Shown here: positions 1-39,716 of the stretch, piece by piece
How the letters are laid out: every line of letters begins with the position of its first letter
Position numbering within the stretch: the first letter of the stretch is position 1
Assembly (NCBI GenBank): GCA_003152835.1
Contig: PMBC01000175.1
Coordinates: forward strand, 14,213 to 53,928
DNA from: Bacteroidales bacterium
GTDB lineage: Bacteria > Bacteroidota > Bacteroidia > Bacteroidales > VadinHA17
Length of the DNA stretch: 39,716 nucleotides
Direction: 5' to 3'
The notes under the pieces: model-generated
Told to the model about the DNA's origin: nothing
The model's input: the letters and a program-made list of their open reading frames with translations, nothing else
Database searches by the model: none
Translations under genes and position numbers: made by a program

Positions 1-150
1 GTGAAGCGTCTTGGCATTCCTGATTATTTTGTAGAGCAGGGGACGCAGGAGGAGCTTTATGCCGAATGTGGATTTGATGCGGCGGGAATTGAAAAGGCTA
101 TAAGGGAAATGCTTTCAGCTCTCCCTTCGAAGGGGGCCGGGGGGATCTAA
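1..150 (+). CDS. dxs: 1-deoxy-D-xylulose-5-phosphate synthase, C-terminal fragment
   Basis: The reading frame is open from the first base and stops at a TAA ending at 150, so only the last 49 codons are present. The visible sequence ([15 protein letters not shown], then a stretch ending in AIREML) matches the conserved C-terminal domain of DXS, which condenses pyruvate and glyceraldehyde 3-phosphate in the MEP isoprenoid pathway. The TPP and transketolase domains lie outside the window. The last ten residues ([10 protein letters not shown]) look unlike the family and are encoded by a G/C-rich palindromic repeat (see the repeat at 123-144). The original stop was therefore probably lost to repeat insertion. 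A related transketolase C-domain is the alternative, but the residue pattern favours DXS. Confidence 0.8.
123..144. repeat. C/G palindromic repeat at the end of dxs
   Basis: Positions 123-134 form a perfect 12-bp palindrome (CCCTTCGAAGGG) followed by more G-rich sequence. It lies inside the last codons of dxs. It resembles the C-run/TGAA/G-run hairpin at 27179-27196, which suggests a dispersed repeat type. Confidence 0.55.
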
Positions 151-160
151 AAAAAGGCGA

Positions 161-185
161 CCGTTAACCGGTAACCGATAACCGG
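161..185. repeat. Heptamer tandem repeat CCGNTAA, about 3.6 copies
   Basis: Three consecutive 7-bp units, CCGTTAA, CCGGTAA and CCGATAA, are followed by CCGG. Only the fourth base varies. It lies between dxs and the tRNA in non-coding sequence. The 98 bases from 186 to 283 hold nothing else I can call except a partial copy of the tRNA 5' end at 252-262. Confidence 0.7.
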
Positions 186-283
186 AAGAATGAAGAGATA
201 GAAAGGGAGAAAAGATAAAAATATTTTCTATTTTCGCCCTCCTGATTTGATGCCCGGATGGCAGGACTGAGTTCTTTTTTTGC

Positions 284-367
284 GCCCGGATGGCGGAATT
301 GGTAGACGCGCTGGTCTCAAACACCAGTGGCAGCAATGCTGTGGGGGTTCAATTCCCCCTCCGGGTA
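284..367 (+). tRNA. tRNA-Leu (anticodon CAA)
   Basis: The sequence folds as a long-variable-arm (class II) tRNA. The acceptor stem is GCCCGGA (284-290) with TCCGGGT (360-366), including one terminal G-T pair. The D arm contains GGTAGACGC. The anticodon stem is CTGGT/ACCAG around a seven-base loop CTCAAAC, placing anticodon CAA at 318-320, which reads UUG leucine codons. The T arm contains GGTTCAATTCC. CCA is not encoded, so it is added after transcription. Confidence 0.95.
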
Positions 368-368
368 C

Positions 369-400
369 AAAACCTTTCTGGGAAGAGAGGTTTTTGTTTT
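369..400 (+). terminator. Rho-independent terminator after tRNA-Leu
   Basis: An 11-bp stem (369-379 with 384-394, one G-U pair) closes a GGGA tetraloop. The 3' arm runs into a T-rich tract that continues to 400. It sits two bases past the tRNA, so it should end that transcript. It also separates the tRNA from the convergent DUF4249 operon. Confidence 0.75.
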
Positions 401-425
401 TAAACAATCCAAATCATGCTTCCTG

Positions 426-1583
426 TCATTCCAGATCGACCCAGAAATCCGGTTTTTCAGAAAAACCTGCATATTCACATACAGAACAGACTTTTGTCGC
501 AAAGCCAAGACCTAATAATTTCCCGTCAGAGTCCAGAACAGGTTCCACGAATGTAAAATCACCGTTGGGCCAATCCTGCGGAGATGTCACGAATTCAACG
601 CAATCGGTACTATAATGGGGGAGATAGAGCGGATCTAGTTCGTGTGCTGTGATAAAGATCCTTTTCTGGGTCACTGCTGATACTTCAAAATACCCAAGCA
701 CCATTTCACTGGCATCATTCACATTATAAATATTACTGATAACCGGGTAAGGAGGAGAATTAAAAATATCTCCGCCAGACTCACTCACTTTTTTTAGATT
801 ATTCCAGAAACCATATTCCTTCTCTGAAACCGAATACTGTTTTACAAGAATACTATATTGCTGAGTAAGCCTGTCTGATTTGACCGGAGCTATAAATTGA
901 ATCAGCTGCTTATTAATGTAATTTGCCTCACCCGGCAGGATTGAATTTGTCACTATCTCTCCCGACATATTCCTTTTCCAGCAGACGTCTTTAACAAGAG
1001 GCACCTCATTAAAAGTGGAATCATTAATATAAATGTATCTCTGAGGGATTGGAAGAAGGAATTTCCATACTTCCTCAAATGCCCAGCGAAAGTACTGGTT
1101 CTTTCCCGTGGCATCAGATGAATTCAGGAATATTTTTATTCCGGTAAACGATTCTCCAAGGTTCCCGGAAATTTCCTCACCCTTCTCATAATAAATTGTA
1201 TCTATATCGGCAACGGGTAACATCGTGCACACTTCAGACCTGTACTCTTTCCCATCACTTGTCAGGATATGCAAGGTGTACTTCTGACCAATAACACCTG
1301 TAAATGCAGTACCGTCTGTAACATAATATCCGTCACCATAATTTTGAAGGTGCGTTTCTATTCCATCTCCGTCTGTAATATAAACATTGGCATCAGTGAT
1401 CTTTTCCGGGGTGGAATATTCCCGGCCGGTTGTCCGGCATAATTTTATTTTATAGGAACTGCTTTCGTTGGTTATGAGGCCTTCAACTACCAGAAGTGAT
1501 TTATAGTTTTTGATATTCAGATAATATGGATCGATACATGATGCCACAGCAGCCAAAACTATAAATGCAAAAAGCCGCTTCAT
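426..1583 (-). CDS. DUF4249 family surface lipoprotein, paralog 1 (shortened)
   Basis: 385 residues starting with MKRLFAF, a hydrophobic segment and a lipobox ending VASC, so a lipoprotein is predicted with Cys18 or close to it acylated. The body follows the DUF4249 pattern of Bacteroidota: LLVVEGLITNE near the start, TDGDGIETHL, the GYYVTDG segment, and a C-terminal CSVCEY...KPDFW motif. The family is often found beside TonB-dependent receptors; its ligand is unknown. It is the last gene of a four-gene minus-strand unit, 37 bp after paralog 2. Compared with paralogs 2 and 3 it lacks two C-terminal blocks, one after the DWP motif and one before the CxxC segment, about 30 residues in total. 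A longer frame reaching 1703 runs into paralog 2 and was not used, because both sister genes begin MKR at the matching point. Confidence 0.85.
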   Translation of the reverse strand: MKRLFAFIVLAAVASCIDPYYLNIKNYKSLLVVEGLITNESSSYKIKLCRTTGREYSTPEKITDANVYITDGDGIETHLQNYGDGYYVTDGTAFTGVIGQKYTLHILTSDGKEYRSEVCTMLPVADIDTIYYEKGEEISGNLGESFTGIKIFLNSSDATGKNQYFRWAFEEVWKFLLPIPQRYIYINDSTFNEVPLVKDVCWKRNMSGEIVTNSILPGEANYINKQLIQFIAPVKSDRLTQQYSILVKQYSVSEKEYGFWNNLKKVSESGGDIFNSPPYPVISNIYNVNDASEMVLGYFEVSAVTQKRIFITAHELDPLYLPHYSTDCVEFVTSPQDWPNGDFTFVEPVLDSDGKLLGLGFATKVCSVCEYAGFSEKPDFWVDLE

Positions 1584-1620
1584 TACTGTCATCCTCAGGT
1601 AAATTTTAAAATAAGTTTCA

Positions 1621-2865
1621 TTATTCCAGATCGATCCAGAAATCAGGTTTTGTGGTAATGCCAGAATATTCACATAAGGAACAGACCTTTGTTGAAAAAA
1701 CAAGTTTCAGAAGTTTACTTTGGCCAACTGGGTCCCCAAGGATATCACCAGATTTTAAAAGGGGCATCACAAAAGTAAAATCACCGGTTTCCGTGAACAT
1801 ACGGTATATTTCAGCCCACGTTGGTCTTTTCCCCCCAGGCCAATCATCCGGAGACTTCGCGATTGCAACGCAATCGGTCTTGTAATGAGGGAGATACAGC
1901 GTATCAAGTTCATGTACCGTTATAAATATCCTTTTCAGGCTCACCGCTGACACTTCAAAATATCCAAGCACCATTTCGCCGGCATCATTAACATTATGAA
2001 TATTACTGATAACCTTGTAGGGCTGCGAATCAAAAATATCGCCACCGCTTTCACTTACTTTTTTAAGATTATTCCAGAAATCATATTCCTTTTCCGAAAT
2101 CGAATACTGTTTTACCAGGATACTATATTGCTGTGTCAGCCTGTCCGACTTAGCAGGTGCTATAAACTTAATCAGCTGCTTATTAATATAATTTGCTCCA
2201 CCGGAAAGGATTGAACTGGTTATTATCTCTCCCGATTGGTTCTTTTTCCAACAGACGTCTTTTACAACAGGCACCTCTTCGAAATAGAAAGTAGTATCCC
2301 TGAAAATAGTACATGTATATCTCTGGGGACCTGGCATAATAAATTTCCACGCTTCTTCAAATGTCCAGCGGAAGTATTGGTTCATTCCAGTGGCTTCGGC
2401 TGAATTCAGGAATATTTTTATCCCGGTAAACGATTCTCCCAGTGTTCCTGAAATCTCTTCGCCCTTCTCATAATATACTGTATCAATGCCGGCAACGGGT
2501 AACATAGTACATTCCTCAGATTTGTACTCTTTACCGTCGCTGGTAATGATCTGCAGGGTATACTTCTGACCAATAACGCCTGTTAATGAAGTACTGTCTG
2601 TCTTATAATATCCGTCACCGGAATTTTGAAGATGCGTCTTTATTCCATCTCCATCGGTGAAATAAACATCGGCATCAGTGACTTTTGCCGGATTAGAACT
2701 TACATCTTTGGCAGTCCTTGACAACTTTATCTTATAAGAGCTGTTTTCGTTGGTGATCAGGCCCTCAACGACCAGCAGTGATTTATAACCTTTTATATTG
2801 GGAATATACGGATCGATACACGAGGCTGCAGCAACCAGAATAATAAATGCAAGAATCCGCTTCAT
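1621..2865 (-). CDS. DUF4249 family surface lipoprotein, paralog 2
   Basis: 414 residues from the MKRILAF start. An ATG three codons upstream (MTAMKR, 2874) is also possible, but the sister genes support MKR. The signal segment ends in a lipobox AASC followed by IDPY. The body matches paralogs 1 and 3 along its length, with VVEGLITNE, TDGDGIKTHL, VYYEKGEEISG and the C-terminal CSLCEYSG...KPDFW. It is predicted to be membrane-anchored, probably on the outer membrane; function is unknown. It lies between the MG2/plug-like gene (36 bp gap) and paralog 1 (37 bp gap) in one operon. A 65-bp stretch at 1664-1728 is identical to 4757-4821 in paralog 3, which points to recent duplication or gene conversion. 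Confidence 0.87.
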   Translation of the reverse strand: MKRILAFIILVAAASCIDPYIPNIKGYKSLLVVEGLITNENSSYKIKLSRTAKDVSSNPAKVTDADVYFTDGDGIKTHLQNSGDGYYKTDSTSLTGVIGQKYTLQIITSDGKEYKSEECTMLPVAGIDTVYYEKGEEISGTLGESFTGIKIFLNSAEATGMNQYFRWTFEEAWKFIMPGPQRYTCTIFRDTTFYFEEVPVVKDVCWKKNQSGEIITSSILSGGANYINKQLIKFIAPAKSDRLTQQYSILVKQYSISEKEYDFWNNLKKVSESGGDIFDSQPYKVISNIHNVNDAGEMVLGYFEVSAVSLKRIFITVHELDTLYLPHYKTDCVAIAKSPDDWPGGKRPTWAEIYRMFTETGDFTFVMPLLKSGDILGDPVGQSKLLKLVFSTKVCSLCEYSGITTKPDFWIDLE

Positions 2866-2901
2866 TGCTGTCATTATGATATATATATCAAGTCAGATGA
2901 A

Positions 2902-4707
2902 TTACTTGATTTTCAAAGGTATCATGCACATTCCGCGTTTCCCGTCGGCTGTGATTCCTCCGATGACAATGGTATAAGTACCACCCTCGTCGGAAGTATA
3001 GAATTGAACCTGTGTTCTGCCTTTGCTCCCCGTTTTTACAGAAGGATCCCAGAAAATTGTGTTGCGGAAATCTGGAACTGTGCTTGTCTTAAGGGAATCG
3101 GAACTGTAATCTGGCATGAAGAAACCTGATTTATCCTGAGCCCCATCAAAGATCTGTCTGAAAACTGAATTTCCTGGTTCAATGACACTCCCGTTACCTT
3201 TATTTGTAACAAAATTCACAATCCCTTCAAAAATAAAATCTTTGTAATAATATTTGGCATCTATTATATCAATGTATTCAAACTCCTTCGAAGGTACCTT
3301 AAGTAGTGCTTCAACGTCATGTACCGGTACTCCGTCAACAAGGACAATGGCCTGGTTTTCAAATAACTCAAAAGGATTCTTGCTGATTACCTTCAAGCCG
3401 ATATCCTTATTTTTCCTGTAAACAGCGACTTCGGGTAATAGCTCCTTGACAACCTCCCTGATATCTGTCAGCTCAATAAAATCGGCCATTTTTACCCGGC
3501 GGGAAGGAGTGCCGTAGAAAGTAGCGATCCTCGTATTTTCTGCAGGCAGATCGGTTTTCTTACCCAGCTGGTCGTATACGGAACCCACCTGGGTGCCTAT
3601 AATTGCCTTATTTATACCTTCGAGCCTGCTGCTATCGATCACGGGGAACTGATAAGTATAATCATCAAAGACAGTGCTGAATGGCTGGTCAAGCTCCACA
3701 TAAACATCCCTGATGTTCTTCGACAGAGGCTGAATTACAATTTCACCAGGACCAAATTGATCTTTGACAACAAATAAAAATTCGCCGTTATAGTTGGTTC
3801 GTGAAAAACGGCACCTGTCTGTTTTCCCGACAAAAGAGAGTGATATTTCAGCATTCTGCAAAGGTTCACCCGATGAGATGTACCTGATAGTTCCGGTTAC
3901 GAATTCTCCTTCAATTTCCGGCAATCTTCCCTGTGGCCGTCTGAACGAACCCGATAAAGTATCTGACAGAAAACCAGGGAAATCATTCATCCCTTCGGAG
4001 AATACAAGCGGTGATCTCACAACTGAGACGAACATATCGGCATCAACTGGTTTTCCTGACTTGTCGGTCGCATTAATATCAATCTGAACTCTCTCCCTCT
4101 GGCCATACAGACCCTGCATGGGATTGATCTTTATGTTTATCTGATTGTCCGGATCTTTTTCTGCATGGCTGTTGACTGATCCATGGTTTTCAGTAAGCGG
4201 AAAATTGCCGTTCTCCTGGTTGGGATCATAAGAAGAGGACAATAAATTAAATACCTTCTTGAAAGGATTTATTATGAAAATCGGTTTATAAACATCACGA
4301 TCGGCAGTGGAATTAAGCATCCACTTTGTATAGGCCCGGATCAGATAATTACCCGAAGTAAGAGTATCTGAAAGTCTTAAATATGCTGAACCGGAAGTTC
4401 CTTCCACCATCACCTTAATCTGATTCAGGGGATTAAACTGTGTATCCAGCAACTCCACATATACTATTTTGCTCAGGTTATCGGGGCAACCCGTAAGACC
4501 ACTTAACTTATAAATCTTCAGCCATATCTGTTCCCCGGATATGTAAATATCCCGGTCGGTCCTGACATCGAGATTTTCTGTATAACCTCCGGCTGAATAA
4601 TTATCGGTATTATCCGGGCGGGTCTGTGCGCTGGAAGAGCTGTCAAAAAGAAAAATCCAGCTAATAAAAATAATTTTCAATATGTATATATATCCTGTTT
4701 TCATCAT
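2902..4707 (-). CDS. Secreted MG2-like / carboxypeptidase-regulatory-like / TonB-plug-like protein
   Basis: 601 residues. A signal peptide covers about residues 1-28, ending SSSAQ. Residues about 45-150 resemble an alpha-2-macroglobulin MG2-type beta domain (TDRDIYISGEQIWLKIY; later SGNYLIRAYTKW). Another beta domain follows at about 190-235 (QRERVQIDINATDKSGKPVD). A carboxypeptidase-regulatory-like fold lies at about 265-345 (GTIRYISSGEPLQNAEISL). Residues about 420-510 resemble a TonB plug (VLVDGVPVHDVEAL; FEYIDIIDAKYYY) but there is no beta-barrel after it. The C-terminus is another beta stretch (FWDPSVKTG). Such proteins occur beside TonB receptors in Bacteroidota, and their role is unproven. 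It starts 6 bp after paralog 3, so translation is probably coupled. The double ATG at 4704/4707 leaves the exact start open by one codon. Confidence 0.8.
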   Translation of the reverse strand: MMKTGYIYILKIIFISWIFLFDSSSSAQTRPDNTDNYSAGGYTENLDVRTDRDIYISGEQIWLKIYKLSGLTGCPDNLSKIVYVELLDTQFNPLNQIKVMVEGTSGSAYLRLSDTLTSGNYLIRAYTKWMLNSTADRDVYKPIFIINPFKKVFNLLSSSYDPNQENGNFPLTENHGSVNSHAEKDPDNQINIKINPMQGLYGQRERVQIDINATDKSGKPVDADMFVSVVRSPLVFSEGMNDFPGFLSDTLSGSFRRPQGRLPEIEGEFVTGTIRYISSGEPLQNAEISLSFVGKTDRCRFSRTNYNGEFLFVVKDQFGPGEIVIQPLSKNIRDVYVELDQPFSTVFDDYTYQFPVIDSSRLEGINKAIIGTQVGSVYDQLGKKTDLPAENTRIATFYGTPSRRVKMADFIELTDIREVVKELLPEVAVYRKNKDIGLKVISKNPFELFENQAIVLVDGVPVHDVEALLKVPSKEFEYIDIIDAKYYYKDFIFEGIVNFVTNKGNGSVIEPGNSVFRQIFDGAQDKSGFFMPDYSSDSLKTSTVPDFRNTIFWDPSVKTGSKGRTQVQFYTSDEGGTYTIVIGGITADGKRGMCMIPLKIK

Positions 4708-4713
4708 CTTATA

Positions 4714-5970
4714 TTATTCCAGATCGACCCAGAAATCCGGTTTTGCAGAGACTCCTGAATATTCACATAAGGAACAGACCTTTGTTGAAAAAACAAGTTT
4801 CAGAAGTTTACTTTGGCCAACAGGGCCCCCAAGGATATCGCCAGATTTTAAAACGGGCCGCACGAATGTAAAATCACCGCTGTCCATAAACATATGGTAT
4901 ATTTCAATCCAGGTCGGCGAAGACCCCATTGAACTAGATGGTGGCCAATCATCCGGAGACTTTACGTATTCTACGCAATCGGATTTATAATGTGGCAAAT
5001 TCAGTGTATCAAGTTCATGGGCTGTTATAAATATCCGTTTCTGGCTTACCGCCGACACTTCAAAATATCCAAGCACCATTTCATTGGCATCATTCACATT
5101 ATGAATATTACTGATTACCAGGTAAGGCTGCGAATCAAAAATATCTCCGCCGGTCTCGCTTACTTTTTTTAGATTATTCCAGAAATCGTATTCTTTTTCC
5201 GAAATCGAATACTGTTTTACAAGAATACTATATTGGTGTGTCAGCCTGTCCGATTTAGATGGTGCTATGAATTGAATCTCCTGCTTGTCAATGTATTCAG
5301 GCTGACCTGCCAGAATGGAATACGTCACTATGTTACCCGATTTATTTTTTTTCCAGCAGGTTTCTTTTACTACAGGCACCTCTTCGAAAGATAAAGTGGT
5401 ATCATCTATAATAATACATTGGTATCGCGGAGGGCTATCTAAAAAAAATTTCCACGTTTCTTCAAATGTCCAGCGGAAGAACTTGTTCATTCCGGTCGCA
5501 CTACCCGAATTCAGGTATATTTTTATCCCTTTAATGCTCTCTCCCAGGCTGCCCGAAATCTCTTCACCCTTCTCGTAATATATTGTGTCAATAGCCGGAA
5601 CGGGAAACATTATGCACTCCTCAGATTTATACTCTTTCCCGTCACCGGTAAGGATCTGCAATGTGTATTTCTGACCTACAACGCCCGTGAATGAAGTGCT
5701 GTCTGTCTTATAGTATCCGTTGCCGCAGTTTTGAAGATGCGTTTTTGCGCCGTCTCCGTCAGATATATAAACATTGGCGTCAGTTACTTTTTCAGGAACA
5801 GAACTATCACTGCTGGTCGTCCTGCATAATTTAATTTTATAAGAACTGTTTTCGTTTGTGACAAGGCCCTCTACGACCAAAAGTGATTTATAACCTTTGA
5901 GGTTAAGATTATAAGGATCTATACATGAAACTGCAGCAACCAGAATAATAAATGCAAAAATCCGCTTCAT
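4714..5970 (-). CDS. DUF4249 family surface lipoprotein, paralog 3 (first gene of the operon)
   Basis: 418 residues from ATG at 5970 (MKRIFAF). An in-frame TTG at 5988 would add six residues but does not fit the signal peptide. The lipobox ends AVSC, followed by IDPYNLNL. DUF4249 landmarks are VVEGLVTNE, SDGDGAKTHL, IYYEKGEEISG, FWNNLKKVSE and the C-terminal CSLCEYSG...KPDFW. It is promoter-proximal in the minus-strand unit and is followed closely by the MG2/plug-like gene. The divergent unit upstream encodes the TonB receptor, so the two units probably share a regulatory gap at 5971-6166. Function is inferred only from the family and its neighbours. Confidence 0.87.
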   Translation of the reverse strand: MKRIFAFIILVAAVSCIDPYNLNLKGYKSLLVVEGLVTNENSSYKIKLCRTTSSDSSVPEKVTDANVYISDGDGAKTHLQNCGNGYYKTDSTSFTGVVGQKYTLQILTGDGKEYKSEECIMFPVPAIDTIYYEKGEEISGSLGESIKGIKIYLNSGSATGMNKFFRWTFEETWKFFLDSPPRYQCIIIDDTTLSFEEVPVVKETCWKKNKSGNIVTYSILAGQPEYIDKQEIQFIAPSKSDRLTHQYSILVKQYSISEKEYDFWNNLKKVSETGGDIFDSQPYLVISNIHNVNDANEMVLGYFEVSAVSQKRIFITAHELDTLNLPHYKSDCVEYVKSPDDWPPSSSMGSSPTWIEIYHMFMDSGDFTFVRPVLKSGDILGGPVGQSKLLKLVFSTKVCSLCEYSGVSAKPDFWVDLE

Positions 5971-6014
5971 TGTTGCCCCAGTTATCAATAGATTAAATAA
6001 GAATTAACAATTAT

Positions 6015-6034
6015 AATTGGCTTAAACACCAATT
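6015..6034. promoter_or_regulatory. Inverted repeat in the divergent regulatory gap
   Basis: AATTGG (6015-6020) and CCAATT (6029-6034) form a dyad with an 8-bp spacer. It lies just downstream of the predicted minus-strand -7 element. It could be an operator or a leader hairpin for the DUF4249 operon; no regulator is known. Confidence 0.3.
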
Positions 6035-6038
6035 GAGA

Positions 6039-6046
6039 CAAAAATA
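6039..6046 (-). promoter_or_regulatory. Candidate -7 element for the DUF4249 operon
   Basis: On the minus strand this reads TATTTTTG, an exact match to the Bacteroidota TAnnTTTG -7 consensus. It would give a leader of about 60 bases before the ATG at 5970. No convincing -33 element was found at the usual spacing, so the call is moderate. Confidence 0.4.
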
Positions 6047-6103
6047 ACATATAAAAAATTCTCTGACGATTGAAATAAATAATATTTTTATAAAATAATC
6101 CAT

Positions 6104-6120
6104 ACACAATCATTTTGTGT
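6104..6120. promoter_or_regulatory. Dyad ACACAA-N5-TTGTGT upstream of the TonB receptor unit
   Basis: A perfect 6-bp inverted repeat with a 5-bp spacer, 17 bp in all. It lies 34-63 bp upstream of the possible start codons of the secreted protein gene. The size suits a dimeric regulator binding site, but it is a single instance and unproven. Confidence 0.35.
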
Positions 6121-6154
6121 TATTTTAGAAGTAATTATATCCGCACATATTTAA

Positions 6155-6904
6155 TTGAGTTCTGATTTGAAAAAACATATAATTCCTTTTATTATCATTT
6201 TATTTTGTCCCCCCATCTGGGGACAGGTTCAAAACAAAGCTGCCAGTCAGAAGGAATATCTGACCAAAATGTATTTTCAGACCTTCGCCACTTCCAATGA
6301 TTTTGTTGATGGCAAAGAGTATTTTAACTATGCATACAAAAGCAAAAACACTCCATTGCTTTTTTCCGGAAAGAATTTTAATGCTGTGCTGTTTATGGAT
6401 GGCAGGCAATATAATAATATCAGACTTCAATATGATTCTTTTATTGATGAGGTGATATATATTGACACATCGAGGGTAATTAATTATCAGTTCCCAAAGG
6501 TCGTCCTTAAAAAAAATGCTGTCGATGGCTTTATTTTAATTACAGGAATCGACAGTATGAAGTTCGGGAATTTAAAATTTCTGAATGACAGTGTAAATAA
6601 AACTGACGGGGGTTACTATGAGGTCGCTTATAACGGTCCTTCAAGATTCCTTATCAAACACAGGTCAATTCTATATATAAGCGATGCAAGGAATGAATAT
6701 AAATATTCACCTGAAAAATTAATCCTTAAAGATGGAATTTATTACAAAATAAGAAATAATAAAGAATTGCTCAAGTTGTTCAGCAGCCGGTCGCGGGAAA
6801 TAAATACGTTCCTCCGCAGGAACAGGATCAATGTCAGGAAAGCCGGTAAGGAGGAGTTAGCTGAAACACTAAAATACTGTGATGCACTGGTAAAAAAACA
6901 ATAA
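6155..6904 (+). CDS. Unrecognised secreted protein preceding the TonB receptor
   Basis: I do not recognise this 249-residue protein. It starts at a TTG. TTG at 6155 gives MSSDLKKH and TTG at 6167 gives MKKHIIPF, which makes the better signal peptide. The signal peptide probably ends after PPIWGQ. The mature part is rich in short beta-like stretches (AVLFMDGRQYNNIRLQYD; KYSPEKLILKDGIYYKI) and has a basic helical C-terminus. It ends one base before the ATG of the TonB receptor, so the two are almost certainly co-transcribed and coupled. A role as a periplasmic or outer-membrane accessory to that receptor is inferred from position only. It faces the DUF4249 operon across a gap of about 190 bp. 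Confidence 0.75.
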   Translation: MSSDLKKHIIPFIIILFCPPIWGQVQNKAASQKEYLTKMYFQTFATSNDFVDGKEYFNYAYKSKNTPLLFSGKNFNAVLFMDGRQYNNIRLQYDSFIDEVIYIDTSRVINYQFPKVVLKKNAVDGFILITGIDSMKFGNLKFLNDSVNKTDGGYYEVAYNGPSRFLIKHRSILYISDARNEYKYSPEKLILKDGIYYKIRNNKELLKLFSSRSREINTFLRRNRINVRKAGKEELAETLKYCDALVKKQ

Positions 6905-6905
6905 A

Positions 6906-9686
6906 ATGAGGAGAATCAGGAATATAATCATATTGTTGTTTTTACCCCTGGTGCTTGCTGCCCAGGATAACAAGCTGTCACTTCAGTTCAACCAGATCCT
7001 GTTCAGGGACCTTGCAGATACTATTCAGAAAACCGTCCCGGTAAAAATCTATTATTCAAATAAATGGGTCGACTCGCTGTATCTTAAAGTAAATGCTGAA
7101 AATGAATCTCTTTCTGCATTACTGAACAAATCCCTTTCAAACAGCGGGTTGTCATTTTTTATTACTGATGATAACAAGCTGATCATTTCCAAAGGATATA
7201 CCATCAAGACGAATTTTCTTAAAGAGTATCGTGAATTTCTTAAGAGAAAAGTAGCAATGCCTGATACTGTCGTTTATTACACGGCGCCGGAAAAAAAAGA
7301 TGAAGGCACTATAAATGATGAATACAAAATATTCAAAATCGGGAACCTTTCAAACCTCAAGAAATCAGGACCTGCTCATCTTTCCGGTAATCTGAAGGTC
7401 ATCGGGTCAGGAGATCCTGTCGTCGGAGCTATCATATATGTGGATAAGCTCAAAGCAGGTGCAGTAACCAATAATGTCGGTTACTATTCACTGGAGGTCC
7501 CAAAGGGACTATATCAGATTGAATACAGGATGGTTGGGATGAAGACCACCAGACGCAACGTTATTTTATATTCAGATGGCACTCTTGATGTGGGACTTGA
7601 GGAGAGTACTAATCTCCTGAAAGAAGTCACTGTCTCTGCCAGTAAGGAGAACAATGTTCGTGATGTAAAAATGGGTATTGAAAAAATAAGCATGAAAATG
7701 CTTAAACAGATACCCATGGGGCTCGGCGAAGTTGACCTGCTGAAGAGCTCCCTTATGCTGCCAGGGGTTCAGTCTACAGGTGAAGCGTCAAATGGGTTCA
7801 ACATCAGGGGAGGAAGCATTGATCAGAATCTTATCCTTTTTGATGGAGCACCCATTATCAATCCTTCTCATTTTTTCGGTTTCTTTTCAGCTTTCAATTC
7901 AGATATCATTCAGGACGTGACTCTTTATAAAAGCGGAATACCTGCAAGATACGGAGGACGTGTCTCCTCAGTCATGGATATCATTCTGAAAGAAGGATCC
8001 ATGGAAAAATTCAATGTGAGCGGCGGGATAAGCCCCATGACAGGCAGGCTAATGGTTGAAGGACCTATTGTTAAAAACAAGAGTTCGTTCATCATAAGCG
8101 GCAGAACTACATATTCAGACTGGGTGCTCGGCAAGCTAAAGGACAATCAGTTGAAACAGAGCAGTGCGGGGTTTAATGACATTCAGGGTCTTCTGACATT
8201 CGATATAGACAAAAAGAATTCAATCTCTGTCTCCGGTTATTTAAGCACCGACCATTTTGAGTTGTATAAAGAAAGTGCAATCGAATATGAGAATCTGACA
8301 TCATCAGTTAAATGGGACCACAGGTTTAATAGCCGGTTCTCGTCTGAATATTCCGCAATATTAAGCAATTACAGCTACCGGCTTGATTCAAAGGATAATC
8401 CAATGACAGATAATTCTCTGAAATATAAGCTGGATCAAACTATTCTACGGGCCGATTTTACTTATCTCCTTTCGGAACAGAATAAGATGGAATTCGGACT
8501 GGATGCAACGAACTATAAACTTTCACCCGGAAATCAAGTCCCTTTAGGATTATTATCAACTAAAGAAGCAAAATCACTTGAGAAGGAGCATGCAATTGAA
8601 CCCTCACTCTATTTTTCTGATGAATATGAATTTACTCCAAGATTTGTTGTTTCCGGAGGCCTCCGTTTTACTATGTTTTCTTCATTTGGTCCGAAATCGG
8701 TATACCAATATGCGGAAGGTCTTCCCCGGACAGTGGGGAACATGACAGATACACTGTTTTACAAATCTGGTCAGATCATAAAAATGTACCCTGAACTTGA
8801 ATACAGGTTTTCCTCAAGATTCATTATCACACCTGACATATCTATAAAAGGAGGCTTTCAGAGAAACTACCAGTACCTTAACATGATTTCCAATACCACT
8901 TCAATGTCTCCGACGGATATCTGGAAACTAAGCGACAACTTTGTAAAACCTCAGAGGGGAGACCAATTTTCATTTGGGATTTATAAAAATTTCAACAGAA
9001 AAGGCTCAGAATTATCGATTGAAGCCTACTATAAGAATCTTAAAAATATTATCGATTACAAAGGAGGGGCTGTTCTCCTGATGAATGAACATCTCGAGAC
9101 AGATATTCTTAATGCGACGGGGAAAGCTTACGGAATTGAATTTATGCTGAAAAAAGAAACCGGAAAGATCACGGGATGGATAAGCTACGTGTATTCCAGA
9201 TCGTTTCACAAAGTAGTCGGTAACTCTGAAGAGGAAACAATAAACGGAGGCAAGTACTTCCCTGCTGATTTTGATAAGCCTAATGATCTGAAACTTGTAA
9301 CCAATATCAAATTTCTCAGAAGGCTGAATTTTACTACAAATTTAGTTTACAGTACCGGCCGTCCTATAACATACCCCGTTGCCTATTTCAATTTCTACAA
9401 TGTGACCAGGGTATTTTATTCTGAAAGAAACGAGTTCCGTATTCCAGATTACCTGAGACTTGATTTATCGGCAACTTTTAATGGCAATCTCAAAGCCAGG
9501 AAATTAAATCATTCATCATTTAATTTTACTGTTTACAATGTCCTCGGCAGGAGAAACCCCTATTCAATCTATTTCAAAATTGAGGATGGAGTAGTCAATG
9601 GTTATAAGATGTCGATTTTCGGACAGCCTATCTTCATGTTGACTTATAATTTCAGGATCAGAGGCAATGCCTCTACAGATTTTTAA
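6906..9686 (+). CDS. STN-domain TonB-dependent outer-membrane receptor
   Basis: 926 residues. The signal peptide is about 1-20. An STN (secretin/TonB N-terminal) domain covers about 22-96, with LSLQFNQILFRDLADTIQK at its start. After a linker, residues about 157-235 form a carboxypeptidase-regulatory-like domain (GAIIYVDKLKAGAVTNNVGYY). The plug spans about 237-362 (FNIRGGSIDQNLILFDGAPI; SGIPARYGGRVSSVMDI). The remainder to a terminal Phe is beta-barrel. STN domains normally pass a signal to a FecR-type anti-sigma factor, but no fecI/fecR is present in the window. The substrate is unknown. It follows the secreted protein by one base and overlaps the convergent acetyltransferase gene by 14 bp at its 3' end. 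Confidence 0.93.
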   Translation: MRRIRNIIILLFLPLVLAAQDNKLSLQFNQILFRDLADTIQKTVPVKIYYSNKWVDSLYLKVNAENESLSALLNKSLSNSGLSFFITDDNKLIISKGYTIKTNFLKEYREFLKRKVAMPDTVVYYTAPEKKDEGTINDEYKIFKIGNLSNLKKSGPAHLSGNLKVIGSGDPVVGAIIYVDKLKAGAVTNNVGYYSLEVPKGLYQIEYRMVGMKTTRRNVILYSDGTLDVGLEESTNLLKEVTVSASKENNVRDVKMGIEKISMKMLKQIPMGLGEVDLLKSSLMLPGVQSTGEASNGFNIRGGSIDQNLILFDGAPIINPSHFFGFFSAFNSDIIQDVTLYKSGIPARYGGRVSSVMDIILKEGSMEKFNVSGGISPMTGRLMVEGPIVKNKSSFIISGRTTYSDWVLGKLKDNQLKQSSAGFNDIQGLLTFDIDKKNSISVSGYLSTDHFELYKESAIEYENLTSSVKWDHRFNSRFSSEYSAILSNYSYRLDSKDNPMTDNSLKYKLDQTILRADFTYLLSEQNKMEFGLDATNYKLSPGNQVPLGLLSTKEAKSLEKEHAIEPSLYFSDEYEFTPRFVVSGGLRFTMFSSFGPKSVYQYAEGLPRTVGNMTDTLFYKSGQIIKMYPELEYRFSSRFIITPDISIKGGFQRNYQYLNMISNTTSMSPTDIWKLSDNFVKPQRGDQFSFGIYKNFNRKGSELSIEAYYKNLKNIIDYKGGAVLLMNEHLETDILNATGKAYGIEFMLKKETGKITGWISYVYSRSFHKVVGNSEEETINGGKYFPADFDKPNDLKLVTNIKFLRRLNFTTNLVYSTGRPITYPVAYFNFYNVTRVFYSERNEFRIPDYLRLDLSATFNGNLKARKLNHSSFNFTVYNVLGRRNPYSIYFKIEDGVVNGYKMSIFGQPIFMLTYNFRIRGNASTDF

Positions 9687-10155
9687 GCATCCAGATATTG
9701 CATCCGAAATGGCCTGAATTTCCCATCGGGCCATCAATCATTCCGAATCCGGCTTTTTCGTATAATCCGATAGCTTTGCTCAGTTCGGGAAGCGATTCAA
9801 GATAAACCTGTTTATATCCCAATTCCCATGCAGATTCAAGGCTCTTTTCTAGCAGCTTGCGCCCGGTTCCTTTTCCACGCTGCGAAGAAACCAGGTATAA
9901 CTTAACCAGCTCGCAGCATCCTTCCGGAAGGCCGGGTGTGGAATAGATTCCGCAACCTCCTATTATCTTTCCGATCTCCTCAGCAATCCAGTAAACCGAC
10001 CCCGGTTTCCGGAACAGTGAAAAGAGGTCGTCTGTGGTCGGATCAAAATATACAGTCCCAGGCCTGGCTATGTCAAATTCCCTGAAAACGGAACGTATCA
10101 GGTCAGCTATCTCCTTATTGTCTCTCTGCTCGAGGTTTCTGAAAATAGTGCTCAT
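9673..10155 (-). CDS. GNAT family N-acetyltransferase
   Basis: 160 residues. The acetyl-CoA binding motif is clear (SSQRGKGTGRKLL, about residues 89-101), preceded by the beta4 stretch CCELVKLYLV and followed by AIGLYEKAGF, the usual end of the fold. The substrate cannot be told from sequence. The gene lies 29 bp after the MFS exporter and is probably co-transcribed with it. Its 3' end overlaps the TonB receptor gene tail-to-tail by 14 bp. Confidence 0.9.
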   Translation of the reverse strand: MSTIFRNLEQRDNKEIADLIRSVFREFDIARPGTVYFDPTTDDLFSLFRKPGSVYWIAEEIGKIIGGCGIYSTPGLPEGCCELVKLYLVSSQRGKGTGRKLLEKSLESAWELGYKQVYLESLPELSKAIGLYEKAGFGMIDGPMGNSGHFGCNIWMLKNL

Positions 10156-10184
10156 GAAAAAGATTATTAATAATTGAAATTTAA

Positions 10185-11525
10185 TCAGATAATGTCGGCT
10201 GCTTCACCTGCCGGTTCTAATTTTATCTGCAGCTCTGCTGCTGCAGCAGGGTTTATATCCATCCTGTCGTAGAGAGGTTTCACCAGGGTTTTAAGTTTAG
10301 GAAGCTTTCTAAGAAAGACCAGAGCTCCTGCTACACTTGCCACACCTCCAACAAGAATTGCAAATCGAGTACCGAAAAGCTTTGCCATGGAACCTGCCAA
10401 CAGGCTTCCGAAAGGGGCAGTTCCCATTATAGCCATCATGTAAAAGCTCATTACCCGGCCGCGTTTGTCATCATCAGTGATAGTCTGCAGAATAGTATTG
10501 CTCGATGCTGTATTAAGCATCAGTCCAAGCCCGATGAAGATCATAAGTGCCAGAGTCGCCGGAAAGAAGTTTGTAAATGCCAGCATGATAAGTCCGACTC
10601 CGAAAAGAGTTGCTGAAGCGGGAACTATTCTGCCAAGCCTGAGAATCGATTCGCGTGATGCAAGGTATGCTGCGCCAAGGAGTGCTCCGATACCGGCAGC
10701 GCCCATAAGGAATCCAAATGTATCAGAACCGCCATGCAGGATCTCTTTAGCAAAAACCGGCATCAGAACCTGGTATGAAGATCCCATCAGGTTAACAACA
10801 GCAAGCAGGATTATAAGATGTTTTATAGGTGCAAAACCAAAAGTATAATCGAAACCCTCCTTAAGCTCCATGAACATCCTTGTCTCTTTTCTGGCTATCT
10901 CTTTCTTCGGAACATGCATCATAAGCAGTGAGGCTATCACAAATATGTAGCTGATTGCATTTATCAGGAAGCAGACTCCCTCCCCTGTGGTTGCAAGCAT
11001 TATTCCGGCAATTGAAGGTCCTATGATCCTGGCCCCGTTGAACATCATCGAATTGAGTGCGATGGCATTCCCGAGATCTTCCTTCTTTTCAACCATTTCA
11101 ATTACAAACGAATGCCGGGAGGGAACGTCGAAGGCGTTTACACATCCAAGTATACTGCTCAGGAGAACAATATGCCAGATCTGAATTACCCCCGTAAGCG
11201 CAAGGATAGCGAGGATGAATGCCTGGATCAATGAAATTATCTGAGTGATCAGTAAAACCTTATACCTGCTGAACCTGTCGGTGATCACCCCTGCAACAGG
11301 AGCAAGGAGAAATGTAGGGATCTGTCCTGCAAAACCGACAACACCCAGGAGGAATGCTGACCCCGTCATGTGATATACCAGCCAGGGCATTGCAATACGC
11401 TGCATCCATGTACCGATAAGTGAAACACTCTGTCCACTGAAAAACAAACGGTAATTCCGGTACTGCAACGACCTGAACATTATTTTAAACTTCAGGAATA
11501 TATTGCTTTTCGGAGCCTCTTCCAA
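10185..11525 (-). CDS. MFS transporter (MFS_3 / EntS-like exporter type)
   Basis: 446 residues with about 12 hydrophobic segments. FRSLQYRNYRLFFSGQSVS then IGTWMQRIAMPWLVY is typical of the MFS_3 exporter group, and the loop after TM2 carries DRFSRYKVLL, the MFS motif A region. Substrate unknown; relatives export siderophores or drugs. The longest frame begins at TTG (11525), with the nearest ATG at 11480, just before FRSLQY. Only these two starts are possible, because a stop lies three codons above the TTG. A TACATTTA element at 11551-11544 fits transcription into the TTG start. It is the first gene of a two-gene unit with the acetyltransferase. Confidence 0.88.
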   Translation of the reverse strand: MEEAPKSNIFLKFKIMFRSLQYRNYRLFFSGQSVSLIGTWMQRIAMPWLVYHMTGSAFLLGVVGFAGQIPTFLLAPVAGVITDRFSRYKVLLITQIISLIQAFILAILALTGVIQIWHIVLLSSILGCVNAFDVPSRHSFVIEMVEKKEDLGNAIALNSMMFNGARIIGPSIAGIMLATTGEGVCFLINAISYIFVIASLLMMHVPKKEIARKETRMFMELKEGFDYTFGFAPIKHLIILLAVVNLMGSSYQVLMPVFAKEILHGGSDTFGFLMGAAGIGALLGAAYLASRESILRLGRIVPASATLFGVGLIMLAFTNFFPATLALMIFIGLGLMLNTASSNTILQTITDDDKRGRVMSFYMMAIMGTAPFGSLLAGSMAKLFGTRFAILVGGVASVAGALVFLRKLPKLKTLVKPLYDRMDINPAAAAELQIKLEPAGEAADII

Positions 11526-11543
11526 GATGATTTAAATTTGCTC

Positions 11544-11551
11544 TAAATGTA
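11544..11551 (-). promoter_or_regulatory. Candidate -7 element for the MFS/GNAT unit
   Basis: Minus strand reads TACATTTA, one base off TAnnTTTG. It lies about 20 bases before the TTG start at 11525. A TTTCTG sequence about 19 bases upstream could serve as a weak -33 element. Confidence 0.3.
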
Positions 11552-11631
11552 ATAGCTTTTACTGTAGATCAGAAATCCTTTGTGTTTCATAGTGATTTTC
11601 CTATATGATCTCCTGTTAAATATTTTAATTA

Positions 11632-11711
11632 ACCACGGAGTTTCATGGAGTAAGAACACGAGGTATCTGTGTAACTCAGTGAGAACTCTGTGTTACTCAG
11701 TGGTGAAAAGG
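11632..11711. repeat. Intergenic REP/MITE-like element with CTGTGTAACTCAGTG core
   Basis: Imperfect inverted ends ACCACGGAG (11632-11640) and CTCAGTGGT (11696-11704) bound a segment of about 73 bp that can fold on itself. CTGTGTAACTCAGTG (11667-11681) differs at one base from 21030-21044. CAGTGGTGAAAAGG (11698-11711) recurs exactly at 19551-19564. No ORF is inside. It fills most of the 206-bp gap between the small membrane protein and the MFS gene. Confidence 0.6.
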
Positions 11712-11731
11712 ATTTTTCCTGCAATCAACTA

Positions 11732-12184
11732 TTAAAAAATATTTGCCAGGTATAGAATAATGATTCCTGCAATTGTAATTGATGATACTCCAACCGGGAA
11801 CCAGACAGGCGCAATCCAAGGCTTCGGTATAAGAAAGAGGACATCGATCGTCTTCAGTGAAGAAGGCCATTTTATTAAGATGTAAAGCGATACATAATAA
11901 AAGAGGTCCCAGAATGCGAATGTCCACAGGAAAAAAATACCTCTTTCAAGCCATGTGTTTCCCACAAGATAAGCTATAACGACAAGCATGATTATTGTGG
12001 CAGCTTCTCTTGTCATTTCAATATAAAGATACCGTTTCGGGAATTTTTCAACTGACTCTTTATTGGATTCTGAATCAAGCATCCCCAGCGCTTTCCGCAG
12101 GTAAACGACAACCACTCCTTCGAAATGTGCCATAGCAATTCCGAAAACAGCAAGCATTATCAGCTTCATTAATGTGGTTTCCAT
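11732..12184 (-). CDS. Small integral membrane protein, function unknown
   Basis: 150 residues with about four hydrophobic segments (near 6-28, 60-78, 83-105 and 127-147). The first contains the charged stretch AHFEGVVVVYLRKALG, and the segment with FWDLFYYVSLYIL is rich in aromatics. I do not recognise a named family. It starts 20 bp after the C_GCAxxG_C_C gene, so the two form an operon. A second in-frame ATG five codons in (MKLIML, 12169) is an alternative start. The pairing suggests a membrane partner to a redox-active cysteine protein, by position only. Confidence 0.75.
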   Translation of the reverse strand: METTLMKLIMLAVFGIAMAHFEGVVVVYLRKALGMLDSESNKESVEKFPKRYLYIEMTREAATIIMLVVIAYLVGNTWLERGIFFLWTFAFWDLFYYVSLYILIKWPSSLKTIDVLFLIPKPWIAPVWFPVGVSSITIAGIIILYLANIF

Positions 12185-12204
12185 AAATCGAAAGAGTTAT
12201 ATTA

Positions 12205-12645
12205 TCACTTGATCATGGCCTCAACAATATTTATTGCATCAGCAATACACTTTTCACATTTAATATCAAACAGTTTCTGGTCAATGATCTTCTTATGGTC
12301 TGCAGGATTAGTCATATCGAGTCCGTTAAGAATTTCCCTGCAATTTACCGATCCGTTCAATGTTTTAAATTCGTTGAAAAATTCCCTGGTCTTTAAATAA
12401 GTAATGTCCTTTTTTTCTTCAGGATCGTTGAGAGCCCTCCCATACTTTAATCCGAGAACCATCATTGCGCCTGTAACAGCTCCGCATGTCAATTGTTGCC
12501 TTCCCATTCCTCCGCCGAATGCACACGAAATTTTCAAACAATCGTCTTCGGATAATCCCGATTCTGTTCTGAAAGCTGCCAGTACAGATTGGGAACAGTT
12601 AAATTTGTCTCTGAAATACTTTATTGCCTTTTCCTGCTTTTTCAT
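12205..12645 (-). CDS. C_GCAxxG_C_C family cysteine protein
   Basis: 146 residues with seven cysteines in the family order: NCSQS (C17), C36, C41 before FGGGMG, TCGAVTGA (C54), C102, then CEKC (C130, C133). The family is thought to be redox-active or metal-binding, but no reaction is established. The protein is soluble with no signal peptide. It is first in a two-gene unit with the small membrane protein. Just upstream lies the broken uracil-DNA glycosylase-like gene, whose remnant ends 41 bp before this start. Confidence 0.9.
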   Translation of the reverse strand: MKKQEKAIKYFRDKFNCSQSVLAAFRTESGLSEDDCLKISCAFGGGMGRQQLTCGAVTGAMMVLGLKYGRALNDPEEKKDITYLKTREFFNEFKTLNGSVNCREILNGLDMTNPADHKKIIDQKLFDIKCEKCIADAINIVEAMIK

Positions 12646-12686
12646 TTTATTCCTGTTTTTTTATCGTACAATTTACATAATCGGAT

Positions 12687-13059
12687 TCAGACCAACTGAA
12701 ACTTTTCAATATAGCTTTTAATATACGAATCCTTCTCCCTGGATTTATATTGCATTATAAACCGGGGATGTCTCAAAAGATTTAAGTCCGGGGATGGCCA
12801 ATCCGCATTTCTCCTTTAACCTGACAGTATCGGTAAATGGTATGCCTGGAACGCCCGCTCCGAACCGGCCCGGGTTAATTCCCAGTATCAGGTGACGTTG
12901 ATTGTTATCGCTGTAATATTTTCTATAAAATAATGATACAACCGTCATGACTTCAGGATTATTCCTGAAAGGATTCATGACAGAAATACCTTCCGGCAGG
13001 CTGTTTTTAAAGTCGAGGCTTAAGCAGAATGAGATTATTTTGTCGGCAAAAGTATCCAT
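12687..13059 (-). pseudogene. Uracil-DNA glycosylase family (SMUG2-like) gene with internal deletion and frameshift
   Basis: The first 104 codons (13059-12745) encode the N-terminal half of a Bacteroidota UDG-family protein, including LPEGISVMNPF and the active-site segment GINPGRFGAGVPGIPFTD. The frame then ends abruptly. In another minus-strand frame from about 12774 the family's C-terminal motif appears, RHPRFIMQYKS and onward to SYIEKFQLV, with a stop at 12687. The central part, more than 100 residues in intact relatives as I recall them, is absent. The two ends are joined out of frame near 12765-12775. The product cannot be functional, since the middle of the fold is gone. No other UDG lies in the window to replace it. 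Confidence 0.8.
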
Positions 13060-13080
13060 GTCCTGAACAGAACCGGATAC

Positions 13081-13659
13081 CTAATTCTTCACGCAGCGGA
13101 CAGAGTACCTGTTCGTTTTTTCAGCACCATGAATATCGGGCATATCTTCTTTCCTTGATAAGTCTATCACCGGCTTGTCATTTATCAGGAGATAGCTGAA
13201 ATATTCAGCTTCATTCTGTCCGTACTCAGTCGATGTCCAGTAATAAGCGCTTTCATCCATTTCGGAGAATGTTCCTTCATAGTCCTGCATTCCTGCAAGC
13301 TGGACCTTGAATGTGGCGGGGCCTGAACTCCGGTTCCCTCTATTGTCATTAATTTCAGACTGATCCATCAATGAACGGAATTCGGAGCCTGAAGGAAGAT
13401 GCCATCCATCGGGACATGCTTTAAGTGCAGTTTTCCAGTCGTACAATGACCCGTAGGCAGCAACATTGTCCGAATTATTATCAAAACTATATGACGCTTC
13501 TCCGGTTACCTTATATTTTAAATTCTCCGCCATCCAGGTTGTACCTCCTGCTGAGATTGTTCTGTATGTATTGCCGTCACGCGGATCAGAGAATTTATTC
13601 TGAGCCGACACGTTCAGTACAAGTGCTGTGACAAAAAGAGAAGCAAAGATCTTTTTCAT
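13081..13659 (-). CDS. Secreted FISUMP-domain protein (Fibrobacter major paralogous domain)
   Basis: 192 residues. The signal peptide is about 1-20, ending NVSAQ. The remainder is one FISUMP domain, recognised by DPRDGNTYRTISAGGTTWMA, NLKY, YGSLYDWKTAL, ACPDGWHLPS, YYWTSTEY and a final RYSVRCVK. The domain is common in secreted or surface proteins of Bacteroidota and Fibrobacteres; its role is unknown. No T9SS C-terminal sorting domain is visible. It stands alone, with the damaged UDG gene 21 bp downstream and the dCMP deaminase gene divergent upstream. Confidence 0.9.
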   Translation of the reverse strand: MKKIFASLFVTALVLNVSAQNKFSDPRDGNTYRTISAGGTTWMAENLKYKVTGEASYSFDNNSDNVAAYGSLYDWKTALKACPDGWHLPSGSEFRSLMDQSEINDNRGNRSSGPATFKVQLAGMQDYEGTFSEMDESAYYWTSTEYGQNEAEYFSYLLINDKPVIDLSRKEDMPDIHGAEKTNRYSVRCVKN

Positions 13660-13696
13660 TACAATTGATTTTCAAAATATTTAAAAATTCCTCCGG

Positions 13697-13704
13697 CAAA
13701 AATA
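13697..13704 (-). promoter_or_regulatory. Candidate -7 element for the FISUMP gene
   Basis: Minus strand reads TATTTTTG, an exact TAnnTTTG match, about 38 bases before the ATG at 13659. No clear -33 partner. The gap 13660-13887 contains nothing else I can call apart from the plus-strand promoter at 13856. Confidence 0.4.
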
Positions 13705-13855
13705 ATAATTACGTATTAATTTAACGTTTGAAAAGTGAAATTGTTATAAACCGCAGTATATTGCTGACAAGGTTTGTACAGAGGATCAACAGATGCAGTG
13801 AAGCTGAAATCCTTATAATTATCATATTTCAGTTAAGAACCTTCGTATAAATATG

Positions 13856-13863
13856 TAACTTTG
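13856..13863 (+). promoter_or_regulatory. -7 promoter element for the dCMP deaminase gene
   Basis: TAACTTTG matches TAnnTTTG exactly and lies 24 bases before the ATG at 13888. It argues against the in-frame TTG at 13861, which falls inside the element and would not be transcribed. Confidence 0.5.
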
Positions 13864-13887
13864 GGCGCTCCGGTAAAAGGTAAAGAT

Positions 13888-14358
13888 ATGGCAGTAAAGG
13901 ATCCCATTAAGCCTTATGGCGAAAAACAGATGGCTTTTGATAAGCGATACCTTGAAATGGCTCTTATCTGGGCCCGGAACTCATACTGCGTCCGGCGGCA
14001 GGTGGGTGCTCTTATTGTCAGGGGAAAGATGATCATTTCCGATGGCTATAACGGAACACCTTCAGGATTTGAAAATGTCTGCGAGGACGAAAATAATGTC
14101 ACCAAGCCGTATGTACTCCATGCCGAAGCCAACGCTATTACCAAGGTGGCCAAGTCAAACAACTCAAGCGAGGACTCAACTCTTTACGTTACTACGTCGC
14201 CATGCATGGAGTGTGCCAAGCTGATCATTCAGTCAGGCATCAGAAGAGTTGTTTACTGCAACAAGTACAGGATAACCGACGGCCTTGACCTGCTGAAACG
14301 CGCAGGAATAGAACTTGTATATATTGATCCCGAAAATAACATTTATGAACAGGAATAA
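13888..14358 (+). CDS. Deoxycytidylate (dCMP) deaminase
   Basis: 156 residues from ATG 13888. This zinc-dependent deaminase converts dCMP to dUMP, the precursor of dTMP. The zinc site is HAE (H78, E80) plus PCMEC (C106, C109), and the N-terminal RRQVGALIVRG and DGYNGTPSGF are typical of dCMP deaminases rather than free cytidine deaminases. An upstream TTG at 13861 would add nine residues but lies in the promoter. The 3' end overlaps the S41 protease start by 14 bp, so the two genes are translationally linked. Confidence 0.93.
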   Translation: MAVKDPIKPYGEKQMAFDKRYLEMALIWARNSYCVRRQVGALIVRGKMIISDGYNGTPSGFENVCEDENNVTKPYVLHAEANAITKVAKSNNSSEDSTLYVTTSPCMECAKLIIQSGIRRVVYCNKYRITDGLDLLKRAGIELVYIDPENNIYEQE

Positions 14359-15943
14359 CTCATCAAGAAATATTTTGCTCCCGCTGCTTCTGGCAGCAAC
14401 TCTTGTAATCGGAATAATGCTCGGGCTTTACCTTCCGAGACGCACTGACATTCCCAAGCATTCAGGCATTTGGTCAAGAAATGATAAGATAAACAATATT
14501 CTGAACCTGATAGAATCAAATTATGTCGACTCAGTAAATCATAAGGACCTTGTGGAAGCAGCAATTCCTGCCATCCTGAAGAAACTGGATCCTCATTCCG
14601 TATATATTCCCGCGCGGGATATGGCCAGGGCAAATGAGCCGCTTCAGGGTAATTTTGAGGGAATAGGTATTTCGTTCAATATGGCAACTGACACTATCCT
14701 TGTAATAAGCACCATCCTGGGAGGTCCTTCTGAAAAGCTGGGATTACAGGCCGGAGATAAAATACTATATGTGAATGATTCCCTTGTTGCAGGCAAAGGA
14801 ATCAGCGAAGAAAGAGTCATGGGAATGCTTAAAGGTCCGAGAGGAACCATCGTTAAAGTCAGAATCCTCCGCAAGGGACTCAAAGATCTTCTTCCATTCG
14901 ATATTACCCGCGATAAAATTCCGCTATACAGCATTGATGTTTCATATATGGTTAACAATACAACTGGTTATATCAAGATCACCAGTTTTGCAATGACAAC
15001 TTTCGATGAATTCATGAAAGGGCTGACAGAGCTTAAAGCTCTTGGAATGAAAAAACTGATAATTGACCTGAGAGGGAACTCCGGCGGTATCATGGAAGCT
15101 GCCATTCAGATTGCTGACCAATTTCTTAAAAAAGATCAGCTGATAGTCTATACAAAAGGAAGAACCCAACCGCGCAGTGAAGCCAGGGCGACCGGGCAGG
15201 GTGAATTTGAAACTGGCGATCTTGTAATCCTGATTGATGAAGGGAGCGCCTCGGCAAGCGAGATCCTCGCAGGTGCGATTCAGGATAATGACCGGGGGAT
15301 AATCATCGGCAGAAGATCATTTGGGAAAGGGCTCGTTCAGGAACCTGTTCAGTTTACCGATGGTTCAGGTATGAGACTGACAATAGCCAGATATTATACC
15401 CCGACCGGAAGATCGATCCAGAAACCATATAAAGATGGTTTTGATGAGTATTATGAGGACCTCAATACCCGCTTTTCCAGGCATGAATTTGAGAATTCCG
15501 ACAGTATTCATTTTGATAAACTTCTTAAGTTCACTACCCCCGGTGGAAAAATCGTATACGGTGGCGGCGGAATAATGCCCGATAAATTTGTTCCTTACGA
15601 TACTACCGGTTTCTCTCCCTATTTTCTTAAAGTTAGACCGCTAATTTACCAGTTCGCACTAAACTACGCCGACAGACAGAGAGAATCACTTAATAAATTC
15701 ACTGAACCCAAAGAACTGGAGAAATATCTTGACAAGCAGGGACTGCTTAACCAGTTTATAGATTTTGCTGCCAGGAAATCAGTCAAACCTGCCCCGGCTG
15801 AAATAAAAATTTCAGGTGCTGGCATTCAGATACAGCTGAAAGCCTATATAGCCCGAAATATTCTGGATAATAAAGGTTTCTATCCTATTTGGGAACAACT
15901 TGATACCACACTGAAATATGCGATAGAGTACCTGAAGAATTGA
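14345..15943 (+). CDS. S41 family C-terminal processing peptidase (CtpA/Prc type)
   Basis: 532 residues from ATG 14345, which overlaps the end of the deaminase gene. A single N-terminal membrane segment (about 10-30) anchors it facing the periplasm. A PDZ domain lies at about 100-180 (EGIGISFNMATDTILVIS; GLQAGDKILYVN). The protease core carries DLRGNSGG, the Ser motif GSASASE (300-306) and the catalytic Lys in SFGKG (K328), so the Ser/Lys dyad is intact. The C-terminal 130 residues are mostly helical. It probably trims or degrades periplasmic proteins. A longer frame from 14315 lies inside the deaminase and is not needed. Confidence 0.93.
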   Translation: MNRNNSSRNILLPLLLAATLVIGIMLGLYLPRRTDIPKHSGIWSRNDKINNILNLIESNYVDSVNHKDLVEAAIPAILKKLDPHSVYIPARDMARANEPLQGNFEGIGISFNMATDTILVISTILGGPSEKLGLQAGDKILYVNDSLVAGKGISEERVMGMLKGPRGTIVKVRILRKGLKDLLPFDITRDKIPLYSIDVSYMVNNTTGYIKITSFAMTTFDEFMKGLTELKALGMKKLIIDLRGNSGGIMEAAIQIADQFLKKDQLIVYTKGRTQPRSEARATGQGEFETGDLVILIDEGSASASEILAGAIQDNDRGIIIGRRSFGKGLVQEPVQFTDGSGMRLTIARYYTPTGRSIQKPYKDGFDEYYEDLNTRFSRHEFENSDSIHFDKLLKFTTPGGKIVYGGGGIMPDKFVPYDTTGFSPYFLKVRPLIYQFALNYADRQRESLNKFTEPKELEKYLDKQGLLNQFIDFAARKSVKPAPAEIKISGAGIQIQLKAYIARNILDNKGFYPIWEQLDTTLKYAIEYLKN

Positions 15944-15946
15944 TGG

Positions 15947-15974
15947 TTTGCGGCGTGAGGTATGCGGTGTGCGG
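15947..15974. repeat. Heptamer tandem repeat TNTGCGG, four copies
   Basis: Four 7-bp units follow each other: TTTGCGG, CGTGAGG, TATGCGG and TGTGCGG. It fills most of the 51-bp gap between the convergent S41 protease and hydrolase genes. Same period as the CCGNTAA array at 161-185 but a different unit. Confidence 0.65.
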
Positions 15975-15994
15975 CAAAAAAAATGGAGGAGGGT

Positions 15995-16786
15995 TTAACT
16001 TCTTGCGAATGTGCCCAGTATTTTTACCGAAAGATCTTCTTCCTCGATGAATCCGAGATGGCCTGAATTCTTAAGAATTACCACTTCGGCGTTAGATGGC
16101 AATTTTACTTTCGTCTGAATAATTTCACTATTGATGTAATTATCCATTTTACCAAGAACCCAGAGACAGGGGACTTGTCCTTTCTCCATGACTGAAACCC
16201 TCGATGGTCTTGCCATCATACCTTTCAGCACGGCAATTATTCCGCTGCCTGAAACCGAAGATGCTATCTTTTTTGATCTCTGAAGAGCAGTGTTGAATTT
16301 CTCAAGGTTGGATGAAGCAAACATTTTTGAAACATTATCAGGATATATCAGGTCTTTCTTACCTTTCAGGACAAGATTAATCTCACGCGATCTTTTATCA
16401 AGAGCTTCAGGAGAATCGGCCAGTGGGTGCGAATGAAAAAGACAATATCCTGATAACATATCGGGGTACAGTTCTGCAAAAGCAAGGGCAGCATATCCGC
16501 CAAGAGAATGGCCTGCCAGGCAAACCTTTTTTATTCCCAGATCCAGGATAAGCTCTTTTAAAACCATGGCAATAAATTCCATGGAATGGACTTCTTCAAA
16601 GATATCTGACTTTCCATGCCCCGGAATGTCAGGTGTTATAACCCTGAAATCACTTGCCAGCTTAGAAGCATAACTTTCCCACACTTCTGAAGTCTCAAGA
16701 TACCCGTGCACTAGTACAATTGTCTTGCCTGAACCTATGTCGTTGCAAAAGATCTTTCCGTTCCTGAATATGAAGAATCTCTCCAT
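15995..16786 (-). CDS. Alpha/beta hydrolase
   Basis: 263 residues, soluble, with no signal peptide. The oxyanion-loop motif HGYLETSEVW and PDIPGHGKSD precede the nucleophile elbow GHSLGG (Ser about 94). An acidic residue in GKMDNYI and a late His in NSGHLGF complete the triad. The alpha-helical lid lies between about 120 and 210. Such proteins hydrolyse esters or related bonds, and the substrate is unknown. It is a single gene converging on the S41 protease gene, with the sdh operon divergent upstream. Confidence 0.9.
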   Translation of the reverse strand: MERFFIFRNGKIFCNDIGSGKTIVLVHGYLETSEVWESYASKLASDFRVITPDIPGHGKSDIFEEVHSMEFIAMVLKELILDLGIKKVCLAGHSLGGYAALAFAELYPDMLSGYCLFHSHPLADSPEALDKRSREINLVLKGKKDLIYPDNVSKMFASSNLEKFNTALQRSKKIASSVSGSGIIAVLKGMMARPSRVSVMEKGQVPCLWVLGKMDNYINSEIIQTKVKLPSNAEVVILKNSGHLGFIEEEDLSVKILGTFARS

Positions 16787-16957
16787 CTGGCTGACTTGTT
16801 AGTTGAAGCAATGAATAATAATGAGTAAAATCATAGCTTTTTATGTTTTAACAGACTAATATAGTGCAATATCGTTATTGATATTTCCTGAATTAATTTT
16901 TAATTTTATACAAACAATCATTTAGTTGAGTTACAACCTGTAAATATTTCATCTCAA

Positions 16958-17602
16958 ATGAATAAAATTCTTTTTTCATCTCTGTCAAAAAAATTTGTCA
17001 TGGCGCTTGCAGGACTTTTCCTTCTCCTCTTCCTGCCTCTGCATCTGGTAATCAATCTGATGTTGCTTAAGAGTGATCCTGTTCCTTTCAACAGGGCAGC
17101 TCATTTCATGGCAACATTTCCAGTGATAAAAATTATTGAGATTGTTCTGCTGTTTACAATTTTAGTTCACATTACCTGGGGTATCTTCCTTCAGATTCAG
17201 AACTGGCTGGCCAGGCCGATAGGTTATGCAGGCGGCAATAAATCAGAAACTTCTTTTTTTTCCCGGTTCATGATATGGACAGGAGCTTCGGTCTTAACTT
17301 TCCTTGTGCTTCATTTCTTTAACTTTTATTTTATAAAACTCGGATTTGTTCCCGGGAACCCTGAAGATTTTTATTCAGTAGCGCACAGACTGTTCAAAAT
17401 ACCTGCATATAACTATATATACCTGATCTGTTTTGCACTGCTTGGGCTTCACCTTTTTCATGCATTCTCCTCAGCTTTCCAGACCCTTGGGCTGAATCAC
17501 AGGAAATGGACCCCTGTTGTGAATGTCGTTGCATGGATATATGCAATTGCAATACCGGCAGGATTTGCATTCATCTCATTAACACTCTGGCTTTTCAGAT
17601 AG
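16958..17602 (+). CDS. sdhC: Succinate dehydrogenase / fumarate reductase cytochrome b subunit
   Basis: 214 residues with five membrane segments, as in the di-heme b558 subunits of Bacteroidota. Candidate heme-ligand histidines lie in LPLHLVI, RAAHFMATF, ILVHITWG, VLHFFNF and LGLHLFHAF. It anchors the SdhAB dimer on the inner membrane and passes electrons to menaquinone. First gene of sdhCAB, with 15 bp to sdhA. The 171-bp gap upstream is AT-rich; I saw no clean TAnnTTTG element there. Confidence 0.93.
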   Translation: MNKILFSSLSKKFVMALAGLFLLLFLPLHLVINLMLLKSDPVPFNRAAHFMATFPVIKIIEIVLLFTILVHITWGIFLQIQNWLARPIGYAGGNKSETSFFSRFMIWTGASVLTFLVLHFFNFYFIKLGFVPGNPEDFYSVAHRLFKIPAYNYIYLICFALLGLHLFHAFSSAFQTLGLNHRKWTPVVNVVAWIYAIAIPAGFAFISLTLWLFR

Positions 17603-17617
17603 AAAAAAACTTTAATC

Positions 17618-19537
17618 ATGGGAAAACTCATTTCAAAAGTTCCTGAAGGTCCTCTCGCTCAAAAGTGGACCAGGTACAAGTCTTCAGTAAAACTTGTCAA
17701 CCCTGCAAACAAAAAGAAAGTCGAGATAATTGTCGTCGGAACAGGTCTTTCTGGAGCCAGCGCCGCTTCATCTCTGGGAGAGCTTGGCTACAGCGTAAAG
17801 AACTTCTGTTACCAGGATTCACCGCGCAGAGCCCACTCCGTAGCTGCGCAGGGAGGAATAAATGCTGCAAAAAACTATCAGAACGATGGGGATTCGGTTT
17901 ACCGGCTTTTTTATGATATGATAAAAGGGGGTGACTACCGCGCGCGTGAAGCCAACGTTTACAGGGCTGCCGAGGTAAGCAACCAGGTGATAGATCACTT
18001 TACTGCTCTCGGTGTTCCCTTTGCCCGCGATTATGGAGGGACACTCGACACGCGCTCTTTTGGGGGAGTACAGGTGTCAAGAACATTTTATGCCAAGGGA
18101 CAGACAGGTCAGCAGTGCCTTCTTGGCTGCTATTCCTCGCTGAACAGGCAAATCAAAAAAGGTAATGTAAAAATGTTCCCGCGCCGCGAGATGCTCGACC
18201 TGGTTGTGATCGATGGCAGAGCACGCGGAATTATAACACGAAACCTTATTACCGGAGAAATTGAACGACACGGAGCACACGCTGTGGTTCTTGCAACCGG
18301 GGGCTACGGGACAATCTATTATCTCTCAACCCTTGCAGTCAACTCAAACGCTTCGGCAGCATGGAAAGCCCATAAGAAAGGAGCATTTTTTGCAAACCCA
18401 AGCTTTGTCCAGATCCATCCTACAAGTGTTCCCCAGCTTAATGAATTCCAGTCAAAGCTTACACTCATGTCAGAGTCGCTCAGAAATGATGGAAGAATAT
18501 GGGTATCAAAAACGAGGGGAGACAAACGTCCGGCAAACGATGTCCCGGAGGATGAGAGAGATTATTACCTCGAGAGAAGATATCCCACCTTCGGAAACCT
18601 TGTTCCGAGAGACGTGGCTTCACGGGCTGCAAAAGAAAGATGTGACGCGGGTTATGGCGTGGGTGAAACAGGACTGGCAGTGAATCTTGACTTCAGGGAT
18701 GCCATTAACAAACAAGGGAAAAAAGCCATTGAGAATAAATATGGCAATCTTTTCGACATGTACAAGACAATCACTGGGATAGATTCCTACGAGGAGCCTA
18801 TGCGCATATACCCGGCTGGTCATTATACCATGGGCGGCCTTTGGGTCGATTATGAGCTTATGACAACTATTCCCGGTCTCTATGCAATCGGAGAGTCAAA
18901 TTTTTCCGACCACGGGGCAAACCGCCTCGGTGCCAGCTCACTTATGCAGGCAGCAGGTGACGGATACTTTGTCCTTCCGAATACAATAAGCAATTATCTT
19001 GCCGACCAGATAAGTGTTGCAAAGATAGCGACCGACAAACCGGAATTTGCAGATGCAGAAAAAGCTGCAATGGAAAGGATCAGCAAGCTTATGTCAATTA
19101 AAGGGAAGCAGACAGCTTCTTCCTTCCATAAACGCCTGGGCAGGATAATGTGGGATTACGTAGGGATGTCACGGAATGAAGCCGGTTTGAAAAAAGCTCT
19201 TGAACTGATAGGGGAACTGAAGGATGAATTCTGGAAAGATCTTAACATCCCCGGAAATGCAGACGACCTTAATATGGAACTGGAAAAGGCTGGAAGGGTA
19301 GCTGATTATTTCGACCTCGCTCAGCTTCTCATCACTGATGCGCTCAACAGGAAGGAGTCATGCGGAGCCCACTTCAGGGAAGAGTACCAGACACCGGATG
19401 GCGAGGCACTTCGTAATGATGAAGAATATGCATATGTTGCTGCCTGGGAATATACAGGTGAAGGTAAACCTCATATTCTTCATAAGGAGGAGCTTAAATT
19501 CGAAGAGGTTGAAATGAAAGTCAGAAGCTATAAATAG
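17618..19537 (+). CDS. sdhA: Succinate dehydrogenase / fumarate reductase flavoprotein subunit
   Basis: 639 residues. The FAD-binding Rossmann motif is GTGLSG (41-46). The covalent flavin-linking His is in [10 protein letters not shown] (H73). Substrate-site residues appear in IHPTSVPQ and [13 protein letters not shown]. The FAD-binding C-terminal part of the core carries [19 protein letters not shown]. The family oxidises succinate to fumarate and can run in reverse; direction cannot be told from sequence. Length and motifs fit the Bacteroidota/Wolinella type. Followed by a 62-bp gap with a small direct repeat before sdhB. Confidence 0.96.
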
Positions 19538-19572
19538 AGGTACAATGGTGCAGTGGTGAAAAGGTACAATGG
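19538..19572. repeat. Direct repeat AGGTACAATGG, two copies
   Basis: Identical 11-bp copies at 19538-19548 and 19562-19572, offset by 24 bp. CAGTGGTGAAAAGG between them (19551-19564) is shared exactly with 11698-11711. It sits inside the sdh operon, between sdhA and sdhB. Confidence 0.6.
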
Positions 19573-19599
19573 CAAGAAATAAAACAATCAGGTAATATT

Positions 19600-20334
19600 A
19601 TGAACCTTACATTAAAGATATGGCGGCAGAAGAATGCCGGTGCAAAAGGAAATTTTGCGACATACAGGATGGAGGATGTATCTCCCAAGATGTCATTCCT
19701 CGAAATGCTTGATGCACTCAATAAAAAGCTGGTAGAGGAAGATAAGGATCCGGTGGCATTTGATCACGATTGCCGCGAGGGAATCTGCGGTTCATGCGGT
19801 ATGTATATCAATGGCCATCCTCATGGTCCTGTCCCCGCAGTTACGACGTGTCTCTTATCAATGAGATACTTCAGTGATGGTGATACTATCTGTGTAGAAC
19901 CATGGAGGGCAAAACCATTCCCGGTTATCAAGGACCTTATCGTTGACAGAAGCGCCTTCGACAAGATACAGATTGCGGGTGGTTATATATCTGTCAATGC
20001 AGGAGCCGCACCTGAGGCGAATTCGATACCGGCTCAGAAAAAGAATTCCGATACGGCATTTGATTCATCAATCTGTATTGGATGCGGAGCCTGTGTTGCA
20101 GCATGTAAGAACGCATCAGCAATGCTGTTTGTTTCGGCAAAGATATCCCAGTTCGCTTTGCTTCCCCAGGGACGTATTGAAGCGAAGGACAGAGTTCGTG
20201 CAATGGTTGAAATGATGGATGAACTTGGTTTTGGAAACTGTTCAAATACAGGTGCATGCGAAGCTGAATGCCCAAAGGAGATCAAGCTGACAAATATTGC
20301 CAGGCTTAACCGTGAGTATTATAAAGCTTATTGA
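19600..20334 (+). CDS. sdhB: Succinate dehydrogenase / fumarate reductase iron-sulfur subunit
   Basis: 244 residues. The plant-type [2Fe-2S] site is CREGICGSC with C84 (C58, C63, C66, C84). The second domain carries [11 protein letters not shown] and, later, [14 protein letters not shown], giving the [4Fe-4S] and [3Fe-4S] clusters that link FAD to the membrane subunit. All ligand cysteines are present. Last gene of sdhCAB. Its 3' end overlaps the convergent phosphatase gene by 7 bp. Confidence 0.96.
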
Positions 20335-20996
20335 CGGGGAACAGAAATAAGTTCCATCCTGTTTACATCAAGGGCTGAAAGAAAACCATAACCCAGCTCC
20401 TTCTCATAAACGCATCCTGTATCAATCGGGATAATATCCGATTTCTCATTAATCAGCTTCTTCACGTAATCGACAAATTTCGGTCTATGTCCGTGAATTA
20501 TAGTCTTGCCTTGCAGCAGAGGGTTCAGATACGAAGGATTGGATTCCCATATCATTGCTTCAAAATCCGAGAACGGATCTGCGATGAAGTCGTTAAAACC
20601 AGCATGGACGAACAGGAAGCTACCTGTCTCATAGTAATATTCAAGTGAACTGAAAAAATCAATATATTTTTTCTCCAGCTGGCTCGCCTCGCTTATTCCG
20701 AAACTCTTAAGCGTTGTCGCTCCATTGTTCATCATCCAGAGAGCAAACATCCCGGGATCGGAAATTGAATCGATAAGCATTGCCTCGTGGTTCCCTTTCA
20801 GTATTGTTATATCAAAACCTTTCACTTTCAGATCGATGATGAAATCTATAGCTTCCCTGATCTGGTCGCCGCGGTCAATATAATCACCGAGAAGGATGAG
20901 CTTGTCAGATCTTTTAAGGTCAATTTTTCTGACAACAAGATCATAAAATGTCCTGTAGCATCCGTGAATATCGCTTATAGCAAAAAGACGGCCCAT
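20328..20996 (-). CDS. PPP-family serine/threonine-type metallophosphatase
   Basis: 222 residues with the calcineurin-like signature in order: DIHG (D9, H11), GDYIDRGD (D38, R42) and GNHE (69-71), then later VHAGF and HGHRP metal-ligand histidines. Bacterial relatives include phage-type protein phosphatases and Ap4A-hydrolase-like enzymes; the substrate is uncertain. Cytosolic. It is transcribed alone, converges on sdhB, and has the CTCTGTG repeat array directly upstream. Confidence 0.9.
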
Positions 20997-21027
20997 ATTA
21001 TTATCTGACCATGTTCACCATATACTT

Positions 21028-21099
21028 CTCTGTGTAACTCTGTGCTTGCTCTGTGTGCCTCTGTGACAGTTCTTTAAATTCTTTTTTTACACAGAGTTA
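21028..21099. repeat. CTCTGTG array with inverted terminal copy
   Basis: CTCTGTG starts at 21028, 21038, 21049 and 21059, spaced 10, 11 and 10 bp. CACAGAG follows in inverse at 21090-21096. TAACTCTGTG (21035-21044) pairs perfectly with CACAGAGTTA (21090-21099), so the element can fold into a large hairpin. It fills the gap between the phosphatase and aminopeptidase genes. Confidence 0.65.
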
Positions 21100-21103
21100 T
21101 TGA

Positions 21104-22489
21104 TCAGGAACAAACTATTTCGATCTCTTTTACTGTTTTTGGAATTGGTTTGCCAAGCAGTTTATGTCCTTTTTCTGTTATCATAACATTATCCTCTATT
21201 CGAATTCCTCCTAAAGACATATAATCAGCAATCCTGGCATAATTAATAAATTGCTTGAATTTCCCTTCTGATTTCCAAAGATTTATCAGTTCGGGAATAA
21301 AATAGATCCCCGGTTCCACCGTGAATACATGTCCCGGTTTATAGGGAAGCGCAAAGCGGAGGAATGCCAGTCCGAACTGATCGCTTCGTTTGACTTCGTT
21401 ATTGTATCCTATATAATTTTCACCCAGGGCTTCCATGTCGTGAACATCGAGCCCCATCATGTGGCCCAGTCCGTGAGGCATGAAAAGAGCGTGAGCACCT
21501 GCCGCAACAGCCTCATCCGTATCCCCTTTCATCAGTCCCAGTTCTTTCATTCCTGAAGCGATTATCCTGCATGCCATGAAATGAAGGTCACGGTTTGAGA
21601 TGTTAGGCCTGGTAGCATTGATAGCTTCAGTGTTGGCTTTCAAAACAATCTCGTAGATATCTTTCTGGAGCGTGCTGAATTTGCCTCCAACCGGTGTTGT
21701 CCTCGTTATGTCTGATGAATAGTGAAGGTTAGTTTCAGCACCTGCATCAGTCACCATCATTTTCCCTTTTTTCAGTATGTTGCCATGTTCATGGTTGTGC
21801 AGCGTCTGTCCGTTTATACTTAGAATGATCGGGAATGAAGTTCCTCCTCCCTTTGCCAGTGCAATGCCTTCAATGGCTCCGAAAATCTCCTGTTCCCTGA
21901 CACCCGGTTTGCACATCTTCATGGCTGTAACGTGCATCTCGTATGCAATCTCAAGTGCTTTTTCAATCTCTTCTATTTCGACTCTCTCCTTGATCGATCT
22001 CATCGATATAACTGCTTTTATAAGGTCCGCTGATGCAAGTGTCTTCATCTGGCAAGGGTTTTCCTTCAGGAGTGAGCCAAGGGTCATTTTTGTCTCTCCC
22101 CTGTAAGGAGGAAGAAAATGAACTTTGCGTTTTTTATCAATGGCATCCTTTACAATACCTTCAAGTTTTGACGTTGGCAATGTGTCAGCTATACCGCATT
22201 TAAGAGCAAGATCCCTGACAGTAGGCTGCGGACCCATCCAGATTATATCGTCCATGTCAAAATCGTCGCCGAATATACGGTCCTTCCCGGAATCAAAATC
22301 CATTACTCCTGCCAATCCCGGAAGGTCAAGTCCAAAAAAGTAAAGGAAATCACTGTCCTGCCTGAAATGGTAAGTGTTGTCCGGGTAATTCATAGGAGCC
22401 TCAACATTTCCTATAAATAGTGCAAGACCAGATTTCATCTTATTATGAAGATATTCTCTCCTTCTGATATAAACGTCACTTTTAAACAT
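21104..22489 (-). CDS. M24B family aminopeptidase P (Xaa-Pro aminopeptidase)
   Basis: 461 residues. The N-terminal domain (about 1-170) contains FRQDSDFLYFFGLD, typical of aminopeptidase P. The pita-bread domain carries the dimetal ligands: TDAGAE, SSDITRT, HGLGHMMGLDVHD, VEPGIYF and RIEDNV. It removes N-terminal residues preceding proline. No signal peptide, so cytosolic. Single gene on the minus strand with a candidate promoter at 22524-22531. Confidence 0.93.
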   Translation of the reverse strand: MFKSDVYIRRREYLHNKMKSGLALFIGNVEAPMNYPDNTYHFRQDSDFLYFFGLDLPGLAGVMDFDSGKDRIFGDDFDMDDIIWMGPQPTVRDLALKCGIADTLPTSKLEGIVKDAIDKKRKVHFLPPYRGETKMTLGSLLKENPCQMKTLASADLIKAVISMRSIKERVEIEEIEKALEIAYEMHVTAMKMCKPGVREQEIFGAIEGIALAKGGGTSFPIILSINGQTLHNHEHGNILKKGKMMVTDAGAETNLHYSSDITRTTPVGGKFSTLQKDIYEIVLKANTEAINATRPNISNRDLHFMACRIIASGMKELGLMKGDTDEAVAAGAHALFMPHGLGHMMGLDVHDMEALGENYIGYNNEVKRSDQFGLAFLRFALPYKPGHVFTVEPGIYFIPELINLWKSEGKFKQFINYARIADYMSLGGIRIEDNVMITEKGHKLLGKPIPKTVKEIEIVCS

Positions 22490-22523
22490 ACAGCTCGGTC
22501 TTTAATTATTGATTTGAATGCTA

Positions 22524-22531
22524 TAAAGGTA
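22524..22531 (-). promoter_or_regulatory. Candidate promoter for the aminopeptidase P gene
   Basis: Minus strand reads TACCTTTA, one base off TAnnTTTG, with a TTG about 18 bases further upstream at a fitting distance. The start codon is 35 bases downstream. Confidence 0.35.
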
Positions 22532-22689
22532 GCATCCTTACACTTCTGTACAAGTGAAATCCTATCATAATAAGCAATCAATCCTATTGATCTCCGAAAC
22601 AATTACAACAGCTTTCCGTATAAAATCCTGTGAAAGCTTTGTTAAAAAGGCTAAACCGTAAAGACTATTTACGAACTTTTTAATAATCA

Positions 22690-22768
22690 GCATAATTATT
22701 ATGCGAATAGTGTTTGTTATAAACATATTATTAATATATTCGCCAGGTTTATCAACAAATTATTAACA
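22690..22768. other. AT-rich dyad cluster with DnaA-box-like sequences
   Basis: Inside the 290-bp divergent gap 22490-22779 are a palindrome GCATAAT-T-ATTATGC (22690-22704) and the inverted pair GCGAATA (22703-22709) / TATTCGC (22737-22743). There are also TTATCAACA (22749-22757, one base off the DnaA box TTATCCACA) and TTATTAACA (22760-22768, two off). It could be an operator region for the gene at 22780 or a DnaA-bound site. There are too few boxes to call an origin. The rest of the gap shows nothing else. Confidence 0.3.
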
Positions 22769-22779
22769 ACTGATTAAAA

Positions 22780-23511
22780 ATGCCTTACCGTCGATTGCCA
22801 AACACAGATTCTGCCCGTCTGAAAGCCATGAAGAGTGCACTGAATAAAGGTCTGGAGCTCCCGCCTTACAAAATGTCATATTCGCCAAAAATTTCCGTCA
22901 GGCTCCGGCAGTTCCTGCCTCTTTTTGAGCACACCATTCAGCTTCAGAGACAATCAATTGCTTCACAAAGCAGGAAAAGCAAAGAGTATAATGAAGCTAT
23001 CAGAAAAGCCCGTATGTATCTCACCCATTTTATCCGGGTAATGAATATGGCAGTTTTACGAGGTGATTTGCCGGAGGAAGCCAGGGCATATTTCGGGCTT
23101 GCCACAAATGAATCTGTAGTTCCTTCGCTCAATACCGAGAATGAACTGGTAAGCTGGGGAAAAAGGATCATCGAAGGTGAAGAGTTCAGGATAAAAAAAG
23201 GAGGGAGCCCTATAACAAACCCTACCATTGCAGTTGTGAAGGTGAGGTTTGAAAATTTTCTGGAAACTTATAATCATCATAAAAACCTGATTAAAAAAAC
23301 ACTCGATTACGCTGAAAGGACAAATGATATGAGAAAGGAGGCTGATGATATAATCCTCCAGATATGGAATGAGGTTGAAGAAAAACACGACATTCTGCCT
23401 GAGGATATCAGGAAAAAGGAGAGTGAAGAGTACGGCCTGGTATATTTTTACAGGAAAAATGAACTTAAAAATATCGGTTCACCGGAGACGCCGAGTCCCG
23501 TTCTGCAGTAA
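22780..23511 (+). CDS. Helical protein of unknown function
   Basis: I do not recognise a named family. 243 residues, with no signal peptide or membrane segment, mostly predicted helix and strongly charged. Notable stretches are MPYRRLPNTDSARLKAMK at the start, FLPLFEHTIQLQRQSI, YLTHFIRVMNMAVLRGD and AVVKVRFENFLETYNHHKNL. The layout suggests two helical halves separated by a loop near 115-145. ATG at 22780 is the only sensible start. It lies 47 bp before dusB on the same strand and may be co-transcribed. The upstream gap has unusual dyads. Confidence 0.8.
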   Translation: MPYRRLPNTDSARLKAMKSALNKGLELPPYKMSYSPKISVRLRQFLPLFEHTIQLQRQSIASQSRKSKEYNEAIRKARMYLTHFIRVMNMAVLRGDLPEEARAYFGLATNESVVPSLNTENELVSWGKRIIEGEEFRIKKGGSPITNPTIAVVKVRFENFLETYNHHKNLIKKTLDYAERTNDMRKEADDIILQIWNEVEEKHDILPEDIRKKESEEYGLVYFYRKNELKNIGSPETPSPVLQ

Positions 23512-23558
23512 GTTCTGAAACCTGTTCATTTGTATTCATTTCATCAAATAATTCAATT

Positions 23559-24572
23559 TTGAAAATCGGAAACATATCGCTGGGTGAGCGCCCTCTCTTC
23601 CTTGCTCCCATGGAAGATATTACCGATCCCTCCTTCCGTAACATCTGCAAAATCAACGGGGCTGATTTCAAGTACACTGAATTCATCTCATCTGATGGTC
23701 TTATCAGGGATGGTGAAAAGAGCGTCAGGAAACTTGACATTTATGATTTTGAGAGGCCGATCGGCATTCAGCTTTATGGCCATCTTATTGACGCAATGGT
23801 TGAAGCAGCGCTCATCGCTGAAGAAGCAAAACCCGAACTTATCGATATTAATTTCGGATGTCCTGTCAGGAAAATCGCAAACAGGGGTGCCGGAGCCGGT
23901 ATGCTTCAGAACATTCCACTGATGATTGAAATGACTTCAGCAATTGTAAAAGCAGTGAAGCTTCCTGTTACTGTTAAAACCAGGTTAGGCTGGGATGATG
24001 AGAGTAAAACAATTGTAACCGTTGCAGAACAATTACAGGATAAGGGCATCAGCGCCATAACCATCCACGGAAGAACCCGCGCTCAGTTATATAAAGGTAC
24101 TGCAGACTGGACTCTGATAGGGGAAGTAAAAAATAATCCCAGAATAAAGATCCCTGTTATCGGTAACGGCGACATTGATTCTCCGGTAAAAGCCAGGGAG
24201 ATGTTCGACAGGTACGGTGTTGATGGGATTATGATAGGGAGGGCTACTGTTGGCAGGCCATGGATATTCAGGGATATAAGACATTACCTTGAAACTGGTG
24301 AATTATTGCCTGAACCTACAGTGAGCGAAAAAACCGATCTCGCTCTTCTTCATCTTGAAAAATCTCTTGAGTACAAGGAAGGTAAAAGGGCTATTTATGA
24401 GATGCGCAGGCATCTTTCAAATTATTTTAAGGGTCTCCCTCACTTCAGGGAGACTCGTCTTAAATTACTTACCACGCTGGAGGTTGAGGAAATAAAATCA
24501 ATCCTCGCAGAAATAAAGGAAAACTGGGGTGATTTCAGGACTGATGAAAAAACGTCGGTTTATGGAACCTGA
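23559..24572 (+). CDS. dusB: tRNA-dihydrouridine synthase B
   Basis: 337 residues, FMN-dependent TIM barrel. LAPMEDITDPSFR opens the barrel. The catalytic Cys is in DINFGCPVRKI (C101), with TVKTRLGWDD, AITIHGRTRAQLYKG and PVIGNGDI marking the FMN/tRNA face. A C-terminal helical domain starts at about 245. It reduces specific uridines in the tRNA D-loop. The start is TTG (23559); the first internal ATG lies inside the APMED motif and is too late. The 3' end overlaps the CPBP protease gene tail-to-tail by 13 bp. Confidence 0.93.
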   Translation: MKIGNISLGERPLFLAPMEDITDPSFRNICKINGADFKYTEFISSDGLIRDGEKSVRKLDIYDFERPIGIQLYGHLIDAMVEAALIAEEAKPELIDINFGCPVRKIANRGAGAGMLQNIPLMIEMTSAIVKAVKLPVTVKTRLGWDDESKTIVTVAEQLQDKGISAITIHGRTRAQLYKGTADWTLIGEVKNNPRIKIPVIGNGDIDSPVKAREMFDRYGVDGIMIGRATVGRPWIFRDIRHYLETGELLPEPTVSEKTDLALLHLEKSLEYKEGKRAIYEMRRHLSNYFKGLPHFRETRLKLLTTLEVEEIKSILAEIKENWGDFRTDEKTSVYGT

Positions 24573-25510
24573 ATAATTTTATTCCGGTTAACCCGCCCAA
24601 AGATTTCAGAAAAGTTATTCCATTTAAAGATCATATTCATTACCGCAATGATCAGCACGCCCATGAGGAGCATTGTGGATAATTCGAGCCACGGGTAAAC
24701 ATTATGCTGTACAAATAAGGCTTTTGTCTGCAGGGCAGATGCATCATTTGTTACCATTACGCAGAGGAAGGCATTGTTTGCGGCATGTGCCCCGATGGCT
24801 GCCTCTATCCCGTCATCCATAATCGTCATGATTCCGAAAATAAGTCCAAAAAGAACATATTGTGGAAGCATGGTCCAGAATCCAAAAGCTTTAACTTCAG
24901 GATTCAGTCCATGCATCAGACCGAAAAGGATCGAAGTCGTGATCAGCGGGAAGAGCCTGTTATTAAAAAGGACAGTAAAGCCCTGCATAAGGTATCCCCT
25001 GAAAAGAATCTCCTCGAAAGCCGCCTGGAAGGGAAAAACCAACACTGAAATAAGCATAAGCGGGATCAGCGATGCGCTCTTGTTGTTCAGCGAATAATTT
25101 GAGGGGTCTGCCTTTAAGCAAACAAACAGGTAAATTGCTGATATGATCCCCCATATCAGTGCAGAAATAAAGAATCTGTTCCAGCGAAATGAATCTGTTC
25201 CGTTGATTATTTTTATCAGGGACCTTCCGTTCAGAGGTTTAACAAGAAGAATTAATGCAATAAGAGCGACTATGAACGGGAATAGCATCATCAGAAGTCC
25301 AGTGTTAGAGCTGACTCCAAGAACAGTTAGGTCATTTGGGTTCTCAGCCAGTCTGGCAGCTACCGAGGGATCAACAGCCATACGGCCTCCTATACTAATA
25401 AATAAAGGAATTGAACCGATGGTATTTGAAGCAGCCAGAACAGCCAGGATCATTAGAAGATATCTCCAGAAAGCATTCTTCCCGGAATATGATGATTCAA
25501 GATGGTTCAT
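24560..25510 (-). CDS. CPBP family intramembrane metalloprotease (Abi type)
   Basis: 316 residues with about eight membrane segments. The three catalytic motifs are complete: EExxxR (E166, E167, R171), FxxxH (F196, H200) and HxxxN (H242, N246). The family cleaves peptide bonds within the membrane; substrate unknown. Second gene of a unit with nadB (12 bp gap). The link to NAD synthesis is probably only shared transcription. Confidence 0.92.
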   Translation of the reverse strand: MNHLESSYSGKNAFWRYLLMILAVLAASNTIGSIPLFISIGGRMAVDPSVAARLAENPNDLTVLGVSSNTGLLMMLFPFIVALIALILLVKPLNGRSLIKIINGTDSFRWNRFFISALIWGIISAIYLFVCLKADPSNYSLNNKSASLIPLMLISVLVFPFQAAFEEILFRGYLMQGFTVLFNNRLFPLITTSILFGLMHGLNPEVKAFGFWTMLPQYVLFGLIFGIMTIMDDGIEAAIGAHAANNAFLCVMVTNDASALQTKALFVQHNVYPWLELSTMLLMGVLIIAVMNMIFKWNNFSEIFGRVNRNKIIQVP

Positions 25511-25522
25511 GCTTTGACTTTT

Positions 25523-27100
25523 TCAGAATTCCGACACTGCATTTTTAGGGTAGTCAATTGAATAGTGAAGCCCGATACTCTCCTTCCTTATTTGTGCGTG
25601 CTTAATTATTATATACCCGACATTTATCAGATTCCTTAATTCGCATATCTTCTTTGATATGAGCGACCTTTTATAAAGACTTTCCGTCTCCTGGTAAAGT
25701 ATTTCGAGACGAATCATCGCTCTTTCAAGACGGAGATCCGATCGTACGATGCCCACATAATTGCTCATAATCATTTGCACTTCCTTGATACTCTGCGTGA
25801 TTAGCACCATCTCTTCGAGGTGTGTTGTACCCTTGTAGTCCCATAAGGGTACCTTATCTTCAAAAGTGAGTTCACCTATTCTTATGCCGGAATGCATTGC
25901 AGCCCTGTGTGCATATACAGCTGCTTCAAGAAGAGAATTGGAAGCCAGCCTGTTAGCCCCGTGTAATCCCGTAGACGATGCTTCGCCGAGAGAATACAGC
26001 CTGTCGATGCTGCTCTGTCCGTCCATATCAACTTTTATTCCTCCGCAAGAGTAATGCTGGGCAGGCACAACCGGGATCATGTCTTTTGTAATATCGATGC
26101 CCTTGGCAAGACAATGTTCATAAACATTTGGGAATTGATCTTTCAATCCTTCCGGGTCAAGATGTGTACAGTCAAGCCAGACGTGGTCATCGCCCCACAT
26201 TTTCATTTCATTGTCGATAGCCCTGGCTACTATATCTCTCGGCGCCAGCGATTCGCGGCTGTCGTACCTCTTCATGAATTTTTCGCCTGCCATGTTTTTA
26301 AGGACAGCGCCGTAACCCCTGAGGGCTTCAGTTATCAGAAATGACGGCCTTGTATTCGGATCATACAGCGATGTTGGATGAAACTGGATAAACTCCATGT
26401 TTTCTATCGTCCCCTTGGCTCTATACACCATTGCAATACCATCTCCCGTTGCAATCTCCGGATTCGTGGTGGTCATATAGACATTCCCTACTCCCCCGGT
26501 AGCAACAACTGTCACTTTTGAAAGAAATGTAATAACCTTCTTGTTTTTAAGATCTGCAATATACGCTCCGAAGCATTTTATGCCGGGGTAATTGTGTTTT
26601 ACGACCTCTCCAAGATGATGCTGTGTAAGGATCTCTATTGCAAAATGGTGTTCAAATATTTCGATGTTCGGATCCTTCCTTACGCGTTCAATAAGCGTTT
26701 TCTCAATGGCTTCGCCTGTCTTGTCCTTGTGATGAAGAATCCTGTACTCCGAATGCCCGCCTTCCCTGTGAAGGTCATAGGTCCCATCCTCTTTTTTATC
26801 GAATGGGACTCCGAGTTCAATAAGGTCCTTGATCCTGTCCGGAGCTTCACTTACCACCATTCTTACAACCTCTTCATTGCAGCAGCCGGCTCCTGCGATC
26901 AGGGTGTCATGAATATGTTTTTCAAAATTATCCGGTTCGCTGAATACGGCAGCTATGCCTCCCTGGGCATATCTGGTATTTGAATCTTCAAGATTTGCCT
27001 TTGTGACAACACTCACTTTGCCAAACTTTGAAGCCTTAAGGGCAAATGACAGTCCAGCGATACCTGACCCCAGTACAAGAAAATCCGTTCTTTTTTTCAT
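25523..27100 (-). CDS. nadB: L-aspartate oxidase
   Basis: 525 residues. The FAD motif is GSGIAGLSFAL near the N-terminus, then SNTRYAQGGIAAV, HSEYRILHHKDKTG, IQFHPTSLY, APRDIVARAI and GLHGANRLASNSLLEA. The non-covalent flavin site (no RxHS motif) and the NadB-specific EGGHSE region separate it from SdhA. It oxidises L-aspartate to iminoaspartate, first step of de novo NAD synthesis. nadA and nadC are not in the window. First gene of a two-gene unit. Confidence 0.95.
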   Translation of the reverse strand: MKKRTDFLVLGSGIAGLSFALKASKFGKVSVVTKANLEDSNTRYAQGGIAAVFSEPDNFEKHIHDTLIAGAGCCNEEVVRMVVSEAPDRIKDLIELGVPFDKKEDGTYDLHREGGHSEYRILHHKDKTGEAIEKTLIERVRKDPNIEIFEHHFAIEILTQHHLGEVVKHNYPGIKCFGAYIADLKNKKVITFLSKVTVVATGGVGNVYMTTTNPEIATGDGIAMVYRAKGTIENMEFIQFHPTSLYDPNTRPSFLITEALRGYGAVLKNMAGEKFMKRYDSRESLAPRDIVARAIDNEMKMWGDDHVWLDCTHLDPEGLKDQFPNVYEHCLAKGIDITKDMIPVVPAQHYSCGGIKVDMDGQSSIDRLYSLGEASSTGLHGANRLASNSLLEAAVYAHRAAMHSGIRIGELTFEDKVPLWDYKGTTHLEEMVLITQSIKEVQMIMSNYVGIVRSDLRLERAMIRLEILYQETESLYKRSLISKKICELRNLINVGYIIIKHAQIRKESIGLHYSIDYPKNAVSEF

Positions 27101-27122
27101 AGCAAATTCATTAAAGAACAGG

Positions 27123-27130
27123 TAAAGATA
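27123..27130 (-). promoter_or_regulatory. Candidate -7 element for nadB
   Basis: Minus strand reads TATCTTTA, one base off TAnnTTTG, 22 bases before the ATG. No firm -33 partner. Confidence 0.3.
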
Positions 27131-27144
27131 CTAATAGATTTTTA

Positions 27145-27202
27145 GGTTTACCCCCCTCTTTATGAACTCGCCCCCCTGCCCCCCTGAAGGGGGGGGAAAC
27201 CC
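27145..27202. repeat. C-run/TGAA/G-run hairpin repeat
   Basis: C6 (27179-27184), TGAA, then G8 (27189-27196) form a hairpin. A larger pairing joins GGTTTACCCCCC (27145-27156) to GGGGGGAAACC (27191-27201) with one bulged base. It is related in style to 123-144. It lies in the 253-bp divergent gap between nadB and glyS and has no ORF. Confidence 0.55.
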
Positions 27203-27353
27203 AAACTGGATTCTATTAAACTCACAATGGGTTTATAGCCCGCTTTCAGATGGGTTGGGGGTTGCATACATGAAGAAGCAGAAAGATAAGCCGGATTGTA
27301 AAACCAAACTTTTAAATTACTTTTACTTTCCGGTTAAATAAACAAAATCAATT

Positions 27354-28904
27354 ATGGCTCAGGATGATGTTTTTAAAAAGCTGGTTGCGCACTGCAAGGA
27401 GTATGGATATGTTTTCCCCTCAAGTGAAATTTACGACGGATTAAGTGCAGTTTACGATTACGGCCAGTATGGCGTTGAACTTAAAAACAATATTAAAAAA
27501 TACTGGTGGGACAGTATGGTTCTGCTCCATGAAAATATTGTCGGTCTCGATTCAGCAATCTTCATGCACCCGACAATCTGGAAGGCTTCAGGGCACGTTG
27601 ATGCTTTCAATGATCCTCTTATTGACAACAAGGATTCCAAAAAAAGATACCGCGCCGATGTTCTTATTGAAGAACACATGGCTAAGTTTGAAGATAAGAT
27701 CAATAAGGAAATCGAAAAGGCCAGGGAGAGGTTTGGTGATGCTTTTGATGAAAAGAAATTCAGGGAGACAAACCAGAGAGTCCTTGCAAACCAGGCAAAA
27801 CTTGATGAAATAAATGCCCGCTTTTCAAAAGCGATGAATGCCACAGATCTGCAGGAGCTCAGGCAGATAATAATTGACAATGAGATTGTTTGTCCCGTCT
27901 CCGGTACCCGGAACTGGACAGAGGTAAGACAGTTTAACCTCATGTTTTCCACCGAAATGGGATCTACGGCCGAAGGCTCAAACAAGATCTACCTGCGTCC
28001 TGAAACAGCCCAGGGTATTTTTGTGAATTTCCTGAATGTTCAGAAGACAGGAAGGATGAAGGTGCCATTCGGCATTGCCCAGATCGGCAAGGCATTCCGC
28101 AACGAGATAGTCGCAAGGCAGTTCATTTTCAGGATGAGGGAATTTGAGCAGATGGAGATGCAGTTTTTTGTGCAGCCCGGCAGCGAGCTCGACTGGTTCC
28201 GTCACTGGAAGGATATAAGGATGAAATGGCATAAAGCTCTCGGTTTCGGAGATGAAAATTACCGGTTCCACGATCACACAAAACTGGCTCATTATGCAAA
28301 TGCTGCAACAGATATCGAATACAAGTTCCCGTTCGGGTTCAAGGAGGTTGAAGGGATTCATTCCCGGACAGATTTTGATCTGAAACAGCACCAGCAGTAC
28401 AGCGGTAAAAAGATGCAGTATTTTGATCCGGAAAGAGGAGAATCATATGTTCCCTTCGTCATAGAGACTTCAATAGGAGTCGACAGGATGTTCCTCCAGG
28501 TTATTTCAGCAGCCTATTATGAAGAAGAGCTTAAGAAAGAAGACGGAAGCCCCGACACCAGGGTTGTGCTGAGACTCCCATCATTTATGGCCCCGGTCAA
28601 GCTTGCTGTAATGCCTTTGGTGAAAAAAGACGGACTGCCTGAGATCGCCGAAAAGATTGTCCACGATCTGAAGTTTGACTTCAACTGCCAGTATGATGAT
28701 AAGGATTCAATCGGCAGACGCTACAGGAGACAGGATGCTATCGGGACGCCATATTGCATAACCATTGATCACCAAACGGCTGAAGATAATACTGTTACAA
28801 TAAGATACCGCGATACCATGCTCCAGGAACGTGTAGGGATCTCCGGATTAAAAGACATTATTTTCGAAAAAGTTAGTATTGCAACACTGCTGAAAAAGCT
28901 GTAA
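27354..28904 (+). CDS. glyS: Glycyl-tRNA synthetase (homodimeric class II type)
   Basis: 516 residues. Class II motifs are seen at YLRPETAQGIFVNF, GIAQIGKAFRNEI (motif 2) and ETSIGVDRMFLQ (motif 3), and the C-terminal anticodon-binding domain begins near VKLAVMPLVKKDG. This is the alpha2 enzyme, not the alpha/beta type. A helical insertion rich in Lys/Glu lies at about 95-165. The next gene's GTG follows the stop codon with no gap. A weak TACTTTCC element about 20-30 bases upstream may be its promoter. Confidence 0.95.
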   Translation: MAQDDVFKKLVAHCKEYGYVFPSSEIYDGLSAVYDYGQYGVELKNNIKKYWWDSMVLLHENIVGLDSAIFMHPTIWKASGHVDAFNDPLIDNKDSKKRYRADVLIEEHMAKFEDKINKEIEKARERFGDAFDEKKFRETNQRVLANQAKLDEINARFSKAMNATDLQELRQIIIDNEIVCPVSGTRNWTEVRQFNLMFSTEMGSTAEGSNKIYLRPETAQGIFVNFLNVQKTGRMKVPFGIAQIGKAFRNEIVARQFIFRMREFEQMEMQFFVQPGSELDWFRHWKDIRMKWHKALGFGDENYRFHDHTKLAHYANAATDIEYKFPFGFKEVEGIHSRTDFDLKQHQQYSGKKMQYFDPERGESYVPFVIETSIGVDRMFLQVISAAYYEEELKKEDGSPDTRVVLRLPSFMAPVKLAVMPLVKKDGLPEIAEKIVHDLKFDFNCQYDDKDSIGRRYRRQDAIGTPYCITIDHQTAEDNTVTIRYRDTMLQERVGISGLKDIIFEKVSIATLLKKL

Positions 28905-30164
28905 GTGAACAAGGTATTAATCATCACCTATTACTGGCCACCAAGCGGAGGTGCGGGAGTACAGCGATGGCTTAAGTTTTCGAAGTATCTTCCCCAGCTT
29001 GGTTGGGAGCCGGTCATACTTACAGTTGATCCGGAATTTGCTTCCTATCCTGCTATTGACAACTCTCTTGAAAAGGAGATTCCGGGGGAAATAAAAGTTT
29101 ACAGGACAAAAGCGACAGACTGGTTCAGAATTTACGGAAAATCAAAAGTTCCATCGGCGGGTTTTGCAAAGAACAGCGACGATACAATAAAGGGAAAAAT
29201 ATCCCGCTTCATACGAGGAAATTTTTTCATACCCGATCCGCGCCGGGGTTGGAATAAATTTGCATTTAAAAAAGCATGCGAAATAATAGAGAAGGAAGAG
29301 ATCTGTCACATTATAACGACAAGCCCCCCACACTCCACCCAGCTTATAGGACTGAAACTTAAAAAGAGATTCCCTGCATTAAGATGGATAGCTGACCTAA
29401 GAGATCCATGGACAGACATCTATTATTACAGTAAATTCTATCCATCCCTGTTTTCAAGGAAGCTGGATCTCTGTTATGAAAGATCTGTTTTGGAAAAATC
29501 TGATGAAATTATTACCGTTGGCAAAACACTAAAGAACTCCTTCTCGCAGGCACAAAAAATAGACGAAAACAAAATAACCGTCATTACAAACGGGTTTGAT
29601 GAATCTGACTATACCGCTGTGACATCAGTTCGCCCCGAAAAGCTGATAATCACTTATGTGGGAACGATATCAGAATCATACCCGGTAGCCGGACTCATCG
29701 GAGCTCTGAAAGACCTGCATGAAAAGAAGATTGATTTCGCTCTCAGGATTACGGGCGACTTATCCCAAAACATCAGAAACCTCATAACTTCAGATATCCC
29801 TGCATCGTCCGTGGAATTCACTCCATACCTTGAACACACTCTTGCTGTGAAGTCAATCATGAACTCTTCAGTTGTCGTGCTGATCATCCCTGATCATAAA
29901 AGCAACAAGGGGATACTTACAGGAAAACTGTTTGAATATCTTGCATCAGGTGTTCCTGTTCTGTGCCTCGGTCCCGCCGATGGCGATGCGGCAGAGATAA
30001 TTGCCAGGGCAAAAGCTGGTGCCACTTTCGGATATACAGATGAAAAAGGGATTTCGGAATTTCTCTGCAGCACAGCCGATACATTCAAACCTGATAAAGA
30101 CTACATTAAGGAATTCTCGAGAGTTAACCTGACAAGGATGATAATTCCCTTGCTTGAGAGGTAA
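28905..30164 (+). CDS. GT4-like glycosyltransferase
   Basis: 419 residues from a GTG that directly abuts the glyS stop, so expression is probably coupled to glyS. The N-terminal Rossmann domain starts MNKVLIITYYWPPSGGAGVQ, then RWIADLRDPWTD, the usual boundary region of GT4-like enzymes. The C-terminal donor domain contains NGFDESDY and GILTGKLFEYLASGVPVLCL, with the conserved KxFEYLA nucleotide-sugar region. Sugar and acceptor are unknown. It opens the glycan gene region. Confidence 0.88.
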   Translation: MNKVLIITYYWPPSGGAGVQRWLKFSKYLPQLGWEPVILTVDPEFASYPAIDNSLEKEIPGEIKVYRTKATDWFRIYGKSKVPSAGFAKNSDDTIKGKISRFIRGNFFIPDPRRGWNKFAFKKACEIIEKEEICHIITTSPPHSTQLIGLKLKKRFPALRWIADLRDPWTDIYYYSKFYPSLFSRKLDLCYERSVLEKSDEIITVGKTLKNSFSQAQKIDENKITVITNGFDESDYTAVTSVRPEKLIITYVGTISESYPVAGLIGALKDLHEKKIDFALRITGDLSQNIRNLITSDIPASSVEFTPYLEHTLAVKSIMNSSVVVLIIPDHKSNKGILTGKLFEYLASGVPVLCLGPADGDAAEIIARAKAGATFGYTDEKGISEFLCSTADTFKPDKDYIKEFSRVNLTRMIIPLLER

Positions 30165-30196
30165 CCAATCAATCGCGTTAATAACCTGTTCCCCGT

Positions 30197-31909
30197 TTAT
30201 TTCATTATAACGCGGAATCCATATTTTAAATCCGGTCCCCTCATTTCTATATCGGTAATGCCGATATGTTTTTGAATTATGGAAGATGGCAGAGGCAAGT
30301 TCCAGCAATAGGTGCCATCCTCCGGAATGTTGACAATGAAATTGTTCAGATCAACCCTATTATAAGGTACATCCTTAAACCTGGCAGGAAATACCATGCT
30401 ATCCTCAAAGCCTTTATAGTCAAGCTTCAGGATAAACCATACCGAAAAGAGCAACAACAAAACGAAAATAGCTTTTGGCAGGAGATTCTTTACTTTATCA
30501 ATATAACTTCTCAGGTAACCCAATGAGAGAAACTTTTTCAAAATAAAAATGGTAAATATCATACTGGTGAGCAGGAGATAAAAAAACAGGAAAGCATAAA
30601 TGAACCTGAAATTAGGTGCGGAAATAAACCAGAAAACAACAGCAAGGAAACATATTGAAACTATTTTGAGATCGCTGGTGAAACGTTTCCGCATTTTCTC
30701 CGAAAGAAATATTATTACTGCCATCACAGCCGGTGAAATCACGATGTAACACGATATAATTTTAAACCCTGTCGAGAGGTGGGAATACCAGAAAGGGAAC
30801 CATTTTGAAAATGGCCTCTGCTGCCAGTCTCCCGATTGAGCATGAGCAGATATTACAGATTTCATCTCACTGACGTATTGCACAGGGATTTTCCAGTCAG
30901 GATTAAAGATGTTAAGCGAAGGATAAGGATAAATCAGGTATCCTGATAAAATGTAATTTCTGATGAAGTACGGGACAAAGACCAGTGCAACGACTATTAA
31001 GATCAAAAACAACTTTCTCCACCATGAATTATCATATTCGGCCAGGAATAAAACAGCAATAAGAGCAATGGGAAAAGCAGATAGTTTTACCGTTACCATG
31101 AAGAAGGCCATAAATAAAACTGGTATCCAGTATAACTTGTTGTTTCTTTCGCCGGTGATCCTTTCTAAATAGATTATAAATATAAACCATATTCCTGCCA
31201 GTAAAAAAATATCAGGTGTGGGAGAAGAGGCTGATTTGAGAAAAAATATCTGCAGCAGCAGTAATAGTCCGGCATACAGGAATCCTCTCCAAATGTCATG
31301 GCTTAGTTTCTTGTGCACAAGAGTTATAAGGGTGACAGACAAAATAACAAGCAGGTAGCTGTTCAGGAGATGAAAAAAATCCGGCTTCAGAAAAGAGAAG
31401 TTGAAAAGAGCCTCCAGAAGGAAGGAATGATTATTATAAGCAAACCTGCCATGCAGATTTCCAAGCCCCGGTATAACTTTAAAATTGCTTATCCATTTAA
31501 TATTCTGGATATGATAAAGGCCGGTATCCGAAACATTGGGAATTGATTGAGCAGCAATTAATACCAGAATTAAATAAATAAAAATCAATATTTTAACAAT
31601 TGATGGAAATTGTTTAAAACCGATAACCCTGCTTTTAAAATCTGAAATAATGCTCTTCCTGGCTGACAGAAAATAAATGAGGCAGAAAACAACAATCAGA
31701 AGATTTGCTGCCAGCCCTATTTTAAGAAACAGTGAAAAGAAGCTTAAAAAAATTCCAAGAAATGTAAGTCCTGTTATGCTCATTTCAGTTGTGGAGGGTT
31801 CAGCAGAGACATCTTTTCGCAGGAGCCGTCCGAGAATTCTGAATACAAAATGACCTGTAAGAGTTGTTAAAAGAAAAATATAAATCCAGACAAGAAGTGT
31901 TGAGATCAT
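30197..31909 (-). CDS. Multi-pass membrane protein, GT-C / LIC_10190-like
   Basis: 570 residues with roughly a dozen membrane segments. After the first few helices comes SDTGLYHIQNIKW, an acidic loop motif like those of GT-C transferases, then NLHGRFAYNNHSFLLEA and later FIRNYILSGYLIYP. These resemble, from memory, the LIC_10190 family of Bacteroidota and spirochaetes. A soluble beta-like tail covers about the last 70 residues. A role in transferring or polymerising lipid-linked sugars is plausible but unproven. It converges on the GT4-like gene and follows a GT2 gene by 8 bp in a three-gene minus-strand unit. Confidence 0.75.
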   Translation of the reverse strand: MISTLLVWIYIFLLTTLTGHFVFRILGRLLRKDVSAEPSTTEMSITGLTFLGIFLSFFSLFLKIGLAANLLIVVFCLIYFLSARKSIISDFKSRVIGFKQFPSIVKILIFIYLILVLIAAQSIPNVSDTGLYHIQNIKWISNFKVIPGLGNLHGRFAYNNHSFLLEALFNFSFLKPDFFHLLNSYLLVILSVTLITLVHKKLSHDIWRGFLYAGLLLLLQIFFLKSASSPTPDIFLLAGIWFIFIIYLERITGERNNKLYWIPVLFMAFFMVTVKLSAFPIALIAVLFLAEYDNSWWRKLFLILIVVALVFVPYFIRNYILSGYLIYPYPSLNIFNPDWKIPVQYVSEMKSVISAHAQSGDWQQRPFSKWFPFWYSHLSTGFKIISCYIVISPAVMAVIIFLSEKMRKRFTSDLKIVSICFLAVVFWFISAPNFRFIYAFLFFYLLLTSMIFTIFILKKFLSLGYLRSYIDKVKNLLPKAIFVLLLLFSVWFILKLDYKGFEDSMVFPARFKDVPYNRVDLNNFIVNIPEDGTYCWNLPLPSSIIQKHIGITDIEMRGPDLKYGFRVIMK

Positions 31910-31917
31910 TTAAGGAT

Positions 31918-32634
31918 CTATTTGAAAAGATTATATCTGAAAATGCAGTAAATGGCGCGGAATCCGTCTTTCCAATTTATTTTCTTGCCGTCGTCAAATG
32001 TTCTTCCATAATATGAGATCCCGACTTCATATATCCTGATTTTTTTAATGCGCGACATCTTTGCTATTACCTCTGGCTCGAAGCCGAATCTGTTCTCTTT
32101 CAGCTTTAATTGCTTGTAAACCTCCGAGCTGGCAAGCTTATAGCAGGTTTCCATATCGGTCAGGTTCAGGTTTGTGAACATATTTGAAATGAATGTAAGC
32201 ATCCTGTTTCCGAGGGAGTGCCAGAAAAACAAAATCCTGTGAGGGTTTCCTCCCATGAATCTTGAACCAAGGACCACATCAGCATGACCTTCAAGAATTG
32301 GCTTCAGAAGAGTGTTATATTCATTTGGATCGTACTCCAGGTCTGCATCCTGGATGATTATAAAATCGCCTGTCGCCAGTTCAATCCCTTTTCTTATTGC
32401 AGCACCCTTCCCCATATTTACCGGCTGATCAAAAAGCGAAATATGCGCCCCGGGAGAATCTTTAATGTATTGCTCGATAACTGATTTCGTATCGTCGCCT
32501 GAACAATCGTTAACAACAATTATCTCCTTTTCCACCTGGTTTATTAACTGAGCTGAGCGTACTCTGTCCAGTATCTCATGGATGGTTTTTGCTTCATTAT
32601 AAGCCGGGACGATTATTGAAAGTACTTTCCCCAT
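31918..32634 (-). CDS. GT2 glycosyltransferase (DPM1-like, polyprenyl-phosphate type)
   Basis: 238 residues, soluble GT-A fold. [12 protein letters not shown] starts it, [10 protein letters not shown] follows, and the metal-binding DxD-like motif is [16 protein letters not shown] and the helical [12 protein letters not shown] are typical of dolichyl/undecaprenyl-phosphate mannosyl- or glucosyltransferases. It has no C-terminal membrane helices, unlike some relatives. It probably makes polyprenyl-phosphate-sugar that the adjacent GT-C-like protein could use. Spacing is 2 bp from the methyltransferase and 8 bp to the membrane protein. Confidence 0.9.
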
Positions 32635-32636
32635 AT

Positions 32637-33374
32637 TTATTTTCTGGCGGTTATAATTAATGAGAGACCAAATTTGTGAAATAATATCTTATCCATTAAA
32701 CGGAATACAGAGACAAAATTATCATATAATTTCATCTGGCTCACCTTAATTTGCCGGTTATTCAGCAATTTTCCGAACAGGAACCAGCCGGCTACTCCTG
32801 CTGCATTGAAGCTGAAAAGATTGTCAGCTTTATAATCATTAGCTGTTAACAGCTGTTCCAGCGATCTTCTGCTGTATCTCCTGAAGTGTCCAAGTTCCGT
32901 GTCAAACCTGCAGTAGAGCCATTGATATGAAGGTACAAGTATTACCAGAGTGCCTTGATCCTTCAGAAGTTTCCCGCAGTTATGAAGAGCTGTCGAGTCA
33001 TCTTCAATGTGTTCGATGACATTCAGGGCAAACAGTGAATCAAAAGTTCCCAGCAGATGAATGTATATAGTATCAAAATTCTTTTCAGCAATATCGATTC
33101 TCATAACGCCATCCAGGGATTTGCTATCCTTGAAATGTCCTGACAGATAATTGCAATATTCCGGTCTCAGATCGCTCAGCGTTACGTTCTGTTTATCTTC
33201 CAGGAGGAAACAAGAGATGTTTCCCAGTCCGCTTCCGATTTCAAGGATTTTCCCATGCAGATAAGGCGAAATGGCTGAATACATCCATTTGTTGAATCCA
33301 CCTGCCTTGCTTATATTTCCAAGTGTTTCCGAACCGACAGGGTCACTGCCCGTTGTGCCCAAAGAATTGCTCAT
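32637..33374 (-). CDS. Class I SAM-dependent methyltransferase
   Basis: 245 residues from ATG 33374; the codon before it is TTG and would add one residue. The SAM-binding motif I is [13 protein letters not shown], followed by [10 protein letters not shown] and the motif-IV region [14 protein letters not shown] conserved [13 protein letters not shown] helix lies in the C-terminal half. The target is unknown, but the neighbours suggest a sugar or lipid-linked intermediate. First gene of the minus-strand trio. A TATCTTAG element at 33403-33396 could be its -7 site. Confidence 0.88.
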
Positions 33375-33477
33375 CAATAGTAAAATAAAACACCGCTAAG
33401 ATAAGAAACGGCTATTACTAAAAAGACATTAATGTTCTGAAATATCCCGTTAACCATCAGGGTATATAACTATTTCC

Positions 33478-33485
33478 TAAATTTG
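33478..33485 (+). promoter_or_regulatory. -7 promoter element for the plus-strand glycan genes
   Basis: TAAATTTG matches TAnnTTTG exactly, 17 bases before the ATG at 33503, which implies a very short leader. The genes from here to 38066 run in one direction with short gaps or overlaps. Confidence 0.45.
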
Positions 33486-33502
33486 TAGACAAATTTGCGC
33501 GG

Positions 33503-34684
33503 ATGAAAATTCTGATGGTCCTGGAAAATTCATTTCCTCCGGATGAACGGGTTGAAAATGAAATAGACATTCTATTAAAAAATGGATTTCAGATCACCCT
33601 GGTATGCACCAAGAGAAGCGGGAAGAGCGAGATGGAAGAAAAGGATGGACTTACAATCTTCAGGATCCCGCTTTCAAAATTTATTTACAAATCAAGTGCC
33701 CTGGCTCTTGAACTGCCCTTTTACTTTTACTTCTGGAATAAGCAGCTTTCTGACATATTAAACCGAACCCGTTTTGATGCAATTCACCTTCACGATCTGC
33801 CACTTGTAAAAGTATGTACCAGACTGGCCGAAAAATACAGATTGCCGCTGATTTGCGATTATCATGAGAATCGTCCGGAGATCATGAAAATGTACCATCA
33901 TGTTCAGAGTTTCCCCGGTAAATGGCTCATCTCTGTCAACCGGTGGTTAAGATATCAGATGAAAGAGAGCCAGAAAGCTGACCGTCTGATCCTCGTTACT
34001 GATGAAGCAAAGGATTACTATATAAATAATTACGGCCTGGATCCCCGGAAAATAATCGTCCTGCCGAATTATATTGTCCTTGACCGTTTCAGGAAGCTAG
34101 TCCCTGAAACATCCATACAACCAGCTGATCATGATATTTTTACAGTTGTGTATTTCGGCGATACCGGGTTTAGAAGAGGTACCCTTACTATCCTTGAGGC
34201 AGCAGATAAACTTAAGGATAAGAATATACGCTTCCTCATAATCGGTACAAGCAGTGAGCAGGATCTCCTCAGGAAGGAAGCAACCATCCGTAATCTAAAG
34301 AACGTAACATTTGCCGGCTGGATCCCTCCTGCTGAGGCTATGAAACTTATAAGCTGGACTGATGCAGGCATTTGCCCTTTCTTAAGGAATATCCATCACG
34401 ATACTACCTATGCCAATAAAATGTTCCAATATATGGCTCTGGGAAAGCCTGTAATTGTAAGTGACTGTACCGCCCAGGCTAATTTTGTGACCAGGGAAAA
34501 GTGCGGACTTGTATTTGAGGCAGGCAATGCTGATGAGTTATGCGACCGGATAATAAAGCTTACTAGCAGGAATGAATATGACCCTCTCAGCAAAAATGCC
34601 TCTGCATGCGTAACAGAAAAATATAACTGGGAAAACTATGGCAGGAGATTAATTGAATTATATTCAGGCCTTCAAAATAATTAG
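33503..34684 (+). CDS. GT4 family glycosyltransferase
   Basis: 393 residues. The N-terminal domain begins MKILMVLENSFPPDERVENE with DAIHLHDLPLV further on. The C-terminal donor domain has VYFGDTGFRRGTLTILEAA, FAGWIPPAEAM and YANKMFQYMALGKPVIVSD, matching the E/Q-x7-E region of the GT4 fold, with Q replacing the usual first Glu. It transfers an activated sugar to a glycan intermediate; specificity unknown. First gene of the plus-strand unit. Confidence 0.9.
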   Translation: MKILMVLENSFPPDERVENEIDILLKNGFQITLVCTKRSGKSEMEEKDGLTIFRIPLSKFIYKSSALALELPFYFYFWNKQLSDILNRTRFDAIHLHDLPLVKVCTRLAEKYRLPLICDYHENRPEIMKMYHHVQSFPGKWLISVNRWLRYQMKESQKADRLILVTDEAKDYYINNYGLDPRKIIVLPNYIVLDRFRKLVPETSIQPADHDIFTVVYFGDTGFRRGTLTILEAADKLKDKNIRFLIIGTSSEQDLLRKEATIRNLKNVTFAGWIPPAEAMKLISWTDAGICPFLRNIHHDTTYANKMFQYMALGKPVIVSDCTAQANFVTREKCGLVFEAGNADELCDRIIKLTSRNEYDPLSKNASACVTEKYNWENYGRRLIELYSGLQNN

Positions 34685-34691
34685 CAAGAAT

Positions 34692-35570
34692 ATGGATTGT
34701 TTCTGTTTTGTTATCCTACATTACCAGACAAAAACTGATACAATTGAATGTATAAATTCAATCCTTGCAAATATTCTTTATCCCAACCTGAGGATAATTG
34801 TGGCCGATAACGGGTCTCCCAACAAAAGCGGCATAGAATTGAAGGAACAATTTAAGGGCTACGAACAAGTTGAAGTTCTTTTATCTCCTGATAATCTTGG
34901 ATTTACAGGCGGGAATAATATTGGTTTCCAGTATGCAAAACATACGTGCAGCGCGGATTTTATTGCCTTGATCAACAATGACACTATAATCGAACAGAAA
35001 GATTTTGCTGATGCAATTATCAGTAAATACAAAAGTTCACCTTTCCATATTCTTGGTCCCGATATAGTTACTTTGTCAGGGCAACATCAGAACCCTGTCT
35101 TTAATAAATTATCCTCCCTCCGGGCAGTTCAGAACTATATTAAACATTACCGCAAGGTTTTATTCCTAAATTACCTTTGCCTTGACACTCTTCTTGAGAA
35201 AATAAAGAAAGCCTTCATTCCGAAATCGAACATTCACATTGAAGATATCTCAATGGATATTGATCACTTCTCCGAGCAGGAAGGAGTTGCCCTGCATGGA
35301 AGCGCCATTATATTCTCAGGCTTGTATATCAAAAAATATGATGGACTCTATCCGGGACCATTCATGTATGGCGAGGAAGCCATCCTTGATTATTTCGTAA
35401 AAAAAGACAAGCTAATATCAGTTTACTGGCCCGAAGTAAGCATACTGCATAAAGATGATTCGTCAACCAATTACGTGTACAAAAAAGCACTAAAGAAAAG
35501 AAGGTTTTATTTAAAGAATTTTATCCGTTCCTTAAGGGTGCTCGAAAAACTATTTAATGAAGGAAAATAA
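34692..35570 (+). CDS. GT2 family glycosyltransferase (rhamnosyltransferase-like)
   Basis: 292 residues from ATG 34692, 7 bp after the GT4 stop. An in-frame TTG at 34653 lies inside the GT4 gene and is not needed. The GT-A core shows FVILHYQTKTDT, VADNGSPN, LGFTGGNNIGF and the metal-site stretch LINNDTI. GSAIIFSG and YGEEAILDYF mark the acceptor region typical of GT2 rhamnosyltransferase-like proteins. It overlaps the next gene by 14 bp if that one starts at 35557. Confidence 0.9.
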   Translation: MDCFCFVILHYQTKTDTIECINSILANILYPNLRIIVADNGSPNKSGIELKEQFKGYEQVEVLLSPDNLGFTGGNNIGFQYAKHTCSADFIALINNDTIIEQKDFADAIISKYKSSPFHILGPDIVTLSGQHQNPVFNKLSSLRAVQNYIKHYRKVLFLNYLCLDTLLEKIKKAFIPKSNIHIEDISMDIDHFSEQEGVALHGSAIIFSGLYIKKYDGLYPGPFMYGEEAILDYFVKKDKLISVYWPEVSILHKDDSSTNYVYKKALKKRRFYLKNFIRSLRVLEKLFNEGK

Positions 35571-36543
35571 TATGCCTGAAACAAGCAAATGCCGCATCTG
35601 TTATAACGAGACTGACAACAAGAACTATTTCATAAAGGAAATGCATTATGGCACATGCGAAGAGTTTGAGTATATTGAATGCGGCAACTGCGGATGTCTG
35701 CAGATAAAATCATATCCCCGGGATCCGGGAAAATACTATCCGTCTGATTATGGAGCGCATAACGTAGCTAATTCTGACCGGCCCGGTAAATTCATAGGAT
35801 GGCTCAGGAAAAAGAAGCTAAAGCATGTCCTGAATGAGAAGAAAAGCCTTATTGGTTTCTTTTTGAATATTGTCATCAAACCCGGCTTTGAGAAGAAAAT
35901 GCTGCCGGCAGACATAAAAAGGGATAGTTCAATTCTCGACGTTGGTTCAGGCGCCGGTTCATTGATCCTGAATCTCAGAAATAAAGGTTTTACTGATATT
36001 ACCGGAACCGACATTTTCATAGATAAGGATCTGATTTATGATGATTGCCTGAGAATTTATAAAAAGACATTGAACGAAATTGAGGATACTTTTGATTTCA
36101 TTATGCTGAATCACTCCTTCGAGCATATGCCGGATCAGGATGTTGTGCTCACTAACCTCAGGCGGCTTATCAAGCCAGGGAAAACAATCATGATCAGGAT
36201 ACCCGTAAAAACAGATTATATTTGGAATCTTTATGGCATAAACTGGGGTTCGATAGATGCCCCCCGCCATTTTTACCTTCACACTGTGAAGAGCATGGAA
36301 ATAATTGCTGCAAGGAACAGATTCAGCGTCGCGAGCGTAATATTTGATTCCGGTATCTTCCAGTTTTATGCAAGTGAGCAAATCATCAGGGGAATACCAT
36401 TGAGGTCGGAAAACTCTTATTATCTGAATAAAAAATCGACTCTTTTCAGCAGATCGGAAATTAAAAAATTCCAGAGAGATGCTAATGAACTGAATAAAAG
36501 ACACCAGGGAGATGGCGCATGTTTTTATTTAAAACCACTTTGA
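35557..36543 (+). CDS. SAM methyltransferase with N-terminal zinc-ribbon
   Basis: 328 residues. Four cysteines in CRICYNE and ECGNCGC (about 12-50) form a likely zinc site, as in sugar C-methyltransferase relatives. The Methyltransf_23-like core has ILDVGSGAGSLILNL and FIMLNHSFEHMPD. The APRHFYLHTV stretch is typical of this group. It probably modifies a nucleotide sugar or glycan. ATG 35557 overlaps the GT2 gene; ATG 35572 is an alternative five codons later. It ends 8 bp before the flippase gene. Confidence 0.88.
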   Translation: MKENNMPETSKCRICYNETDNKNYFIKEMHYGTCEEFEYIECGNCGCLQIKSYPRDPGKYYPSDYGAHNVANSDRPGKFIGWLRKKKLKHVLNEKKSLIGFFLNIVIKPGFEKKMLPADIKRDSSILDVGSGAGSLILNLRNKGFTDITGTDIFIDKDLIYDDCLRIYKKTLNEIEDTFDFIMLNHSFEHMPDQDVVLTNLRRLIKPGKTIMIRIPVKTDYIWNLYGINWGSIDAPRHFYLHTVKSMEIIAARNRFSVASVIFDSGIFQFYASEQIIRGIPLRSENSYYLNKKSTLFSRSEIKKFQRDANELNKRHQGDGACFYLKPL

Positions 36544-36551
36544 TCTGAAAG

Positions 36552-38066
36552 ATGCTTTCAAGGATTAAATCAACGGCTAAGAACTCCATAATATACGGGC
36601 TGGGAAACCTCTCCTCCAAGCTGATTGGACTTGTGCTGTTGCCTCTTTATACCAGTGTCCTGCCTGTAGGCGAATTCGGGAAACTGGCCATGCTCGAAAC
36701 GACAGCTCAGATTCTTGTGGCCATATTCGGAATGAGCCTGCATGCCGCCTATTTCAGATGGTACTGGGATGAAGAGTATAAACAAAAACAGAAATCGCTC
36801 TTCTTCACTCTTTTGGTTTTCCTTGGCGCCATGTCGCTGCTGATGGTGATCAGCCTTACCAACGCAGCATCCCCGCTTTCCTCGATGCTTCTCGACAGTG
36901 ATCATGATGCGCGCCTTATCAGGTTAATGGCCATTACCACTGGCTTCGATATAATGGGAATTCTGCCGCTGACTCTGATGCGTCTTCAGGAGAGACCTCT
37001 TCTCTTTATAACTGCCAATGTTACAAAATTCACAACAAACCTTGTCCTTACCATACTGTTCATTGTTGGATTACATCATAAAATTGAGGGCATCTACGAG
37101 GCTCAGATAATCGGGAATGTCATTTTCTTCGTTTTCCTTTCAAAGTACATCTGGAATCATCTGGAGTTCAGGTTTGAAGTCAAGGCACTGAAGGAAATGA
37201 TATCATTTTCATTTCCTCTGATGCTTGCCTCCATTGCCGGATTTTTTATCACGATGACCGACCGGTACACACTTAAATTCATGAACGGTCTCGAACAACT
37301 CGGTTCCTACCAGTTTGGATTTAAGGTGTCAAATGCTATTAAGATAATAGTTGTCAACTCACTTAATTATGCTGTTCAGCCACTGATATACAAGCTGATG
37401 AATGAACCCAATAATAAACGGTTTTATTCAAAAGTCCTTACCTATTCGGGGTTTGCCATCATGTACCTGGTGATCATCATTTCAGTATTCGGAAAAGAGA
37501 TTGTCATGCTTCTTGCCCAGAAGAAAGAGTACTGGGATGCATACCTGGTCATACCCTTTTTATCTTTCGGCCTCTTTTTCGGATCACTCAGGGATACATT
37601 ATTTACAGGGCTCAACTTTTCGAAGAAAACCAGGGTTTCGGCAATTATAACGATCTCATCTGCTGCAATAAATGTAATTTTCAATATCGTTTTTGTTTTT
37701 TATCTCCATTCAATCGGGGCAGCCCTCGCCACTCTTCTCGCGCAGTTTATCTATTTTTCGCTGGTCTGGAAATATTCACAGAAATATTATTTCATCCCGT
37801 ACGAGATGTATAAGATCTTCAAAATATTTCTTGTCGGGGCTCTCCTAACCCTGGTTGCAATGGCAGCCAACAATCTGCCTCTTCTCCCAGCGATCGGGAT
37901 TAAGCTGGTGCTTATTGCAATTTTCCCGTTCCTGCTTTACTTATGGAATTTTTACGAGGAAATTGAACTTGTCAGACTTAAGGAAATGTGGGTGAAGTGG
38001 AGAAATCCGGTTAACTGGAAAGATCAGTTAAAAAAGAAATCCCCTGACGGGACAAACAGGAATTAA
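36552..38066 (+). CDS. Wzx-type oligosaccharide flippase (polysaccharide biosynthesis protein)
   Basis: 504 residues with about 14 membrane segments in the MOP fold. The opening NSIIYGLGNLSSKLIGLVLL, the loop LPVGEFGKLAMLET and the later MTDRYTLKFMNGLEQLGSY are typical of the family. It would move an undecaprenyl-linked saccharide across the inner membrane. Its place at the end of the GT/methyltransferase unit fits that role. No O-antigen polymerase is evident in the window. Confidence 0.92.
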   Translation: MLSRIKSTAKNSIIYGLGNLSSKLIGLVLLPLYTSVLPVGEFGKLAMLETTAQILVAIFGMSLHAAYFRWYWDEEYKQKQKSLFFTLLVFLGAMSLLMVISLTNAASPLSSMLLDSDHDARLIRLMAITTGFDIMGILPLTLMRLQERPLLFITANVTKFTTNLVLTILFIVGLHHKIEGIYEAQIIGNVIFFVFLSKYIWNHLEFRFEVKALKEMISFSFPLMLASIAGFFITMTDRYTLKFMNGLEQLGSYQFGFKVSNAIKIIVVNSLNYAVQPLIYKLMNEPNNKRFYSKVLTYSGFAIMYLVIIISVFGKEIVMLLAQKKEYWDAYLVIPFLSFGLFFGSLRDTLFTGLNFSKKTRVSAIITISSAAINVIFNIVFVFYLHSIGAALATLLAQFIYFSLVWKYSQKYYFIPYEMYKIFKIFLVGALLTLVAMAANNLPLLPAIGIKLVLIAIFPFLLYLWNFYEEIELVRLKEMWVKWRNPVNWKDQLKKKSPDGTNRN

Positions 38067-38108
38067 TTACTTTTACCCTCGCAATTACTGGATTAATAAA
38101 TTAACAAT

Positions 38109-39716
38109 ATGCAGATTAAGGATTATTTAAAACCGGCAGCTCCTCATATAGCAGCAATAGCCATTTTTGTGGTGTTGAGTTTCGCCTACTTCTACCCTGT
38201 TCTTGAAGGGAAGGTGCTGAAGGCCAATGACTCGATGGTTGCCAAAATAAGCTCAAAGGAGATTGCGGATTTCCGGGCAAAATATGATAAGGAACCATTG
38301 TGGACCAATTCGCTGTTCAGCGGAATGCCCTCATACCTGATCTCAACCGAGTACCCTGGCAATCTTTTCAAACACGTTGATATTGCACTAAGGTCTCCTG
38401 GAATGCCTGTCTCCGTCTTGCTTCTTTCAATGGCAGGCTTTTATTTAATGCTCCTCCTTTTCGGCGTTAATCCATGGCTCTCAATTGCAGGATCTGTCGG
38501 ATATGGTTTATCTTCCTTCATGTTCCAGGTAATTGCTGCCGGGCATAATACCCAGGCAATAGCCCTTGCCTATATGGCTCCGATGATCGGGAGTGTCTGG
38601 TATGCATACAGGCGCGATGCGCTGAAGGGAGCCCTCCTGACAGCATTTTTCCTTACTCTCGAAATAGTTTCAAATCATCCGCAGATGACATATTATTCAC
38701 TGATGTGTCTTCTGGTATTTGTCGTAACCGAATTCATCTTTGCGGTTAAGGAAAAAGCAATACTGAAGTTTTTAAAAACATCTGCAATTCTGATTATTCC
38801 AATTATCATTGCCATTGGCATCAATTTCGCATTTCTCTATACCACCTTTGAATATGGCAAATATTCAACAAGGAGCAAATCAGAACTCACAGCACCCAAT
38901 ATTAATAAATCATCAGGTCTCGACCGTGACTATATTACATTATGGAGCTATGGAGTTGGTGAAACAATGAATCTGCTTATTCCCGATTTCAAGGGGGGTG
39001 CAAGCGAACCATTCGATCGCAATTCAGAGACAGTTAAGGCTCTGAGGCAAAATGGAAACGGGTCGGCAGTCAGTATGGTCATGAAGTATTGGGGTACCCA
39101 GCCCGGAACCGGTGGCCCACATTATGTGGGAGCAATCATCTTCTTTCTTTTCGTTCTCGGTTTAATAATCGTCAAGGGCCCTGAAAAATGGTGGCTCCTG
39201 GCTGCAACACTGTTATCGTTAATGCTCGCCTGGGGAAAGAATTTCATGCCTCTGACAAACCTCTTTATTGATTATTTCCCCGGCTATAATAAATTCAGAT
39301 CTGTCACTTTTATCCTGGTAATCTCGCAGTTCTGCATTCCTCTTCTCGGAATACTTGCGCTCAGGGATATTTTTAAATCAGAGACACCTAAAAGGGATTT
39401 TCTTAAAGCATTGGGATTAGCTGCCGGCATTACCGGAGGCGTTCTTCTTATAATAATGCTTATCCCCGCGATTGCAGGCTCATTCGTTAACCCGTACGAA
39501 AATCAGTATCCGGGCTGGCTCAGGAGTGCCATAGTAGCTGACAGAAAACATCTCCTTGAAAGTGATTCACTCAGGTCGCTTGTCTTCATAATAATGGCAT
39601 CCGGAGCCATTCTTGCATTCATGTATGATAAATTACGCAAGGAATACGCTGTTGCAATTATCGGGGTGCTGATCCTTTTCGACCTCTGGACAGTCGACAG
39701 GAGATACCTTAATTCA
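38109..39716 (+). CDS. YfhO-like multi-pass membrane protein, 5' part only
   Basis: The frame runs from ATG 38109 to the window edge, 536 codons with no stop, so the 3' end is missing. It begins with a membrane helix (IAAIAIFVVLSFAYFYPVL). It then shows EPLWTNSLFSGMPSYLIS, GHNTQAIALAYMAPMIGSV and VSNHPQMTYYS, all typical of Bacteroidota YfhO-family proteins, which are GT-C-like and linked to glycosylation of cell-wall polymers or lipids in other groups. At least nine further hydrophobic segments follow. It lies 42 bp after the flippase and may be in the same transcript; TTACTTTTA in the gap could instead be its own weak promoter. Confidence 0.85.
   Translation, partial: MQIKDYLKPAAPHIAAIAIFVVLSFAYFYPVLEGKVLKANDSMVAKISSKEIADFRAKYDKEPLWTNSLFSGMPSYLISTEYPGNLFKHVDIALRSPGMPVSVLLLSMAGFYLMLLLFGVNPWLSIAGSVGYGLSSFMFQVIAAGHNTQAIALAYMAPMIGSVWYAYRRDALKGALLTAFFLTLEIVSNHPQMTYYSLMCLLVFVVTEFIFAVKEKAILKFLKTSAILIIPIIIAIGINFAFLYTTFEYGKYSTRSKSELTAPNINKSSGLDRDYITLWSYGVGETMNLLIPDFKGGASEPFDRNSETVKALRQNGNGSAVSMVMKYWGTQPGTGGPHYVGAIIFFLFVLGLIIVKGPEKWWLLAATLLSLMLAWGKNFMPLTNLFIDYFPGYNKFRSVTFILVISQFCIPLLGILALRDIFKSETPKRDFLKALGLAAGITGGVLLIIMLIPAIAGSFVNPYENQYPGWLRSAIVADRKHLLESDSLRSLVFIIMASGAILAFMYDKLRKEYAVAIIGVLILFDLWTVDRRYLNS

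Follow-up and report, generated by a model that had tools for sequence, protein, structure and literature searches.

In Bacteroides thetaiotaomicron, a TonB transporter and a DUF4249 protein are encoded together by the conserved BT2172-BT2173 operon, and according to the sections of PMC11003636 that deal with this operon, receptors of the BT2172/BT2173 subfamily almost always adjoin a DUF4249 gene, in dozens of genera. The same sections treat BT2172/BT2173 as a transporter acting together with its DUF4249 partner, and report from earlier work that disruption of either BT2172 or BT2173 leads to similar consequences. The proximity of DUF4249 proteins to TonB receptors, on which the original prediction for the present locus was built, is thus a partnership already published for this pair. 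Within the literature searched, which mostly excludes subscription journals, DUF4249 was named in PMC11003636 only, and a description of the four-gene set discussed below was not found. The locus lies in a window of 39,716 nucleotides, the whole stretch of Bacteroidales DNA that was analysed, and its genes are here called D (DUF4249 lipoproteins, three copies), C (MG2/plug-like protein), E (secreted protein outside named families) and F (TonB receptor). On balance, the four kinds of protein encoded here probably form a TonB-dependent uptake complex whose surface lids are interchangeable; the complex itself, the uptake, the exchange of lids and the ligand are all putative.

The region 426-9686 of the window contains all six open reading frames of the original prediction, arranged in two divergent units, D3-C-D2-D1 on the minus strand and E-F on the plus strand (Table 1). 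Judged from the coordinates, the genes within each unit are separated by no more than about 30 bases. The dyads noted in the intergenic region are at chance level and do not support a functional role: three dyads of arm 6 were counted where first-order random sequences would give 2.3 (P 0.39), the length of the longest does not exceed chance (P 0.79), and the same dyads are absent from the corresponding gap of the nearest relative.

Table 1. Features of the divergent locus (positions in the window; lengths of D1, D2 and D3 counted from ATG)
Feature	Position	Strand	Remarks
D1, DUF4249 lipoprotein	426..1592	-	last in D3-C-D2-D1; 388 aa; ORF open to 1703; PF14054 E 7.4e-41
D2, DUF4249 lipoprotein	1621..2874	-	417 aa; PF14054 E 4.8e-41
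C, secreted MG2 / CarboxypepD / plug-like, barrel-less	2902..4707	-	601 aa
D3, DUF4249 lipoprotein	4714..5970	-	heads its unit; 418 aa; ORF open to 5988; PF14054 E 4.6e-41
Divergent intergenic region	5971..6154		184 bases, GC 22%
E, secreted, no named family	6155..6904	+	249 aa; TTG start
F, TonB-dependent receptor	6906..9686	+	926 aa; STN-like N-terminal region, CarbopepD_reg_2, plug, barrel

Single-protein searches revealed relatives of E in 52 and relatives of C in 67 of 98 genomes. Forty stretches were fetched after these searches, and the families were mapped with profiles made from the window proteins. The gene orders seen were E-F-D-C on one strand, F-D-C-E, or the divergent E-F / D-C arrangement of the window. 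In a scan of public genomes with an alignment of C, 484 relatives were obtained, the best 80 of which were kept; they correspond to 77 loci, picked via C and closest to the window C, such that C is present by design, which does not apply to E, F and D. These loci hold 78 C clusters, 52 of them non-edge and 26 at contig edges. The complete set E+F+D+C was found in 51 of the 52 non-edge clusters and in 13 of the 26 edge clusters, the sole incomplete non-edge cluster being an extra solitary C in locus L123. Carriers include Bacteroidales, Mucilaginibacter, Pontibacter, Saprospiraceae and others; Mucilaginibacter and Marinifilum are cultured examples. A fifth neighbour family did not emerge, any such family reaching at most 6 of the 77 loci within 3 kb and at most 10 when the flanks are counted in full. 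The conserved core is therefore the four genes E, F, D and C, not six; the co-occurrence expected for a six-gene set in relatives held, with the core narrowed to four genes and D amplified. Besides the window locus, the same genome carries two tandem E-F-D-C cassettes, two F-D-C-E cassettes and one F-D pair, with a further F-D pair at L245. In the receptor tree, the divergent arrangement appears as one change among the rows labelled four-gene, labels that contain some errors.

A second sample was chosen through DUF4249, which was sought in 80 genomes across the phylum and was present in 49. The 60 best DUF4249 matches outside the genome of the window were fetched, giving 59 loci, as two matches share one. 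Five of the 59 contain E+F+D+C (L186, L188, L189, L191, L194), one contains F, D and C (L221), and in the others there is a receptor accompanied by D, one of the two by itself, or neither; in 9 of the 59 no D was found by the profiles. Receptors were classed by whether the F-profile match starts in the N-terminal part, and genes near locus ends were dropped. Among the receptors with an STN region (n=10), five stand with E, D and C, one with D and C, three with D only and one with none of them. For the receptors without this region (n=38), E or C was nearby in no case and D in 32. When all fetched loci were pooled, a set that partly overlaps and includes loci fetched twice, E, D and C were nearby in 94 of 99 non-edge F proteins with the STN region, and E or C in 2 of 41 receptors lacking it. 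Of the latter two, L099 is a receptor fragment and L138 a receptor-D pair adjoining a full cassette. E and C thus associate with receptors having the STN region.

The three lipoprotein paralogs of the window are DUF4249 proteins, as had been proposed; each matches PF14054 at E about 1e-41, with 141-142 bits versus a curated cut-off of 28.5, and none matches the SusD families of Pfam (E 1). An alignment of 91 long D proteins shows an invariant lipobox cysteine, with C204, C331, C394 and C397 (numbering of the 413-residue D2 model) conserved at 90% or more. The loci of the C-alignment scan supplied 97 D proteins of 350-440 aa, and 90 of them carry a CxxC...P.[FWY]W tail; among the 42 D proteins of the phylum sample with a length of 255-330 aa, none does. 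Four or more cysteines after residue 45 occur in 93 of the 97 long and in 0 of the 42 short D proteins. The tail was also counted without length limits, in 53 D proteins from 60 phylum-sample loci with L245 of the window's own genome included: CxxC...PxFW is found in 6 of 6 D proteins of the five four-gene loci, in 0 of 1 in L221, and in 1 of 46 elsewhere (L220). As a sequence marker, this tail separates the four-gene branch from the others, with few exceptions. The D protein of L220, a locus with neither E nor C, has the tail together with four cysteines; that of L187 has four cysteines and lacks the tail motif. The AF2 model of D2 (413 residues) has a mean pLDDT of 91.5 and a pTM of 0.86 and consists mainly of beta strands, the predicted fold being tandem Ig/FnIII-like beta domains, two per protein.

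Of the 64 complete clusters, 47 have a single D, 10 have two copies, 3 have three, 1 has four and 2 have five; in the remaining one, L177, D was seen just as a fragment at the end of the contig, not between F and C. Two of the two-D clusters, L136 and L181, represent two tandem cassettes each. More than one D is found in 16 of these clusters, while a second copy of E occurs in 1, of F in 2 and of C in 3. In a tree built from 55 D proteins out of the 91 aligned, D1-D3 of the window form a single clade (100/99), beside one D of the nearest relative, L109, which has a second, more distant D in opposite orientation. The copies of a single locus also cluster with one another in L113, L148, L158 and L170, and do so partly in L123, L160 and L185. 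Amplification of D has thus occurred repeatedly in several lineages, and it is mainly the D gene that was multiplied. The window copies, described in the original prediction as near-identical, share only 75-79% protein identity at dS 0.66-0.83. Their dN/dS of 0.18-0.21 documents purifying selection between them and, together with the absence of inverted repeat pairs of at least 30 bases in positions 1-9800, argues against the antigenic variation proposed for them. Taken as a whole, the conserved system has come out stronger than originally claimed, and antigenic variation weaker. It can be asked whether D copy number is neutral, the tandem duplicates being functionally alike and the cassette an ordinary importer. 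The prevalence of clusters with one D and the fact that tandem duplication is common are in line with this explanation, which is nevertheless unlikely, because the low dN/dS at this level of dS indicates copies kept by selection, and because within-lineage amplification recurs, mostly without E, F and C.

On the side of the receptor, window F matches CarbopepD_reg_2 (E 3.4e-13) and Plug (E 9.3e-9), and scores 50.5 bits with the SusC/RagA model TIGR04056, the cut-off of which is 368.25. An STN domain was not detected in the N-terminus of window F alone at E values up to 10. At family level, STN was matched in 10 of 30 F proteins and the TonB barrel in 5 of 30 (E ≤0.1), the STN matches lie between residues 61 and 116 in the four F proteins with positions, and the N-terminus of window F agrees with the consensus of the family alignment. 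Of the STN-domain TonB receptor first proposed, the receptor stands and the STN domain is recognised in the family, not in F itself. A FecR_C-like match was obtained for 5 of the 30 F proteins. These STN and FecR_C-like matches are what a sensing system would call for, in which the STN region of F would signal occupancy to an inner-membrane anti-sigma factor while D, C and E capture the signal. Sensing is, however, quite improbable in view of the neighbourhood: no family recurs beyond the 6 of 77 loci within 3 kb, and sigma/anti-sigma families were matched by 0 of the 10 proteins scanned, all from the right flank and two of them matching nothing.

For window C alone, the matches to MG2 (E 0.024) and CarboxypepD_reg (E 0.007) are both weak and below the cut-off. 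Of 21 members of the C family, 20 show MG2 and 11 show Plug (E ≤0.1), such that the barrel-less MG2/plug-like secreted protein of the original prediction is confirmed mainly at family level. The C profile matched the MG2 domain of complement C3 among solved structures (E 5e-5), and a profile-profile comparison of C with the CarboxypepD-plug region of the receptor gave E 1.3e-4 at a probability of 54%. Among 80 C proteins, none has the thioester motif C.EQ and one matches a looser pattern. In known families, MG domains serve as scaffolds that bind proteins. C-like MG2/plug proteins of 820-890 aa stand without E, F and D in five of the fetched loci. The second accessory protein, E, had rightly been called unrecognised: neither Pfam nor NCBIfam has a family for window E, and 67 E proteins searched against Pfam yielded just single-member weak matches. 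Its AF2 model has a mean pLDDT of 89.7. Homologs of E occur in 18 of the 80 phylum genomes, many of them away from DUF4249, and in 15 fetched stretches with such genes (14 from other genomes, one from that of the window) no D was found by profile. Nine proteins were scanned from L250, L253, L257 and L246, and a SusD-family gene lies near the E homolog in L250, L253 and L257, which suggests that E may be a general barrel accessory. Both this and the scaffold nature of MG domains would suit a device for secretion, folding or surface assembly, with C and E acting on an exported substrate and F gating export or the placement of D. This is the least probable of the alternatives, since the plug of F and the barrel of its homologs are those of an importer, and since the related BT2172/BT2173 pair is regarded as a transporter in the sections of PMC11003636 concerned with it.

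The best-supported mechanism is the uptake complex with interchangeable lids, the physical and functional steps of which we infer, as we do the location of each part. F would be the TonB-dependent transporter. D would be a surface lipoprotein with two Ig/FnIII-like domains and a cysteine tail that captures the ligand above the barrel and acts as a lid, C a scaffold of macroglobulin type that attaches to F or D through its plug-like domain, and E a soluble envelope subunit of the complex. Copying of the D gene would have followed the divergence of the window lineage from its nearest relative among the fetched loci; one receptor may then use three lids, which would be interchangeable, with overlapping but distinct ligand preferences. 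In favour of the uptake complex we count the near-invariable completeness of the non-edge clusters (51/52), the restriction of E and C to receptors with the STN region in the phylum sample, the lack of a fifth family, and the multiple D genes of 16 of the 64 clusters with their same-locus clades. F is moreover the most conserved part, with 91% identity between the window and its nearest relative (C 74%, E 68%, D2 65%), and the like consequences of disrupting BT2172 or BT2173, as related in that part of PMC11003636, point in the same direction. On the other hand, the genetic link in the literature was reported for a different receptor-DUF4249 pair, and 4 of the 10 STN-region receptors of the phylum sample lack both E and C. 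The E homologs away from DUF4249 and the separate MG2/plug proteins also count against the uptake complex, as they indicate that relatives of E and C are not confined to it. The D tail is moreover an imperfect marker, present in L220 and missing from 7 of the 97 long D proteins, and a single D suffices in most cassettes. A more far-reaching and rather doubtful proposal is an undescribed class of four-component importers, combining swappable Ig-like, cysteine-tailed lids with a macroglobulin protein that bears a second, barrel-less plug, in which one conserved channel would gain new ligands by lid duplication alone. The recurrent amplification of D makes it a testable idea that the diet of an importer is widened by copying the lid and not the channel.

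With SusC/SusD the locus shares a TonB receptor with CarboxypepD and plug domains and a gene for a lipoprotein partner. SusD is mainly helical, whereas the D model is mainly beta and D has no SusD family match; F, for its part, falls far below the TIGR04056 cut-off. Of the SusD-like partnering suggested originally, the partnership of receptor and DUF4249 protein has a published counterpart, in the BT2172/BT2173 sections of PMC11003636, and SusD serves as an analogy only. The FecA/FecR/FecI system has in common with the F family an STN-type region at the receptor N-terminus, recognised in 10 of 30 F proteins, but no regulator recurs as a neighbour in the 77 loci or is matched by the 10 proteins scanned on the right flank of the window. 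Alpha-2-macroglobulin and complement proteins resemble C in the MG2 domain, again at family level; C differs from them in its length of mostly 550-850 aa, in lacking the thioester motif (0/80) and in its plug-like domain. The likeness to BT2172/BT2173 lies in the pairing of a DUF4249 gene with a TonB receptor, which in the window share one divergent locus and stay together in relatives. Where E and C are lacking, the sampled loci mostly have receptors without an STN region and shorter D proteins without the CxxC tail (that of L220 has it), and BT2172/BT2173 probably belong to this type. The window differs from such loci by D proteins of 388-418 aa with the CxxC tail, by an F of 926 aa with its N-terminal region, and by E and C. 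The four-gene set in Bacteroidota, apparently undescribed, thus extends the known receptor-DUF4249 pair by two linked parts, C and the protein E that belongs to no Pfam family.

Next to the cassette is a tRNA-Leu (CAA) gene, with a gap of 57 bases between it and the end of D1, the DUF4249 lipoprotein gene that closes the D3-C-D2-D1 unit. Since a tRNA search in 12 related loci found none, this position of the tRNA gene seems to be peculiar to the lineage of the window. The putative redox-active C_GCAxxG_C_C protein of the right flank is apparently unrelated to the cassette.

Coordinates of the features discussed
Feature	Stretch	Position
tRNA-Leu (CAA)	window	284-368
C_GCAxxG_C_C protein	window	12205-12645
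Long C-like protein	L111	5626-9333
Cassette with five D genes	L123	3234-9948
Cassette with five D genes	L164	3706-9732
C as two ORFs	L069	8680-10771
E homolog	L258	6180-7241

The gene of C, the secreted plug-like protein, appears as two ORFs (173 and 497 aa) in one tandem cassette of the window's own genome, so that this copy looks broken or misassembled. At L111, a C-like protein of 1235 aa neighbours the normal C of 606 aa, with a D fragment between them, and single cassettes from two different lineages (L123, L164) each carry five tandem D genes.

Homologs of the secreted protein E outside the cassette lie near SusD-family genes in three stretches (L250, L253, L257), and E may therefore serve as an accessory to barrels of this kind in general. 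The homolog in L258 carries an N-terminal stretch that, by eye, resembles the CarboxypepD domain of outer-membrane receptors.
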